The notes beneath the pieces are model-generated. The model did no database searches. It was not told where the DNA came from and saw only the letters and a list, made by a program, of their open reading frames with translations. DNA of 64,000 nt from an uncultured Rhizobiaceae group bacterium (GTDB lineage: Bacteria > Pseudomonadota > Alphaproteobacteria > Rhizobiales > Rhizobiaceae), in NCBI GenBank assembly GCA_937930845.1, contig CALHBJ010000001.1, forward strand, positions 186,001 through 250,000. Direction: 5' to 3'. This document shows positions 1-64,000 of the stretch, piece after piece; within the stretch, counting starts at the first letter, position 1; every line of letters starts with the position of its first letter. Position numbers and translations under genes: made by a program.

Positions 1-1205
1 ACGGTGTTGTTGGACAATTCAGCCGCTTTCGACAGGCTTTGTCTGGCCTCATCAGGCCTGTTGGCCCGGGCCAATAAATCACCACGGGCGGCGTGATAGG
101 GTTGATAGGATTGCATCTTCTCAACGCCTTCCAGTTCTTCCAGCATTCCCAAAGCCTTTTGCGGAGAATCGGCATAGGAAATCGCGATTGCGGAATTGAG
201 CCTGACTATAGGCGAAGGCTGGATGGCATAGAGCACCTCATAAAGCGCAACAATTTCGCTCCAATCCGTTTCTTTCCATGAGGCGCTGTTTGCATGCACC
301 GCGCTGATGGCGGCCTGTAACTGATAAGGGCCGATATCGTTTTTGGGCAAGGTTTGCTCAAGGATCGAGATGCCCTCATCAATTTTTTCGCGGCTCCACC
401 GATTGCGATTTTGCTTCTCAAGTGAGATCAAATCGCCCTTCCCGCTGGTCCTTGATGCGCGTCTGGAATCATGCAGCAACATCAGCGCCAACAGTCCTGC
501 TGGCTCAGTTTCGCCCGGTAATAATTCGTGCAACATGCGAGCCAGCCGAATGGCCTCCTGGGTCAGATCAACCCGCAACAGGCTGCTGCCGCTGGTGGCC
601 AAATAGCCTTCGTTGAAAATCAGATAAATCACGCTCAAAACGGAAGCGGTGCGCTGGGGCAGTTCTTCCTTGTCGGGCACTTTGTAAGGGATGCCCGCAA
701 AGGCGATTTTTCGTTTCGCGCGGGTAATGCGCCGCTGCATCGTTTCGGGTTTATCCAAAAATGCACCGGCAATTTCTTCCGTGCTCAATCCGCCCAGGGT
801 GCGCAATGTCAACGCAATCTGGCTCTTTCGTTCAAGTGTTGGATGGCAGCACGTAAACACCATTTCCAGCCGACTGTCTGGAATGGCGTCCTGCATCACT
901 TCATCCATGGTGCGATTTTCCAGGCCCAACAGATAGGTAATTTCCGCCTGCTTGTTTGAGAAGTTCCGGTCGCGGCGTAATTTGTCCAGCGCCTTTCGAC
1001 GGGCCACTGTGATCAACCAGGCCGCTGGCGATTGCGGCAATCCATTTTTGCGCCAGTGTTCGATTGCCGAAAGTGCGGCATCCTGCAGGCAGTCCTCGGC
1101 AAGCTGAAGATCGTTTAACCCGCTTGCCAGGCACGAAAGTATGCGCCCCCACTCCTCCCGAACGGTCTTGTCGATTGTCTGTTCAAGGGTGAGCGGGGGA
1201 AACAC
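1..1205 (-). CDS. ECF42-type RNA polymerase sigma factor (3' end outside window)
   Basis: Reading the minus strand from a GTG at 1205 gives about 401 open codons to the window edge. An in-frame TGA lies 8 codons upstream, so the GTG is the only plausible start. Visible protein features are an N-terminal sigma region 2 (AEDCLQDA, then HWRKNGLPQSPAAWL and TVARRKALDKLRR), a middle segment with TLRTLGGLSTEEIAGAFL and RRITRAKRKI (sigma region 4), a DUF6596-like part with IYLIFNEGYLAT, and a helical C-terminal extension (VHANSASW, LYEVLYAIQPSPIVRLNSAIA, YHAARGDLLARANRPDEAR). This architecture is that of ECF42 sigma factors, which carry a TPR-like C-terminal extension in place of an anti-sigma factor and sit beside a DGPF/YciI-domain gene, as here. 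The family is about 400-430 residues, so only a few codons should be missing. The targets are unknown. Confidence 0.9.
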   Translation of the reverse strand, partial: MFPPLTLEQTIDKTVREEWGRILSCLASGLNDLQLAEDCLQDAALSAIEHWRKNGLPQSPAAWLITVARRKALDKLRRDRNFSNKQAEITYLLGLENRTMDEVMQDAIPDSRLEMVFTCCHPTLERKSQIALTLRTLGGLSTEEIAGAFLDKPETMQRRITRAKRKIAFAGIPYKVPDKEELPQRTASVLSVIYLIFNEGYLATSGSSLLRVDLTQEAIRLARMLHELLPGETEPAGLLALMLLHDSRRASRTSGKGDLISLEKQNRNRWSREKIDEGISILEQTLPKNDIGPYQLQAAISAVHANSASWKETDWSEIVALYEVLYAIQPSPIVRLNSAIAISYADSPQKALGMLEELEGVEKMQSYQPYHAARGDLLARANRPDEARQSLSKAAELSNNT

Positions 1206-1232
1206 TTTTTGATCATTCCAATTGGCTCAGGA

Positions 1233-1586
1233 TCAATCGTCCCACACCACCACAGGGCGCACTTCAATGCGCCCATGGGCCGCTGATGGGATCATGGCTG
1301 CGTATTTGACGGCCTCATCAATATCTGCGCAATCGAGCAGATAATAGCCGCCCAATTGCTCTTTCGTTTCAGCAAAGGGGCCGTCGATGGCTTCAATCTT
1401 TTCATTGCGCACGGAAACGGTTGTTGCAGTTTCAATTCCCTGCAAGGCATCGCCGGCAATAAACTTGCCATCGTCCTGAACCTTTTGTGTGAAGTCGCCA
1501 TAGGCTTTCATGAATGGGCCGAACTCAGCTGTGCCCGGTTTGGGGCCTGAATTCGGCGCGGAATATATGAGACACATAAATTGCAT
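1233..1586 (-). CDS. YciI/DGPF-domain protein, partner of ECF42 sigma factor
   Basis: A 117-residue protein starting MQFMCLIYS, with the family motif IDGPFAETKEQLGGYYLLD near residues 72-90 and a C-terminal IEVRPVVVWDD. The YciI-like fold is a ferredoxin-like dimeric alpha/beta barrel; its chemistry in this subfamily is unknown. The ATG at 1586 is preferred over an in-frame ATG 33 codons upstream because it follows AAAGGAAAATCACC, a good ribosome binding site, and because family members begin at this point. It is transcribed just before the sigma factor with a 27-bp gap, so the two are probably co-transcribed. DGPF genes are the usual neighbours of ECF42 sigma factors and are thought to be in their regulon. 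Confidence 0.88.
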   Translation of the reverse strand: MQFMCLIYSAPNSGPKPGTAEFGPFMKAYGDFTQKVQDDGKFIAGDALQGIETATTVSVRNEKIEAIDGPFAETKEQLGGYYLLDCADIDEAVKYAAMIPSAAHGRIEVRPVVVWDD

Positions 1587-1635
1587 GGTGATTTTCCTTT
1601 CATAAGCCAAAAGCACAATGCTCTTGTACCTATTA

Positions 1636-1662
1636 GACGAACGGGGACCGCCAATACCGACA
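1636..1662 (-). promoter_or_regulatory. Candidate ECF-type promoter upstream of the DGPF gene
   Basis: On the minus strand, TGTCGG (1662-1657) is followed after 17 bases by CGTC (1639-1636), about 50 bases before the DGPF start. ECF42 factors are reported to use a -35 element close to TGTCGA, so this could be an autoregulated promoter. The match is inferred by eye and has one mismatch in the -35 element. Confidence 0.35.
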
Positions 1663-1791
1663 CTATCAGCAAAATAAATTTCCAACAGCGCGGGGCGGGG
1701 CTTCCAAAGGCAATCACAAATCCACCCGCCTGCCCCACCTCGCGGGCCTTACGAGGCGCTCCGTACCAAAACAGATTTTGATCTAGGTGTT

Positions 1792-2991
1792 GTGAACTTT
1801 GGCAGCTATCTTGCTGCCATGGACACGATTTTACAACTCAACGACTGGATGATGAATACGGGTCGTCGCTCTGGCGATCCGATAAAGGTTGTCTCCCAAC
1901 TCTGTTCAACTTTAACCAATGCCGGGGTTCCACTTTGGCGGGTGAATATTGGTCAACGTTTTGCAAACCCGCTACTGATTGCCTGGGGCATTATTTGGAC
2001 ACCTGACGGCACCGAGACCTATGACGTGACCCATGCGCGCATGCTGACTGACGGCTATATTGGTTCCGCGTTTGAATATATTTCGCTGCATCAACGCCCC
2101 TTGCACAAAAGCCTGCTCGGGCTTGACCCTGAAAAAGATCATGTCTCCTACATCGAATTTGCCCAGGCTGGTGGCACTGATTACTACGCCACGCTGTTGG
2201 ACTATGGCGATGGCTCGCAGCACGGTTGCACATTTGCCACCCAGGCTGCCGATGGATTTACGCCCGAACACCTGGCGATGATTGAATCCACCAAAACCGG
2301 TCTGTCCTGCGCTCTGGAGCCGATGACAATGCGCAAGTCGACCCAAAGCCTGCTGCGCACGTATCTGGGCAATGGGCCTTCTGAGAGCGTCTGGAACGGC
2401 ACCATCCAGCGCGGAGAGCGCACAACTCTGGATGCGGTTGTCATGTTCACGGATCTGCGCGGATTTACAGCACTTTCCGATGTGGCCAGCGAAGAAGAGG
2501 TGTTTGACGCACTGAATGGATATTTCGATGTGGTTGTGCAGTCAGTCACCGAAGCGGGCGGTGATGTTTTGAAATTCATGGGCGATGGTATTTTATCCAT
2601 TTTTGCAATTGAAGGATCGGCGGATCGCAACCTTCAATGTTGTCAGGCCGTGTCAGCCGCCAAAGGCGTGCTCACGGGGCTTGAGCAACTCAACGAAGCC
2701 CGCACCAATGGGGACAAACTTCCCCTTGATGTGGGTGTTGGCATTAATGTGGGCCAGGTCAGCTATGGCAATATTGGCAGTCCGGGCCGGCTTGATTTCA
2801 CGGTGCTGGGAGGTGCCGTCAATGTTGCCAGCCGGGTCGAAGGGCTGACGAAGTCTATCGGAGACCGGGTTCTCGCCACGCAGATGGTGGCGAAAGAAGT
2901 CCCTCACCTGTTCACCTCGCGGGGGCATCACACTGTGCGCGGCATTCATCACCCCATTGAAATTTTTGGGCTGTTAGAAGCAGTTGTATGA
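1792..2991 (+). CDS. Class III adenylate/guanylate cyclase
   Basis: A 399-residue soluble protein that should make cAMP (or cGMP) from the NTP. The C-terminal half is a class III cyclase catalytic domain. The first metal-binding Asp is in VVMFTDLRGFTAL (D221), the substrate Lys and second metal Asp are in VLKFMGDGILSIF (K261, D265), a purine-specifying Asp is in GRLDFTVLGG (D335), and transition-state Asn/Arg are in GAVNVASRVEGL (N344, R348). All key residues are present, so it should be active. The Asp in RLDFTV favours ATP as substrate. The N-terminal 200 residues show no domain I recognise and no membrane segments; they may be a sensor. The chosen start is GTG at 1792; an ATG at 1819 is an alternative. 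It is divergent from the DGPF/sigma pair. Confidence 0.88.
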   Translation: MNFGSYLAAMDTILQLNDWMMNTGRRSGDPIKVVSQLCSTLTNAGVPLWRVNIGQRFANPLLIAWGIIWTPDGTETYDVTHARMLTDGYIGSAFEYISLHQRPLHKSLLGLDPEKDHVSYIEFAQAGGTDYYATLLDYGDGSQHGCTFATQAADGFTPEHLAMIESTKTGLSCALEPMTMRKSTQSLLRTYLGNGPSESVWNGTIQRGERTTLDAVVMFTDLRGFTALSDVASEEEVFDALNGYFDVVVQSVTEAGGDVLKFMGDGILSIFAIEGSADRNLQCCQAVSAAKGVLTGLEQLNEARTNGDKLPLDVGVGINVGQVSYGNIGSPGRLDFTVLGGAVNVASRVEGLTKSIGDRVLATQMVAKEVPHLFTSRGHHTVRGIHHPIEIFGLLEAVV

Positions 2992-3090
2992 AGATTTCGC
3001 GCTTGTGAGATTTCAAATTGAGCGGGGAACATGACATAGTACGGCGCATCTGACCGGATTGACCGATCCCTATATTCCCATTGGCCGCAC

Positions 3091-3843
3091 TTGAACGCAA
3101 TTCTTGAAAACTTTGATACGCTGACACTCGTGGTCATCGCAATTTTGGCGTTGCTCACATCCGCAGTGCATGGCGCGACCGGGGTTGGCGGCGGGTTTTT
3201 ATTGTCCGCCTTGCTTGCCCCCATTGTGGGTGTTGCCCCCATCGTGCCCGTCGTGAGTGTTTCCCTGCTGATCAGCCACAGTTCGCGCGCCATTTTGAAC
3301 ATTGAAAATTTCGATAAATCAGCTTTTCTGGCCGTTGCTGTTCCCGCAGTTCCCTGTATCTGCGCCACAGCCTTTTTGTATGGGCGCATGTCGTCCAGCC
3401 TCATCGCGGTCATATTGGGGTGTGTTATTTTGATTTCGATTCCGGTGCGCCGATGGGCAAAGGCGCGCCAGATAAAGGCCAGCCGCCGCACACTCCAGGG
3501 CGTGGGAGCGATTTATGGCGGGTTGGCAGGGGTTTCAATCAGCCCAGGCATGATCCTTGTGCCGTTCATGCTGGGCCACGGGCTCACCAAAGAGCAATTT
3601 GTTGCAACCATGGCTGTAATTGCGCTGCTGGCAAACGTCATTCGCGTTGGTGTTTTTGGTGCAACAGATTTGTTGAACAGCCAATATATACTCATCGGCG
3701 TCCTGTGCGGGATCATGACAATTCCAGGCAATTGGATTGGCCGCACCGTTCTGCGGCGCATGACCAATGACAGCCATTCCAGATTTGTCGACATTCTTGT
3801 TGTTCTGGGCGCGCTGAATTTCTTCTGGCTGGCCGTACGATAG
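3091..3843 (+). CDS. TauE/SafE-family membrane exporter
   Basis: A 250-residue integral membrane protein with about eight hydrophobic segments. The N-terminal glycine-rich repeat HGATGVGGGFLLSALLAP and the matching second-half motif GGLAGVSISPGMILVPFML are typical of the TauE/SafE (DUF81) family, which moves sulfite, sulfoacetate or other organic anions across the inner membrane. The first recognisable start is a TTG at 3091 (residues MNAILENFDT); no in-frame ATG occurs before residue 90, so the TTG is likely. The substrate cannot be deduced, as no sulfur-metabolism gene lies next to it. It is convergent with the metal exporter gene downstream, and a short GAAGG/CCTTC hairpin lies in the 57-bp gap. 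Confidence 0.82.
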   Translation: MNAILENFDTLTLVVIAILALLTSAVHGATGVGGGFLLSALLAPIVGVAPIVPVVSVSLLISHSSRAILNIENFDKSAFLAVAVPAVPCICATAFLYGRMSSSLIAVILGCVILISIPVRRWAKARQIKASRRTLQGVGAIYGGLAGVSISPGMILVPFMLGHGLTKEQFVATMAVIALLANVIRVGVFGATDLLNSQYILIGVLCGIMTIPGNWIGRTVLRRMTNDSHSRFVDILVVLGALNFFWLAVR

Positions 3844-3900
3844 TTGATCGGAAGGCAGCCTTCGACAAGCAAATGCGCAAGGCGCAATTGGCGGTCTTAC

Positions 3901-4896
3901 CTATAACCCCATTGACCTGACCGGGCCGGTAAAGCTCGCGGCAATCAGGCCATAGCCCATAAGGATGAGAATGAAGCCACCCGCCAGGGCAAGGCCGTGG
4001 CCAATGCGGTCAGCCATGCCAACGGCGCCGTCCAGAAGACTGACCGCAAGCTTGCGTGCCTGAACCGACAGGATTGCCAGCGCCGACACGGTGATTGCAG
4101 TGCCCACGGAAATGGCGGCCACCGCCAACACACCCACCATCGGGATTTGCGCGAACTTGGCGAACACCAACACCAGCACCGCACCAGAACATGGACGAAA
4201 CCCGATGGACATGATGATGCCCAAAGTGGCGCGCCAATCGGTTGCTGTGTTCACCTGTTCTGCCGTTGGCACATGGGCGTGGCCACAGCTTGAACACACC
4301 CCATCTGCATTGACCGAATGATCGTGGTGGTGGTGATCATGGTCATAATGAGACTTTGCCCGAGGCCACCAGTTCAGCCCGCGAATGCCGCGCCAAAGCA
4401 ACATCACCCCAACACCCATTACCAGCACATAGGCCAGACGCTCACTCCAGGCGACTGCGATCTTGGCGTCTTTGGATAAAAAGCCGAACACATAAAACAA
4501 GCCATAGACCAACAGCACGGCCATCACGCCCTGCATCAGGGCGGCGGCAATCGACATCAACACGCTTTTGCGAATTTGTTCCGGCTGCGCCAGCAAATAT
4601 GTGGACAGGATCACCTTGCCATGCCCCGGCCCCGCTGCATGAAACACGCCATAAAGGAATGATCCCGACACGACAGCAAAGCCGGTGGATACGCCTGCTG
4701 CATCAGCAAAGGCGCTCAAACTGGATGTCATGGAAGTGTGGAACGCACGCTGTTCGGCATATATCCAGGAGATGAACGCCCCATAGACGTCTCCCCCATA
4801 CATATAGACCAACGCCGCCAAAATCATCAGCACCGGCAGAATCCAAACCATCGGGCGCATGAGTTTTTGCCCGCGAGGCTGATCGATTACTTGCAT
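3901..4896 (-). CDS. NicO-family nickel/cobalt exporter with histidine-rich loop
   Basis: About 331 residues with six or more membrane segments. Motifs are GVFHAAGPGHGKVILSTYLL in the first half and IGFRPCSGAVLVLVFA in the second, both characteristic of NicO/RcnA-type transporters. Between them is a metal-binding loop rich in His and Cys (HYDHDHHHHDHS, then CSSCGHAH). The family exports Ni2+ or Co2+; Zn2+ cannot be excluded. The start at 4896 overlaps the end of the DUF1007 gene by 10 bases; an in-frame ATG at 4911 would give five more residues. Translational coupling with the upstream DUF1007 gene suggests that the two proteins act together. DUF1007 and NicO genes are often adjacent. Confidence 0.87.
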   Translation of the reverse strand: MQVIDQPRGQKLMRPMVWILPVLMILAALVYMYGGDVYGAFISWIYAEQRAFHTSMTSSLSAFADAAGVSTGFAVVSGSFLYGVFHAAGPGHGKVILSTYLLAQPEQIRKSVLMSIAAALMQGVMAVLLVYGLFYVFGFLSKDAKIAVAWSERLAYVLVMGVGVMLLWRGIRGLNWWPRAKSHYDHDHHHHDHSVNADGVCSSCGHAHVPTAEQVNTATDWRATLGIIMSIGFRPCSGAVLVLVFAKFAQIPMVGVLAVAAISVGTAITVSALAILSVQARKLAVSLLDGAVGMADRIGHGLALAGGFILILMGYGLIAASFTGPVRSMGL

Positions 4897-5528
4897 GAAA
4901 CGGACACCCATTCGGCAAAATTCTTGCCCAGATCAGAACCGCCCGACTGCGTCTTATCAAGGCTTCCGGCAAAGGCGACGACATCATCGTCAGGGTCCGC
5001 TGCGCGCAGATCCCATGCACATCCTTGTGCCGGTGACGCCAGTTGAACGGCCTCCTTGCCTTCCTTGTGCAACATGGCGATGTAAAATTCATCGTCGTAA
5101 ATCGCATAACGCAGGGGCTTTTTCTTCACATCAAGGGCGGCTTTGAACGGCACATCGAATACCGCATTGAACTGACGCTTATCCAGGGTGGCACTGACAG
5201 GCACAGCCTTGCCCAAATCCGGCACAGCGCCTTCAGCATCGAATTTTGTGAAATAGGCGATTTCATCAATATTGCCGAGAATTTCCTTCAGCAAAGCGTC
5301 CATCTCTTCCGGCTCAGCCGTGCCATTGCCGTTTTTGTCCTGCCCTTCCAGGGCATAGGCGGAGAAAAATTCATCAAATTGCCAGTGGTAGCGCATGCCC
5401 GTCACCTGACCGGCTGGATTGAATTGTACTGTCACATTCATGGTGACAAATTCATGGGGGTGGGCCGTCGCCTGTTGTGGAACAAGACTTGCGACCGCCA
5501 GCAAGGGCAGAAATAGAAATTTGATCAT
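4887..5528 (-). CDS. DUF1007 periplasmic protein with EF-hand-like loop
   Basis: A 213-residue secreted protein. It has a signal peptide (MIKFLFLPLLAVASLVPQQ, cleavage after ATA) directly followed by the family's HPHEF motif, which may bind metal at the mature N-terminus. Residues around 65-80 contain DKNGNGTAEPEE, a textbook 12-residue EF-hand loop. The core KPLRYAIYDDEFY is typical of DUF1007. The family has no established reaction but is found beside NicO-type metal transporters, as here, so a periplasmic metal-handling role is inferred. It is the first gene of a two-gene unit and overlaps its partner. Confidence 0.85.
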   Translation of the reverse strand: MIKFLFLPLLAVASLVPQQATAHPHEFVTMNVTVQFNPAGQVTGMRYHWQFDEFFSAYALEGQDKNGNGTAEPEEMDALLKEILGNIDEIAYFTKFDAEGAVPDLGKAVPVSATLDKRQFNAVFDVPFKAALDVKKKPLRYAIYDDEFYIAMLHKEGKEAVQLASPAQGCAWDLRAADPDDDVVAFAGSLDKTQSGGSDLGKNFAEWVSVSCK

Positions 5529-5672
5529 TTAGGTAGTCACCATCTGGATTACGACAAATCACCAAGAACGCTACTCTAACAATTTTACTGTGAATGGCGA
5601 AGCTGAATTTGTTTGGTGGGTGATTGGGGCAAAGTGATGGAATTTGCGACGAGTCGTGGGGTCAATTTTCTG

Positions 5673-6131
5673 TCAGCTCTGCGCCTTTTTGACCCATTTG
5701 CCATCTTCCTGTTGCCAATAGGTCAAGCTGTGGCCTGCCGCCTTATCTATTTTCCAGCGTTCGCGCGCGCCGGTGACAGCATCCTCATCATGGCCATCAA
5801 ACATATAGATGGCGCGTTCGTATTCATCTATTGTGCCGGGCACGGCATTATCGACAAGAAAGCGCACCTGCGCGCTGTTTTCATTTGCCGTACTGGTGGT
5901 AATCCAGATCGGTTGAGACTGTGATTCAACGCCGTTCTTGCCCTGGGCAGCGTGGGGCAAAAAACTGTCTTCTTTGAAAGTCCATAAATGTTCATCCAGA
6001 GCATCGCAGCGGTCCTGCGAAATGGTTTGAACAATTACTTTCCACCCCCGCCCAAGCGAACGCTCCAGCAGGTCAGGCAATGCCTGCTCCAGTTTCATTT
6101 CGGTAAGGTGATAAAACACAACTTCTGTCAT
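5673..6131 (-). CDS. holC: DNA polymerase III chi subunit
   Basis: A 152-residue cytoplasmic protein of the HolC family. The typical N-terminus TEVVFYHLTEMKLEQALPDLL is followed by GWKVIVQT, DALDEHLWTFKEDSFLPH and a C-terminal IYMFDGHDEDAVTGARERWK. Chi links the clamp loader to single-strand DNA-binding protein during replication. Family size in alphaproteobacteria is about 150 residues, so the gene is full length. Its usual neighbour pepA lies 570 bases upstream on the same strand, but a small secreted-protein gene on the opposite strand separates them here. Confidence 0.93.
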   Translation of the reverse strand: MTEVVFYHLTEMKLEQALPDLLERSLGRGWKVIVQTISQDRCDALDEHLWTFKEDSFLPHAAQGKNGVESQSQPIWITTSTANENSAQVRFLVDNAVPGTIDEYERAIYMFDGHDEDAVTGARERWKIDKAAGHSLTYWQQEDGKWVKKAQS

Positions 6132-6228
6132 CGGGAGACGCTAGGGTTACTGAGCCATTTGCACAAGATTGCATGGCCGCTTTGATCATGCTTTCATCCG
6201 CCCGGAAAATCTGTTGGGGAAGCAACCC

Positions 6229-6672
6229 ATGATCAAATCTGTATCTCTTCTATTATCAGCGGTTTGTGTCAGCGGCATGTTGGTGATGCCTGCGGCCTCC
6301 CAGGAAGCCAGGGCCTGTGCGCTGGAAGACGGCAAGATGGTGTGCGCCAAGGATACCAAGGACACACAGGCCATCTTTGCGGCCATGGCAAATCCGGCAA
6401 GTCTTGCCTATTTTGAAGACCTTCGGCGCGCCCAATTGGTGACAATCCGCCGCGACAAACGTGAAGCGTTTCGCCGGTCGCTTGAACGCAATCACCGCGC
6501 CATGCGCACCCACGCAAGGCGTCAGGAACGCAAATATCGCAGGGGCAAATTAAGCGCAGAAGAATATCAAGCCGTCCGCAATTCCTACAATCAGGGCATC
6601 ATGACCTATCGTTCCGCGTTCAACCTGTATCGCGAAACCATCTGGTTCGACACGCGCTCCCCTACCCAGTGA
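6229..6672 (+). CDS. Small secreted basic protein, unknown function
   Basis: A 147-residue protein that I do not recognise. The ATG at 6229 is chosen because it gives a clean signal peptide (MIKSVSLLLSAVCVSGMLVM, cleavage near PAAS-Q) and follows a GGGGAAG sequence. An in-frame ATG 20 codons upstream would bury the signal. The mature protein begins with a short Cys-bounded loop (CALEDGKMVC), then has a long, Arg/Lys/His-rich helical region (RRDKREAFRRSLERNHRAMR and HARRQERKYRRGKLS) and ends with an aromatic stretch YRSAFNLYRETIWF. It sits alone on the plus strand between holC and pepA, both on the minus strand. A periplasmic location is inferred. Confidence 0.7.
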   Translation: MIKSVSLLLSAVCVSGMLVMPAASQEARACALEDGKMVCAKDTKDTQAIFAAMANPASLAYFEDLRRAQLVTIRRDKREAFRRSLERNHRAMRTHARRQERKYRRGKLSAEEYQAVRNSYNQGIMTYRSAFNLYRETIWFDTRSPTQ

Positions 6673-6700
6673 TTGGTGTGACCGGCTGGATTTGTGGCGA

Positions 6701-8191
6701 TCAGTCTTCGTAGTGATCGGCCACAAGCCTGTCCAACAAACGCACACCAAAACCGGACGCCCAGGATTTGTTGATCTCGGTTTGAGGCGACCCCATGGCG
6801 GTGCCAGCAACATCGAGATGGGCCCAGGGCGTATCACCCACAAAGCGTTTCAAAAACTGAGCAGCCGTGATGGAACCGGCATAACGTCCGCCGGAATTCT
6901 TCATATCGGCAAACTTTGAATCGATCAGCTTGTCATAAGTAGCAGACACCGGCAGACGCCACACCCGCTCCTCGGTGACCTCGCCAGCGCCAGATAATTG
7001 CTCTGACAATTCATCATCATTGGAAAACAGCCCGGCGTGGTGATTGCCCAGGGCAACCAGAATAGCGCCGGTCAGTGTGGCCAGGTTGACCATGAATTTT
7101 GGTTTGAATTTCTTGTTACAGTGCCAAAGCGCGTCCGCCAGCACCAAACGCCCTTCGGCATCGGTATTGATGATTTCGATTGTTTGGCCCGACATGGAAG
7201 TGACGATATCGCCGGGGCGTTGGGCATCGCCATCGGGCATGTTTTCCACCAGCGCAATAATACCCACCACATTGGCTTTTGCCTTGCGCGATGCGAGGGC
7301 GTGCATAAGCCCTGTAACGGCTGCTGCGCCACCCATGTCGCCTTTCATATCTTCCATGCCGGATGGGGGTTTAAGAGAGATGCCGCCGGTATCGAACGTC
7401 ACGCCCTTGCCCACAAATGCCACGGGCTTGTCCTTGGGCTTGCCGCCTTTCCATTGGATGATCGCCATGCGGGCCGGATTGCGTGAACCACGGGAAACGC
7501 CCAGAAGCGCGCCCATTTTCAACTTTTCCATGGCCTTTTCGTCGAGAATTTCCACATCACAGCCCAGTTTTTTCAACTGACCGGCCCGTTTGGCAAATTC
7601 GACCGGGTTCAACACATTGGGCGGCTCGTTGACCAGATCCCGCGCCAGCATCACGCCACCGGCCACGCCCTGGGCGTTTTCCCAGGCCTTGTTGGCGCGG
7701 GTGGCAGATTTCAGATGAACAGAAATGCGGGCTGCTTTTTCTTTCGATTTGGCATCGCTTTTTGTTTTGTAGTGGTCGAAGCGATAGGCGGCGAGTTGCA
7801 GCCCCATGGCGAAATCGGCGGCCTGTTCCGGGCCCACCGGATCTGCCCCTTCAGGCTGTTGCAGCATGATTGCAGCCTTTGCTGCGCCGTTTAGTGCGGC
7901 AAAGGTAGTGCCACCAAGCTTTAGCCAGGAATATTCGCTCAGATCGGCAATGTTACCCATGCCAATGACAATCACCCGGTCCAGTTCAGACCCTTCCGGC
8001 ACATGCACGGTGAGTGTTTTGCCGAAGCCGCCCTTGAATTCAGATGCCGCAATCGCCTTTTGCACGGCTGCGCCGGCGGCCAATTCAACCACACTTTCCG
8101 GCAATGTGCCGTCTTGGCCGCACATGACGGCCACAACGCCTTTTTTGGGCGGTTTGGCAGAAGAAAAACTGATCTGGGGAATGGTCGGCAT
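6701..8191 (-). CDS. pepA: Leucyl aminopeptidase (cytosol aminopeptidase, M17)
   Basis: A 496-residue M17 metallopeptidase that removes N-terminal amino acids from peptides in the cytoplasm, using two metal ions. The M17 signature [14 protein letters not shown] is present, along with the metal and catalytic region [16 protein letters not shown] and [18 protein letters not shown]. The N-terminal 170 residues are the regulatory macro-like domain. Length matches the family. The ATG at 8191 follows GGAGCAACC. It is divergent from lptF, an arrangement common in related genomes. Confidence 0.96.
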
Positions 8192-8540
8192 GGTTGCTCC
8201 AAATGTTCGGCATTTTGGTGCGCAGGCTGGCGCACACCCAAGTTTCGTTGCGGCGCATGTGCACCATTTTCAAGCCACGGACAATCGCTGTTGAATCACG
8301 CGATGTAAAGGTGGGCAGATTTACCGCCTTTCAGTCGAGCGTTGAGGAATTTACCTGACAGTGTTGCACAGGTTCACTAGCGGGCCCCAAAAAGAAATTG
8401 TTAACCGTGTTTGTTGGCCGCTTTTTAGCCATTGCGAGTCCTTAATGAACTGCGAACAAGTTTAACGATTGACGGGGGTCCGGGGTGGCTGTGCTTACGG
8501 AATTCTGCCCATCGGTTGCCTGGCACCCCAAGACTGCAGA
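8192..8540. other. Divergent intergenic region between pepA and lptF
   Basis: 349 bases with no convincing gene. It must hold the promoters of pepA (minus) and of the lptF operon (plus). A short palindrome, GTGCGC and GCGCAC around a 6-base loop (8218-8235), lies in the probable pepA leader. The AT-richer stretch around 8390-8470 (TTGTTAACC, CTTAATGAAC, GTTTAACG) is the most promoter-like part for lptF, but I cannot fix -35 and -10 boxes. Confidence 0.4.
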
Positions 8541-9767
8541 ATGGAACGTTTGATGGGCTTTGCCCTGCTCCAGCGCTACATCTTCATGAAAGCACTGTGG
8601 TCGACACTTGCGATCACCGTGGCTTTGACGGGCGTTGTGTGGGTGGTCCGCGCGGTTCAACAGGTGGATGTATTGCTGTCTGATGGACAAGGCATCATCA
8701 CCTATTTGCAGATGACAACTCTTGGCGTCCCCACACTTGCAGCTGCGGTGGCACCGCTGGCACTGATGATTGCCCTGATCCGCACGATCAATTCGCTCAA
8801 TGAAGATTCAGAACTGGTCGTCATGCACGCATCTGGCGCTCCCAGACGCACCCTGCTGAAGCCTTTTCTCGCGGTCGCACTTCTTATCGGCGTATTGGTC
8901 TATGTGCTGTCGCTTTGGGTCGGCCCCAGTTCCATGGCCACCCTGCGCGGGTTTATCACGGAAGTTCGTGCCGATCTCGTATCGGTGCTGGTACGTGAAG
9001 GTCGTTTTCAGGACGTGGGCAAAGGTCTGACCTTCCATGTGGGCGAGCGCGAACCGGGCGGCATTCTCAAAAGTGTTTTTGTGTTGGATGGGCGCGACGA
9101 GAAGGAAACCTTTACTTATCTTGCCCGCCAGGGGGCCGTGACGCGGGAAGCCGATGGCACCTATCTGGTGTTGCAGGACGGGCAAATCCAGCGTCAAACA
9201 GCGGACAGTGAGAATATTTCCATCATCCGCTTCAATTCATACGCCTTCAACCTGTCCAGTTTTTCGGGCTCCAAAAAGGTAGTGCTGCGCAGCCAGCTTG
9301 AATTGCCAACATCGCAACTGATCTCCCCTGACCCGGAGCTGGAATTGTATAAACGCGCGCCGGGCCGGTTGCGCGCAGAGCTGCACACCCGGCTGACCAG
9401 CGGCATCTATCCCATGATGGTGGTCATGATGGTTTTGGCCTTTCTGCGCAATCCGGGGTCTCACCGCCAGGGCAATCTGCTGGCAGTCATTGCGGTTTCG
9501 CTGATCACAGTTGGTCTGCGTACGGCGACAATTGTGGGCGAAAGCGGCCTGCGCTCCAACCCTGCCATGTTGTTTTTGGTTTGGGGCGTTCCGATTTCTG
9601 CCATTTTGGCCGCCGCCTACATCGTCATTGCCGATATTGATCTGGTTTCGGCGCGAATCCAGTCGCGTTTCAACGAACGACTCGCCGCCGCCCTTTCCGG
9701 TGCTGCGAATCTGTGGCGGGGAATGCGGTCACGCCGCTGGGTCGGATTAAGGGGGGCTGGCGAATGA
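8541..9767 (+). CDS. lptF: LPS export ABC transporter permease LptF
   Basis: About 408 residues, YjgP/YjgQ family. It has an N-terminal membrane helix (ALWSTLAITVALTGVVWVVR), further helices near residues 60-80 and 105-125, a large periplasmic beta-jellyroll region in the middle, and three C-terminal helices. LptF and LptG form the inner-membrane channel that, with LptB, extracts lipopolysaccharide and feeds it to LptC, LptA and LptD. The start is uncertain: ATG at 8541 (MERLMGFALL) or 8553 (MGFALLQRY), the second having GGAA just upstream. The gene overlaps lptG by 4 bases (ATGA). Confidence 0.93.
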   Translation: MERLMGFALLQRYIFMKALWSTLAITVALTGVVWVVRAVQQVDVLLSDGQGIITYLQMTTLGVPTLAAAVAPLALMIALIRTINSLNEDSELVVMHASGAPRRTLLKPFLAVALLIGVLVYVLSLWVGPSSMATLRGFITEVRADLVSVLVREGRFQDVGKGLTFHVGEREPGGILKSVFVLDGRDEKETFTYLARQGAVTREADGTYLVLQDGQIQRQTADSENISIIRFNSYAFNLSSFSGSKKVVLRSQLELPTSQLISPDPELELYKRAPGRLRAELHTRLTSGIYPMMVVMMVLAFLRNPGSHRQGNLLAVIAVSLITVGLRTATIVGESGLRSNPAMLFLVWGVPISAILAAAYIVIADIDLVSARIQSRFNERLAAALSGAANLWRGMRSRRWVGLRGAGE

Positions 9768-10870
9768 TTGGCGCAACCCTTGGATTTTATCTTGCGCGGG
9801 TATTTATGCGCAATGTGCTGCTGGTTTTTGGATTGTTCTTCTTTTTGATCATCGTAGTTGATCTGATTGAACTATCACGCGATCTGCCCAAGGTTGAAGG
9901 GGCAGGATTGGCTGACATTTTCCCCATCGCACTTTATCGCGCACCGCGGCTGGCGGAGAATGTGTTGCCGTTTGCAGTCATGTTTGGGGCATCGGCCTCC
10001 CTCTTGTCACTCAACAGTAAACTCGAACTCGTCGTCGCCCGCGCATCTGGGGTTTCAGTGTGGCAATTCCTGATGCCTCTGGCGCTGACGGCCGCCCTGC
10101 TTGGGGCAGTTTCAGCCACAATCTACAACCCTGTATCCTTGTCAGCGGTCTCCGCCTCCCGGGCGGTGGAAGCGGCACTCTTTGGCCGGTTGAAAGGCAA
10201 TTTTACCAATAAAACCAGAAACTTCTGGATGCGCGTGCCGCAGGAAAACGGGGATATTGTGATCCGCGCCAGGGTTGCTCAAAACGCCGCCACCCAACTT
10301 GATGCGGTATCCATGTACCGATTTGCGGCTGATGGAAAAGCGCTGGACCGGATTGATGCCGAAAGCGCTCGGTTTCGCGTTACAGGCGAGCGGTTCAACA
10401 CTTATACGCTGACAAATGCCATCGTTACCGTGCCAGGCGAATCCGGGCGTGAGGTTGCGCGCATGGAAATCAAGGTTGATCTGACCCTGAAACGGCTCGA
10501 AACCCAGTCCGTTGAGGTTTCAGAAATTCCGTTTTGGGATTTACCGGCACAGGCAGCGGCGGCAATTGCGGCCGGGCGCAACTCCCTGCCCTATAAGACT
10601 CAGTTTCAGGCCATGCTTTCCCTGCCATTATTGTTTGTTGCCATGGTGTTACTGGCCGCAACCGTTTCGTTAAGGTTCGCGCGATTTGGACAGAGCGGAA
10701 AGGCTATTGCGGGTGGCATTATTGCGGGATTTGTGTTGTATGTGGCGTCGAGACTGGTGATTACTTTTGGGAGCAATGGGCTGGTACCTCCGTTTATCGC
10801 GGCATGGTCCCCGGCTTTGATAGCAACATTGATCTGTATGACAGTGCTTTTGCACCAGGAGGACGGCTAA
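9764..10870 (+). CDS. lptG: LPS export ABC transporter permease LptG
   Basis: About 368 residues, the second YjgP/YjgQ-family permease. The N-terminal helix is preceded by GATLGFYLARVFMRNVLLV, and the motif LPKVEGAGLADIFPIALYRAPRLAENVLPF is cut here to LPKVEGAG and APRLAENVLPF as the clear family marks. Three helices close the C-terminus. The ATG at 9764 overlaps the lptF stop as ATGA. A longer in-frame start upstream would lie inside lptF and is unlikely. It pairs with LptF in the LPS transporter. Confidence 0.94.
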   Translation: MIGATLGFYLARVFMRNVLLVFGLFFFLIIVVDLIELSRDLPKVEGAGLADIFPIALYRAPRLAENVLPFAVMFGASASLLSLNSKLELVVARASGVSVWQFLMPLALTAALLGAVSATIYNPVSLSAVSASRAVEAALFGRLKGNFTNKTRNFWMRVPQENGDIVIRARVAQNAATQLDAVSMYRFAADGKALDRIDAESARFRVTGERFNTYTLTNAIVTVPGESGREVARMEIKVDLTLKRLETQSVEVSEIPFWDLPAQAAAAIAAGRNSLPYKTQFQAMLSLPLLFVAMVLLAATVSLRFARFGQSGKAIAGGIIAGFVLYVASRLVITFGSNGLVPPFIAAWSPALIATLICMTVLLHQEDG

Positions 10871-13290
10871 TGAGTCGCCCTCTTATGGTAAAAGTGCGCG
10901 CCCTTACCCAGGGCGTGAACAGGTCTGTGCGTCCTGAATTCTCCCTATTGTCCACTGTGACCCGTTTGGCGGCTTCCGTGGCACTTGTCGGTTCAATTAG
11001 CGTGGGCGCCCTGCCTGTGGCCGGACTTGTGCTATCGACTCCTGCCAAGGCGCAACAATTGCGCCAACGCGACCCCAATGCACAATTGCTGCTGAAAGCT
11101 GATCAGCTGATCTATGACAATGATGCGGAAACAGTCACCGCCGTTGGCGATGTGCAACTGGACTATGACGGCTACAATGTTGTTGCTGAGCGCGTCACCT
11201 ACAATCAAAAAACCCGGCGGGTGAAGGCGACAGGAAATGTCGAAATCATCGAGCCGGATGGCAACAAGATTTTTGCTGACGAAATTGATCTGACGGATGA
11301 TTTTGGCGTCGGCTTTGTGAATTCCCTGCGGGTGGAAACAGTCGACAATACAACATTTGCTGCTGAAAGTGCTGAACGCACGGGCGATGACGTAACCGTA
11401 TTCAACCAGGGCGTCTATACGGCCTGTAAGGCGTGCCCCAGCAGCCCGGAAAAACCGCCACTGTGGCAAATCAAAGCTCAAAAAGTGATTGTCGACGGCA
11501 AGACCAAGATCGTTCACTACGAAAAAGCGCGGTTTGAATTATTTGGCCGCCCAATTCTCTACCTCCCCTATTTCAGCCACGCAGACCCTTCTGTGAAGCG
11601 CAAGTCGGGCTTTATTTTCGGTAATGCCGGATTTGATGAAGATTTGGGCTTTTGGTATCGCCAGCCCTATTTCTTTGCCACCGGCGCCAACCATGACCTC
11701 ACCGTGGCTGCCACCGGTTATACCAATCAGGGATTGCTGTTGGATGCCGAATGGCGCCACCAGTTGGAGAATGGTTTCTACACGTTCAAGGTTGCTGGCA
11801 TCGACCAGCAGCAGCCGGAAAATTTTTCAAGCCCGCCCGATACTGACCAGGACGAACGGGGCATGATTGGGACTACCGGCAGGTTCGATATCAATCCCCG
11901 CTGGGCATTTGGCTGGAATTTGCTGGCCCAAAGCGACAAGAACTTTTCGCGCACCTATGGCATTTCCGGGTTCAGCGCGCAGGAACAAACCAACGAAGTC
12001 TATTTGCGCGGCCTGCATGACCGCAGTTATTTCGATGCGTCGGTTTACCAGTTCCTGATTCAGGACGACCTGATTACCGATGCCAATGAGTTCATTCGTG
12101 AAGATGAACAGGCCATTGTGCGTCCCATACTCGATTATAATTACGTCAAGACCGGCCCTGTGACAGGCGGTGAAGTTTCACTGGATTTCAATGTCACCAG
12201 TCTGGAGCGCGACGAGCTCGACGAGACAATTCCTTCCAGTGGCGATGTGCGCACCAATGGATTTGCCGGCGATACAACCCGCATCAGCGCGGACCTTGCC
12301 TGGAAAAAAACATATACCACAGCCGCTGGTTTGATGCTGACCCCTTCCCTGTCCTTGCGCGGCGACTGGACAACGACAGACGGATTTTCAAATTCGGAAA
12401 CGCTTGAAGATGACGTGGCGCGCTTCATGCCCACAGCCGGTTTCCAGGTGGCCTACCCGCTGCTGGTTCGCGGGGCCTATAGCAGCCATGTGTTTGAACC
12501 GCTGGCGCAGGTGTTTGTGCGACCGGACCTTAATGATGATGGCGTCATTCCCAACGAAGATGCGCAAAGCCTCGTGTTTGACGCATCAACGCTGTTTGAG
12601 CGGGATAAATTCTCCGGTTATGACCGGATTGAAAGCGGCACGCGGGCCAATGTGGGCATTCGCTATGCAGGCACGTTTAACAACGGGCTGGCGCTGAACG
12701 GTATATTCGGCCAGTCGTTTCATCTGGCAGGGGAAAATCCCTATGGGCGCGAAGATGATCTTGCCAATACGGGCGAAGATTCTGGGCTGGAATCTGACCG
12801 TTCCGATTATGTTGGCTCTTTGAGCGCAACAATGCCAAGCGGGTTTGGCCTCAATCTTCAAGGGCGCTTTGACGAAGAGGATTTCGGACTGCGCCGCGGT
12901 GAATTTTCCATGAACTATGCCGGTTCGCGGACAAAGCTCTCAGCCCGTTATGCCTTCATTGATGCGCAGCCGGACGCCGTTTTGGAAGAAGATCGCCATC
13001 AGATTGGCGCATCCGGCGAATTCAAGATTGACGAGAACTGGTCCATATTCGGCTCGGCTGAATATGACTTCCAGGATCAGTTATTCGTTCGCGACAGTGT
13101 GGGCATTTCCTACTATTGCGATTGCTTCACACTGAGCATTGCGTTTTCGGAACAAAGAAACTCCGGGGGTGATCTGGACCGTTCCGTTGGCTTCAAGGTG
13201 CGCTTGCGCACGCTGGGTGATTTCGGGTCAACCGTTTCAGGCGAAGCGTTTGAAGATTTGCGCAACAACACATTGTTCAGCAACAACTAG
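10870..13290 (+). CDS. lptD: LPS assembly outer-membrane protein LptD
   Basis: About 806 residues. An unusually long signal region (about 60 residues, ending STPAKAQQ) is followed by an OstA-like jellyroll domain (LLLKADQLIYDNDAETVTAVGDV, given in parts: LLLKADQLIYD and AVGDVQLDYDG). A large C-terminal beta-barrel contains LYLPYFSHADPSVKRKSGF. Cys residues in YTACKACPSS and near the C-terminus in YYCDCFTLS correspond to the positions that form the activating disulfides in LptD. The protein inserts LPS in the outer leaflet. The ATG at 10870 overlaps the lptG stop (TAATG) and follows AGGAGGACGG, a strong ribosome binding site. Confidence 0.95.
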   Translation: MSRPLMVKVRALTQGVNRSVRPEFSLLSTVTRLAASVALVGSISVGALPVAGLVLSTPAKAQQLRQRDPNAQLLLKADQLIYDNDAETVTAVGDVQLDYDGYNVVAERVTYNQKTRRVKATGNVEIIEPDGNKIFADEIDLTDDFGVGFVNSLRVETVDNTTFAAESAERTGDDVTVFNQGVYTACKACPSSPEKPPLWQIKAQKVIVDGKTKIVHYEKARFELFGRPILYLPYFSHADPSVKRKSGFIFGNAGFDEDLGFWYRQPYFFATGANHDLTVAATGYTNQGLLLDAEWRHQLENGFYTFKVAGIDQQQPENFSSPPDTDQDERGMIGTTGRFDINPRWAFGWNLLAQSDKNFSRTYGISGFSAQEQTNEVYLRGLHDRSYFDASVYQFLIQDDLITDANEFIREDEQAIVRPILDYNYVKTGPVTGGEVSLDFNVTSLERDELDETIPSSGDVRTNGFAGDTTRISADLAWKKTYTTAAGLMLTPSLSLRGDWTTTDGFSNSETLEDDVARFMPTAGFQVAYPLLVRGAYSSHVFEPLAQVFVRPDLNDDGVIPNEDAQSLVFDASTLFERDKFSGYDRIESGTRANVGIRYAGTFNNGLALNGIFGQSFHLAGENPYGREDDLANTGEDSGLESDRSDYVGSLSATMPSGFGLNLQGRFDEEDFGLRRGEFSMNYAGSRTKLSARYAFIDAQPDAVLEEDRHQIGASGEFKIDENWSIFGSAEYDFQDQLFVRDSVGISYYCDCFTLSIAFSEQRNSGGDLDRSVGFKVRLRTLGDFGSTVSGEAFEDLRNNTLFSNN

Positions 13291-13306
13291 ACTGTAATCG
13301 CTTCCC

Positions 13307-14248
13307 CTATCCCAGATTTGGAAAATTCCGTTCCAATAATCCCATAGCGGTTTCAATATTGCGCCGGTTGCGGGCCGCTGCGCCGGGTTCGTCCAGCCTT
13401 GGAATGATCCACCCCACATAGGTGAGCGCGCGCAGCAGCAAAAACAGATCAAGGTGCTGCATGTCCAGTTCCCGAACGGACAAATACCCTTTCAACAAGG
13501 CCGCTTGCAGAGTGGGATAGTCTGGTTCTGCCCCATATTTGCCAAGCGTTGTTGCGATATCAAAAAGGCGGAACCCAAAGCCGCTGTCGTCGAAATCGAT
13601 AAAATGTATCTTTGCCCCGTCAATCAGCACGTTTTCCCTCACGAGGTCTGCATGGATGAGGCCGTAATCCAGTTCCTGTTCCAAATCGGTAAGCTGGTGG
13701 TTGAGGGCGTCTCGCGCAGCAACCAGCAATCCCGCCTGATCGTTTGTCAGGGTTGGGTTTTCCCAAAATGGCCCCCAAACGGGCGTGTCACCCACCAAAC
13801 CATTTCGGTTCCATGCATGGCGGGCAAAGCTCTGGGGCGGATGCCACTGGGCCCAGGCCATATGCATTTTTGCCATTTCCTGCCCAAGCGCGGCGAACAG
13901 GCCTGCCCGGTCCTGCGTCATTAGGGGAGCGGTCGCACTTCCCATGGGATCGCCCGCCAACCAGGTCAGCACATCTGCCTGAACCCCATCCACGGTGTGG
14001 AGAAATTCGCCTTGGGCAGATTTGACCGGTGTTGGCACCGCAAGTCCTGCATCTGCCACAACGGCCATCATTTGCAATTCCGAGCCAATTTCCCGGTCGC
14101 TTCGATATCCGGACCTGTGCAAACGAAGGGCATATGTTTTTGCCCCGTCTGTGACCTTGTAAACCTGGTTTTCCCGCGCAGCGGCAAGTTCGATCTGCCC
14201 CCCTTCAAGCCCCCAGAACCTGGCGGCGCGCTCGACGAGCTTCTTCAT
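13307..14248 (-). CDS. APH-fold small-molecule kinase (hydroxylysine/homoserine kinase-like)
   Basis: A 313-residue phosphotransferase of the aminoglycoside/choline kinase fold. The catalytic loop is LIHADLVRENVLID (H199, D201, N206), followed by the metal-binding Asp motif IHFIDFDDSGFG (D218 to D221). The N-lobe has ENQVYKV in place of a classical P-loop. Relatives include hydroxylysine kinase, homoserine kinase II and choline kinase. Its ATG overlaps the stop of the upstream class III PLP enzyme gene by 4 bases, so the two are translationally coupled. Family knowledge: hydroxylysine kinase works with a class III PLP phospho-lyase. I infer that this kinase makes the phosphorylated amine the partner then cleaves; the actual substrate is unknown. 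Confidence 0.8.
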   Translation of the reverse strand: MKKLVERAARFWGLEGGQIELAAARENQVYKVTDGAKTYALRLHRSGYRSDREIGSELQMMAVVADAGLAVPTPVKSAQGEFLHTVDGVQADVLTWLAGDPMGSATAPLMTQDRAGLFAALGQEMAKMHMAWAQWHPPQSFARHAWNRNGLVGDTPVWGPFWENPTLTNDQAGLLVAARDALNHQLTDLEQELDYGLIHADLVRENVLIDGAKIHFIDFDDSGFGFRLFDIATTLGKYGAEPDYPTLQAALLKGYLSVRELDMQHLDLFLLLRALTYVGWIIPRLDEPGAAARNRRNIETAMGLLERNFPNLG

Positions 14249-15546
14249 ATCTTTAGAGGTGCCGTTAAAAGGACTTCATTGAGCACATCAAAAAGATGAT
14301 CGGCATGCTCGATGGTGAAAGTCATGGGTGGTCGGATTTTCAATGTGTTCTTGTGTCTGCCCAGACTGCTCAACAAAATACCCCTATGACGCATGGCGTT
14401 GACCACACGTTGGGTGAACTCCGTCGCGGGTGTTTTCGTTGTTCGGTCAAGAACCATCTCAGCACCAAAAATCATGCCACTGCCCCGAACATCAGCGACA
14501 AATTCAAATCTTTCCCGAAGTTCCAACAGTCTTTTTTGGGCATGTTCCCCCACCACCTGGGCATTTCGAACCAGATCGCGCTCTTCCAACTCGTTTAACA
14601 CCGCCATGGCTGCGGCACAGGAAACCGGGTTGCCGCCAAAGGTATTGAAATATCGAAACGATTTTCGAAAAGCGGCAATGATGTGCGGCGTTGTCACCAC
14701 AGCTCCCACTGGATGGCCATTGGCCATTGGTTTTCCCAAGGTCACCACATCGGGCGAAATGCCTTGCCTCTGATGCCCCCAAAAATGCGATCCCACACGA
14801 CCAAATCCGGGCTGCACCTCATCTGCGATGAAAATTCCACCCGCTTCATGAACTGCATCCACCGCCGGTTTCAGCCATCCTTTGTGCAGGTTGGGAAAAC
14901 CTTCATTGACGAAATAAGGACACAGGATCATCCCGGCAAATCCGTGGGCAGTCGCCTGCAATTCACGGATTTTCCCGCGCACGCTTTCCGCAAAGGCTTC
15001 CGCGTGTGGCTGGCCTGCTGTGCCTGCCTGGGGGCGATAGGAATCCGGAGAGGGCACGAATCTGACCCAGTCCCCATCACCGGTGCCGGGCGCATTGTTG
15101 CGTGAAAGCTGGGAAACCAGTGCGGTGTTTCCGTGATAGGTGGCATCGGTGGCGATGAACCCACGGTTTCCGGTGACGGCCTCACCCATGCGCAGGGCGA
15201 TGTCATTCGCCTCCGACCCGGTGCAGGTGAGAATCGCTGTCGACAGATCTGGCTCAAACGTGGCTGTGAGCCGTTCAACGTAATCAAGAATGCTTTCATG
15301 CAGATAGCGGGTGTGAACGTTCAGAGTCGCTGCCTGCTGTGCAATCGCTTCCACCACTTTGGGGTTGCAATGGCCCACATGGGGCACATTGTTATAGCAA
15401 TCGAGATATTTTCGCCCTTCAACGTCCCACAGCCACACGTCCTCGCCGCGCACGATGTGAACAGGTTCGTCATAGAACAAAGGTGTATTCGGCCCCAATA
15501 ACTGCTCACGGCGGCTGAGCAAGGCATTTAGATGTGGATTATCCAT
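14245..15546 (-). CDS. Class III PLP enzyme, probable phospho-lyase rather than transaminase
   Basis: A 433-residue class III aminotransferase-fold enzyme. Recognisable parts are NVPHVGHCNPKVVEAI, CTGSEANDIALRM, the cofactor Asp in GGIFIADEVQPGFGRVG, the Schiff-base Lys in VTLGKPMANGHPVGAV, and FRYFNTFGGNPVSCAAA. The sequence pattern is close to the AGXT2L group (ethanolamine-phosphate and 5-phosphohydroxylysine phospho-lyases), which eliminate phosphate from phosphorylated amino-alcohols. A coupled APH-type kinase directly downstream supports that reading; an ordinary omega-transaminase remains possible. The ATG at 15546 (MDNPHLNALL) is chosen because homologues begin there; an upstream in-frame ATG would add 38 residues that do not look like this family. 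Confidence 0.82.
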   Translation of the reverse strand: MDNPHLNALLSRREQLLGPNTPLFYDEPVHIVRGEDVWLWDVEGRKYLDCYNNVPHVGHCNPKVVEAIAQQAATLNVHTRYLHESILDYVERLTATFEPDLSTAILTCTGSEANDIALRMGEAVTGNRGFIATDATYHGNTALVSQLSRNNAPGTGDGDWVRFVPSPDSYRPQAGTAGQPHAEAFAESVRGKIRELQATAHGFAGMILCPYFVNEGFPNLHKGWLKPAVDAVHEAGGIFIADEVQPGFGRVGSHFWGHQRQGISPDVVTLGKPMANGHPVGAVVTTPHIIAAFRKSFRYFNTFGGNPVSCAAAMAVLNELEERDLVRNAQVVGEHAQKRLLELRERFEFVADVRGSGMIFGAEMVLDRTTKTPATEFTQRVVNAMRHRGILLSSLGRHKNTLKIRPPMTFTIEHADHLFDVLNEVLLTAPLKI

Positions 15547-15865
15547 AGTATCGCAACTACCGCGATAAACCCGGCCGCGCAATTGGGGATTGCCCTTGCA
15601 ACAAAAGCCCGTGTGCGCCCTCCATTTGCTGAAAGCCTTAAACAGCACCCGGTGGGGCATTCATGAACACTTTGGTGGTGTTAACCCACACCTGCCCCAT
15701 TGAGGCCGACGGCCACGGTTTAACCAAAATTGGCAAATAGTTTTCCCCAGTTGGGGCTGTTTGTGTTTGTATTGTATTTGCAGTCAAATTCGGCTTTATC
15801 ATGGGCGGAGACTGTGGGCAGACCCCGTTGATTATTTCGAAGATTGTGACCCAGGAAGGGTTGAT
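15547..15865. other. Divergent intergenic region upstream of surA
   Basis: 319 bases without a supported gene. It should carry the promoter for the kinase/PLP pair (minus) and one for surA-pdxA-rsmA (plus), which can no longer be read from the lptF promoter because of the inverted insertion. The AT-rich part around 15720-15800 (TTTAACCAAAATTGG, then TTGTGTTTGTATTGTATTTG) is the likeliest plus-strand promoter. Confidence 0.4.
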
Positions 15866-16876
15866 ATGCGATTAGCTGCACTTTCGGCAATTTTGCTTTC
15901 CTGCGGGGCTTTGGTCGCCTGCAGCCAGTCCGGCAATTCCACGCCAACGGCAGATGCCTCCCAGGCGCTGGTTTCTGACCAGCCGCTCGTGACCGGTGTT
16001 CCGGAAATTGCGCGTATCAACAAGGCAGGCGGCACCAAGATTGCCGTTCTTGTCAACAATACCGCCATTACGTCCAATGATATTCGCCGCCGTGCAGCAT
16101 TTGTTAAATTGCGCCGCATGAAAGGCAATGCCAACTCGATCGCCCGTCAGGAATTGATCGAGGAAGCCATGAAAATGGAAGAAGCCAAGCGCATTCGCAC
16201 CGTTGCTTCCCAGGCCCAGGTTGATGCGGCCTATGTGAATTTCGCAAAACGCAACAAGATGCCGGTTTCTGCTTTGACACGGGTGCTCAACCAGCGTGGT
16301 GTGACGAAGCGTGGATTTGAGCAATTTATTCGCTCCCAGATGAGCTGGCAACGCGCGGTGGCAACGAGGTTGCGCGCTGAAGGTAAATCCGATTCCGGGC
16401 CAAAGCGCCAGCAGGCCTGGTTGTCTGAACCGGGCACCAAGTTGCAAACAGAAAAAACCTATACTCTGCAGCAAATCATATTCCTTGTACCGGCTTCGAA
16501 AAAGAAACTCCTGGCCGCGCGCAAAGCCGAAGCAACGCGCTTTCGCACCGGCATTAATGGGTGCAAGAGCACCAAGGTTGCAGCGGCTGGTCTGAAAGAT
16601 GTGGCGGTACGCGAGCTTGGCCGTGTGCGTGAAGCTGAATTGCCCCCGCGCTGGGCCAAACATGTGAAGAACACCGGCGAAGGCCAGCCCACCACCGTAT
16701 TGGGCACCGAAAAAGGCGCTGAACTGCTGGTGGTTTGCAAAACCCGCGAAATTCAGTCCGCCGCTGGTGGCGAAGGCGATGCATTTGCCGGTGGCAGTTT
16801 GCAAACGCGCGCCTCGGAACTTGAGAAGAAATATTTGGCCGAGTTGAAAGAGCGCGCCATCATCAAAGAGCGCTAA
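15866..16876 (+). CDS. surA: SurA-like periplasmic chaperone, predicted lipoprotein
   Basis: A 336-residue protein. The N-terminus MRLAALSAILLSCGALVACS ends in a lipobox (LVAC, Cys19), so the mature protein should be lipid-anchored, unlike the soluble SurA of enterobacteria. Residues 55-175 match a SurA N-terminal chaperone domain (IAVLVNNTAITSNDI, RRRAAFVKL, RQELIEEAMKMEEAKR). Residues 195-290 look like a divergent parvulin domain (YTLQQIIFLVP, AELPPRWAKHV, GAELLVVCKTREI). Position between lptD and pdxA is the normal surA place. The ATG follows AGGAAGGG. The role inferred is escort of outer-membrane proteins such as LptD. Prolyl isomerase activity is uncertain. Confidence 0.82.
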   Translation: MRLAALSAILLSCGALVACSQSGNSTPTADASQALVSDQPLVTGVPEIARINKAGGTKIAVLVNNTAITSNDIRRRAAFVKLRRMKGNANSIARQELIEEAMKMEEAKRIRTVASQAQVDAAYVNFAKRNKMPVSALTRVLNQRGVTKRGFEQFIRSQMSWQRAVATRLRAEGKSDSGPKRQQAWLSEPGTKLQTEKTYTLQQIIFLVPASKKKLLAARKAEATRFRTGINGCKSTKVAAAGLKDVAVRELGRVREAELPPRWAKHVKNTGEGQPTTVLGTEKGAELLVVCKTREIQSAAGGEGDAFAGGSLQTRASELEKKYLAELKERAIIKER

Positions 16877-16885
16877 GCGCACTTT

Positions 16886-17944
16886 GTGGCAACCAATATC
16901 GTGCCCGCACCCAATCCCCTGCCCGTTTTGGTCTCCATTGGTGAACCGGCGGGCATAGGGCCGGAAATCGCACTGAATGTGTGGTGCAAACGCGCGGAAC
17001 TTGCGCCCCCCACATTCGCTCTGGTTGGCGATCGCGAACATTTGGACCGGCTAAGCGGCATGATGGACATGCCGGTTCGCCTACACGTTTGCGACACGCC
17101 CGACGAATTACGCACAGCCGTGATGCCTGCCAATTTCGATCGCGCCCTGCCGATATTGCAAACCAAAAACCGCCTGTCGGCGATGCCGTCCAAACCGGTG
17201 GCGGGGGATGCAGCCGGTGTGGTCGAAGCCATTCAGACTGCGGTTCAATGGATCAAAGATGGCCACAGCCGGGCATTGGTCACATTGCCGATCAACAAGA
17301 AATCGCTCTACGATTCCGGTTTTGACTATCCCGGCCATACGGAGTTCCTGGGTGCATTAGCGGCGGGTTGGCCCGGCCAGACCCATGAGCCGCGCCCGGT
17401 CATGATGCTGGCTGGACCAAGTTTAAAGGCCGTTCCCGTCACCATCCATATCCCGCTGTCACACGTGCCAAAGGCGTTGACCACCGATGCCATCGTTTCG
17501 ACCATTGAAATCACGGCCCGGGATTTGACCTTGCGGTTTGGCATAAATTCACCGCGCATTGCTGTTTCCGGCCTCAATCCACATGCAGGTGAAAATGGGG
17601 CCATGGGCCACGAAGATGCCGCCATTATTGCGCCTGCAATTGAACAGGCAAGGATCCAGGGCATTGATTGTGTTGGCCCTCTCCCCGCTGACACGATGTT
17701 TCATGACCGCGCGCGCGCCGGTTATGATGCTGCGGTGTGCATGTATCACGATCAGGCGCTGATCCCGGCCAAGGCGCTTGCCTTTGACGACTCGGTCAAT
17801 GTCACCCTTGGCCTGCCATTCGTGCGCACATCGCCGGACCATGGCACCGCATATGACATTGCAGGCACCGGACAGGCCAATCCGTCGAGTTTCCTTGCGG
17901 CCTTGCGCATGGCTGACGACATGAGCACGGGGATCGCGGGTTGA
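16886..17944 (+). CDS. pdxA: 4-hydroxythreonine-4-phosphate dehydrogenase
   Basis: A 352-residue NAD-dependent enzyme of the DXP-dependent vitamin B6 pathway, oxidising 4-phosphohydroxy-threonine. Family motifs are [14 protein letters not shown] at the N-terminus, the metal-binding His in [23 protein letters not shown], and [15 protein letters not shown] with another metal His, then [16 protein letters not shown]. Length is typical. The start is a GTG nine bases after surA. Its end overlaps rsmA by 4 bases. It supplies the cofactor used by PLP enzymes such as the one encoded at 14.2-15.5 kb. Confidence 0.96.
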
Positions 17945-18801
17945 GCCACATTGATGATCTGCCACCGCTTCGCGATGTGATTGAGCGCCATGGACTGGCG
18001 GCGAAAAAAGCGCTTGGGCAAAATTTTTTGCTGGACCTCAATCTGACCATGAAAATCGCCCGGTCGGCTGGTGATCTTACTGGCGTGACCGTGCTTGAAA
18101 TCGGCCCCGGTCCAGGCGGTTTGACCAGAGCGTTATTGGCAAGCGGCGCGGAACGGGTTGTGGCGATTGAACGCGATGAGCGTTGCCTCCCCGCTCTTGA
18201 AGAAATCAATGAAGCCTGCGGTGGCCGTCTCACAATCATCAGCGGCGATGCGCTGGAAGTTGACCATGGTCGCGCACTTGCCGAAGCCGGTGCGGAGCCA
18301 GGCAAAGCGCGCATCAAAATCGCTGCCAACCTTCCCTATAATGTGGCGACACCGCTTTTCACCGGCTGGCTGGAAAGTGCCAAATGGCCCCCCTTTTGGG
18401 ACTCCATGTCCTTGATGTTTCAGCGCGAGGTGGCGCAGCGGATTGCCAGCGAACCGGGCGCAAAAAACTGGGGACGGCTTGGGGTGCTTTCCACATGGCG
18501 CAGCCACGCAGAAATCGCGTTTGAACTTCCCCCGGAAGCGTTTACGCCTGCACCGAAGGTCACGTCGGCGGTGGTCCTCGTTTCTCCCAAGCAGGCCCCA
18601 CTGGACGTGCCTCAAAAAGCACTGGAAATGGTCACAAAGGCCGCCTTTGGACAACGGCGAAAAATGTTGCGGCAAAGCGTCAAATCCATCGGCGGCGAGG
18701 ACTTGCTGATCGCCGCTGGAATTGAACCAACCCAGCGGGCGGAAAACCTGACGATGGAAGATTTTGTCAATCTGGCGCGGGCATATGTGGCCACAAAATA
18801 G
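17941..18801 (+). CDS. rsmA: 16S rRNA dimethyladenosine transferase RsmA (KsgA)
   Basis: A 286-residue SAM-dependent methyltransferase that dimethylates two adjacent adenosines in the 3' hairpin of 16S rRNA. Motifs are [11 protein letters not shown], the SAM motif [15 protein letters not shown], acidic [13 protein letters not shown], and catalytic motif [13 protein letters not shown]. The start is a TTG overlapping the pdxA stop (TTGA); the first in-frame ATG is too far inside the protein. It is the last gene of the surA-pdxA-rsmA unit and is convergent with gmk, 10 bases away. Confidence 0.96.
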
Positions 18802-18811
18802 CCGATGCAAA

Positions 18812-19501
18812 CTAGGTTTCGTCAGGAATATCCTGATCCAGCAAATCGGTAACGAATTCATGCAAACCCAGCCGCCGGTCACGCCTTAGGCGCTCAGCCT
18901 TCAAAATGGCCTGCACTTCGCCAAAGCTGCGCTGCAAATCATCATTGACGATGACATAGTCATATTCGTGCCAGTGGCGCATTTCTTCGCGAGAGTTTTC
19001 CAGCCGTCTGGCAATCACTTCGGGAGTGTCTTCGGCACGGCGCAACAACCGGTTGCGCAATTCGGCCATGCTGGGCGGCAAAATGAAAATGCTGACGATA
19101 TCTGCCCGGGCCGTGTCAAACATTTGCAGCGCCCCCTGCCAGTCGATGTCGAACAGCATGTCACGGCCATCGGACATGGCGTGCTGCACCGGCTCCAGGG
19201 GGGTGCCGTAATAATTGCCATGCACCTGCGCCCATTCCAGCAGTCCGCCGGTATCGCGCATGACTTCAAAATCGCGTTCCGAAATGAAGTGATAGTGCTG
19301 CTTGTCAATTTCGCTTGGGCGCCGGTCACGGGTGGTGACTGATACGGACAATTCCAGATCAGGCTCGTCGCGCAACAGGTTTCGGGCAATGGTTGTTTTC
19401 CCCGCACCGGAGGGCGACGACATGACAAGCATAAGCCCGCGACGATTGATTGAACCAGCCCGCGACTGGGGCAATAGTGAGGCGGTGGTTGGATTAGCCA
19501 T
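18812..19501 (-). CDS. gmk: Guanylate kinase
   Basis: A 229-residue enzyme that converts GMP to GDP with ATP. The P-loop [15 protein letters not shown] follows a 24-residue N-terminal extension. GMP-binding [21 protein letters not shown] (shown by SVTTRDRRP and HYHF), [21 protein letters not shown] and a C-terminal [12 protein letters not shown] are typical. Last gene of the mltG-yicC-gmk unit, 4 bases after yicC. The pairing with yicC is widely conserved. Confidence 0.96.
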
Positions 19502-19505
19502 CGGT

Positions 19506-20393
19506 CTATTCCACGTTAAGGGATTGTTCGCGGAACTGATCGATTGTCGCCTTCAGTTCCATTCCTAGATTGGTGATCGATAGCCCATTGGCCTTGGAGC
19601 ACAATGTATTGGCTTCGCGGTTGAACTCCTGGGACAGGAATTCCAGCTTACGCCCAATGGGGCTGCCCGCGGCCAGCATATCTCTGGCAGAGGCCACATG
19701 GGCATCGAGTCGGTCGATCTCTTCGCGAATATCCGCCTTTGTCGCCAGCACTGCCGCTTCCTGATGCAATCTGTCGCTGTCGACCCCATTGCTGTCGGTG
19801 GCAAGGTTTGAGATTTGAGCGGTCATTCGTGCGTGTATGGACGCGATGCTGGCCGATGGATCCAATCGAGCCAGGGCGGTCAGTCGTGCGATCTCATCCA
19901 CATGATCGTTCATGAGTGCTGAAAGTGCGGCCCCCTCCTCAAGCCGGTGGGACGACAGGCTTTCCAAGGCTTCATCAAGACCGGCACAAATCGCTTCAAC
20001 CAGTTGCGCGCGTTCTTCTTCATTTACCGGACTTGCCGACATTTCCAACACGCCGCGCAAACTCAATATCTGAGCCGCAGATGACGGGGCCGTATCGGTT
20101 GCGGCCTGGACAGCGTTCAATCCATCAAGGACAGCGTCCAGCGCGGCCTGATTGATCGTGGGAACGGCAGCGCCGGATTTTTCGTCAATGGTCAAAGAGG
20201 CCTGAACATTGCCGCGCGACAGGACCGTGGCGAATTGCTTGCGAAATGCGGATTCATGCGGCTCGAACCCCTGCGGCAGGCGCAACCGCACATCGAGCCC
20301 CTTGCCGTTGACCGCGCGCAATTCCCATGTCCAGTCCGCATTGGCGACTTTGCCTTGACTGCGGGCAAAACCTGTCATGCTGCGCAGGCTCAA
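19506..20393 (-). CDS. yicC: YicC/YloC family endoribonuclease
   Basis: A 295-residue protein with the family's start [12 protein letters not shown] and the motif [20 protein letters not shown] near residues 25-45. The conserved C-terminus contains [21 protein letters not shown] (read as [19 protein letters not shown]), followed by [18 protein letters not shown]. The family has recently been described as endoribonucleases acting on RNA in the cytoplasm; older annotation calls it a stress-induced protein. Its ATG overlaps the mltG stop by 4 bases (ATGA). Confidence 0.94.
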
Positions 20394-21604
20394 TTTCCGT
20401 TTTCCTGCGTATCGGTAGTGGCGGGCTGCAATTCTTCGTTGCGTTTGGCTGCTTCAGCCTCTTTTTTGCGTTGCGCCTCAATCTTGCGCCATTTTGCAAC
20501 ATTTTCGTTGTGGCCCTTGAGCGTTTTTGCAAATGCGTGGCCGCCGGTACCATCGGCCACAAAGAACAACTCATCGCTCACATCGGGGTTGGCCACGGCG
20601 CGCATGGAAGCCAGTCCCGGATTGGCAATCGGCGTGGGTGGCAGGCCTTTGATATGATACGTGTTGTATTGGGTTTTGCGGTCGATTTCCGAACGGCGCA
20701 ATCCGCCGCGGTCTTTGGGTTTGCCGCGACCGCCCCAAATTCCATAAATAATCGTTGGATCCGTCTCCAGCCGCATGCCCTTGCGCAAGCGGTTGATGAA
20801 CACCGCCGCCACCCGTGGACGTTCACTGGAAACACCGGTTTCCTTTTCCACAATGGAGGCAAGAATGACGAGTTCTTCTGGCGTTTTTATGGGTAGTCCC
20901 TCGACCCGGCCCGCCCAGATTTCAGCCAGCGCCTTTTCCTGCGCCTGCCGCATGCGCTGGACGACCTGGGCACGGGTTGTGCCGCGCGGGAAGGAATAGG
21001 TGTTGGGCAACAATGAGCCTTCAGGTGGTTCTGGCGGTATGTCACCGACCAGCGTTTCATCAAAGGCAATGCGTTCCATGATCTTGTAGGAGGTCCAGCC
21101 TTCCGGGAATGTCAAAGAATATTCGATGGCGCGGCCTTCGGTGAGTTCCAGCATCACGTCCTGCATGCTGGCACCGGGGGCAAATGCAAATTCACCGGCC
21201 TTGAGCGCGCGGGATTTTCCAGCCGCCTGCACACCGCGCAGGAAGATGCGCAAAGGCCCCTGTCGCCGAATAATGCCCTGATTTTCCAGGTCTGGAATAA
21301 TGGATGCAAATGATGCACCTGAAGGCACCACATAGGTCGTGCGCGCCTGCAAGGGCCCGGCAGCGGTAAATTCCGTCTTGCCATACCAAATGGCCCCAAC
21401 GAAGGCGATGGCACCCACGAATGCCAGGGTCATCAAAAAATTAAAGAAACGCACCAACACGCTTCGCGCGCTGCGCGAACGCCTTGGCTGATTGGGAATT
21501 TCCTGGGGCTGCAACGCCTCACGCGGCGATTGCAGGACAACACGGTCATTGGACCCCAATGGAGTCCGGCGTCCATATTCGTTTTCGTTTGGCTCGTCCG
21601 TCAA
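20390..21604 (-). CDS. mltG: Endolytic peptidoglycan transglycosylase MltG
   Basis: A 404-residue membrane-anchored YceG-like protein. It has a cytoplasmic N-terminal 55 residues, one membrane helix (FLMTLAFVGAIAFVGAIWYG), a LysM-like segment, and the catalytic domain with the Glu in ILASIVEKETGVSSERPRVA and the downstream DPTIIYGIWG, YNTYHIKGLPPTPIANPG. It cleaves nascent glycan strands and so sets their length. A charged 60-residue C-terminal tail (KWRKIEAQRKKEAEAAKRNE) extends past the usual family end. It begins the mltG-yicC-gmk unit, downstream of fabF on the same strand. Confidence 0.95.
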   Translation of the reverse strand: MTDEPNENEYGRRTPLGSNDRVVLQSPREALQPQEIPNQPRRSRSARSVLVRFFNFLMTLAFVGAIAFVGAIWYGKTEFTAAGPLQARTTYVVPSGASFASIIPDLENQGIIRRQGPLRIFLRGVQAAGKSRALKAGEFAFAPGASMQDVMLELTEGRAIEYSLTFPEGWTSYKIMERIAFDETLVGDIPPEPPEGSLLPNTYSFPRGTTRAQVVQRMRQAQEKALAEIWAGRVEGLPIKTPEELVILASIVEKETGVSSERPRVAAVFINRLRKGMRLETDPTIIYGIWGGRGKPKDRGGLRRSEIDRKTQYNTYHIKGLPPTPIANPGLASMRAVANPDVSDELFFVADGTGGHAFAKTLKGHNENVAKWRKIEAQRKKEAEAAKRNEELQPATTDTQENGN

Positions 21605-21785
21605 AGACTGAATTCCTCACCGTCCGGCCTTTTCAAGCCTGATTGATACTTGCCGAACACCCATGGCGCTTGGCCAAACAATGCACGGAATCACGTGCGA
21701 TGCGCGCTTTTGTAAAACCATACCGTTCCACCGGAACCCGCACAACAAGCAGCGCCTCTAACGCCAGGCAAGATGCAACGGGAAA

Positions 21786-21820
21786 ACAGCCAAACTTGGG
21801 CCTGCCCCTGGAAAGCCCAA
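21786..21820 (-). terminator. Possible terminator after fabF
   Basis: On the minus strand the fabF stop is followed at once by TTGGGC and GCCCAA (21820-21815 and 21801-21796) around a 13-base loop, then a T-rich run GTTTGGCTGTTTT. The stem is short, so termination may be partial. The remaining 180 bases before mltG show no gene. Confidence 0.4.
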
Positions 21821-23077
21821 TCAGACCTTACGGAATACCAGCGACGCATTGGTTCCACCGAAGCCAAACGAGTTGGACAGAACCGTGGTCAGTTCCTTTG
21901 CCTTGGCTTTGGCGGGCACCAGATCGATTTGAGTTTCGGCATCAGGCGTTTCAAGATTGAGCGTGGGCGGCACCATGCTATCGCGCATGGCCTGGAGACA
22001 GAAAATCGCCTCAACAGAACCGGCGGCTCCCAGCAAATGTCCAATGGCGGATTTTGTCGAGGACATGGACAGTTTCGATGCCGCATCGCCCATCAGGCGT
22101 TCCACCGCCCCCAATTCCATTGTGTCGGCCATGGTGGACGTGCCGTGGGCATTCACATAGTCGATTTCGGCAGCATCAATGCCAGCCCGTTCGAGGCTGG
22201 CGGCCATGGCGCGATAGGCACCTTCGTGATTTTCCGCCGGAGCGGTGATGTGAAACGCATCGCCGGACATGCCGTAACCGATGAGTTCGCCATATATTTT
22301 TGCGCCGCGGGCCTTGGCGTGTTCGAACTCTTCCAGAACCACAATGCCTGCGCCCTCGCCCATGACAAAACCATCCCGGTCCGCGTCCCATGGGCGAGAA
22401 GCTTTTTCCGGCGTATCATTGAACGATGTCGACAATGCCTTACAGGCGGCAAAACCCGCCAGTGACAGGCGGCAGACGGGGGATTCTGCACCACCGGCCA
22501 CCATCACATCAGCATCGCCCAGCGCAATCATACGCCCGGCATCGCCAATCGCGTGGGCACCGGTGGAACAGGCGGTCACGACAGAATGGTTGGGGCCTTT
22601 CAGGCCATGCATGATGGACACATATCCGGAAGCTAGATTGATCAAACGGCCAGGAATGAAGAACGGGCTGACGCGCCGCGGGCCGCGTTCAGCCAACAGC
22701 AGCGAGGTTTGTTCAATGCCTTGCAAACCACCAATGCCGGAACCAATAAGCGTGCCGGTAGCACACATTTCATCTTCTGATTTTGGATGCCAACCGGCGT
22801 CATTGAGCGCCTGAGTGGCGGCGGATACGGCATAGGAAATAAACGGATCAACCTTGCGTTGTTCCTTCACTTCCATCCAGTCATCGGGATTGAAATCGCC
22901 ATCGTCCGTATCGCCCATGGGCAATTGGCAGGCAATTTTGGCAGGAAGATCATCCACCTGAAAGTCTGTCACCTGTTTGGCAGCATTCTTTCCAGCCAGA
23001 ATATTCGCCCAGGAAGTTTCGGCATTGCCGCCCAAAGGCGACACCATACCAATTCCGGTCACGACAACACGTCTCAT
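21821..23077 (-). CDS. fabF: Beta-ketoacyl-ACP synthase II
   Basis: A 418-residue condensing enzyme of type II fatty-acid synthesis. The active-site Cys is in VVTACSTGAHAIG, the two His in VNAHGTSTMADTMEL and SAIGHLLGAAGSVEAI; the C-terminal SNSFGFGGTNASLVFRK is also typical. It extends acyl-ACP with malonyl-ACP. The start is set at ATG 23077 (MRRVVVTGIG), as in homologues, with GAGAG upstream; an ATG four codons earlier lacks a binding site. It follows acpP on the same strand with a 144-bp gap that holds a strong hairpin. Confidence 0.97.
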   Translation of the reverse strand: MRRVVVTGIGMVSPLGGNAETSWANILAGKNAAKQVTDFQVDDLPAKIACQLPMGDTDDGDFNPDDWMEVKEQRKVDPFISYAVSAATQALNDAGWHPKSEDEMCATGTLIGSGIGGLQGIEQTSLLLAERGPRRVSPFFIPGRLINLASGYVSIMHGLKGPNHSVVTACSTGAHAIGDAGRMIALGDADVMVAGGAESPVCRLSLAGFAACKALSTSFNDTPEKASRPWDADRDGFVMGEGAGIVVLEEFEHAKARGAKIYGELIGYGMSGDAFHITAPAENHEGAYRAMAASLERAGIDAAEIDYVNAHGTSTMADTMELGAVERLMGDAASKLSMSSTKSAIGHLLGAAGSVEAIFCLQAMRDSMVPPTLNLETPDAETQIDLVPAKAKAKELTTVLSNSFGFGGTNASLVFRKV

Positions 23078-23185
23078 AAGCGCTCTCACATATCGAAGGT
23101 GGAACGATCAAACAGTCATCAAAAGATGGCAGGGATTTTGACCGCTTGAATGCACACCCGCAGGACATGCAGGGGGCGGGCAGCG

Positions 23186-23210
23186 CCCGACCGGAGCGGT
23201 TCCGGTCGGG
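23186..23210 (-). terminator. Strong hairpin between acpP and fabF (attenuator-like)
   Basis: A perfect 10-bp GC-rich stem (CCCGACCGGA and TCCGGTCGGG) with a 5-base loop lies 11 bases after the acpP stop. No T-tract follows in the minus-strand direction, so it looks more like a partial terminator or a 3'-end stabiliser that lets acpP be expressed far above fabF. An overlapping CGGGC/GCCCG stem could form an alternative fold. Confidence 0.55.
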
Positions 23211-23221
23211 GCAAAACCTAA

Positions 23222-23458
23222 TCAGGCTTTGTTTGCGTCCAGATAGTTGACCGCATCGGCCACCGTCTGAATTGTTTCGGCGGCGTCGTCGGGAATTTCC
23301 ACGCCGAACTCTTCTTCAAACGCCATCACGAGTTCAACCGTGTCCAGGCTGTCCGCGCCTAAGTCATCAATGAATGACGCATTGGAAACTACTTTGTCTT
23401 CCGTCACACCCAGATGTTCGACGACAATCTTTTTAACACGTGGTTCTGTATCGCTCAT
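23222..23458 (-). CDS. acpP: Acyl carrier protein
   Basis: A 78-residue acidic protein. The phosphopantetheine attachment Ser is in [21 protein letters not shown]. It carries growing acyl chains for FabD, FabF, FabG and for lipid A and phospholipid synthesis. A good GGAGA site precedes the ATG. It lies between fabG and fabF, the classical order. A sigma-70-like promoter directly upstream and a strong hairpin downstream suggest a separate abundant short transcript. Confidence 0.98.
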
Positions 23459-23497
23459 GATTGGTTCTCCAAATAGACCAAAAAATTCGTTGGACCC

Positions 23498-23526
23498 TAA
23501 CTAGTTAACGCGACCGCGCTTATCAA
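23498..23526 (-). promoter_or_regulatory. Candidate sigma-70 promoter of acpP
   Basis: Minus-strand TTGATA (23526-23521), a 17-base spacer and TAGTTA (23503-23498) fit a housekeeping promoter. It would give a leader of about 33 bases before the acpP ATG at 23458. Confidence 0.45.
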
Positions 23527-23586
23527 GCGCAATTATTGCCCTTGCCATCAGAAGGACATTTTCAACAGATTTGTGGCCCAAAAAGC

Positions 23587-24324
23587 CTAAATCATTGCCA
23601 TTCCGCCGTTCACATGCAGGGTTTGACCGGTGATGTAGCTCGCTTCGTCGCTCGCCAGGTACACAACAGCGCTCGCCACCTCGTCGCCAGTGCCCAGTCG
23701 CTTGGCTGGAACCGTGCCGAGAATCGCTTCTTTTTGCTTCTCATTGAGCGCATCAGTCATGGGCGTTTCGATAAAACCCGGTGCCACACAATTGACCGTC
23801 ACTTTGCGGCTGGCGATCTCCATGGCCAATGATTTGGACATGCCGATCATACCCGCCTTGGAAGCACAGTAATTGCCCTGCCCGGGATTGCCGGTCACGC
23901 CAACGACTGATGTGATGTTGATAATGCGGCCCGCCTTGCGGCGCATCATGGGATAGACCATGTCGCGGGTCAGCTGGAATGTGGATTTCAGATTGATGTC
24001 CATGACCGCATCCCAGTCTTCGTCGCTCATGCGCACAAACAGGCCATCGCGGGTGATGCCTGCATTGTTGACCAGAATATCGACGCCACCGAGTTCAGTT
24101 TCAGCTTTTTCGGCCAGTGCCTTAACACTGGCAGCTTCGCCAAGATTGGCTGGGAATATGTGGGCGCGCTCACCCAGTTCGGCTGCAATTTCCTTGAGCT
24201 TTTCCTCACGGGTGCCGTGCAGCCCCACGGTTGCGCCACAGGCATGCAAAGCTTTGGCAATGGAGACACCAATGCCCCCGGATGCACCGGTTATGAGAGC
24301 TTTTTTTCCGCTCAGATCAAACAT
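23587..24324 (-). CDS. fabG: 3-oxoacyl-ACP reductase
   Basis: A 245-residue short-chain dehydrogenase. The nucleotide-binding TGASGGIGVSIAKAL, NNAG in ILVNNAGITRDGLF, catalytic Ser in NITSVVGVTGN, and YCASKAGMIGM with the Tyr and Lys are all present. The C-terminal YITGQTLHVNGGMAMI is typical of FabG. It reduces 3-oxoacyl-ACP with NADPH. Context between fabD and acpP confirms the assignment. Confidence 0.97.
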   Translation of the reverse strand: MFDLSGKKALITGASGGIGVSIAKALHACGATVGLHGTREEKLKEIAAELGERAHIFPANLGEAASVKALAEKAETELGGVDILVNNAGITRDGLFVRMSDEDWDAVMDINLKSTFQLTRDMVYPMMRRKAGRIINITSVVGVTGNPGQGNYCASKAGMIGMSKSLAMEIASRKVTVNCVAPGFIETPMTDALNEKQKEAILGTVPAKRLGTGDEVASAVVYLASDEASYITGQTLHVNGGMAMI

Positions 24325-24350
24325 GGGGATCTCCTGAAATGCGAGTCAGA

Positions 24351-24401
24351 TCAGCGCGTTGCAAGGTGGCGCTGATAAAGTGAGTCGGGCGCGGTGCGCC
24401 C
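24351..24401 (-). other. Two small hairpins between fabD and fabG
   Basis: TCAGCGC (24351-24357) pairs with GCGCTGA (24369-24375), and GGGCGC (24387-24392) pairs with GCGCCC (24396-24401). Both sit in the 98-base fabD-fabG gap. They have no T-tract, so a role in mRNA stability or weak attenuation is the most that can be said. Confidence 0.35.
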
Positions 24402-24422
24402 TTCAATCAACACATGAAGTCT

Positions 24423-25376
24423 TTAAGAAGATGATTCAAGTCCGAGCGCTTCCAGCGCTCTCATCACATCATCTGGTGTACCCACCGCAATGCCGGTCAA
24501 ATCACGTTCAATGCGGCGCGCAAGGCCGGTGAGCACCTTGCCAGAGCCGATCTCCAAGATGGTGCCGACGCCGTTTTGGGCCATGTAGAGCACCGATTCT
24601 TCCCAGCGCACACGTCCTGTCACCTGCTCGACCAGGCGCTTGGCGATGTCATCGGGGTGTGAAATGGGATCGGCCAGCACATTGCATACCAATGGTACGA
24701 TTGTGGGTTTGATATCCACTTCGGCAAGAGCTTGCGCCATGCGTTCAGCCGCCGGTTGCATCAGTGCCGAATGGAAGGGTGCGGAAACGGGCAAGGGCAA
24801 TGCCCGCTTGGCACCGGCTTCGGTTGCAGCCGCCATGGCCCGCTCCACCGCTTCCTTGTGGCCGGAAATGACCAACTGGCCGCCGCCATTGTCATTGGCA
24901 ATCTGACAGGCATTGCTGTCCTGGGTGGCGCTTGTGCAAATTTCTTCAAGTGCGGTCTGTTCCAGGCCGATAATGGCCGCCATGGCACCCACGCCCACGG
25001 GCACAGCAGCCTGCATGGCCTCACCGCGAATGCGCAACAGGCGCGCGGTATCAGATACGGACAACGCACGGGCAGCAGCCAATGCAGAATATTCGCCAAG
25101 GCTGTGGCCCGCCACATAGCCTGCATGGGTTACTGCAAAACCACGTGTTTCCATGGCTCGCAATGCCGCCAAACTGACCGCCATTAGTGCCGGTTGGGCG
25201 TTTGATGTGAGCGTCAGCTCATCCTCAGGCCCCTCCCACATGATCTTTGACAGATCCTGGCCCAGCGCATCATTGACTTCTTCAAATACGGCCCGGCTCT
25301 CGGCAAACTGGTCGGCCAACGCCTTGCCCATGCCAACAGCCTGTGACCCCTGCCCGGGAAATGTGAGTGCAATCAT
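24423..25376 (-). CDS. fabD: Malonyl-CoA:ACP transacylase
   Basis: A 317-residue acyltransferase that loads malonyl groups on ACP. The family start LTFPGQGSQAVGMGKAL, the nucleophilic Ser in VAGHSLGEYSALAA, the Arg in LRIRGEAMQ, and the His in PVSAPFHSALMQ are all visible. It is the first gene of the fabD-fabG-acpP-fabF series. Divergent from the ubiquitin-like/glycosyltransferase gene across a 221-bp gap in which I see no other gene. Confidence 0.97.
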   Translation of the reverse strand: MIALTFPGQGSQAVGMGKALADQFAESRAVFEEVNDALGQDLSKIMWEGPEDELTLTSNAQPALMAVSLAALRAMETRGFAVTHAGYVAGHSLGEYSALAAARALSVSDTARLLRIRGEAMQAAVPVGVGAMAAIIGLEQTALEEICTSATQDSNACQIANDNGGGQLVISGHKEAVERAMAAATEAGAKRALPLPVSAPFHSALMQPAAERMAQALAEVDIKPTIVPLVCNVLADPISHPDDIAKRLVEQVTGRVRWEESVLYMAQNGVGTILEIGSGKVLTGLARRIERDLTGIAVGTPDDVMRALEALGLESSS

Positions 25377-25597
25377 CTTGAAAACCCTGAATTAGAGACG
25401 TGGGGGCTTGGTTGCGAGAAAATGCGGCGGGGGTCAAGGGTTGGGCAGCTAAAGTGCCTCAACTCCTGTTAGGCCTTACTTGTCTTCACAGACCAAGTTG
25501 CGCATACAAATTCAATTGTCACCGCACACAGTGCCAATTGTTTATCGCCAATGCTGGCGCATGATCGGGCCAAGCCGCGCACAAATTGGGTTATTTG

Positions 25598-26785
25598 ATG
25601 AATATCACACTCCCCAGTGAAGAAATTATTGCCATCCCTGAGGACATAGGGACACTAGAACAGATCAAGGAACATGTGGAAGCGGTTTGCGGAATTACCA
25701 AGTTACATCAGCGGTTGTTTGCCGGTGATGTGGAAGTCGTTGACCAGCTCCTCTTTGACACTTTGCCACATGACCAGCCATTACAACTCGTGATCGCCAT
25801 TGGCGATCGCTATTGCATCAGCCGCGCCAACCATGATCACGGCCTGCCCTGTGCCAATGATTTTGTCCCAATTCAGTCGACATTGGCGCACCGCGACATC
25901 GCAGCGCTAACTGCCCCACCGGCCATTGAGGTGGCATTGATGGGCCAGACGGATACCGGCAGAGACCTTGCCGAACCATATCTTTCAGCGTTTCAGGCAG
26001 ATCGGAAGTCGCGTTTGACCCGACTGGCTCAAATTCGTGCGCAACTTGATGACGGGCCTGTCGTTTTGTCCATGTTCAATTGGGGCTATCGGCACATGTT
26101 TGAAAACTGGGTGGTCTCGTGCGAGCGCCGTAATATCAACAGCCGAAGCTGTACGTTAATCTTCCCAACCGATGCACAGGCAGACGTACTGGCGCGCAGA
26201 ATGGGGTTCCAGACCTATTTTGACGGCCACTCCTATGGTGAAATCCCCGTTGAAGCCAACCAGCAATTTGGTGACGAGGACTTTCGCCGGATCATATTTG
26301 CAAAGATCGCCATGGTTCAGGACATGCTGGAAATTGACGGGGACTACATCCGACAGGACATGGATATGGTTTGGTATCGTGACCCACGGGATGATTTGCA
26401 GAAAACCGCCGACCGCGAAAGCCTCGACATGATGTTCATGTATGATGGCCCCGGCGTGATAAACCAGCCGCTGAACTATAATTCCGGTTTCATATATCTG
26501 AAAAACAATGCGTTCACCCGCTATGCGTGGGATCAGGTCTTCACCAATTACGGGCAAATTCTGGTTGAAGGTAAGGAGCAACGCCTGATTAATACGATCG
26601 TCAGCTACCTGCGTGAGAAAGGGTTGCGCACGGCTCAGTTAGCCGAAATGGAATATACCAATGGCCATCTGCTGGTGAATGGGGGAACCGTCCCTAAAAG
26701 CAGCATTCTTGCCCACATGAGCTGGACTGCCAATATTGAAGTCAAAATCCAGAGTATGAAGCGACTGGGCGTTTGGTATTTGTGA
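25598..26785 (+). CDS. Ubiquitin-like domain fused to GT77-like glycosyltransferase
   Basis: A 395-residue cytoplasmic protein without signal peptide. Residues 1-68 look like a ubiquitin beta-grasp: MNITLPSEE, then TLEQIKEHVEAVCGI (helix), LHQRLFAG and PLQLVIA line up with ubiquitin's TIENVKAKIQ, QQRLIFAG and TLHLVLR. There is no terminal Gly-Gly and the chain continues, so it is not a conjugated modifier. Residues 150-395 resemble the Nucleotid_trans/GT77 domain: a DxD metal site in RQDMDMVWYRDP (D254, D256), LNYNSGFIYLKN near 292-303, and a closing HMSW ... RLGVWYL. It should transfer a sugar from a nucleotide donor; donor and acceptor are unknown. The ATG at 25598 is chosen because it starts the first beta strand; an in-frame TTG lies four codons upstream. 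It is not in an operon. Confidence 0.72.
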   Translation: MNITLPSEEIIAIPEDIGTLEQIKEHVEAVCGITKLHQRLFAGDVEVVDQLLFDTLPHDQPLQLVIAIGDRYCISRANHDHGLPCANDFVPIQSTLAHRDIAALTAPPAIEVALMGQTDTGRDLAEPYLSAFQADRKSRLTRLAQIRAQLDDGPVVLSMFNWGYRHMFENWVVSCERRNINSRSCTLIFPTDAQADVLARRMGFQTYFDGHSYGEIPVEANQQFGDEDFRRIIFAKIAMVQDMLEIDGDYIRQDMDMVWYRDPRDDLQKTADRESLDMMFMYDGPGVINQPLNYNSGFIYLKNNAFTRYAWDQVFTNYGQILVEGKEQRLINTIVSYLREKGLRTAQLAEMEYTNGHLLVNGGTVPKSSILAHMSWTANIEVKIQSMKRLGVWYL

Positions 26786-26795
26786 ACTGCGGTGC

Positions 26796-26948
26796 CCTTA
26801 GAGTGCTTCAAGCTTAGCTTGAATCACTCTAGATTTAAATTTGTGCTCACGCTGTCAGGCTTCGCCTTTCACTGCGCAGGCGCGGCGCAATACACCGGGT
26901 CGGCATATGCCTCCCAGAGTTTCCACTTGAGTGAAAAACGCTCTAAGG
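26796..26948. repeat. 153-bp intergenic repeat with terminal inverted repeats
   Basis: The ends are CCTTAGAGTG (26796-26805) and CGCTCTAAGG (26939-26948), inverted with one mismatch. The right end, read on the minus strand, is GAGCGTTTTTCACTCAAG followed by TGGAAACTC, close to the GAGCGTTTT...AGTGGAATC type of dispersed rhizobial palindromic repeat. No second copy was seen in this window. It fills the gap between the glycosyltransferase and the TPP enzyme gene. Confidence 0.5.
26800..26830 (+). terminator. Hairpin terminator after the glycosyltransferase gene
   Basis: AGAGTG-C-TTCAAGC, loop TTA, GCTTGAA-T-CACTCT forms a 13-bp stem with one mismatch. It starts 14 bases after the stop codon and is followed by the AT-rich AGATTTAAATTT. 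It is part of the 153-bp repeat and is symmetric enough to work in both directions. Confidence 0.5.
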
Positions 26949-26963
26949 CTGTCCAGCGTACCG

Positions 26964-28640
26964 TTATTGAGCAGCAGCGCGCAATCCGCTGATGGTCGCC
27001 CTTGGCGAAATGCCTTCAGGATCGATCATCAGTTCCAGTAATGCGCCTCTTGGGGCCTGCGTAGCCCTTTTGAAAGCCGCCTGAAAGTCTTCGGTGCGTT
27101 CAACCCGTTCGCTGTAGAAGCCAAATGCGCTCGCCAGCGCAACAAAATCCGGGTTGACCAAGTCAGTGGCGCTGACCCTGCCTGGGTATTCGCGTTCCTG
27201 GTGCATTCTGATTGTTCCGTAAGTGCCGTTGTTGAGCAATAATATGACGGGCGCTGCGCCATATTGCATGGCGGTTGCGAGTTCCATGCCGTTCATCTGG
27301 AAATCGCCATCTCCGGCGAAACACAGGACAAAACGAGACGGATCAACAAGTTTGGCGGTGACCGCTGCCGGCACCCCTGCCCCCATGGAGCCGGCCTGGG
27401 GACCAATCAGCCGCGCCACCTGGCCTGCTTCATTTGGGCCATAGTAGAGATACCGCCCCGGCCAAATGGCAAAGTTGCCTGCCCCATTGGTGACAATCGT
27501 ATCGGCGGGGATGGTTTCGCGCAGATGGGCCATGATCACACCCATATCAACGGTGCCCGGTTGTTCTGCTGGAATGAGCGCTTTTTCCCATGCCGTGCGC
27601 GCCACAATGGTGCGCGCGCCCCAGGGAGAATTCTGGACCGGTGGCTGGGCGGCGAGCGCCGACAGGGCAGCATTGGGACAGGACATGACTGCCAGGTCGG
27701 CCTGAAACACCTTGTTCAACTCGGCTTCCGAGATGTGGATATGGATCAGTTGTTTGTCAAAATGGGCCGGGTCAAACAGGCGATAGCCGTCTGTCAGCGT
27801 TTCCCCAAAGCGCACATTGATGGCGATGATCAAGTCGCTTTCACTGAGAAAAGTGCGGATTTCCGGTGCCAGGCCAAACCCGGCGTCGCCGATGTAATTG
27901 GGACTGCGATTGTCGATCAGATCCTGACTGCGGAAGGTGACAATGACCGGCAAATCATTATCTGCCACAAATTTTTGCAGCGCTGCACGCCCGGCATCAT
28001 TCCAGGCAGCACCACCCACGACGACAACGGGCCGCTGGGCAGCCGCCAGGCGTGACATGATGGCCTGGGCCTGGGACTCGACAATTAGCGGCCGCACCGG
28101 CTGCACCTTGCCGCGGGGCACCGCCTGGGTTTCCTGCACCAGCATGTCTTCCGGCAGCGCCACCACTACCGGGCCGGGCCGGCCCGAAATTGCCATGGAG
28201 AAGGCGCGTGAAATGAGTTCAGGCACACGGTCGGCATCATCAATTTCCACGACCCATTTGGCCATTGTGCCAAACACGGCCTTGTAGTCGAGTTCCTGAA
28301 ACGCCTCCCGCCCCCGCATGGATGTTTCAATCTGACCAACAAACACCACCATGGGCGTTGAGTCCTGCATTGCGGTGTGGATGCCGATGGAGGCATTGGT
28401 GGCCCCTGGCCCACGGGTGACAAACAGGATGCCGGGATTGCCTGTCAGCTTGCCATAGGCTTCCGCCATGAACGCGCCGCCACCTTCATTGCGGCAATTG
28501 ATGAATCTGAAGGAATTGGACACGTCATACAGGGCGTCCAATACGGCAAGATAGCTTTCGCCCGGTACGCCAAAACCCATGTCCACATCCTGGGCAAGCA
28601 GGCATTCAACGAGCAGTTGGGCACCGGTTCGTTTGGTCAT
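26964..28640 (-). CDS. Thiamine pyrophosphate-dependent enzyme, acetolactate synthase-like
   Basis: A 558-residue protein with the three-domain layout of the acetolactate synthase family. The catalytic Glu is in FGVPGESYLAVLDAL near residue 28, the central FAD/ADP-type domain has VVVGGAAWNDAGR, and the TPP/Mg motif begins FAGDGDFQMNGMELATA and ends LLLNNGTYGTIRMHQ. Without a regulatory ilvH gene beside it, and with only moderate similarity to IlvB, its true 2-oxo acid substrate cannot be named; glyoxylate carboligase, sulfoacetaldehyde acetyltransferase and oxalyl-CoA decarboxylase relatives share this fold. It lies downstream of the Liv binding-protein gene on the same strand, beyond a strong terminator, so it may be only partly co-expressed. 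Confidence 0.85.
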   Translation of the reverse strand: MTKRTGAQLLVECLLAQDVDMGFGVPGESYLAVLDALYDVSNSFRFINCRNEGGGAFMAEAYGKLTGNPGILFVTRGPGATNASIGIHTAMQDSTPMVVFVGQIETSMRGREAFQELDYKAVFGTMAKWVVEIDDADRVPELISRAFSMAISGRPGPVVVALPEDMLVQETQAVPRGKVQPVRPLIVESQAQAIMSRLAAAQRPVVVVGGAAWNDAGRAALQKFVADNDLPVIVTFRSQDLIDNRSPNYIGDAGFGLAPEIRTFLSESDLIIAINVRFGETLTDGYRLFDPAHFDKQLIHIHISEAELNKVFQADLAVMSCPNAALSALAAQPPVQNSPWGARTIVARTAWEKALIPAEQPGTVDMGVIMAHLRETIPADTIVTNGAGNFAIWPGRYLYYGPNEAGQVARLIGPQAGSMGAGVPAAVTAKLVDPSRFVLCFAGDGDFQMNGMELATAMQYGAAPVILLLNNGTYGTIRMHQEREYPGRVSATDLVNPDFVALASAFGFYSERVERTEDFQAAFKRATQAPRGALLELMIDPEGISPRATISGLRAAAQ

Positions 28641-28668
28641 CGAGTGATCCTGGGCAATTGGAAATGGA

Positions 28669-28704
28669 CAAAAAAATACCCGGCGAGCATAGCCCGCCGG
28701 GTAT
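28669..28704 (-). terminator. Rho-independent terminator after the Liv binding-protein gene
   Basis: Read on the minus strand, ATACCCGGCG and CGCCGGGTAT pair perfectly (10 bp) around a 9-base loop and are followed by seven T residues. It lies 24 bases after the stop of the substrate-binding protein gene and should separate it from the TPP enzyme gene. Confidence 0.85.
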
Positions 28705-28728
28705 CAGATACAATATCAGTTTGGGTGT

Positions 28729-29916
28729 TTAGCGCACTTTGACTGTTTCGAACTTGCCGTCTTTTACAACGAGTTCTTTATAGGAACCAGCGGCTTCGCC
28801 AACTTCGGTGAAGGTCACGTTGGACGCGCCTTCATAGTCGACCTGACCACCGGACTTGAGGATATCAAGCGCCTTAACCAGCTCACCTGGGAGAATTTTC
28901 TCTCCTGGTGCGTTGGCAACATCCATCATTTTGCCCTGAATTGCAGCACGGTCTGTGGAACCGGCAGCCTGCATTGCCAGGATCATCAACGCGGCAGCAT
29001 CATAGGATTCTGGCATGAACGGACCATCATTTTTGGCCAAACCACCAGCAGTTGCCACTTCCTTGAACTTGGCAGCGCCGTCGGATTCCGAACCCGGCAA
29101 TGTGCCGATTGTGCCTTCAAGGTCTTTGCCGATTGCGGCGATCAGCGAATCGCCGATCATGCCATCTGCAAGGATGAACTTGTCGAATGCACCCGTGTCG
29201 AGCGATGTCTGGATGATGCCTTTGCCGCCCTGATCCACATAGCCGAACACAGCAAGATGTTCTGCTCCAGCTGCAGCCAGTGCGCCCACTTCTGCGGAAT
29301 AGTCGGCTTTGCCATCTTCATGGGCTGCGCTGATGGCAATGGAACCGCCTGTTGCCTGGAAAGCAGCAGCGAAAGATTCTGCAAGACCCTTACCGTAGTC
29401 GTTGTTGGTGAACGTCACAGCAACCTTGGTGATGCCCTTGTCTTTGAGAATGTCGGCAAGCACCTGTCCCTGACGCGCATCGGATGGTGCGGTGCGGAAG
29501 AAAAAGCCCTTGTCTTCAATTGTAGACAGCGCAGGCGATGTGGCCGATGGAGAAACCATGGTGACGCCATTTGGCACGCCCACATTGTTGACGATTGACG
29601 TGGTCACGCCGGAGCAATCCGCGCCCATGATGCCCACAACATTTTCAGCTGTGATCAAACGTTCTGCAGCCGCAGTCGCAGCAGCGGCATCGGTGCAGGT
29701 TGAATCACCGCGCACCGGAACAATGGTTTTACCGTCGAGCACTTTGCCAGCGGTTTCAGACATTGCCAATTCAGCGGCAGCAGCCATATCTGGGGTCAGC
29801 GATTCAATAGGGCCAGTAAAGCCCAAAATCACACCCATTTTCACTTCGTGACCATCTGCAAATGCAGCGCCGGTTAGGCCTGCAAGAATGGTCGATGCCA
29901 AAAGCAGCTTTTTCAT
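28729..29916 (-). CDS. Branched-chain amino-acid-type ABC substrate-binding protein
   Basis: A 395-residue periplasmic type I binding protein (Peripla_BP_6, LivJ/LivK family). The signal peptide is MKKLLLASTILAGLTGAAFA, then a domain beginning VKMGVILGFTGPIESL. A Cys pair occurs in STCTDAA and GADCSGVT. Ser/Thr-rich ligand-binding segments (VSPSATSPALST) are present. It captures the ligand for the LivH/LivM channel. Hydrophobic amino acids are the family's usual ligands, but other small organics are possible. It is the last Liv gene, 150 bp after livM, with hairpins before and a terminator after, which fits separate high-level expression of a binding protein. Confidence 0.9.
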   Translation of the reverse strand: MKKLLLASTILAGLTGAAFADGHEVKMGVILGFTGPIESLTPDMAAAAELAMSETAGKVLDGKTIVPVRGDSTCTDAAAATAAAERLITAENVVGIMGADCSGVTTSIVNNVGVPNGVTMVSPSATSPALSTIEDKGFFFRTAPSDARQGQVLADILKDKGITKVAVTFTNNDYGKGLAESFAAAFQATGGSIAISAAHEDGKADYSAEVGALAAAGAEHLAVFGYVDQGGKGIIQTSLDTGAFDKFILADGMIGDSLIAAIGKDLEGTIGTLPGSESDGAAKFKEVATAGGLAKNDGPFMPESYDAAALMILAMQAAGSTDRAAIQGKMMDVANAPGEKILPGELVKALDILKSGGQVDYEGASNVTFTEVGEAAGSYKELVVKDGKFETVKVR

Positions 29917-29956
29917 AATTTAGTCTCCCGTTCGCCCGAATGGGGCAGTTTATCCA

Positions 29957-29973
29957 GATCCATTGTTTGGATC
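29957..29973 (-). other. Palindrome in the gap before the binding-protein gene
   Basis: GATCCA and TGGATC flank a 5-base loop, within the 150-base gap between livM and the binding-protein gene. Either an operator or an mRNA processing hairpin is possible; no T-tract follows. Confidence 0.35.
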
Positions 29974-30066
29974 ATTTCAGTCGTTCCAGCGGGTATTCTC
30001 AACCATTTATCCATTCCAGATCAACTGGAGAATGAATCATTTAATGACTGGGTTAATCCGCCGAAC

Positions 30067-31434
30067 TTAGTTCTGCCTGGTCCTTTCCGGCAGAATTCCT
30101 CCAGGAGAGTAACGCATCACGAGCAGCATCACCAATCCCAAAATCATCAATCGCATATGTTGGGCTGAATCCACCAGATGCGCCCGCAGCCCGCTGTCAT
30201 CTCCCAGCCACGCTGTTCCGTTTTCCATCAGCCAATTGCCGGCCGGTTCCGCCTCGATCCAGACAAACCAAATGATGAAGGCTCCCAGAACGGAGCCCAG
30301 ATTATTGCCTGAGCCGCCAACGATCACCATAACCCAGATCAGGAACGTATAGCGCAGGGGCTGATAGGTGCTTGGCGTGAACTGGCCATCCAGGGTTGTC
30401 AGCATGGCGCCGGCAATGCCGACCACCGCCGAACCCAATACGAAAATCTGCAGATGCCGCCGGGTGACATTCTTGCCCATGGCAGCGGCCGATATTTCAT
30501 TGTCGCGAATGGCGCGGACCATGCGGCCCCAGGGCGATGCCAGCGCCAAAACGCATAGCGCCAGGACGATCAACAAGACCGACAGAAACAGGCCGGAATA
30601 GCACAGTTTGACGAAAATGCTGGAGCCTTCGACCACCAGTTGGCGCAACCGCTCCGCCCGGGCATCATCACTCAGGCCGCTTAGGGAGGATGAATTGAAC
30701 CATTCTACCCAGCTGATAAAGCGCGGGCTTTCCTGAAGCGATAATTCATAGGGAACCGGGCGCTCAAGGCCGGTAACATTTTTCACGCCCCGGGTGAGCC
30801 AATCTTCATTCTTCATCATTGCGATGAGGATTTCGGAAATTCCAAGGGTGGCGATCGCCAGATAGTCAGAGCGCAAGCCAAGCGCAATCTTACCGATGAT
30901 CCACGCCACACCGGCAGCAAACACACCGCCAATGAGCCATGAAAACAGGATCGGCAGGCCAAGACCGCCCAAATAGCCAGACTTGGCCGGATTGTCGGAC
31001 TCAATGGCAAGGACTGCGGGATCAAAGACATTTCGAATGGTGATATATCCGCCAACCGCCAGGGCGACCATCACAATATTCTTGGCCCAGCCCGCCCGCA
31101 TCTTGCGGCTTAAAAATATCATCGCTGCTGCTAAAATCAGCACCATGACAAGGGAAACCAGAATTCCCGTGCCGCCAGCCTGCCAGGCAGAATAAATGAT
31201 CGGCTGGGAGGTGAGCATGGCGGCCACGCCACCAACAGCGGCAAAGCCCATGATCCCCACATTGAACAAGCCCGCATATCCCCATTGGATATTCACGCCC
31301 AGCGCCATGACCCCTGAAATAAGGCAAAGGTTGAATATGGCCAGAGCCACGTTCCACGACTGGAACATGCCAACCCCAATCAGCAAAATTCCGATGATGC
31401 CGAAGCCTGTCATCGCGCGCAGGGCATTGCTCAT
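30067..31434 (-). CDS. livM: Branched-chain amino-acid ABC transporter permease LivM
   Basis: A 455-residue membrane protein with about ten hydrophobic segments. The family motifs ALGVNIQWGYAGLFNVGIMGF near residue 50 and the coupling-helix segment SPWGRMVRAIRDNEISAAAMG near residue 320 are clear. It is longer than typical LivM (about 330-420) because of an insert around residues 215-270 (EDWLTRGVKNVTGLERP to DDARAERLRQL), probably a periplasmic loop. It pairs with LivH. The ATG overlaps the livH stop by 4 bases. Confidence 0.93.
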   Translation of the reverse strand: MSNALRAMTGFGIIGILLIGVGMFQSWNVALAIFNLCLISGVMALGVNIQWGYAGLFNVGIMGFAAVGGVAAMLTSQPIIYSAWQAGGTGILVSLVMVLILAAAMIFLSRKMRAGWAKNIVMVALAVGGYITIRNVFDPAVLAIESDNPAKSGYLGGLGLPILFSWLIGGVFAAGVAWIIGKIALGLRSDYLAIATLGISEILIAMMKNEDWLTRGVKNVTGLERPVPYELSLQESPRFISWVEWFNSSSLSGLSDDARAERLRQLVVEGSSIFVKLCYSGLFLSVLLIVLALCVLALASPWGRMVRAIRDNEISAAAMGKNVTRRHLQIFVLGSAVVGIAGAMLTTLDGQFTPSTYQPLRYTFLIWVMVIVGGSGNNLGSVLGAFIIWFVWIEAEPAGNWLMENGTAWLGDDSGLRAHLVDSAQHMRLMILGLVMLLVMRYSPGGILPERTRQN

Positions 31435-32444
31435 ATCACTTTGCCTTTCAAAAGCCCGGTCGGTCGTACCAGCAGCACGACTACGAGGATGATGAATGAA
31501 ACCGCAAACTTATAGTCGGTGGACAGCAATTGAAGCAGCCCTTCCGGCGCATAATCAGCGGGCAGCAGATAGGTGAACAGCTTCTTGTAGGCATAGGTCA
31601 CAGTGACTTCCGAAAACGCCACAACAAAGCCACCCAGGATTGCGCCAACCGGGTGCCCTACTCCGCCCACGATTGCGGCTGCGAACATGGGCAACAAGAG
31701 CTGGAAATAGGTGAAAGGTTTGAAGCTTTTATCGAGGCCATACAGCACACCGGCAACCGTCGCCAAAGCCGCGGCAATGATCCATGTGACAGTCACCACT
31801 TTTTGGGGAGAAATCCCCGACAGCAGCGCCAGGTCTTCATTATCGGAAAATGCCCGCATGGATTTGCCCGTGCGGGTGCGGTTGAGGAACCAAAACAGTG
31901 CCGAGACAAGAATGATGGCCACAATGATGGTCAGCGCCTGGGAAGATTTAAGTGCCAGCCCTTCGTTCAGCCCGGTGGCGTTCTTGAACGCCCGCGCCTT
32001 GATGATGAAGCGCTCGCCATCCATGAAATTCTGGTCGTTAGGGCCGATGATGAAACGCACCAGGCCATTCATCAGGAACATAACGCCCACGGACGCCATG
32101 ACCATGCGGATCGGCACGGCTTTGATCTCACGATAATGCCGGTACACAAACCGGTCGGTCAGCAGCACCAATATGGCGGTAATGGCAATACCAAACGGCA
32201 GCGCCAGCAAGGCTGTTGGCAAAGGGCCAAACGAAATGCCCCAGGATTGAAACAACCATGTGAACAGGATCACAGCCATTGTGCCAAATGCCATGAGGTC
32301 GCCATGGGCGAAATTGGCAAATCGCAAAATGCTGTACAGCAGCGTGATGCCCAATGCACCGAGCGCGAGTTGGGCACCATAGGCTATGCCGGGCACCAGC
32401 ACGAAATTGGAGAACAGGACGAAGGCGTTGAGAAAATCGATCAT
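31431..32444 (-). CDS. livH: Branched-chain amino-acid ABC transporter permease LivH
   Basis: A 337-residue permease with about eight membrane segments. Typical motifs are GALGITLLYSILRFANFAHGD (near residue 27), GKSMRAFSDNEDLALLSGI (coupling region), and GGVGHPVGAILGGFVVAFSE. It forms the translocation path with LivM. It starts 2 bases after livF and overlaps livM. Confidence 0.94.
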   Translation of the reverse strand: MIDFLNAFVLFSNFVLVPGIAYGAQLALGALGITLLYSILRFANFAHGDLMAFGTMAVILFTWLFQSWGISFGPLPTALLALPFGIAITAILVLLTDRFVYRHYREIKAVPIRMVMASVGVMFLMNGLVRFIIGPNDQNFMDGERFIIKARAFKNATGLNEGLALKSSQALTIIVAIILVSALFWFLNRTRTGKSMRAFSDNEDLALLSGISPQKVVTVTWIIAAALATVAGVLYGLDKSFKPFTYFQLLLPMFAAAIVGGVGHPVGAILGGFVVAFSEVTVTYAYKKLFTYLLPADYAPEGLLQLLSTDYKFAVSFIILVVVLLVRPTGLLKGKVI

Positions 32445-32446
32445 GT

Positions 32447-33148
32447 CTATCCGCCCAGAAAGCTTTTGCGCACTTCAGGGTCGGCCAACAGGGCCTCCCC
32501 CGTGTCAGTAAAGCGGTTTTCGCCCGTGACCAGCACATATCCGCGGTCCGCGATGTTCAGCGCCTGACGGGCATTTTGCTCAACCATCAGAATCGCCACA
32601 CCGGTTTCGCGAATTTCAAGAATACGGTCGAATAATTCATCCATCACGATGGGCGACACGCCAGCAGTCGGTTCGTCCAGCATCAATACCGAAGGTTGCG
32701 TCATCAAGGCACGCCCGACTGCAACCTGCTGGCGCTGACCGCCTGAAAGCTCGCCTGCCATCTGGCGGCGCTTTTCTTTCAGGATTGGAAACAGCGTGTA
32801 GATTTCTTCCATCGTCCCGGTGAAATCATCGGTGCGCAAAAATGCGCCCATTTCCAGATTTTCTTCAACGCTCATGCCGGTAAACACGTTGGCGGTTTGC
32901 GGCACAAAGGCAACGCCCTTGGCAATCCGGTCCTGGGGAGAAAGGCGGGTGATGTCTTCACCGTTGAGAACCACACTTCCTTCACGAATGTCCAACATGC
33001 CCAGCATGGCCTTCATGGCCGTGGATTTGCCTGCGCCATTGGGGCCAACGATGACGGCGATTTCACCCTTTTCCACGCCCAAAGAACAGCCTTTGAGAAT
33101 GTCAGCGCCACCATAGCCACCGATCAGATTTTCGGCTTCCAGATACAT
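32447..33148 (-). CDS. livF: ABC transporter ATP-binding protein LivF
   Basis: A 233-residue ATPase. Walker A is VGPNGAGKST, the Q-loop region follows in FVPQTANVF, the signature is LSGGQRQQVAVGRAL, and Walker B is VLMLDEPTAGVSP. It powers the importer together with LivG. The ATG overlaps the livG stop by one base (TGATG). Confidence 0.95.
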   Translation of the reverse strand: MYLEAENLIGGYGGADILKGCSLGVEKGEIAVIVGPNGAGKSTAMKAMLGMLDIREGSVVLNGEDITRLSPQDRIAKGVAFVPQTANVFTGMSVEENLEMGAFLRTDDFTGTMEEIYTLFPILKEKRRQMAGELSGGQRQQVAVGRALMTQPSVLMLDEPTAGVSPIVMDELFDRILEIRETGVAILMVEQNARQALNIADRGYVLVTGENRFTDTGEALLADPEVRKSFLGG

Positions 33149-33939
33149 CAGACGCCCCCTGCTTTGCGCTTGGGCTTATTCTTCAATCCCCGGCCCAGAT
33201 AGGCCTCGATGACCTGTTCATTTGACTGGACTTCCTGGGCTGTCCCCTGCGCCAATACAGTTCCTTCTGCCATGACGATGACGGGATCACACATGCGGGA
33301 TATGAAATCCATGTCATGTTCGATCATGCAAAAAGTGTAGCCGCGCTCTTCGTTCAACCGCACGATGGCGTCCCCGATTTCGCCCAGCAAGGTACGGTTG
33401 ACGCCTGCCCCCACCTCGTCGAGCAACACAACCTTGGCATCCACCATCATGGTGCGGCCCAGTTCAAGCAGCTTCTTTTGCCCGCCAGAAAGATTGCCCG
33501 CGCGTTCATCGATCAGATGGGTGAGCTTGAGAAATTCCAGCACATCCAGCGCGCGATCGCGAATTTCAGCATCCTGTCGGGCGACCTGGCCACGACGGAA
33601 CCAGGAATTCCATATCTGCTCTCCCAGTTGGTCACTGGGAACCATCATCAGGTTTTCGATCACGCTGAGCGTGGAAAATTCATGGGCAATCTGGAAGGTG
33701 CGCAACATGCCCTTGGCAAACAATTCATGGGGCGGCAGGCCGGTCACATCTTCGCCATCGAGATAGACATGACCTGATGTTGGCGGAAAGAGCCCGGCAA
33801 CAATATTGAACAATGTTGTCTTGCCAGCGCCATTTGGACCGATCAGACCTGTGATCGATCCCTTCGCGATGTGCATCGACGCATTATCAACAGCGCGCAC
33901 GCCGCCGAATTGCTTGGCCACAGATTCGATGGTGATCAT
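33148..33939 (-). CDS. livG: ABC transporter ATP-binding protein LivG
   Basis: A 263-residue ATPase. Walker A is IGPNGAGKTTLFNIV, signature LSGGQKKLLELGRTM, Walker B VVLLDEVGAGVN with the catalytic Glu followed by Val rather than the usual Pro, and switch His in MIEHDMDFI. It is the first gene of the livG-livF-livH-livM-binding-protein order. It is divergent from the orphan ATPase gene, with 85 bp between the two starts. Confidence 0.94.
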   Translation of the reverse strand: MITIESVAKQFGGVRAVDNASMHIAKGSITGLIGPNGAGKTTLFNIVAGLFPPTSGHVYLDGEDVTGLPPHELFAKGMLRTFQIAHEFSTLSVIENLMMVPSDQLGEQIWNSWFRRGQVARQDAEIRDRALDVLEFLKLTHLIDERAGNLSGGQKKLLELGRTMMVDAKVVLLDEVGAGVNRTLLGEIGDAIVRLNEERGYTFCMIEHDMDFISRMCDPVIVMAEGTVLAQGTAQEVQSNEQVIEAYLGRGLKNKPKRKAGGV

Positions 33940-34024
33940 ACGATACGCTTACTATACCCCAGCCGTTCAAACGGCATTTCATCAACTTGATAAAATTGTT
34001 GGCTCGTGGCCTATAGCAAGGCGA

Positions 34025-34849
34025 ATGGAACATCAATCGCCAATTGTTCAGCGGGAAAAAGTGTTTTCCACAGACGGTGCGGCAAAATCGGATTTATTCT
34101 TCTTGGCTGCAGCAAAATTTCGCAATGTGAGCAAGATTTTTAACTCCGGCATTGAAGCGGTGGCCGGCTTTGATCTGGATGTGTCACAGGGCGAGAGGGT
34201 GAGCCTGCTGGGACCATCGGGGTGTGGAAAATCCACTTTGTTGCGCATTCTGGCCGGGCTTGAAACAGCCAGTGGTGGTGATGTTATTTGTGCAGCCCGT
34301 GACAGGGGCGCATTGGGATTTGTCTTTCAAAATCCAACATTGCTGCCCTGGAAATCCGTCTTCGATAACATCTGGACGCCGTTACAATTGCAGGGCCAAT
34401 CCCGCGCCGCGTCGCGGGACCAGATCATGCGCCTGCTGCAACAGGTGGAGCTTGATGGTTTTGCTGATGCCCTGCCCGCCACATTGTCTGGCGGCATGCA
34501 AATGCGGGTGTCGATTGCACGCGCCTTGGTGACCGACCCTGACATATTGTTGATGGATGAGCCGTTTGCGGCGCTGGATGAAATGACCCGCCACCGCCTG
34601 AACGACCTTCTTCTGAAACGTCAGGCCCGTGATGGGTTTGCCCTGCTGTTTGTCACCCATAGCGTGTTTGAAAGTGTGTATCTATGCGACCGGGTGGCGG
34701 TAATGACACCGCGCCCCGGAAGGTTGTTTGGCAGCGTTGATACGTCCACGATGTCTGAACGCAATGCTGATTATCGCACTTCGCGAGGCTTTATCGACAG
34801 GTGCCGCGCTGTCAGCGATATGCTGCGTGGAGCGGCACCCCAGTCATAA
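34025..34849 (+). CDS. NitT/TauT-type ABC transporter ATP-binding protein, orphan
   Basis: A 274-residue ATPase of the SsuB/TauB/NrtD group. Walker A is LGPSGCGKSTLLRIL, the Q-loop FVFQNPTLLPWKSVFDN, signature LSGGMQMRVSIARAL, Walker B ILLMDEPFAALDE and switch His in FVTHSVFESVY. These ATPases import sulfonates, nitrate, cyanate or thiamine precursors. No permease or binding protein of that type lies next to it, so its partners are elsewhere and its substrate is unknown. The ATG at 34025 gives about 26 residues before the ATPase domain proper; an in-frame ATG at 33929 overlaps livG. It is convergent with the bcsN-like gene, 9 bases apart. Confidence 0.85.
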   Translation: MEHQSPIVQREKVFSTDGAAKSDLFFLAAAKFRNVSKIFNSGIEAVAGFDLDVSQGERVSLLGPSGCGKSTLLRILAGLETASGGDVICAARDRGALGFVFQNPTLLPWKSVFDNIWTPLQLQGQSRAASRDQIMRLLQQVELDGFADALPATLSGGMQMRVSIARALVTDPDILLMDEPFAALDEMTRHRLNDLLLKRQARDGFALLFVTHSVFESVYLCDRVAVMTPRPGRLFGSVDTSTMSERNADYRTSRGFIDRCRAVSDMLRGAAPQS

Positions 34850-34858
34850 TGGGCGCAA

Positions 34859-35995
34859 CTAGTTGGGCAATGGCACAACGAAGGTTTTTGCCGCCCCAGC
34901 GGGCAATGGTTGCAGCGGGGCAATCGCGGTTGGAGCGACAGCCGCGCTGACAGTCTTCTTCGCCGCATTTGGCGTTACCGGGCTTGGAGCCAGCGCGACA
35001 GCTGACGCAGTTGTGTTCGGCACAGGAATCGGTGCCACCGCAATTGTGGGGGCAGCGGGCGCAGCTTTTGCAACAATATTGGCAGGCGCGCTGGTTGTGC
35101 GCACGGATCTGCGCTCAGATTTCCGTATCGGGCTTTTGCGCTTTGGTGCGGCAACCGCCCTCACAGGGGCTTCGTCAATGCCCTGGGGCTGATAGTTCAG
35201 CGTTGGGTCAGACACATAACCAACCTGTTCAGCGCCGGGCAAAGCCGTGCTGGAAATTCCGCCGGGACCGGCATTCCATGAAACGGCAGCGGGCTGTTGC
35301 ACACGGCTGGGGTCGGCTTCAATGCGCAAACGGCGCATCAGGCTGACCAATTGCTGCGTTGTTACACCACCACGGCACACGCGCAGACGCACAGACATTT
35401 CCGGCTTCTTGGAATTCTGCGTGAAAATGCCCCAAGGCTGGTATCCATTGCCGCGCAGGTGTTGCCATCCGTAAATACAGCGCACCCCACCCCCGGCATT
35501 GCCGATTGCATAGCCAAACGGGCCATAGGGGTTTGAATTCAACTGATTGGAAAAGCGCATTTTAACGCCAGGAATGGCGCGGTTCATTTCTGCACGGATC
35601 GCACTTTGCGTGGTCGGAGCCACTTTCAATATGGCCCCCTTCGGCTTGGGCCATACTTTGTGGAGCACCATGCGAACCTGGGCATTGTTTTCACCAACGG
35701 TGGAATGGTCGCCGCGATAAATGATGTTTTGTTGCACACCATTTGCAAAGCGGGTTTCATTCACCTCAATGACATCCTGCCCCCCTTCCGGCAGGCGCAT
35801 AAAGGCTTCCTGCACCGGACGCTTTTGCGACAAGGTGTGTTCATAGGCGCTCGACTGAGCCGCGCCGAACACAGAACCGGTCGTGGTCAGATCAGGGATC
35901 AGGGCCTGATTGCAACCGGTCAAGGCGAGTGCAGCGACCGATACAAATGCCAGGTTAGGCATTTTGATTGTTGTTGCTGTGTTTTCAGTAGTCAT
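34859..35995 (-). CDS. BcsN-like cellulose biosynthesis lipoprotein
   Basis: About 378 residues. A lipobox LALTGC (after MPNLAFVSVAA) predicts a lipid anchor. The globular part (residues about 50-220) contains RLPEGGQDVIEVNETRFANG, YGPFGYAIGNAGGGVRCIYGW and VRLRVCRGGVTTQQLVSLM, which I read as BcsN. The last 130 residues are Ala/Pro/Val-rich and low complexity, probably a spacer. BcsN proteins occur in alphaproteobacterial cellulose operons but have no known reaction. Starts at 36010, 35998 and 35995 are possible; 35995 has GGGGCGG at the best distance. Last gene of the cellulose cluster. Confidence 0.68.
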   Translation of the reverse strand: MTTENTATTIKMPNLAFVSVAALALTGCNQALIPDLTTTGSVFGAAQSSAYEHTLSQKRPVQEAFMRLPEGGQDVIEVNETRFANGVQQNIIYRGDHSTVGENNAQVRMVLHKVWPKPKGAILKVAPTTQSAIRAEMNRAIPGVKMRFSNQLNSNPYGPFGYAIGNAGGGVRCIYGWQHLRGNGYQPWGIFTQNSKKPEMSVRLRVCRGGVTTQQLVSLMRRLRIEADPSRVQQPAAVSWNAGPGGISSTALPGAEQVGYVSDPTLNYQPQGIDEAPVRAVAAPKRKSPIRKSERRSVRTTSAPANIVAKAAPAAPTIAVAPIPVPNTTASAVALAPSPVTPNAAKKTVSAAVAPTAIAPLQPLPAGAAKTFVVPLPN

Positions 35996-36062
35996 CATAT
36001 TCCGCCCCATTTGCCGGGTATTTCATTTTGGTGGTGCTGTGTGCCAATCAAATCGTCAGCCT

Positions 36063-38147
36063 TTAGCCCCCATCCACTTTCTCGTTCATCTTGCGGGTCA
36101 CACTTTGCAGCCCACGACGGGAATCGCGTGTCGACAATTGCTGGTCGATCAGAGCAAAGATCTGATGTGCGCTGTTGAGCCTGCCCGTATTGTAATGGGC
36201 CCAGCCCCGCATGACGGTCAGATCACGGGGTTCAGGAGTGAGTTTTGCCCGGCTGTCCAATGCGTGGATTACCGCTGCATAGTCCTGATTGGCGAAGGCC
36301 GCCCTGGCGCGCTGGGTCAGCAGTTCCAGATCGATAACCCGGCGCTGTTTCTTGGTCAGCTGGCTCGAGTTGGCGATTGTCAACGCCAGGTTGGTCTTCC
36401 CTGCCCGCAATGATGCGAGCGCCCGTCCATAGGCGGACGGATTTGTGGATTTTCCACCGCGTGCGACTGCGGCTGCAAAGGCCCGTTCAGCTTCGGCAGG
36501 CCGCTTGGCGCCCATCAGGCACCAGCCGCGCATTTCGTGGTCAGCCGATTTCAGCGGGCCGAACTGGCGCAAGCGCCGGCTTTCCTGAAGACATTTGCCG
36601 AATTGTTTGCTGGATTGAAGCTTGGCAATGCGACCGCGCAAACGTCCAGCCTGGGTCGCTGCCCGCGAGCGACGTGAAACGCGCACCTTGCCCTTTTTCC
36701 TGGCCGCAACGGTATATTTCAACTTGGCAACTTTTTCGTATTTTCCGCCAAACTGAACCTGCAACGCAGAAAAAGCTGTGCGATTTTTTGCGCGCACTTC
36801 CGTCAGCGCTGCGCCAAAGGCCGCGGTCTCGGTTTCTTCCCAAGCAATGGCTTTGCCAAACCATGCGCGGGCCGCATCAAGCTGGGCCACATTATAGGCA
36901 TACCAACCCAGGGCTTCCGCCCCTTCCCCGTTTTTCAACTGGGATGTTTTGGCCGCATAGGTGGCCAGGAATTCCGGGTCGAGTGCCACGGGCTTGGTCT
37001 GCAACAGATTAGGCGCATAAATGCTGATGAACAGCGCACCAATTTCAGGCGAAGTATCGCGCCAGGCATTGGCCAGCGAAGACGCTTTGGCCAGATCGCC
37101 AAGGCGCATGGCGCTCATGATAGCACCTTCGGTCGCTTTGACGTTCTTCTCGCCCTTCATGGCGATTTCGAACCATTTTAGAGAGTCAGCCCAATTGCTT
37201 TGACCAAAATTCGACCAGGCCAGCAGCACCGCATCGGTTTGCGAACCTGACTTGATGACGCGCTGGGAAAACTTCTCAACCCGTTCCTTCAATTTGGGCG
37301 CAAACGGTACACCCAGTTCAGCACTGCGGGCCAAGGCACCACGAATAATCGCGTCTTCGGTTTCGCCTACCAGACCTTTATCCTGAGCCAAAGTCGGATT
37401 GGCGCGCAGCAAAGAAAGCGCCTGATCGCTGGTCAGCAAAATAGCGGCCTTTTGCATTGTCGCGCGGCGTTCTTCGGCACTTTTCGCAATTGCCAGCGCC
37501 GCACCAAAGGCTTCTGTGGCTTCCTGGGGACGCTCTTTTTGGGCATAGGCTTCGGCCACAAACCAGATGACTTCGATGTCATCACCGGTGAGCAGTCCTG
37601 GATTGGCGTTGGCGCTGGCAATCACGCCATCCCAGTCTTTCGACTTCCAGGAATTGGCAATCACACTGCGGTTTTCACGCTGTTCCAGTTTGCTGATCAA
37701 TTCGTGGGACGGCACGTAACCGGCCACTTGCTTTGCCATTTCGCTCATCTTGGCTTTGAGCGTGGAGATATCCCCCTTTGCATAGAGATCCCAAAGGGGT
37801 TTTTCCTCGCCGGAATCATCGGCAAATATATTCTCTGGCTGTTTCCAGTTTGGGTATAATCCCTTCAGCCGACGAATTTCCGACTGGACGCGCTGTTGCT
37901 CGCCGCGCACGGCATAATAGCGCAACGCCGATACGTCAGGACGGGCCCCGTTGACGAAAGTCGAGCCAAGATTTGGGCGCTCAACAATCGGCTGCGTGTT
38001 CAGTGCTGCCACCTGGGATATGATTTCCCCGGCTGGCAGTTCCTCGGCAATCGCACTGGCGGAAGCTGCCAGCGCCAATGCGGACGCGATCAACAGTGAT
38101 TTAGAACGCAAGATGCGGCGTTTAGTGTGTGGGGGCGTTACCAGCAT
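36063..38147 (-). CDS. Periplasmic TPR protein of the cellulose cluster (BcsK-like)
   Basis: A 694-residue secreted protein with a signal peptide (SLLIASALALAASASAIAEE). Alpha-helical repeats follow throughout, for example EVIWFVAEAYAQKERPQEATEAFGAALAIAK, seen by its parts WFVAEAYAQKE and EATEAFGAALAIA, and later AKRPAEAERAFAAAVARGG and LTVMRGWAHYNTGRLNSAHQ. This is like the TPR half of BcsC, but no outer-membrane beta-barrel domain follows. TPR-only proteins called BcsK occur in operons that lack BcsC. A scaffold role in cellulose export through the periplasm is inferred. The start overlaps the bcsZ end by 10 bases and follows AAAGG. Confidence 0.72.
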   Translation of the reverse strand: MLVTPPHTKRRILRSKSLLIASALALAASASAIAEELPAGEIISQVAALNTQPIVERPNLGSTFVNGARPDVSALRYYAVRGEQQRVQSEIRRLKGLYPNWKQPENIFADDSGEEKPLWDLYAKGDISTLKAKMSEMAKQVAGYVPSHELISKLEQRENRSVIANSWKSKDWDGVIASANANPGLLTGDDIEVIWFVAEAYAQKERPQEATEAFGAALAIAKSAEERRATMQKAAILLTSDQALSLLRANPTLAQDKGLVGETEDAIIRGALARSAELGVPFAPKLKERVEKFSQRVIKSGSQTDAVLLAWSNFGQSNWADSLKWFEIAMKGEKNVKATEGAIMSAMRLGDLAKASSLANAWRDTSPEIGALFISIYAPNLLQTKPVALDPEFLATYAAKTSQLKNGEGAEALGWYAYNVAQLDAARAWFGKAIAWEETETAAFGAALTEVRAKNRTAFSALQVQFGGKYEKVAKLKYTVAARKKGKVRVSRRSRAATQAGRLRGRIAKLQSSKQFGKCLQESRRLRQFGPLKSADHEMRGWCLMGAKRPAEAERAFAAAVARGGKSTNPSAYGRALASLRAGKTNLALTIANSSQLTKKQRRVIDLELLTQRARAAFANQDYAAVIHALDSRAKLTPEPRDLTVMRGWAHYNTGRLNSAHQIFALIDQQLSTRDSRRGLQSVTRKMNEKVDGG

Positions 38148-39226
38148 TGTGGATACCTTTGCTTCGTCGCAATCACCGACAGCAGATGCAGGCTGGCGGG
38201 GTAATAATGTTTATCGAGTTTGGTGCGCAGATTGGCGGGAAAAGCTGTGCCATCAAGTGCGCAGTCTACAACGGCAGCCACAGCCTTATATCCCAGGCCA
38301 TCAAACCGGCCTTTGGCGCGATTCCTTTTAATATCAACCTGTTGCAGGCCACGTGGGCGCTGCACCCAGTTTTTCTGCAGGCGCATGAGCGGTTCTGCAC
38401 TGCCCGTACCTGCCCAGGCCAGGTAAAGCGGCACACGAATGGCGTTATAGGAGAATTGCGAACCGAATTTTGCCGATGTGGAAACATCCCCATTGCGGCG
38501 GCGGATTGTTGTCCAGTCCGAGGGAAGTCCCGCACGGTTGGCACTGGCGTGGTACAGCAATTTGTCGCCGCTTTGACGCAGGCTCAGCCAGCTCTTCTCG
38601 CCGGTGATCTGGGCGATGCGCTCAAAGGCTGGATAAACCCAATAGGACAGGTTTACCACATCGCGGCCCGAATGGTGATCGGCAGTGAAACCAAACACCG
38701 CAGGCATGATGATCTTGCCATAGACTGCGTCCTGGCGAAAAACCTTGCGCAGGGATTTCAGAATCGAATAGGCCTGTTTGGTATATCCATCCCCAAAGCC
38801 TGCTTCGCCGGCTTCCAACAACGCCCAGGCGATGAGAATATCGCCGTCCGAGGCATTGTTTTTGTCACGCACATGGACCAGGCGGCGCGGGGTCCATTTC
38901 CAGGCAAACAGGGCGTCTTTACGTACACCCAGTTCGGATTTGGTAAATCCCCAGATGCGTTCAAATGCTGCACGATCATTGGCAGCAACCGCCATGATCA
39001 TGGCAAACCCCTGCCCTTCGGAATGGCTGATGCCCTTATTGGCTGTATCCACAACGCGACCGCTATTGCGTATAAACCGGCTCTTATAGGTTTCCCACAA
39101 GCCCGCCTTATCCAGCGTCCCGGCAACCGGATTGGTGACCGCATGAGCGTTCGACCAAACTGGTAAGGTCAAAGCAGCGCCCAGCAATAATCCCCCTAGC
39201 AGCGAATTAGATTTCCTAAGCAGCAT
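38138..39226 (-). CDS. bcsZ: Periplasmic endo-1,4-beta-glucanase of glycoside hydrolase family 8
   Basis: About 362 residues. The signal peptide is MLLRKSNSLLGGLLLGAALT, with cleavage after SNAHA. GH8 signatures are the catalytic acid Glu in ISHSEGQGFAMIMAV and the Asp in NNASDGDILIAWALLEAG, then SYWVYPAFERIAQITG. It trims cellulose chains during synthesis. The ATG at 39226 is preferred to one 11 codons upstream because GGGGGACG precedes it. It overlaps the bcsB end by 11 bases. The normal order bcsA-bcsB-bcsZ supports the call. Confidence 0.92.
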   Translation of the reverse strand: MLLRKSNSLLGGLLLGAALTLPVWSNAHAVTNPVAGTLDKAGLWETYKSRFIRNSGRVVDTANKGISHSEGQGFAMIMAVAANDRAAFERIWGFTKSELGVRKDALFAWKWTPRRLVHVRDKNNASDGDILIAWALLEAGEAGFGDGYTKQAYSILKSLRKVFRQDAVYGKIIMPAVFGFTADHHSGRDVVNLSYWVYPAFERIAQITGEKSWLSLRQSGDKLLYHASANRAGLPSDWTTIRRRNGDVSTSAKFGSQFSYNAIRVPLYLAWAGTGSAEPLMRLQKNWVQRPRGLQQVDIKRNRAKGRFDGLGYKAVAAVVDCALDGTAFPANLRTKLDKHYYPASLHLLSVIATKQRYPQCW

Positions 39227-41747
39227 TGGTTTCGTCCCCCTCTTTGTCCACCTGGACACCGAGCGTCGACAAAAGACGCGAGGTTACGAACCCACCGACG
39301 AGCAAGCCTGACAGCATGAGCAGCGTGTAGATAAAGTGGTTGTTGGAGAACCAGCCCGCGACGATGAGATGCGCATTGCGCAAGGAAAATCCGCGAACCT
39401 GCACAAAATTCTGCGCTGTGATCGTAGAGGTTACTGTGCGGTCAATGCCGTTGATGGCAACAGTTTCGCCGGTCACCCTTGCCAGAACAGAAGGTTTGGA
39501 AAGCAGCGACACGCCGGATTTCAGGGCCAGTTCATTGCGGCCCGTCATGACCGTCCACACCCCTTGATCATCATTTGGCGACAGGCGCTGGGACAACAAT
39601 ATGTCGGAGTTTGGATTGGTGATCATCGGCGTTTCAGTTTTGCGAACGCTGTTGAGACCAAAGGTCGAAGACACGAGCTTTTTAACCTGAGCCGAGAACC
39701 CCAGATTTTCCGGCAAGGCTTCATCCGTGACCTGATCGCCATTGCCCCAACTGTCGAGAATGTCGCTCGACGGTTGCGCAATTGCCACCTTCAATGGCGC
39801 AGCAGGCTTTACAACCGACGACCCGAAACCCGTCTCGTTTGCGGAAACTCCAGCCGTCGTCGTGTAGTCGATACCGGCTGAATTCCACTCGGTGCCCGCC
39901 ACTTGCCGTGTGGGGTTCAGATCAAGCCCCGGTGCCCAGGCGGTTTCAAAGGCACTGCGGTCAATGCCTGTGATTGATTGGGCAATCTTGCGCGGCAATT
40001 CGGGATAAGCGCCAATGATGATGGCGTTTTTCTGACTGTCTTTCGGCGCGCTGTAGCTGAGTTCGAAGTCCAGCGGCACGCCCGCTTTCACCGCAATCTG
40101 GGTGGCAAGGCTTGCCGCTGCCGATAAATCGCCCCGGCCCGGATTGGGTACGGAAATGAGCGTGGGCTGCGCCTTGCCTGCAATAATATAAGGGAAACCG
40201 GATGTGACGGTTCCGGCCAGATCCGGCAGTTTGGCCAGGTGGGCCAGTCGCGGGAAACTCAAGGTTGATTTGCCTGAAATCACAAACCGCTTGGTGTCGC
40301 CGATTTGAGCACGCGGCGCGCATTCGCCGTCTGTGGATTTTGCCAGCTGCACCTCAAGTTCAACTTCATTGGTGCCGGGGCGAAATGCGGAAAGCGGCAA
40401 ACGCAACATCTTGTTTTTAAACACATGACCGGAGGCCTTGCTGAGCGCAAAGCCGGTCACGGTGACGCCGTTGACGCGGATGATAAATTTGTTGTTGCGG
40501 TCCAGCCCAGCCGAATAGCCAGTCGCCAGGTGCATTTCCGCCTGATTATAGTCGGCGGCGAAATAGTCTGATGGCAAGCTCACCTGCATGGATTTGCGGA
40601 ACAGGCGACCGTCAAATTCTTCACTTTGGAAACCGAGATTTTCAAAGGAAACTGCCTGACCTTCGGCAACCGAATTGCTGCGCGCGCGCGCGGCGGCCTG
40701 CAAGCCCTGGGCACTGCCCCGCGCGGTGCGTTTGGGGAAGGTCATGGCCAGCTTTTTGCGGAATTGCGCCTCTTCCATCGCGGCATCGGTTAGCAGGATT
40801 ATGGCAACCCGCTCATCCCCGTCCCGCGACAATATTTGCAGCGAAGAATTATCACGCACCGCTTTTGCATATTGTGGTGCAATGGCCGCCAGCTGCTGTG
40901 ATGTGCCGGTGAATATGTCGAGGCCCGGGCCACGGCCCTGCCCGTCGGCAACTTCCACCAACGCATTTTGAAAATCGGCGTAAACCGCCGTGTGTTGCGC
41001 CAGCAAAATAGCCCGCCCCACATGGTGAGGGTCGGACATGTCACCAGACATGACACGCAGGCGGATTTGCCCCCCCTTGCTGCGCGCAAGTGCTGCAATG
41101 GCATCAAGTGAGTTAAGGGCGCTGTTGCCCTTGCCGAACACAAAGCCAGTGCGTGTGGGATCGATATCGGTCCATAATTCATGGGTGGCATCAATCGAGC
41201 AATCAACCCGGTGGCGCTGACGTGCCAACACGCGCACCGAATTATAGCCCGGCACCAAAATGTGGTTCGGCACGTTGAACGACAATGTGTGGCTGCGGTT
41301 GGGCGATTGTATGGGCCGTTTTCCAACCATGACGCCATTGACTTCAATGGCAATGTTGGAAGCTTCAGGCATCACCGAAACAGCATTCTTGTAAGCCAGA
41401 CGGAAAGTCACAGGGCCATCCAATTGCTGGCGGGCAATGTAGACGGGCCATTCCTTGGCCGCCGTTTCACCACCCAGGCGCAAGCCCTGCTCATTGGCTG
41501 GCAGGTGGTACAAAACCCGGTCCAGGCCTTTGTCCTTAACCACGGAACCGGTGGTCAACAAAGCGTCATTGCGCGCATCCATTGAATGGGCGATTGACGG
41601 GTTGCGCTTGAGTTTGCGCAACACTTCCAGTGCCATTTCCGGTTCTTTTTCAATCACGCCTTCCTGGGCGAAAGCGGATAGGTTTCCCAGCGTTCCGGCC
41701 AGAAGTGTGGAGCAAAGTAAAGTGGTGAAGAACTGCTTTTTGGACAC
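39216..41747 (-). CDS. bcsB: Cellulose synthase regulatory subunit BcsB
   Basis: An 843-residue periplasmic, membrane-anchored protein. The signal peptide is MSKKQFFTTLLCSTLLAGTL, ending SAFAQ. Two carbohydrate-binding/flavodoxin-like repeats follow, with ANEQGLRLGG, RVDCSIDATHELWTDIDPTR, and YFAADYNQAEMHLATGY. One C-terminal membrane helix (FIYTLLMLSGLLVGGFVTS) contacts BcsA. BcsB is required for BcsA activity and guides the glucan through the periplasm. It lies 56 bases after bcsA. Confidence 0.93.
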   Translation of the reverse strand: MSKKQFFTTLLCSTLLAGTLGNLSAFAQEGVIEKEPEMALEVLRKLKRNPSIAHSMDARNDALLTTGSVVKDKGLDRVLYHLPANEQGLRLGGETAAKEWPVYIARQQLDGPVTFRLAYKNAVSVMPEASNIAIEVNGVMVGKRPIQSPNRSHTLSFNVPNHILVPGYNSVRVLARQRHRVDCSIDATHELWTDIDPTRTGFVFGKGNSALNSLDAIAALARSKGGQIRLRVMSGDMSDPHHVGRAILLAQHTAVYADFQNALVEVADGQGRGPGLDIFTGTSQQLAAIAPQYAKAVRDNSSLQILSRDGDERVAIILLTDAAMEEAQFRKKLAMTFPKRTARGSAQGLQAAARARSNSVAEGQAVSFENLGFQSEEFDGRLFRKSMQVSLPSDYFAADYNQAEMHLATGYSAGLDRNNKFIIRVNGVTVTGFALSKASGHVFKNKMLRLPLSAFRPGTNEVELEVQLAKSTDGECAPRAQIGDTKRFVISGKSTLSFPRLAHLAKLPDLAGTVTSGFPYIIAGKAQPTLISVPNPGRGDLSAAASLATQIAVKAGVPLDFELSYSAPKDSQKNAIIIGAYPELPRKIAQSITGIDRSAFETAWAPGLDLNPTRQVAGTEWNSAGIDYTTTAGVSANETGFGSSVVKPAAPLKVAIAQPSSDILDSWGNGDQVTDEALPENLGFSAQVKKLVSSTFGLNSVRKTETPMITNPNSDILLSQRLSPNDDQGVWTVMTGRNELALKSGVSLLSKPSVLARVTGETVAINGIDRTVTSTITAQNFVQVRGFSLRNAHLIVAGWFSNNHFIYTLLMLSGLLVGGFVTSRLLSTLGVQVDKEGDETNAA

Positions 41748-41803
41748 AATCGTTTCCGTTTCAAAAGGCTAATTTGGGGCGTTAATCAGGCAGGTGGCCG
41801 GGC

Positions 41804-44050
41804 TCAGGATGCCCGCACCAGGGGTGCAACCGGGGCCTCTTCGGCCTGTTTTGCGACAACCGGTGTTGCCGGTGTTGCCGGTTTGCGCCGCGACCCGCGC
41901 AGGGCGTTGAGGGCATAGCCCAACCCCCGGAACGTCTGGTAAATCGACCAGAACAGGAACTCGAATGTGCCGGAGGATACACTGCGACCGGTATGGCGGC
42001 GGGTGCGGATGGTCTCAAGCGTTTCGCTGTTGGGATACAGGATAGACGCAACCGCACGGCGATCTACTGCGCTTAACCCGGCAAATCCCACACCATAGGA
42101 CGGGCCCTGCTCGTCGGTTGACGACCATTTCATGGCGACCTTGAGCGGATACCCATTGCCGCCGGAAGAACCGGTGTGCAGCACAAGTTTGGACACGGCA
42201 TCATTGCGCGTGTTGAACGGGATCATGCCTTCCAGTGGGCGCAGACGCATGCCGCCGATGGAACAATCATCCACAATCACCGGATATACAGCACCACCGG
42301 TATGCAAGTCACCACGGCGTTCAGTTGTCAGGCGATAGTGGCGGCGGCGCTCACGGCGTTCGGACACCACACCCAATGCAACACCACCAATGGCCAGGTT
42401 AAAGACACTCCACAGCGTCACAATGAGCAGCAACTCGTTGGAGGTGCCTTCAAAGGCGATGCGCCACAGTGCCCACCCGGTCGTTGCGGCAAGGAAGCCG
42501 AACATCGCGAAATAAGGCCATGCCATTGGAGAAAGATAATTCTCTTCCAGAGTTTCACCCTTGGCAGTCACCTGAAATGAAGGGGCACGCGGGTTGATGA
42601 CAACGGAGGCAATCGATTTTGCCAGATAGATCGACTGAACATATTCATACAATTCAGAAATCCAGGGCCAGCGCACGGTGCCATAGACCATGTTCTGCAC
42701 GACCACATTGGAGATGAGGAAGAACATCGTATAGGCGATGAATTCCTGCAGGGACGCATTGTAAATCTGGAGATCGAAGAACACGTAAAGGGCTGGCGCA
42801 ATCATGAATGTCATGCGCGACAATGGGAACAGCCAAAACAGGGGGCTGGACGTGTAAGCCACGCGCTGAGACATGGTCAAACCCTTGCGGAACATGGGCT
42901 TTTTCAGCATCAGGATTTGCAGCATTCCCTGGCACCAGCGCGCACGCTGGCCGATAAATGCAGAGAATGTCTCCGGCTGGAGACCCGCAATCATGGGCCG
43001 GTCCACATAGAGTGAATTCCACCCTTTTGTGTGCAGTTCCAGCGCCGTTTCACAATCTTCCGTAATCGACTGGCCGGAGAACCCATTGGTGAGTTCCAGG
43101 GCGCGACGGCTGAGCACAGCAGCAGAACCGCAGAAGAATGTGCCGTTCCATTTGTCCAGGCCCTTCTGGATGACGGAATAGAACATCTCGTTTTCAGACG
43201 GCATGCGCTGGAATGTTTCCAGGTTCTTCTCAACCGGATCGGGATTGAGGAAGAAATGGGGTGTCTGAACCAAAAACAGATGGGGATCGCGCTGGAAATG
43301 TCCTGCGGTGTAGCGCAGGAAATCCCGTGTTGGCGCGTGGTCAGCATCGAATACGACAACCAGATCGCCATTGGAGCGTTCCAGCCCGGCGTTCAGATTG
43401 CCGGCCTTGGCGTGCTCGTTACGTGCACGAGTGAGGTATTGAACACCCAGTTCTTCGCAAAATGCCTGCATTTCGGCGCGGCGCTCGCGGGCTTCACGGG
43501 CTTTGGCCGGGTCGGCATCATTACATTTTTGATCCGTACCGCCATCGTCCAGCAAAAAGACGTTCAGCTTATTTGCCGGATAATCAAGATTCTTGGCGGC
43601 GGCCAGCGTCGTGCCAACCAATTCCAGATCTTCGTTATAAGAAGGCACGAACACATCAACGGTAGGCCATTCCTCTGCCGGTCCCATCAAAGGCGCGTCT
43701 TTGCGCTCAATCGGGTCGGACACGATGAAAAAGCTGATGGCCAACATGGATACGGAATAAAGCTCTGCGGCAAACAAGAGGAAGCCAAAGAAGAAGTTCA
43801 CCGGATCGCTGATGGGCGGGAGCGTGGATGTGAAGCGCCAATACATATAGCGGAACACAATCGCAGCAGCGATGGCCAGGAACATGTGCATCCAGGCACC
43901 GCGCAGTTTCAAAACGCGGATCATCAACATGACGCCCACACCGGCAAGTCCAAATGTGAACTGTGCGTTCAATCCCACCGGTTGAGATGCCACGACCAGG
44001 ATCATGCAAAGCAACCCTGCCCACACCCACATTACAGCTTTTTTGCGCAT
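41804..44050 (-). CDS. bcsA: Cellulose synthase catalytic subunit with PilZ domain
   Basis: A 748-residue inner-membrane GT2 enzyme that polymerises UDP-glucose into beta-1,4-glucan. Several N-terminal helices precede the catalytic domain, which has FVPSYNEDLELVG, LLDDGGTDQKC, the DxD in VVFDADHAPTRDF, TED in SITEDCETALELH, and QRARWCQG. More helices follow, then a PilZ domain with the c-di-GMP motif RRERRRHYR and VDDCSIGGMRL, so activity should depend on c-di-GMP. First gene of the cluster; GGGG precedes the ATG. Confidence 0.97.
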   Translation of the reverse strand: MRKKAVMWVWAGLLCMILVVASQPVGLNAQFTFGLAGVGVMLMIRVLKLRGAWMHMFLAIAAAIVFRYMYWRFTSTLPPISDPVNFFFGFLLFAAELYSVSMLAISFFIVSDPIERKDAPLMGPAEEWPTVDVFVPSYNEDLELVGTTLAAAKNLDYPANKLNVFLLDDGGTDQKCNDADPAKAREARERRAEMQAFCEELGVQYLTRARNEHAKAGNLNAGLERSNGDLVVVFDADHAPTRDFLRYTAGHFQRDPHLFLVQTPHFFLNPDPVEKNLETFQRMPSENEMFYSVIQKGLDKWNGTFFCGSAAVLSRRALELTNGFSGQSITEDCETALELHTKGWNSLYVDRPMIAGLQPETFSAFIGQRARWCQGMLQILMLKKPMFRKGLTMSQRVAYTSSPLFWLFPLSRMTFMIAPALYVFFDLQIYNASLQEFIAYTMFFLISNVVVQNMVYGTVRWPWISELYEYVQSIYLAKSIASVVINPRAPSFQVTAKGETLEENYLSPMAWPYFAMFGFLAATTGWALWRIAFEGTSNELLLIVTLWSVFNLAIGGVALGVVSERRERRRHYRLTTERRGDLHTGGAVYPVIVDDCSIGGMRLRPLEGMIPFNTRNDAVSKLVLHTGSSGGNGYPLKVAMKWSSTDEQGPSYGVGFAGLSAVDRRAVASILYPNSETLETIRTRRHTGRSVSSGTFEFLFWSIYQTFRGLGYALNALRGSRRKPATPATPVVAKQAEEAPVAPLVRAS

Positions 44051-44406
44051 GGATTAATTCCCCTAACCCGCCTTCAATTCATGGCACCGCCCAGGTGCTT
44101 CAGCCAACGTGGTAAGCGATTAAGATTAATGGGGAACAAAAAAGCATGGTTAACGAACGCTAACGAATTGCGTTGTTTGGGTTTTTGGGGCTGGGACGAA
44201 TGCCGCCACAGGCCTCAATCACGGCCCAACGTGTGGGGTTTTGCAGCAAACCCATAAATTTGGAGCGTTTGCGAAATATTTTTCAAATTTGCGGCCAAAA
44301 TTGCACGATGGCGCAGTTGGCGGCCTTTACTCTTATCATCAAAGCGGCAAACTGAACGCCACTCGCGGTCCTTTGACCCCGATGCTATTTCAAGGAACCC
44401 GCGCCC
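44051..44406. other. Divergent intergenic region between bcsA and ade
   Basis: 356 bases without a supported gene. TAACGAA occurs twice at a 10-base period (44151-44157, 44161-44167), as a possible operator for the cellulose cluster. GGGTTT and AAACCC (44236-44253) can form a hairpin in the probable ade leader. AT-rich stretches around 44265-44300 may be the ade promoter. I see no purine riboswitch core. Confidence 0.4.
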
Positions 44407-46227
44407 GTGACACGCCCCTCTCCCGACAAACATGCCCCCCGGCCAGCACCTTGGGCCGATATGGCGCCCCAGCTTGTGGACGTGGCCATGGGACGCAAGG
44501 CGGCCGATCTGGTTGTTCGCAATGTTCGTTGGGTGAATGTTTATTCCGGCGAAATAGTTGATAACACGGATATTGCCGTGTCGGGCGGACGCTTTGCCTA
44601 TTGCGGGCCAGATGCCAGCCATTGCATTGGCAAAGGAACGGAAGTCATTGACGCCAAGGGCCAATACGCAGTCCCTGGCCTGTGCGATGCCCACATGCAT
44701 GTGGAATCAGGCATGGTCACAGTTACCGAGTTTTGCCGCGCGGTCATTCCCCACGGAACAACGTCGATGTTCATCGACCCCCATGAGATTGCCAATGTGT
44801 TGGGCCTGGAGGGTGTACGGTTAATGCATGACGAGGCTATGGCCATGCCGATTAACGTGCATGTGCAAATGCCTTCTTGTGTGCCCTCTGCGCCCGGGCT
44901 GGAAAATGCAGGCGCTTCACTGGGCCCGGACGATATTGCCGAAGCGCTGACCTGGGACAACATCATTGGCCTTGGTGAAGTGATGGATTTTCCCGGCGTT
45001 GCCGCCAACACGCCGCGCATGACCGGTGAAGTGGCGGCAACCATGCGCAGTGGGAAAACCGTTGGGGGGCATTTTGCCTCCCCCAATCTCGACAAAAGCT
45101 TCCACGGATATGTGGCTGGCGGACCTGCTGACGATCACGAAGGCACCCGCAAGGAAGATGCAATTGCCCGGGTGCGCCAGGGAATGCGCGCGATGCTGCG
45201 GCTTGGTTCCGCCTGGTATGATGTGGAAGCACAGATAAAGGCGATTACCGAAGACGGGTTGGACCCGCGCAATTTCATCCTGTGCACCGATGACAGCCAT
45301 TCGGGCACGCTTGTAAATGATGGACATATGAACCGGGTAGTGAAGCACGCGATTGAATGCGGTGTACCGCCCGTTACGGCCATTCAAATGGCAACTCTTA
45401 ATACAGCCCAGCATTTTGGGCTGGAGCGGGAACTGGGATCAATCACTCCAGGGCGATTGGCGGACTTTCTGCTGGTGGATGACTTGGAGGCATTAGCCAT
45501 CACCGACGTTTATGGGCGCGGCACATGCCTGGCACAAGCGGGCAAGATGATTGGCGATCTGCCTGCATACGCCTATCCCGCCAGTGCTAAAAACACAGTG
45601 AACATGAAGCGCTCATTAGTTTCTGGTGACTTTGACATAACCGTACCAAAAAGTACAAATTTTGTCACAGCAAATGTGATTGGCGTGATCGAAAATCAGG
45701 CCCCGACCAAAGCCCTCACCGCCACATTGCCGGTTGAGAATGGCATCGTTGCTCAAGATGGCGCGCAGGACATCTGCCAGATCGCGCTGGTGGAACGCCA
45801 CCGGGCGACTGGCGGCGTGGTCAACGGCTTTGTGAGTGGATTTGGATACAATGTTCCCTGCGCGCTAGCTTCAACCGTCGCCCATGACAGTCACCACATG
45901 ATCGTCGTGGGCACGTCAAAGGAAGATATGGCACTGGCCGCCAATCGCCTGCGGGAAGTGGGTGGCGGCGTGACCTTGTTTGCCTCCGGCCAGGAGCTGG
46001 CCATGGTGGAAATGCCCATTGCCGGGCTGATGTCAGATCAGCCTTCCGCCATTGTGGCAGAAAAGGCAGATCGCCTGGTTGCTGCCATGGCCGAATGCGG
46101 TTGCACCTTGAATAACGCCTATATGCAGCATTCCCTGTTGGCGCTGGTGGTCATTCCGGAATTGCGCATATCTGACATTGGTTTGGTCGACGTGCGGCGC
46201 TTTGAAAAGGTCGACCTGTTTGTGTGA
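44407..46227 (+). CDS. ade: Adenine deaminase
   Basis: A 606-residue metallo-dependent hydrolase that converts adenine to hypoxanthine and ammonia. The metal-binding CDAHMHVESGMV, GTTSMFIDPHEIANVLG, GHFASPNL, ILCTDDSHSGTLVNDGHM and TLNTAQHFGL are all typical, and the C-terminal domain has GFVSGFGY and HDSHHMIVVG. Length is normal for Ade. The start is a GTG, with AAGGAA about 11 bases upstream. It is followed by a DMT transporter and a DUF1989 protein on the same strand, which may form a purine or urea-nitrogen utilisation unit. Confidence 0.95.
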   Translation: MTRPSPDKHAPRPAPWADMAPQLVDVAMGRKAADLVVRNVRWVNVYSGEIVDNTDIAVSGGRFAYCGPDASHCIGKGTEVIDAKGQYAVPGLCDAHMHVESGMVTVTEFCRAVIPHGTTSMFIDPHEIANVLGLEGVRLMHDEAMAMPINVHVQMPSCVPSAPGLENAGASLGPDDIAEALTWDNIIGLGEVMDFPGVAANTPRMTGEVAATMRSGKTVGGHFASPNLDKSFHGYVAGGPADDHEGTRKEDAIARVRQGMRAMLRLGSAWYDVEAQIKAITEDGLDPRNFILCTDDSHSGTLVNDGHMNRVVKHAIECGVPPVTAIQMATLNTAQHFGLERELGSITPGRLADFLLVDDLEALAITDVYGRGTCLAQAGKMIGDLPAYAYPASAKNTVNMKRSLVSGDFDITVPKSTNFVTANVIGVIENQAPTKALTATLPVENGIVAQDGAQDICQIALVERHRATGGVVNGFVSGFGYNVPCALASTVAHDSHHMIVVGTSKEDMALAANRLREVGGGVTLFASGQELAMVEMPIAGLMSDQPSAIVAEKADRLVAAMAECGCTLNNAYMQHSLLALVVIPELRISDIGLVDVRRFEKVDLFV

Positions 46228-46257
46228 GCTTGTGCCAATCAAACCAAGTTCAACGCC

Positions 46258-47139
46258 ATGAACGATCAGGTTAAGGGGCTGGTTCTCACGTCACTGGGCG
46301 TGCTGCTGGTGGTGCCGGATTCGCTATTCGTGCGCCTGATTGATGCTGAGCCCTTGGTCACCGCTTTCTGGCGTGGCATGTCTTCTGGCCTGTTGATACT
46401 GGCATTTGTAATTATTTATCAGGGCTTTAGCGGCTTTCGGGCGGTGTTCAAAACTGGTTGGCCGGGATTGATCTATATCTTGCTCATCGGCTCAACAACA
46501 ATCGCCTTTGTCCAGGCTGTAACGCATACCAGCGTGGCCAATGTGGTGTTCATTTTTGCCTCCATGCCCGTGTTTTCAGCCATTTTCAGCCGCCTGTTTT
46601 TGGGTGAACCCATATCCAAGCGCATCGTGCTGACCATGGTTGCGGTGATGTTTGGTCTGGGCGTCATCGGCTGGGGCTCAACCACCAATGAAATTGCCTC
46701 CTGGCAGGGCGACCTTTGGGCGCTGTATGTTTCAGCTGCATTTGCAGCAGCGCTGACCGCCGTACGTAAGGTCAAAAATGTATCGATGATCCCGGCCATT
46801 CCGATTGCTTATATCTGTTCTGCCCTCATCATCAGTCTTTTCAGCACCCCTTTGCCTGCCTTGGCGCAGCAATGGCCCTTGATTTGGGGGCACGGGCTGT
46901 TCATTGCAGCAGCGACTTGTCTCATGACACTGGGGCCACGCTACATCAGCTCAGCGGAGGTCTCATTGCTGGTACTGCTTGAATCTGTGCTGGCGCCCCT
47001 GCTGGTCTGGGCTGTCATTGGGGAAAATCCGGGGTCTTACGCGCTGATCGGCGGTGCCATGGTAATTTTCGCGCTGGTGGTTTCTAACATATACGCCCTG
47101 CGCGCACGGCAGCGACAGCGATTGGCGGTGCCCGTTTGA
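46258..47139 (+). CDS. DMT-superfamily (EamA) transporter
   Basis: A 293-residue membrane protein with ten hydrophobic segments in two EamA repeats. The first contains SLFVRLIDAEPLVTAFWRG and the second ISSAEVSLLVLLESVLAPLLVW, both typical of drug/metabolite exporters. The substrate is unknown; position 30 bases after ade suggests export of a purine or another metabolite from the same pathway. Ends with a short basic tail (RARQRQR). Confidence 0.87.
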   Translation: MNDQVKGLVLTSLGVLLVVPDSLFVRLIDAEPLVTAFWRGMSSGLLILAFVIIYQGFSGFRAVFKTGWPGLIYILLIGSTTIAFVQAVTHTSVANVVFIFASMPVFSAIFSRLFLGEPISKRIVLTMVAVMFGLGVIGWGSTTNEIASWQGDLWALYVSAAFAAALTAVRKVKNVSMIPAIPIAYICSALIISLFSTPLPALAQQWPLIWGHGLFIAAATCLMTLGPRYISSAEVSLLVLLESVLAPLLVWAVIGENPGSYALIGGAMVIFALVVSNIYALRARQRQRLAVPV

Positions 47140-47191
47140 CCTCTGCTCTCTTATCTTGGCACCTGACGGATCATTGCAAGGAATTACGCTT

Positions 47192-48052
47192 ATGAAACCC
47201 TCCCCCAACACCCCTGCCCCAAGTGATGCGGAAAGCCGCAAGGCCGTTGTGCCAGTGGTTTGTTATCCCATTGACAGTTTTCCGGCCTTTGACGGTGCTC
47301 CATTTGAGGCCGCCAAACAGGGCATGGAACTCATCGAAACGGTCATCGTGCCGCCGCGCGATGCCCGCACGTTTGTGGTGCCACAGGGCCATTTCTGTCG
47401 CATCACCTGCCCGGAAGGGCCCCAGGTTGGCGATCTCAATTTGTGGAATGCCAATGACCTCAACGAGCGGTTTTTCAGTGGCAAGACCCGCGCCCTGCAT
47501 GGCACCCATGTGGGTCGGGGAGATCGTTTATGGAGCAATCTGCCGCATCTGCGCCCCATGGCGACCATCACCCACGATACGCTTGACTGGTATGGCTATG
47601 ACGCATTTGGCGGGGGTGTGCATGATGTGATCGGCACACGCTGCGACCCCTATACCAATGCTATTCTCAACGGCACCGACTACCATTATTGCTGCCATTC
47701 CAACCTCACCCGCGCTTTAACAGACCATAGCGGCCTGCCAATGGCGCAAGCCGAACTGCATGTGCATGATGTTCTCAACGTTTTCATGTGCACCGGCTTT
47801 ACCCGCGACACCCAGCAATATTTCATGAAAGCCAGCCCGGTGCGCCAGGGCGATTATCTGGAGCTGTTTGCCGAAATCGACCTGCTGGGCGGCCTCTCCG
47901 CCTGCCCCGGCGGCGATTGCAGTGCCAGCCATTCCAGCGAAGAAGCCCAATGCCACCCGCTGGGCGTCGAAATCTATAAACCAAAATCACTGCCCGCCGG
48001 ATGGACCCCACCCCAAAAAGCGCCCTATGGGGGTGGACATGGGATGGGCTGA
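47192..48052 (+). CDS. DUF1989 (urea carboxylase-associated) family protein
   Basis: A 286-residue cytoplasmic protein. Family marks are VIVPPRDARTFVVPQGHFCRI, QVGDLNLWNAND, HVGRGDRLWSNLPHLRPM, CDPYTNAIL and CHSNLTRALTDHS, with several Cys and His that could bind a metal. DUF1989 proteins often accompany urea carboxylase and are implicated in urea or guanidine-derived nitrogen use; no reaction is fixed for this one. The ATG at 47192 follows AAGGAA and is preferred to an earlier in-frame start at 47156. Placed after ade and the DMT transporter. Confidence 0.83.
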   Translation: MKPSPNTPAPSDAESRKAVVPVVCYPIDSFPAFDGAPFEAAKQGMELIETVIVPPRDARTFVVPQGHFCRITCPEGPQVGDLNLWNANDLNERFFSGKTRALHGTHVGRGDRLWSNLPHLRPMATITHDTLDWYGYDAFGGGVHDVIGTRCDPYTNAILNGTDYHYCCHSNLTRALTDHSGLPMAQAELHVHDVLNVFMCTGFTRDTQQYFMKASPVRQGDYLELFAEIDLLGGLSACPGGDCSASHSSEEAQCHPLGVEIYKPKSLPAGWTPPQKAPYGGGHGMG

Positions 48053-48515
48053 ACGGAGGTTGGTTTAAACGCCTGTAGAAGGTCATTCAGGCACTTTGCG
48101 AAAGCACCACACCGGGCTTTGAATCGTATGCCAATACCGCCAACTTGTAAGTCGTGGCACTCCCATTGGGAGATACCCGATGGATGGAATCGCGCCCGCG
48201 AAACGGAGCCAGCGCGCGTGGCGCAACGAGTGTTGATGGTAGACAGTGAATCGGCATAGGGATGCAGTTCGTCTTTACCGATTTTATGCATGTTGAATGC
48301 CTGAAAATCTGCGGCATCTTAAGGTGTATTCATAGGCGACCGCGCGACCTTAAAGTTAAGCGTTGTCCTGCGGGGCTGGAAGAATTCATCGCTGGCTGGC
48401 GGATGGATTGGCATGTTTCGATATGGGCATTTATTTGACTAACGAGCTGAAACAGGATGAATTTCGATACTCAGGGGAGCTAGCGCAATATAATTGCCCA
48501 AACGGGGAACCAAAC
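48053..48515. other. Gap upstream of the propeller gene, no supported gene
   Basis: 463 bases. A minus-strand frame at 48087-48317 (76 codons, with SPNGSATTYKLAVLAYD) is mildly protein-like but has no ribosome binding site and no family I know; it could be a gene remnant. The plus strand is open in the frame of the next gene from 48363, but that part does not look like a protein start. The promoter of the propeller gene probably lies around 48400-48480. Confidence 0.3.
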
Positions 48516-49763
48516 ATGCGAAATATTATCACACTGGCCCTGTGCCTTTGTGCGACACCTGCGTTTGCACAGAATACACATGTTGAATCCAAGCAATTTT
48601 CATTTCGGCTGCAACCTGGTCAGCAAATATCCAATGCCCTGACTTGTAACAACGGGGAGTTGATATCAGGCGGGTATAATCTCGATAACAAGAATCTTGA
48701 TATTGAGATTGACGAAAACTATCCAACCGACAGTTCAGGTTTGAAACACTGGCGCGCTGGTGTGGTGAACAAAGGAACCGGGATTGCGGTAGGTTCCTAT
48801 GACATCATGATCCTGTGCAGCGAAGGCAAGTCCATATCGTCCACACCGCCCAGCGGCACTATTTATCTCGATTACGTGACACACCAGATTGTCAAACCAA
48901 ATGGCACAGTAGACGTGCACAATATCTATTCCGTTGCACCGGATGGAACTTCTCTGACTGCACTGACCTCATCGGACACGGCCAAGGAATTCGACAATCA
49001 GGCTGCTGCTGTTTCACCCGATGGGAGCAAGATTGCCTTCACCACCATGCGACACCGCGAAGAGCCCGCCCATGGCAACCATTCAGAGATTTATGTGATG
49101 GACCCCGATGGCTCCAACCAGACCAGACTGACCTTCAATCAGGGGAAGGACGATGCCGGGCCGCGATGGTGCGGTAATGACCGTATCATATTCAGCCAGA
49201 ACGGTAATATTATAGAAATGGATGCCGCCGACACCGATGGTGATGGCAATGGTGACAACGCTATAACGGTGCTCGATGCGTCAATTGAAGATACAGAATA
49301 TTTTGATGTGGATTGTGCGCCGGACGGCTCAAAAATTCTGTTTTTGAAAGCGGCTGCTGGATCAACAACAGATATTATTGTCGCCAATCGCGATGGCACT
49401 TCACAGGTCAGCCTTGGCGGTGCATCCGAAATTAACGAACTGCCACGATTTTCTCCAGATGGCACTAGAATCGCTTTTGGCAGCATGCGTGCCCAACCCC
49501 ATTCCGGCATCCGAGATATATTCACCATGGATGCGACTGACACCAATGGCGATGGTTTGGGCGACAATCTCACCCGATTAACGATCAGCACACAGGATTC
49601 CGGCAGTTCCAATCCGTCATGGTCACCGGATGGAAATTTCATCACATTTTCGAAGTCCGACAATGGCGGTTTCTCCACCTATTATGTTGATGTGCAGGGA
49701 TTAATCATCTCACCCCCCATAGCCGCCGCCCCTAACAACAAGTTTCCCGCCGACTGGCATTAA
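48516..49763 (+). CDS. Secreted TolB-like beta-propeller with calcium-type loops
   Basis: A 415-residue protein with a signal peptide ([20 protein letters not shown]). The N-terminal 120 residues have no known domain (two Cys, in LTCNNGEL and ILCSEGKS). Then at least four PD40/WD40-like blades follow: [49 protein letters not shown] and [15 protein letters not shown]. Between blades two Asp-rich loops, [10 protein letters not shown] and [10 protein letters not shown], look like calcium-binding type 3 repeats. This is a periplasmic or extracellular binding protein of unknown partner; it is not tolB itself, as no tol-pal genes are near. The ATG at 48516 gives the signal peptide. Confidence 0.78.
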
Positions 49764-49940
49764 TATGCGCATCATCATTGCCGGAAAGCCTTGCATTATG
49801 TGCAAAACCGTCTAAACACCCCCTCGCACACGAATGTCGGGCTTCCGGCTGGTGGCTGAACGGATGGGGTTCCATTTGGGGAACCAGGGTTGCATCGCTT
49901 CCCGTCCTCCCGTGCTTCCGCTCTCGACATACTTGGTCGC

Positions 49941-49974
49941 ACCTTTCCTGCTCATGTATTGAGCTGACAAAGGT
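49941..49974 (+). promoter_or_regulatory. Stem-loop in the rpsF leader, possible S6:S18 autoregulatory site
   Basis: ACCTTT (49941-49946) pairs with AAAGGT (49969-49974), an internal loop CCT/TGAC follows, then GCTCA pairs with TGAGC around the loop TGTAT. It ends 67 bases before the rpsF ATG. S6:S18 leader motifs in other bacteria are hairpins with a CC-containing bulge near the rpsF start, so this is a candidate; the expected CCG is CCT here. The rest of the 278-base gap holds no gene, apart from a small TTGCA/TGCAA hairpin at 49791-49805 that may end the propeller gene transcript. Confidence 0.4.
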
Positions 49975-50041
49975 CGATGAGGCTAGGCGCTGGAAGCTTG
50001 ATGCATACACTCGAATGTACACATTGGGAAAGGTGGTCACT

Positions 50042-50449
50042 ATGGCCCTTTACGAACATATCTTTATGGCTCGCCAGGACGTTTCGTCCCAGCAGGTCGA
50101 CGCGCTTGTTGAACATTTCAAAGGCGTGCTTGAAGCGAATGACGGTTCGGTCGGCAAGATCGAAAACTGGGGCCTGAAAACCCTGCCTTACCGTGTCAAC
50201 AAAAACCGCAAGGCGCATTATGCGCTGATGAACATTGATGCCCCTTCTGCTGCTCTGGCGGAAATGGAGCGTCAGATGCGCCTGCACGAAGATGTGCTGC
50301 GCTATATGACGGTGCGTGTTGAAGAGCATGAAGAAGGCCCTTCCGCCATGCTGCGCAAGAGCGACCGGGATGACCGCCGCGGACCACGTGGTGGTGACGA
50401 TCGTCCACGCCGCCCCCGCGAAGACCGCGCCCCGCGCGCCGAAGCTTAA
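50042..50449 (+). CDS. rpsF: 30S ribosomal protein S6
   Basis: A 135-residue protein. [14 protein letters not shown] at the start, [31 protein letters not shown] and [13 protein letters not shown] are the S6 fold. The last 30 residues form a charged, Arg/Asp/Pro-rich tail ([17 protein letters not shown]) beyond the core, common in alphaproteobacteria. The ATG follows AAAGGTGG. It binds S18 in the platform of the 30S subunit and is encoded 15 bases upstream of rpsR. Confidence 0.97.
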
Positions 50450-50464
50450 TTTAGGAGACCTGAT

Positions 50465-50713
50465 ATGGTTGCCATCGAACAAATGCCCACGCGCCGCCCT
50501 TTTCAGCGCCGCCGCAAAACCTGCCCTTTCACTGGCGAAAATGCCCAGAAAATTGACTATAAAGACGTCAAGCTTCTGCAGCGCTACATTTCCGAACGCG
50601 GAAAAATCGTGCCTTCGCGCATCACCGCCGTGAGCATGAAAAAACAGCGCGAACTGGCAAAAGCCATCAAGCGCGCCCGTTTTCTGGCGCTGATCCCTTA
50701 CGTGATCAAATAA
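50465..50713 (+). CDS. rpsR: 30S ribosomal protein S18
   Basis: An 82-residue basic protein with [21 protein letters not shown], shown by [11 protein letters not shown], then [21 protein letters not shown] and a C-terminal [15 protein letters not shown]. Full length for the family. The ATG follows AGGAGACC. It forms a dimer with S6. Confidence 0.98.
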
Positions 50714-50719
50714 GATTTG

Positions 50720-50819
50720 CACCTGATGTTCAGGTGATGAAAAAATTGCCGCTCCCGCATTTGGCGGGGGTGGCAAACCAATTAAAGAAGCTGGCCCGCG
50801 CGAAATGGTTCGCCCGGCC
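50720..50819 (+). other. Three consecutive hairpins between rpsR and the DUF2232 gene
   Basis: First, CACCTGA/TCAGGTG with a 3-base loop (50720-50736), followed by an ATGAAAAAATT stretch. Second, a 13-bp stem with two G-T pairs, TTGCCGCTCCCGC/GCGGGGGTGGCAA, loop ATTTG (50746-50776). Third, GGCC and GCGAA pairing with TTCGC and GGCC (50793-50819). None has a clear T-tract, so they may slow or process the transcript and lower expression of the downstream genes relative to rpsF-rpsR. Confidence 0.55.
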
Positions 50820-50862
50820 CTAACTGTCAAACAGGTTTTTGTGCGACAGGACAGCGAGACAC

Positions 50863-51804
50863 ATGTTATCTAAACCGATCCTCATTGCGATTGCCCTTGG
50901 CCTGTTAACGGTGGTGTTGTTCATCAGCCCGTTGCAGTTTGGCGGACTCGGTTTCATCCTGGCACCATTTATGAGCCTGCCCCTATTTGTCTCCGTGCTT
51001 GGTTTTGGCACGGTGACGGGCATCGTGTCCGCGTTAATTGCGGCCATCGCCATGGGCGTAATTGGCGGGCCGCTGGCCGCCTTGCTGTTTTTTGCCTGGC
51101 AATTACTGCCGCCGCTGTGGACCGGCTACATGGTTGGGCTGTCGCGAGACGATGATGGCCCGGTGGAATGGTTTCCGCTGTCTACGGTGTTGTTTCGCAT
51201 ATCGCTTTTGTGTGGTGGCCTGATGTTCATTGTTGAAGTGTCAACAGGATTTGTGGCCACCCAATTGCCCATCATGTTGAACGATATGGTGGAACAAACC
51301 AAAGCTGCCGGTGCTGCTGGCAACGCGGAGTCGGTTCAGCAATCGCTGGACTTCATCACACGTGTGGCGCCCTTCACCCTGCCAGCAACCCTGATTGCGT
51401 TTCTGGCACTGAATTTTCACCTGGGGTCAAAAATTGCCCGTGGCCAGGGCTGGATGCTACGCCCACGGGACTTTCTGCCAGAAGCAGTGGGATTGCCAAT
51501 GACTGCAATTGGCGCGTTCTCTGCGGCCCTGCTGTTGGCCGTATTTGGCACCGGCATTTTGGAAATTGGCGGCAAAATGTTCACAGGCGCTTTGGGCGTT
51601 GCGTTCATCTTTGTTGGCCTGGCCACGTTCCATGCGCTGTTGCCGGTGTCCCCGGGCCGTTCGGCCCTGCTGATATTTACCTATCTGATCCTGCTTTTCA
51701 TCACACCAGCGATTTTCGGCTTCGTGATTTTGGGCATTGTCGAAACCTTGTTTCAGTTGCGCGCGCGGCGTGCGGCTTCACCCCCTAATATTCCAACAAC
51801 ATAG
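50863..51804 (+). CDS. DUF2232 membrane protein
   Basis: A 313-residue inner-membrane protein with about eight hydrophobic segments. The first, [19 protein letters not shown], follows a very short N-terminus. The region [22 protein letters not shown], seen as [15 protein letters not shown], and C-terminal [20 protein letters not shown] are typical of DUF2232 (YybS-related). Its function is not established. In Hyphomicrobiales it is regularly encoded between rpsR and rplI. The ATG at 50863 is preferred to a TTG eight codons upstream. Confidence 0.85.
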
Positions 51805-51829
51805 AAAACACTCAAAAAGGACCAAACCA

Positions 51830-52498
51830 ATGGATGTCATTTTGCTAGAGCGCGTCGCCAAACTCGGCGGCATGGGCGACACAGTTACCGTGCGTGACGG
51901 ATATGCCCGCAACTTTTTGTTGCCCCAGGGCAAAGCTCTGCGTGCCAATAAAGCCAATATGGCGCATTTCGAAGCCCAGCGCGATCAGCTGGAAGCCCGC
52001 AATGCCGAGCGCAAGAGCGAAGCGGAAGGCGTTGCAGCCAACCTCAACGGCAACACCTATGTGGCGGTTCGTTCTGCTGGTGAAACCGGCCAGCTTTACG
52101 GTTCTGTTGCAGCCCGCGATATCGTGAGCACGCTTTTGGAAAATGATTTCACCATTGGCCGCAACCAGGTTGAACTGCGCTCGCCAATCAAAGTGATCGG
52201 CCTGCACACGGTTACCATTTTGCTGCACCCGGAAGTTGAAGCAGAAATCATCATGAACGTTGCCCGTTCTGCCGACGAAGCCATCCGTCAGGCTGCCGGT
52301 GAAGACCTGACCAGCCGTGATGCATTCGACGAAGATGATGCGGCCGAAGAAGATGAACTGAGCATCGACGATGTGTTTGATAACCCAGATGATGTTGATC
52401 TGGGCGATGATGCTGATGGCGACGACAATGGCGAAGAAGCCGCAGCTGAAGGAGAAGTGGCTGCCGAAGCTGTTGAGGAAGAAACACCAACTGCATAA
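51830..52498 (+). CDS. rplI: 50S ribosomal protein L9 with long acidic tail
   Basis: A 222-residue protein. The N-terminal domain ([19 protein letters not shown], then [17 protein letters not shown]) and C-terminal domain ([28 protein letters not shown]) are standard L9, ending near residue 155. About 65 further residues are strongly acidic ([29 protein letters not shown]). The enterobacterial protein has 149 residues. The ATG follows AAAAAGGACC. The tail may contact other factors on the ribosome surface. Confidence 0.95.
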
Positions 52499-52862
52499 TA
52501 TTTGATCCGCAGGCACGATCCTGCGATTCAATGCAGACTTTCTATACGGGTCGCAACGTCAGTTGCGGCCCGTTTGCTTTAGGAGTGCGCGTTTCTTTGA
52601 CTGTGCGCCAGCAAGCGTGAAAAAGTTTCGTTTAGGGCCAATTAAATGTGCTTGAGCCATCGAATCGGCACCATGTGTGTCAAGACTTGAGGGAGAGAAT
52701 CAGATAATAAATTTCAAATTCGTCACCAGCCTGTGAACAGTGCGGAGAACCGCATAATCAACACGAAGTGTGCATGGCTGGCGCTATCTCCGGCAAGAAC
52801 TATGGGTCATATGTGATCCGGGTTCGCTGGGGCGAACGAATTCATCGGTGCGGGGATACAAA
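52499..52862. other. Gap between rplI and dnaB
   Basis: 364 bases. It holds the rplI terminator at its left end and should hold the dnaB promoter. The stretch 52680-52780 is AT-richer (AGATAATAAATTTC) and is the best promoter candidate. The frame of dnaB is open from 52770, but the translated extension does not match DnaB. Confidence 0.4.
52546..52580 (+). terminator. Rho-independent terminator after rplI
   Basis: ACGGGTCGCAAC (52546-52557) pairs with GTTGCGGCCCGT (52562-52573), one G-T pair, 4-base loop GTCA, and is followed by TTGCTTT. It lies 48 bases after the rplI stop. Confidence 0.75.
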
Positions 52863-54344
52863 GTGGCAGAAGCAGCGCAGAATATTGTACAGGGCCCAAC
52901 GCCCTACCGGGCAGCACCGCACAATATCGAAGCAGAACAAGCTTTGTTGGGCGCGATTTTGGTCAATAATGATGCCTTTTACCGGGTCTCAGATTTCCTT
53001 GAGGGCGACCATTTTTACGAGCCTATTCACCGGCAGATATACAAGGTCACCAGCGAGATGATCCGCGCTGCCAAGCGCGCTAACCCTGTGACAATCAAGA
53101 CTTTTCTGCCTGAAGATGAGCGCATCGGTGATATGACTGTGGCGGTTTATCTGGCCCGTCTTGCAGCCGAAGCAACAACCATCATCAACGCAGAAGACTA
53201 TGGTCGTTCAATCTATGATTTGGCCACCCGGCGCAATCTGATTGGCATTGGCGAAGATATGGTCAATATCGCCTTTGATGCGCCGGTGGATATGACGCCC
53301 CATGTGCAGATCGAAGATGCCGAACGGCGGCTCTTTGAACTGGCGGAAACCGGCCGCTACGATGGCGGCTTTTCCGACTTTGGCAGCGCCATCAACAGCG
53401 CCGTGGACATGGCCAGCGCCGCCTTCCAGCGCGATGGGCATTTGTCCGGTGTCTCCACAGGGTTGGCGGCAATGGATTCCAAAATGGGCGGGTTGCAACC
53501 GTCCGACCTGATCGTCCTTGCGGGACGTCCCGCCATGGGCAAAACATCCCTGGCCACCAATATCGCCTATAATATCGCCGAGGCCTACAAGCCAGAAATT
53601 CAGGCCGATGGGACGTCAAAAGCAGTCAATGGCGGTGTGGTCGGGTTTTTCTCACTGGAGATGGCAGCAGAGCAGCTTGCCACCCGTATCATCGCTGAGC
53701 AGACCGAAATTTCGTCGTCAAAAATTCGCCGGGGTGAGATCAACGAGGCCGAGTTTGAAAAGCTGGTGAGCTGCTCGCAAACAATCCACCGCATTCCCCT
53801 GTTCATTGACCAGACGGGCGGCATTTCCATTGCGCAATTGTCGGCGCGGGCACGGCGTTTGAAGCGGCAGCGCGGGCTTGATGTGTTGATCATCGACTAT
53901 ATTCAGTTGATGCAGGGCAATAAACGTACTGACAACCGGGTTCAGGAAATTACAGAAATCACCACCGGCTTGAAGGCGCTGGCCAAAGAATTGAACGTTC
54001 CCATCATTGCCCTGTCACAGCTTTCACGACAGGTGGAAAACCGTGATGACAAACGCCCGCAACTTTCTGACCTGCGTGAATCAGGCTCCATTGAGCAGGA
54101 TGCGGATGTGGTGTTGTTTGTGTATCGCGAAGAATATTACCTGCAAAACAAAGAGCCGGATATGGATTCGGCTGAATATGCCACCTGGCGTGACCTGTTG
54201 GACAAGGCGCGGGGCAAGGCCGATGTGATCATCGCCAAACAGCGCCATGGCCCCACCGGCACCGCCAACCTGGCCTTCCAGGCCGAGTACACCCGCTTCA
54301 CCGATCTTGTGGAAGACGATCACCTGCCAGAACGGTTTGACTGA
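52863..54344 (+). CDS. dnaB: Replicative DNA helicase DnaB
   Basis: A 493-residue hexameric helicase. The N-terminal domain begins PHNIEAEQALLGAILVNNDA; the RecA-like motor has Walker A in LAGRPAMGKTSLATNIA, Walker B in LDVLIIDYIQLMQG, SQLSRQVENRDDKRPQLSDLR shown by SQLSRQVE and RPQLSDLRESG, and the arginine finger region KQRHGPTGTANLAF. The start is a GTG at 52863 (preceded by GGGGAT), giving normal DnaB length; an ATG-type start upstream is not seen. It is followed by alr after 10 bases. Confidence 0.96.
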   Translation: MAEAAQNIVQGPTPYRAAPHNIEAEQALLGAILVNNDAFYRVSDFLEGDHFYEPIHRQIYKVTSEMIRAAKRANPVTIKTFLPEDERIGDMTVAVYLARLAAEATTIINAEDYGRSIYDLATRRNLIGIGEDMVNIAFDAPVDMTPHVQIEDAERRLFELAETGRYDGGFSDFGSAINSAVDMASAAFQRDGHLSGVSTGLAAMDSKMGGLQPSDLIVLAGRPAMGKTSLATNIAYNIAEAYKPEIQADGTSKAVNGGVVGFFSLEMAAEQLATRIIAEQTEISSSKIRRGEINEAEFEKLVSCSQTIHRIPLFIDQTGGISIAQLSARARRLKRQRGLDVLIIDYIQLMQGNKRTDNRVQEITEITTGLKALAKELNVPIIALSQLSRQVENRDDKRPQLSDLRESGSIEQDADVVLFVYREEYYLQNKEPDMDSAEYATWRDLLDKARGKADVIIAKQRHGPTGTANLAFQAEYTRFTDLVEDDHLPERFD

Positions 54345-54354
54345 GCCTGTGACC

Positions 54355-55515
54355 ATGCCCGAACCCATGCCTGCTGAGCCCATTGACGAGCGGATTGCCG
54401 GCGGTCGGCTGACCATTGATCTCGACGCGCTTGCAGCCAATTATCGCCATCTTGCCAAGTGTGCTCAACCTGCGACCTGCGCCGCTGTGGTCAAGGCAGA
54501 TGCCTATGGATGTGGCATAGAACCGGTGGTGACAAAGCTTACAAGCGTTGGGTGCAGCACATTCTTTGTGGCCGTTCCAGCCGAAGGAGCCAGGGTTCGT
54601 GCTGCTGCGCCAGATGCCAATGTCTACATTCTCAACGGCCTGTTCCCGCACGCGGCAGATTATCTGATTGGCCATGACCTGCGCCCGGTCCTCGGCAGTG
54701 TTGTGGAGATAGAAAACTGGGTGGCGGCGGCTAAAACGGCAGGACACGCCCTGCCCTGCGCATTGAATTTCGACAGCGGCATGAACCGGCTTGGTCTGAC
54801 GATTGAAGAACTGACACGGATTACCTCCCTGCCCCACCTGATGGATCATCTGGATATCCAGCTTTTCATGACCCACTACGCATGCGCCGATGATGCAGGG
54901 CACCCGCGCACGGATTTGCAAAAAGAGCGCTTTGAACAGGCCGCAACCCTGTTGCCGGGCGTTGCCTGTTCGGCTGCCAATTCAGCCGCTGACTTGCAGG
55001 TTGCCGGACACCAGTTCGATATGGTTCGCGCAGGCGTTGCCATGTATGGTGGCGAAGCGCTCAATCATGTGGCAAATCCAATGAAAGCCGTTGCAACGCT
55101 TGAAGGGCGGATTATTCAAATCAGAAAATCCAAGGCCGGTGATGCGGTGGGATATGGCGGCAGCCAAACGCTCATCCGCGACACGCGCATCGCCTATGTG
55201 TCCGTGGGATATGCCGATGGCTATCACAGGGCGGCCAGCAATATGGGCGTGCCCATGCGCGCGGTTGCGCCCTCGGTTCGAGCGGCGTTCAAAGGCACAG
55301 CCGTTCCCGGCATTGGCCGCATTTCAATGGACCTGATGGCATTTGATGTGACCGATATTCCAGAAAACGAGATCGCAGCAGGAGACTGGCTGGAGCTCTT
55401 CGGCCCGACCATTCCCGTGGACGACGTGGCACGGGCAGCAGGCACGATTGGTTATGAATTGTTGACCGGGCTTGGTGCACGTTTTGCCCGCCGCTATCTG
55501 GGCGGTGCGGCCTGA
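54355..55515 (+). CDS. alr: Alanine racemase
   Basis: A 386-residue PLP enzyme that makes D-alanine for peptidoglycan. The PLP Lys is in CAAVVKADAYGCGIEPV, the PLP-contact region is VRAGVAMYGGEAL, and the catalytic Tyr is in VSVGYADGYHRAAS. The C-terminal beta domain (VPGIGRISMDLMAFDVTDI) is present. The ATG at 54355 or a second at 54361 could be used; both are in frame. Its stop overlaps the radA start by one base (TGATG), so coupling is likely. Confidence 0.95.
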   Translation: MPEPMPAEPIDERIAGGRLTIDLDALAANYRHLAKCAQPATCAAVVKADAYGCGIEPVVTKLTSVGCSTFFVAVPAEGARVRAAAPDANVYILNGLFPHAADYLIGHDLRPVLGSVVEIENWVAAAKTAGHALPCALNFDSGMNRLGLTIEELTRITSLPHLMDHLDIQLFMTHYACADDAGHPRTDLQKERFEQAATLLPGVACSAANSAADLQVAGHQFDMVRAGVAMYGGEALNHVANPMKAVATLEGRIIQIRKSKAGDAVGYGGSQTLIRDTRIAYVSVGYADGYHRAASNMGVPMRAVAPSVRAAFKGTAVPGIGRISMDLMAFDVTDIPENEIAAGDWLELFGPTIPVDDVARAAGTIGYELLTGLGARFARRYLGGAA

Positions 55516-56921
55516 TGGCTAAAACCCGGATTGAATTTGTTTGCCAGAATTGCGGCACCACCCATCCGCGATGGTCCGGACGGTGCGATTCCTGCGGCGA
55601 ATGGAATTCGCTGGTTGAGGAAACGGGCGCAACCGGCGTTGCCTCCGGCCCCGGACGGGCGTTGAAAAAAGGCCGCGTCATGAAGCTGGAAGCTTTGGAT
55701 GGCGAGGCCGACGAAGCACCGCGCATTGAAACCGGCGTTGCAGAACTCGACCGTGTGACCGGCGGCGGGTTTGTCAATGGTTCGGCACTCCTGCTGGGCG
55801 GTGATCCGGGCATCGGCAAATCGACCCTGCTGATTCAGGTTTCTGCCGTATTGGCCAAGCGCGGCCATGGGGTGGTTTATGTTTCCGGCGAGGAAGCGGT
55901 GGCGCAGGTGCGGCTGCGGGCCCAAAGACTGGGTGTTGCAGGTTCGCCAGTTCAATTGATTGCCGAAACCAATGTGGAAAATATTGTCAGCACGCTGGAA
56001 GCTGGAACAGCGCCCAAGCTGGTTGTCGTGGATTCCATTCAAACCTTGTGGACCGACACTATTGATTCCGCGCCGGGCACCGTCAGTCAGGTGCGCTCTT
56101 CTGCCCAGGCCATGATCCGCTATGCCAAACAGTCGGGGGCCACGGTTATTCTGGTGGGTCATGTCACCAAGGACGGGCAGATCGCAGGGCCGCGCGTGGT
56201 GGAGCACATGGTTGACGCGGTATTGTATTTTGAAGGCGAAGGCGGCCACCATTTCCGCATCCTGCGCACGGTCAAAAACCGTTTTGGCCCCACCGATGAA
56301 ATTGGTGTGTTCGAAATGTCCGATGCCGGGCTGCGAGAAGTTGCAAACCCGTCCGAACTTTTTCTTGGCGAGCGCCAGGGCCCTGCGCCGGGCGCTGCCG
56401 TATTTGCAGGAATGGAAGGCAAACGGCCCGTATTGGTGGAAATTGAAGCGCTGGTCGCACAATCCACGCTTGGCACGCCGCGCCGGGCCGTCGTTGGCTG
56501 GGACAGTTCCCGCCTGGCCATGGTGCTGGCCGTGCTGGAAGCCCATTGCGGCGTGGTGCTGGGCGGTCACGATGTGTATCTCAATGTTGCAGGCGGCTAC
56601 CGAATATCGGAACCTGCCGCCGATCTGGCGGTAGCAGCGGCTTTGGTTTCTTCATTGATCAACAAACCATTGCCGGAAAATTCCGTGTATTTTGGTGAAG
56701 TGAGCCTATCTGGCCATTTGCGGCCTGTTTCACAGGCTACCGGACGCTTGAAAGAGGCGGGCAAGCTTGGATTTGAACAGGCAACTTTTGCGAAGGGCAG
56801 CGAATCGGTGAATGAACCGACCCTGCGGCTCAACACAATCACAACTCTTGCAGATCTTGTGGTTGAGCTGGCCGCAGGGGCACCAGAAAGCTTGCAGCGC
56901 GACGATGATACTGGCACATAG
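55515..56921 (+). CDS. radA: DNA repair protein RadA
   Basis: A 468-residue branch-migration ATPase. A four-Cys zinc finger is at the start (FVCQNCGTTHPRWSGRCDSC), then Walker A GGDPGIGKSTLLIQV, Walker B LVVVDSIQTL, the family's KNRFG motif in RTVKNRFGPTDEIG, and a C-terminal Lon-like domain (YLNVAGGYRISEPAADLAVA). RadA processes recombination intermediates. All motifs are intact. It lies between alr and cvpA, the usual alphaproteobacterial order. Confidence 0.97.
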   Translation: MAKTRIEFVCQNCGTTHPRWSGRCDSCGEWNSLVEETGATGVASGPGRALKKGRVMKLEALDGEADEAPRIETGVAELDRVTGGGFVNGSALLLGGDPGIGKSTLLIQVSAVLAKRGHGVVYVSGEEAVAQVRLRAQRLGVAGSPVQLIAETNVENIVSTLEAGTAPKLVVVDSIQTLWTDTIDSAPGTVSQVRSSAQAMIRYAKQSGATVILVGHVTKDGQIAGPRVVEHMVDAVLYFEGEGGHHFRILRTVKNRFGPTDEIGVFEMSDAGLREVANPSELFLGERQGPAPGAAVFAGMEGKRPVLVEIEALVAQSTLGTPRRAVVGWDSSRLAMVLAVLEAHCGVVLGGHDVYLNVAGGYRISEPAADLAVAAALVSSLINKPLPENSVYFGEVSLSGHLRPVSQATGRLKEAGKLGFEQATFAKGSESVNEPTLRLNTITTLADLVVELAAGAPESLQRDDDTGT

Positions 56922-56951
56922 TGCGCAAAATACGCGGAAATATTGAGACCA

Positions 56952-57521
56952 ATGGCGATTACCCTTCTTGATGGAATTCTGATCATCATCATGCTGATCT
57001 CGGCCATCCTGGCAATGATACGCGGGTTCTCCCGCGAAGTGCTGTCAATTGTATCCTGGCTGGCGGCGGCTTTTGCGGCAGCTTCGTTTTTTCAATTGCT
57101 CGCTCCTACGGTCAGCGAGCTAATCCCCAGCATCGCGTCAAACCCGCTGGTGGCCCAGGCAATTGCAGCGGCGTGTATATTCCTCGTGGTGCTGATTATC
57201 GTCAGCTATCTGACCATGCTGCTTGCCGATTTTATCATCGACAGCCGCATTGGCGTTTTGGATCGCACGCTTGGCTTTATTTTTGGTGCGGCGAGAGGCG
57301 CATTGCTGGTCATCATCACTTTGATGGGATTCCTGTGGCTGGCCAATGACAACGAGCCCGAATGGGTCGCTAATGCAAAATCACGACCCATGCTGGAATC
57401 AATTGGCACGGGCATACGCGACGCTCTTCCGGAGAACCTGGAACAAGTGATCCAGAAATTCTTCGGCAAAGAAGGCGAAACCCCCAAAGAAGGTGAACAG
57501 GATTCCGATCAGAAAACCTGA
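56952..57521 (+). CDS. cvpA: CvpA family membrane protein
   Basis: A 189-residue protein with four hydrophobic segments. The start ITLLDGILIIIMLISAILAM is followed by IRGFSREVLSIVSWLAAAFA, the clearest CvpA mark, and DRTLGFIFGAARGALLV near residue 100. The C-terminal 30 residues are charged. In enterobacteria cvpA precedes purF and affects colicin V production and envelope integrity. Here too it lies directly before purF. The ATG at 56952 is preferred to an upstream TTG. Confidence 0.9.
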   Translation: MAITLLDGILIIIMLISAILAMIRGFSREVLSIVSWLAAAFAAASFFQLLAPTVSELIPSIASNPLVAQAIAAACIFLVVLIIVSYLTMLLADFIIDSRIGVLDRTLGFIFGAARGALLVIITLMGFLWLANDNEPEWVANAKSRPMLESIGTGIRDALPENLEQVIQKFFGKEGETPKEGEQDSDQKT

Positions 57522-57553
57522 TCAGACCCCCTCACCCATGGAGTAGTGATCCT

Positions 57554-59005
57554 ATGGATCCGGACAAATTTCAGGAAGAATGCGGCGTCTTTGGCGTCTA
57601 TGGAAATTCTGACGCTGCTGCAATTGTGACGTTAGGCCTGCATGCCTTGCAGCATCGCGGCCAGGAAGCGGCGGGAATCGTCACCTTTGACGGTTCCACA
57701 TTCCATGCCGAACGCCATATCGGGCTGATTGGTGACACCTTTACCAAGCCAAGCGTGATTGCGCGTCTGCCCGGCCATATGGCAATTGGGCACAATCGCT
57801 ATTCCACCACGGGCGGCGAAGGCATGCGCAATGTGCAGCCGTTTTTTGCAGACTTTTCCGGCGGTGGATTTGCCCTGGCTCACAATGGCAATCTGACCAA
57901 TGCATCCGCCATGCGCGATATGTTGCAACGCCGTGGGGCGATATTTCAGTCAACATCCGATACGGAAGTTATCCTGCATCTGATTGCCAACAGCGACGAG
58001 ACCAGGCTGGTCGACAAGCTGCTCGATGCCGTCAAGCAGATTGAAGGCGCGTTTTCGCTGGTTGCCATGTCTGGCAAAAAGCTGATCGGCTGCCGCGATG
58101 CGCTTGGCGTGCGGCCCTTGGTTCTTGGCGATATTGATGGCTCCTATGTGTTCGCATCTGAAACCTGCGCTCTGGATATCATTGGCGCGCGCTATGTGCG
58201 CGATGTGGCACCGGGGGAAATGGTTGTGGTCACCGAGACCGGCCTGGAAAGCCATTTCCCGTTTGAAAAAAGCCCATCGCGGTTTTGCATTTTCGAATAT
58301 GTCTATTTCGCCCGCCCGGATTCCAACGTGCAGGGCGAAAATGTTTATCATGTGCGCAAGCGCATTGGCGAAGAATTGGCACGTGAAGCCAATGTTGATG
58401 CAGATGTGGTGGTGCCTGTGCCGGATTCCGGCACCCCGGCGGCCATCGGCTTTGCCCAGGAATCGCAATTGCCGTTCGAACTGGGCATTATTCGCAACCA
58501 CTATGTGGGCCGCACATTCATCGCGCCAAGCGACAATATTCGCCACATGGGTGTGAAGCTCAAACACAATGCCAACCGCCGCCTGATCGAAGGCAAGCGG
58601 GTTGTGCTGGTGGATGATTCCATCGTGCGCGGCACAACCAGCCAGAAGATTGTCGCCATGGTGCGCGATGCAGGCGCGCGCGAGGTGCATATGCGCATCG
58701 CCAGTCCGCCCACGGTGTCCGGCTGTTACTATGGTGTGGACACACCGCAAAAACAAAAGCTCCTCGCCTCACGCATGACAACCGATGAGATGGCGGATTT
58801 CATCAAGGTCGATTCCCTCGCATTCCTGTCCATTGACGGGCTCTATCGGGCGGCGGGGGAAGCGGGCCGCAATGGCGAAATACCGCAATTCTGCGATGCC
58901 TGCTTTACCGGTGAATATCCCACCCGTCTGGTGGATCAGGAGGGTCTGGGCGATCCTGAAACAAATGTGGTGCGGCCAATTTCCCTTCTATCCAACGGCA
59001 GGTAG
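57554..59005 (+). CDS. purF: Amidophosphoribosyltransferase
   Basis: A 483-residue enzyme that makes phosphoribosylamine from PRPP and glutamine, the first step of purine synthesis. A nine-residue propeptide (MDPDKFQEE) precedes the catalytic Cys10 of CGVFGVYG, so it is the self-processing Bacillus type. Cys residues matching the iron-sulfur ligands of that type occur in RFCIFEYVYFARPDS, TVSGCYYGVDTP and QFCDACFTGEYPT. The PRPP loop is VVLVDDSIVRGTTSQKI. GGAGTAGTGATCC precedes the ATG. It is 2 bases upstream of an SDR gene. Confidence 0.97.
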   Translation: MDPDKFQEECGVFGVYGNSDAAAIVTLGLHALQHRGQEAAGIVTFDGSTFHAERHIGLIGDTFTKPSVIARLPGHMAIGHNRYSTTGGEGMRNVQPFFADFSGGGFALAHNGNLTNASAMRDMLQRRGAIFQSTSDTEVILHLIANSDETRLVDKLLDAVKQIEGAFSLVAMSGKKLIGCRDALGVRPLVLGDIDGSYVFASETCALDIIGARYVRDVAPGEMVVVTETGLESHFPFEKSPSRFCIFEYVYFARPDSNVQGENVYHVRKRIGEELAREANVDADVVVPVPDSGTPAAIGFAQESQLPFELGIIRNHYVGRTFIAPSDNIRHMGVKLKHNANRRLIEGKRVVLVDDSIVRGTTSQKIVAMVRDAGAREVHMRIASPPTVSGCYYGVDTPQKQKLLASRMTTDEMADFIKVDSLAFLSIDGLYRAAGEAGRNGEIPQFCDACFTGEYPTRLVDQEGLGDPETNVVRPISLLSNGR

Positions 59006-59007
59006 AA

Positions 59008-59745
59008 ATGGCCGCTCCAAAAAAGTTGCTCGAAGGCCGGATTGCCGTGGTCACCGGGGCATCGCGCGGTATTGGCTATCACGCGGCCTTGGGGTTGGCG
59101 CAAGCGGGTGCCCACGTCATCGCCCTTGCCCGCACGGTGGGCGGGCTTGAAGAACTGGATGATGCCATAAATGCCCATGGGGGCAGTGCCACGCTTGTGC
59201 CCCTCGACCTGACAGATTTCGATGCAATCGACCGTTTGGGCGGGGTCATCCACGAACGTTATGGCCGTCTCGACATTCTGCTCGGCAATGCCGGCACTTT
59301 GGGCATCACGACGCCTTTGGCGCAAATGAAACCGTCTGTGTTTGAGGAAACCTTTGCGCTTAATGTGACCACCAATTACCGGTTGATCCGTTCACTGCAT
59401 CCACTGTTGTTGCAGTCGGATGCCGGGCGGGCACTGTTCGTCACATCTGGCGCGGTTACCAGCCGACGCAGCTATCTTGGCCCCTATTCTGCCTCCAAAG
59501 CGGCGCTGGAAGTACTGGTGGAAACCTATTCAAAGGAAACCAAGCAGACGCAAATCCGGGCCAATCTGCTCGATCCGGGCACCATCCGAACCAAGATGCG
59601 CGCCCATTACGCCCCCGGTGAAGACCCGATGACGGTCACGCCGCCAGAGGAAATTGTGGCAACCATTGTGAAATTGGTGGCACCTACCCTTACCATAACC
59701 GGCGGCCTCTACAGCTTTCCTCAAGGCGAATGGGTGCGCAATTAG
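59008..59745 (+). CDS. Short-chain dehydrogenase/reductase
   Basis: A 245-residue SDR. The nucleotide-binding VVTGASRGIGYHAALGLA, structural LLGNAGTLG, catalytic Ser in FVTSGAVTSRR, and YSASKAALEVL with Tyr and Lys are all present. The substrate is unknown. It begins 2 bases after purF, so it is translated from the same message, but nothing in the sequence links it to purine synthesis. The same purF-SDR order occurs in related genomes as far as I recall. A weak ACGGCA/TGCCGT hairpin lies right after the stop (59746-59770). Confidence 0.9.
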   Translation: MAAPKKLLEGRIAVVTGASRGIGYHAALGLAQAGAHVIALARTVGGLEELDDAINAHGGSATLVPLDLTDFDAIDRLGGVIHERYGRLDILLGNAGTLGITTPLAQMKPSVFEETFALNVTTNYRLIRSLHPLLLQSDAGRALFVTSGAVTSRRSYLGPYSASKAALEVLVETYSKETKQTQIRANLLDPGTIRTKMRAHYAPGEDPMTVTPPEEIVATIVKLVAPTLTITGGLYSFPQGEWVRN

Positions 59746-59811
59746 ACGGCATTTAATTGAAGTTTGCCGTGCCAGCTCATACATTTATTATGCTCACCTG
59801 ATATATGGTGG

Positions 59812-59840
59812 TTGATTATATGCTCAAAAAGCATATGTAT
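59812..59840 (+). promoter_or_regulatory. PadR promoter with overlapping palindromic operator
   Basis: TTGATT (59812-59817), a 16-base spacer and TATGTA (59834-59839) fit a promoter. The spacer is filled by ATATGCT-CAAAA-AGCATAT (59818-59836), a perfect 7-bp inverted repeat. TATGCTCA also occurs 30 bases upstream (59789-59796). PadR proteins bind such AT-ended palindromes and commonly repress their own operon. Confidence 0.55.
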
Positions 59841-59871
59841 CTTCGAATAGATTTCAAATGCCGGGATTTTG

Positions 59872-60426
59872 ATGAACGTAAAAACACTCTGTCTCGCCGT
59901 GCTCAACAGCGGTAACAGCACAGGATATGAGATTCGTAAACTCGTCAGCGAAGGCCATTTCAGCCATTTTGTTGACGCCAGTTTCGGCTCGATTTATCCC
60001 GCGCTCAAATCGCTGGGCGATGACGGCCTGGTGACTTCACGCGAAGAACAACAGATCGGCAAGCCAAACCGCAAGGTTTATTCCATCACCGAACTGGGCC
60101 AGCGCGAATTCCTCGATGCGCTGACGAAACCGGCTCAAAAAGACAATTTCAAAAGTGAATTTCTTCTGCTTGCCATGTGCGCGGAATTGATCGAACGCGA
60201 TCTTGTGGCCCAGGCAATCGACAGACAAATCGAATATTTGGAAGATGAAATTGCGAGCATTGATGCCGAGGTTCGCGAGGTGAATATGGTGGGCGCTGAC
60301 TGGGTTGCCGATTACGGTCGCACATGCCTTGGGAGTGGACTGAAATACATAAAAGAGAACCGGGGGGATCTCGAAAAAATAGCAGGAACCGGGCTGGCTG
60401 GCCGTCAGGTTCTCGCTGCAGAATAG
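59872..60426 (+). CDS. PadR family transcriptional regulator
   Basis: A 184-residue regulator. The winged-helix N-terminal domain has KTLCLAVLNSGNSTGYEIRKL, shown by LCLAVLNSGNSTGYEI, and GSIYPALKSLGDDGLVTS, with NRKVYSITELGQREF as the wing. The C-terminal half is a coiled-coil dimerisation region (AIDRQIEYLEDEIASID). PadR proteins repress efflux or detoxification genes until a small molecule binds. It starts the operon with the RND adaptor and permease, so it probably controls them. The ATG at 59872 is preferred to the TTG just before it. Confidence 0.92.
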   Translation: MNVKTLCLAVLNSGNSTGYEIRKLVSEGHFSHFVDASFGSIYPALKSLGDDGLVTSREEQQIGKPNRKVYSITELGQREFLDALTKPAQKDNFKSEFLLLAMCAELIERDLVAQAIDRQIEYLEDEIASIDAEVREVNMVGADWVADYGRTCLGSGLKYIKENRGDLEKIAGTGLAGRQVLAAE

Positions 60427-60435
60427 GAAACCCTC

Positions 60436-61599
60436 ATGAAATTACGTGGATCTCATTTGGTTTCGCTTGCAATTCTGGCTGCCGTTGGCGGCTGGATGGC
60501 AACGGGCGAATTGATATTGGGCGGCCAGGCAGACCCTGATGCCAAGACGATTGTTGAACGTGAAGCGGAGCGCGAAACACAAGTCTTTCGCGTGCGTGTT
60601 CAGGAACTCCAGCCTTCCCAACGCCCTCGCCTATTGTCCATTCGCGGGCGCACCCAGGCCAATGCCATGGTGAGCGTGCGCGCGGAAACCGGCGGCACGA
60701 TTTTAACGCGCGAAGTGGAAAAAGGACAGCGGGTTGAGCCGGGCCAACTGCTTTGCACGATTGATGAGGGCGTGCGTGGCACAAACCTCGCCCAGGCAGA
60801 AGCCCTTTTGGAACAGGCAAAGGCCGATTACGAGGCCAATCAGAACCTGGCCAAAAAAGGCTTCACCACCCAGTCACGGTTGCGCTCGCTCAAGGCGGCC
60901 TATGACAGCGCGAAAGCAAGCGTCGCCTCTGCCAAACAAGACATGAAGCGCACTGAAATTCGCGCAACCGTCGCTGGCCAGGTGCAGGAACCCTTTGCCG
61001 AACCTGGCGATAATCTCAGCCCAGGCGGTGTGTGTCTGACATTGATGGACACGGACCCAATGTTGTTTTCTGGTCAGGTGCCGGAACGCGAAGTTTCCAA
61101 TGTGCAGCCGGGCATGAGTTCACTGATCAAGCTGGTTTCCGGCGAGGAAGTGACCGGTAAGGTGCGCTATATCTCCCCGATCGCAGACGCCAATACGCGC
61201 ACGTTTACGGTGGAAATCGAACTGCCGAATTCCAACATGGTGGTGCGGGACGGTATTACAGCCACTGCAGCCATCTCCCTGCCATCTGTCACGGCCTACC
61301 GGGTGGACCCCAGTTGGGTCACGCTGGCAGACAATGGCGAAGTGGGTGTTCGGGTTGTAGACGCTTCCAAAAAAGTGAGCTTTGTTCCCCTGACCATTTT
61401 GGCCCAGGATCAGGATGTCTTGTGGGTCACAGGACTAACGCCCGGCAGCCGGGTGATTACGCTTGGTCAGAATTTTGTGGCAGGCGGGCAGTTTGTTGAG
61501 CCTGTCAGCCCTGAACAGATGCAACAGATTATCAAGGCGCGCGAAAATGAAGAAACGCCTGCGCCCCAAGGCGATGACGCCACAGGAGTGAGTTCATGA
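60436..61599 (+). CDS. RND efflux periplasmic adaptor (membrane-fusion protein)
   Basis: A 387-residue HlyD/AcrA-type protein. One N-terminal hydrophobic segment (LVSLAILAAVGGWMATGEL) anchors it. Then come the lipoyl half-motif VSVRAETGGTILTREVEKGQ, a coiled-coil hairpin (LAQAEALLEQAKADYEANQ, LKAAYDSAKASVASAKQD), the second lipoyl half IRATVAGQVQEPFAEPGDN and a beta-barrel domain. It links the inner-membrane pump to an outer-membrane channel; no TolC-type gene is in the window. It lies 9 bases after the PadR gene and overlaps the permease start by 4 bases (ATGA). Confidence 0.94.
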   Translation: MKLRGSHLVSLAILAAVGGWMATGELILGGQADPDAKTIVEREAERETQVFRVRVQELQPSQRPRLLSIRGRTQANAMVSVRAETGGTILTREVEKGQRVEPGQLLCTIDEGVRGTNLAQAEALLEQAKADYEANQNLAKKGFTTQSRLRSLKAAYDSAKASVASAKQDMKRTEIRATVAGQVQEPFAEPGDNLSPGGVCLTLMDTDPMLFSGQVPEREVSNVQPGMSSLIKLVSGEEVTGKVRYISPIADANTRTFTVEIELPNSNMVVRDGITATAAISLPSVTAYRVDPSWVTLADNGEVGVRVVDASKKVSFVPLTILAQDQDVLWVTGLTPGSRVITLGQNFVAGGQFVEPVSPEQMQQIIKARENEETPAPQGDDATGVSS

Positions 61600-64000
61600 C
61601 GGGTGCCCTTGCAACCATATTGAGCCGTCCCAAGACCGTTCTTGTCATGATGATGGTCATGGTGATTGCGGGCGCGCTGTCCTATGTCACCGTGCCCAAA
61701 GAGGCCAATCCGGACATTGATGTGCCGGTCTATTTTGTTTCGGTAACACAACAGGGCATTGCGCCCGGTGACGCCGAACGCCTGTTGGTGCGCCCGCTGG
61801 AAAGCAAACTGCGCGGTCTCGACGGGTTGAAGGAAATCACTACCGTTTCAGCCCAAAGCAATGCCACGGCTATTCTGGAATTCAATATTGATACCGACAA
61901 GGACAAGGTTCTCGCCGACATTCGCGACAAGGTGGACCAGGCAAAGTCCGAAATGCCAGCCGATGCCGATGAACCAATTGTGGCCGAGACGAATTTTGCC
62001 CTGCAGCCCACCATCATCGTCACCCTTTCCGGCCAGGTGCCGGAGCGGACATTGTATCAATATTCCCGCCGGTTGAAGGATGAGCTTGAGGCAATTGGCA
62101 CGGTGCGTGAGGCGACCCTTTCTGGCAATCGTGAAGAGATGCTGGAAGTGGTTCTGGATCTGGCAAAACTGGAATCCTACAACATTACGCAGACCGAATT
62201 GCTCAACGCGCTTTCCCAGAACAACCAGCTTGTGGCCGCCGGTTTCATTGAAAGCGGCAGCGGCCGGTTCAACGTTAAAGTGCCCGGACTGGTCGAAACC
62301 GCGCAGGATGTTTACGCCATTCCCATCAAGCAAAATGGGGAAGCGGTTGTAACGCTGGGCAATGTTTCGGAAATTCGCCGGACCTTCAAAGACGCCAGCA
62401 GTTTCACCCGTGTGAATGGTGAACCGGCCATTGCGCTTCAAGTGGTGAAACGCATCGGCACCAATATTATCGAAAACAACATCGCCGTTCGTAAGGTGGT
62501 TGAGGCTTATTCGAAGGACTGGCCGTCAACGATCAAGGTCAATTATCTGCTCGATCAGTCCAGCTTCATTGGCGAAGTTCAAGGTTCCCTGCAAGCTTCC
62601 ATCATGACTGCGATCATGCTGGTCATGGTGGTGGTGGTTGCGTCTCTTGGCCTGCGTTCTGGCCTGTTGGTGGGCTTATCCGTGCCTGTCTCATTCGCCG
62701 TTGGTTTCATGATTGTTGGCCTGGCTGGCATGACCATCAACATGATGGTGCTCTTCGGCATGGTGCTCACCGTTGGCATGTTGGTGGATGGCGCCATTGT
62801 GGTGACCGAATATGCCGACAGGAAACTGGCCGAAGGCATGCCGCCACATCAGGCCTATACTCGCGCGGCACAATTAATGTTCTGGCCGGTTGTTTCGTCC
62901 ACAGCCACCACATTGGCGGCATTTTTGCCACTGCTTTTGTGGCCGGGTGTGCCAGGCGAATTCATGTCTTATTTGCCAATCATGGTGATCATCGTTTTGA
63001 CCGCATCACTGATGACCGCTCTCATCTTCCTGCCAACGGCAGGTGCACTGACGGGTAAGATTGCCCATTGGGCGGGCCAAAACGCAGCCTGGTTGACCAC
63101 GGCTTTGATATCGGCAGTTCTGGTTGGGTTTGCAGCATTCATGTTGACCCAGGCTGTCGTTGCCAACGTAATTGGGTTCGGGCTGGACACCATTCTTGGC
63201 TTTGCCACCCGTGTGACCGGCAGTGAAGCCGGTGCCAATTATGCGGCCAGTGCGCTGGCGGCAATTGTTGGCCTGGCTGTGGCAATCGCCCTGTTCCCGC
63301 TGGTTTCCAAATATCTGAGATGGCGCGAAAGCAAAGTTCCCAAAGAAGATACGACAACGCTGATGTTCACCAGTCAGCGCCCGCTTGAGATCAACAAGAT
63401 TGACGGGCCGATGTGGGGATATCTGTCAGGCCTCAAATTGCTGTCGGGCAATATCATTGGCAATCTGATCGTTATTGGCGTCATTGGTTACATCACCGTT
63501 TCTGTGTTTGGTATTTTCGGCAGCAAGAGTGCCGGTGTGGAGTTCTTCGTGGACGAAGAGCCCGATGTGGCGATTGTGCTCGTCTCTGCCCGTGGCAACC
63601 TTTCTGCACCCCAGGTTCGCGACCTTGTCGGCGAAGTCGAAAGTGTCATCTTGAGCATTCCCGGCATCGAAAATTCGGTCATGACCGCTACCGCTTCCGG
63701 CGGCCAAAGCGGTGGAGGTGGCGGTGCGCCACCGGCGGTTCAAAACAAAGCCGCCGATGTGGTTGGCGAGCTTCAAATCGAACTCACAGATTTCTGTTGT
63801 CGTCGTCGCGCGGTGGAAATATTCCGCGAAATTCGTAAAAAAACCGCGCCTATTCCCGGCATCAAGGTCGAAGTTCGCAAAATTGAAGGCGGGCCACCGA
63901 CCGGAAAAGATGTGCGGCTTCAGGTCAAATCCACAAGCTATGAAGATGTCGTGGCAACGATCGCCCGCGCCCGCTCGTTTACTGATACGCTAGCCGGTCT
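61596..64000 (+). CDS. RND efflux permease (3' end outside window)
   Basis: About 801 codons are visible and open to the right edge. The start has a membrane helix (VLVMMMVMVIAGALSYVTVP) and KEANPDIDVPVYFV, then the porter domain (GIAPGDAERLLVRPLE, VSAQSNATAILEF). The proton-relay helix region begins GMTINMMVLFGMVLTVGMLVDG, seen as LFGMVLTVGMLVDGAIV, and continues in VSSTATTLAAFLPLLLWPG. A second-half porter repeat begins near FFVDEEPDVAIVLVSARGN. The HAE1/HME family is 1,020-1,100 residues, so a quarter is missing. A Gly-rich loop (GGQSGGGGGAPP) lies near residue 705. Substrates are unknown. Confidence 0.95.
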   Translation, partial: MTGALATILSRPKTVLVMMMVMVIAGALSYVTVPKEANPDIDVPVYFVSVTQQGIAPGDAERLLVRPLESKLRGLDGLKEITTVSAQSNATAILEFNIDTDKDKVLADIRDKVDQAKSEMPADADEPIVAETNFALQPTIIVTLSGQVPERTLYQYSRRLKDELEAIGTVREATLSGNREEMLEVVLDLAKLESYNITQTELLNALSQNNQLVAAGFIESGSGRFNVKVPGLVETAQDVYAIPIKQNGEAVVTLGNVSEIRRTFKDASSFTRVNGEPAIALQVVKRIGTNIIENNIAVRKVVEAYSKDWPSTIKVNYLLDQSSFIGEVQGSLQASIMTAIMLVMVVVVASLGLRSGLLVGLSVPVSFAVGFMIVGLAGMTINMMVLFGMVLTVGMLVDGAIVVTEYADRKLAEGMPPHQAYTRAAQLMFWPVVSSTATTLAAFLPLLLWPGVPGEFMSYLPIMVIIVLTASLMTALIFLPTAGALTGKIAHWAGQNAAWLTTALISAVLVGFAAFMLTQAVVANVIGFGLDTILGFATRVTGSEAGANYAASALAAIVGLAVAIALFPLVSKYLRWRESKVPKEDTTTLMFTSQRPLEINKIDGPMWGYLSGLKLLSGNIIGNLIVIGVIGYITVSVFGIFGSKSAGVEFFVDEEPDVAIVLVSARGNLSAPQVRDLVGEVESVILSIPGIENSVMTATASGGQSGGGGGAPPAVQNKAADVVGELQIELTDFCCRRRAVEIFREIRKKTAPIPGIKVEVRKIEGGPPTGKDVRLQVKSTSYEDVVATIARARSFTDTLAG

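Follow-up and report, generated by a model that had tools for sequence, protein, structure and literature searches.

The gene considered here encodes a protein of 395 amino acids, P0001, and occupies positions 25598-26785 on the forward strand of the window, that is, the whole 64,000-nucleotide stretch of a Rhizobiaceae contig that was analysed. The open reading frame and its coordinates were confirmed, as was an earlier note's description of the gene as solitary and divergent from fabD; a TTG codon at 25586, four codons upstream, could serve as an alternative start. The conserved flanks, as identified by comparison across the genus, are fabD (Acyl_transf_1; 24423..25376, reverse strand) on the left and a thiamine-pyrophosphate (TPP) enzyme gene (26964..28640, reverse strand) on the right. 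P0001 itself can be divided into a putative ubiquitin-like (beta-grasp) domain (residues 1-69; 25598..25804), delineated by sequence alignment and profile scores, a linker or possible helical region (residues 70-152; 25805..26053) that has no family match and some helices predicted at low confidence, and a PF03407 (GT77-type) catalytic core (residues 153-395; 26054..26782), delineated by Pfam and a profile of relatives. Alignment to these relatives also locates a DxD motif, D254-M-D256 (26357..26365), and these four features of P0001 are on the forward strand.

Codon preference favors the P0001 frame over both other forward frames in residues 1-75, in residues 76-152 and in the core, each part taken separately. 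The codon fit of the whole gene is 0.052 versus 0.108-0.232 for 13 other, hand-picked ORFs of the window, and its GC content is 0.512 versus 0.543-0.592 for the same 13 hand-picked ORFs. Immediately 3' of the stop codon, there is a 31-base palindrome (26800..26830) with three mismatches between the strands, which would form a strong RNA hairpin and is present in one copy within the window; this element is possibly a terminator, and a scan for consensus terminators called none at this location. The peak 19-residue mean hydropathy of P0001 is 0.88, no long hydrophobic stretch is present, and the protein is probably cytosolic.

The two flanking genes are widely conserved in the genus, with a fabD match in 12 of 15 genomes (E<=1e-80) and a TPP enzyme match in 14 (E<=1e-100), and ten genomes other than that encoding P0001 carry both on one contig. 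In eight of these ten (G001, G002, G003, G004, G005, G006, G009 and G012), fabD and the TPP enzyme gene are directly adjacent, with 59-103 bases between the match ends. The distance is 841 bases in G013 and 1556 bases in G011, with one TPR protein gene in each and, in G011, an additional VIT1-family protein, and it reaches 1590 bases in the P0001-encoding genome, where the gap (25377-26963) contains the P0001 gene. Because both spacing and content differ across these ten genomes and the one under study, the slot between fabD and the TPP enzyme gene is variable between species. P0001 is present in its own genome and was not found in the other 14 genomes of the genus that were searched, so that recent insertion of the gene is the simplest reading, with loss elsewhere as the alternative.

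The sole Pfam domain detected in P0001 is PF03407 (Nucleotid_trans; residues 187-352, E 2.5e-10), with a score of 41.2 bits versus the curated Pfam cut-off of 22, which makes the protein a member of this family; an NCBIfam search yielded zero matches. PF03407 is a GT77-type family that includes the plant RGXT enzymes, and the original annotation of P0001 as a GT77-like glycosyltransferase is backed at the level of PF03407 membership. The relatives of the core that we identified come from two family genomes (L002 and L003), one order genome (L107) and cyanophage S-SKS1, whose protein of 223 amino acids matches PF03407, together with 32 IMG/VR loci retrieved with the S-SKS1 protein. A profile of seven relatives aligned by hhalign with residues 153-395 of P0001, that is, up to its last residue (Prob 97.6, E 3.8e-12). 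The pairwise identity of P0001 to the cores aligned with it is 15-26%. Residues N161, D192, D254, D256, G297-F298, Q328 and N332 of P0001 are common to the aligned relatives, and N355, H373, W376 and K383 to most of them, in agreement with both the DxD metal site and the C-terminal motif that had been picked out in the earlier note. Thus, P0001 shares with the PF03407 family a core of full length with the DxD, GF, NGH and C-terminal H..W..K...G.W patterns, and differs from it in the extra 152-residue N-terminal region and in E327, where all seven relatives have the Asp of a DQ pair. A further deviation is T354, at a position where Pro precedes NG in most of the seven relatives. Given the DxD motif, the core is probably that of a metal-dependent glycosyltransferase, which would use a nucleotide sugar and a metal ion.

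The extra N-terminal region of P0001 is lacking in the S-SKS1 protein, L002, L003 and L107; the frames of L003 and L107 include some 40-75 residues ahead of the core that are unmatched by P0001. Because the seven-relative profile aligns with residues 153-395 only, residues 1-152 are an addition outside the common glycosyltransferase fold. The earlier note had allowed that residues 1-70 could simply belong to that fold, which is contradicted by the start of the relatives' cores at residue 153. With some of the relatives only about 220 amino acids long and the profile restricted to residues 153-395, we consider it extremely improbable that residues 1-152 are an ordinary component of the fold.

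The likeness of this additional region to ubiquitin was assessed by pairwise alignment, profiles and structure prediction. RUB1 was first picked up as a comparison from a PDB sequence search with full-length P0001, in which it was the second of four rows (E 0.68). In the same search with residues 1-75, RUB1 was row 25 of 105 at E<=10 (E 0.074); the 24 rows above it were nearly all ankyrin-repeat designs, along with one protein with repeats matching the leucine-rich-repeat style, and 23 of the 24 had no stretch that passes by itself, the exception being one DARPin (E 0.032). Residues 4-68 of P0001 align with residues 6-72 of RUB1 (score 65, which none of 3000 shuffles attained) and with residues 7-73 of ubiquitin (score 45, with 3 of 3000 shuffles scoring as high), in both cases with two one-residue gaps. 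Among the 11 ubiquitin-like domains compared, NEDD8 and Dsk2 scored 55 and 44, respectively, and the seven others apart from RUB1 and ubiquitin scored 19-36. Taken over all 11 domains, the best score of 65 was matched by none of 3000 shuffles and by none of 3602 control fragments, which overlap one another and were taken from other ORFs of the window and from fetched loci, many of them antisense; when RUB1 and NEDD8 were left out, the best score was 45, equalled by 8 of the 3602 fragments. P0001 resembles ubiquitin and RUB1/NEDD8 in the order and spacing of elements, starting at the end of strand 1 and running through strand 5, in the helix and in the QRL-FAG pattern, and an equivalent of the helix lysine K27 of ubiquitin is retained as K24. 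It differs from them in that the Gly-Gly end is absent, Ile44 of the hydrophobic patch is deleted (in the alignment to ubiquitin), the region is fixed within a longer protein and there is no Pfam match.

Most of strand 1 remains unaligned, and by eye, residues 1-5 (MNITL) could provide this strand only if the hairpin were about three residues shorter. The short first hairpin ahead of the helix at residue 19 appears ThiS-like by eye, raising the alternative that the domain belongs to another bacterial branch of the beta-grasp fold (ThiS/MoaD/TGS-like) and contributes to folding or dimerisation of the enzyme. However, Pfam gave no match of this kind at E<=10, although its filters drop most weak matches, and the helix and QRL region fit RUB1, so we regard this assignment as improbable.

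Profile comparisons gave weaker results than the pairwise alignments. A hidden Markov model of the 11 ubiquitin-like domains scored P0001 at 8.8 bits, with 3 of 20,000 shuffles as good, and ranked the P0001 ORF second among 524 frames of the window, after a 74-amino-acid frame. With hhalign, seven of these domains aligned with residues 5-45 (P 0.0037; 0.019 for the full protein), a result matched by one of 373 control N-termini and one of 400 shuffles. No Pfam family matched residues 1-75 at E<=10, where the HMMER filters drop most weak matches, and the ubiquitin model PF00240 run over the source genome at E<=10 had a single match, elsewhere and none at P0001; neither search places the N-terminus of P0001 in a curated family of the ubiquitin-like superfamily. 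Single-sequence AlphaFold models were of very low confidence for both the full-length protein (pLDDT 34.6) and residues 1-75 (pLDDT 44.9). In the full-length low-confidence model, residues 2-5, 9-12 and 62-68 are strands and residues 20-31 form a helix, as in ubiquitin, with nothing at 32-61, and in the low-confidence model of residues 1-75, the first strand is absent and a helix (35-41) lies close to the place of ubiquitin strand 3; a Foldseek search with the latter model returned unrelated chains, with E values from 3.5 upward, and no ubiquitin.

Taken as a whole, the claim that residues 1-70 follow the ubiquitin pattern is partly confirmed. The pairwise score exceeds chance over most of a ubiquitin-like domain (0/3000 shuffles, 0/3602 fragments), and the profile results are weaker (3/20,000, 1/400, 1/373 and no Pfam match, with strand 1 mostly unaligned), which leaves the likeness above chance and short of proof. 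The main competing explanation is that residues 1-152 constitute a lineage-specific accessory region devoid of a beta-grasp, in which a helix and a QRL-FAG pattern coincide by chance. The absence of a Pfam match for residues 1-75, profile scores near the edge (3/20,000 and 1/400 shuffles as good), an alignment that leaves out most of strand 1, and a low-confidence fold that lacks strand 1 and has a helix near the position expected for strand 3 are all compatible with such a coincidence, whereas a RUB1 alignment spanning 65 residues with two one-residue gaps, a score that none of the 3602 fragments and none of the 3000 shuffles attained, and the series of scores from RUB1 through NEDD8 and ubiquitin to Dsk2 (65, 55, 45 and 44) argue against it; we hold coincidence to be a serious contender that nevertheless falls below an even chance. 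That the first 70 or so residues of P0001 form a beta-grasp appears slightly favored.

Searches for homologues of P0001 had mostly close relatives in reach. No second protein with the P0001 architecture was found among 61 relatives, 385 class genomes, 15 genus genomes and 397 order genomes, which are overlapping sets that each contain the genome under study, nor in genome contigs and viral contigs, where near-exact short stretches are required and the searches are therefore limited to close relatives. Neither plasmids nor phages, searched at E<=10, nor an alignment of the core against viral contigs yielded a full-length relative, and residues 1-75 matched nothing else in the source genome at E<=10. 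The comparison of homologues with and without the N-terminal domain, which the earlier note had called for, gave relatives lacking the region (S-SKS1, L002, L003 and L107) and, in the searches run, none carrying it.

PF03407 matched in 59 of 297 family genomes at E<=0.001, over the cut-off in 46, and 30 of these loci were fetched. When P0001 was compared with frames of at least 100 amino acids in L001-L031, L002 and L003 were the only matches besides its own gene (L004), and weak ones; the remaining loci were read by the longest central frame, several of which are antisense. With the threshold at E<=1e-6, matches came from 3 of 299 genomes of the phylum and 7 of 385 of the class, the P0001-encoding genome being included in each count. 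Among six class loci, one frame each was read for three (L101, L104 and L105): L101 and L105 encode glycosyltransferases whose core is N-terminal, and the frame read in L104 is not that of a glycosyltransferase. In the alphaproteobacterial proteins of L101 and L105, an extra region, TPR-like by eye, is located C-terminal to the core. L032 and L033 are weak P0001 rows from the class-genome search. Of the weak rows in the order genomes, L107 is a true core relative, and L108-L110 do not have the appearance of glycosyltransferases. The L003 core retrieved nothing from plasmids and two records from phages, both of the same cyanophage; the S-SKS1 protein had no match in plasmids, and L107 had none in viral contigs.

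A different role for the N-terminal domain would be that of a protein modifier, released from the enzyme or conjugated to targets. The Gly-Gly end is indeed missing from the P0001 translation, as the earlier note had stated, and the frame continues into the enzyme. The absence of a JAB-type gene likewise holds, since Prok-JAB has no match in the P0001-encoding genome at E<=0.001, a threshold at which 11 of the 15 genus genomes match, with three of the 15 over the cut-off. Given the absence of both Gly-Gly and a Prok-JAB match in this genome, conjugation of the N-terminal domain is unlikely, and we give hardly any credence to a released or conjugated modifier.

The enzyme core, its motif, the extra region and the variable site are well supported. 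In the explanation that we prefer, and that as a whole we put just short of an even chance, a single gene for a PF03407/GT77-type enzyme would have been inserted recently between fabD and the TPP enzyme gene; its core would transfer sugar from a nucleotide sugar with the help of a metal ion, and the probable ubiquitin-type beta-grasp at its N-terminus would serve as a permanent, non-cleaved binding module. Ubiquitin-like domains built into enzymes are common in eukaryotes. We know of no bacterial glycosyltransferase with such a domain, and searches of an open-licence library listed none. A more specific version, in which a eukaryote-like ubiquitin/RUB1-type domain and a GT77-type enzyme were acquired as one gene and the domain, without being conjugated, serves as a docking module that picks out a protein or complex to be glycosylated in the cytosol, we consider doubtful. 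If true, it would mean that a ubiquitin fold can steer glycosylation without conjugation machinery, from a single gene; the P0001 architecture is so far a single instance.

The docking role is inferred, with a precedent in AgtA of Dictyostelium, a cytosolic GT77 enzyme with a C-terminal WD40 domain that acts on Skp1 (PMC8724618). Like AgtA, P0001 combines a GT77-type core with an additional domain and is likely cytosolic, and unlike AgtA, in which the WD40 domain is C-terminal, it has its ubiquitin-like candidate at the N-terminus. By comparison with the WD40 domain of AgtA, the N-terminal module of P0001 may bring the enzyme to its acceptor or to a partner protein.

Two further observations concern the genomes surveyed. 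The PF03407 gene of cyanophage S-SKS1 (L035, 1483-2151), which has relatives in L036-L067, adjoins genes for GDP-mannose dehydratase and GDP-fucose synthase. Within the genus, the genome G014 is about 0.9 Mb in size at a stated completeness of 98%, versus 2.4-4.8 Mb for the other members.
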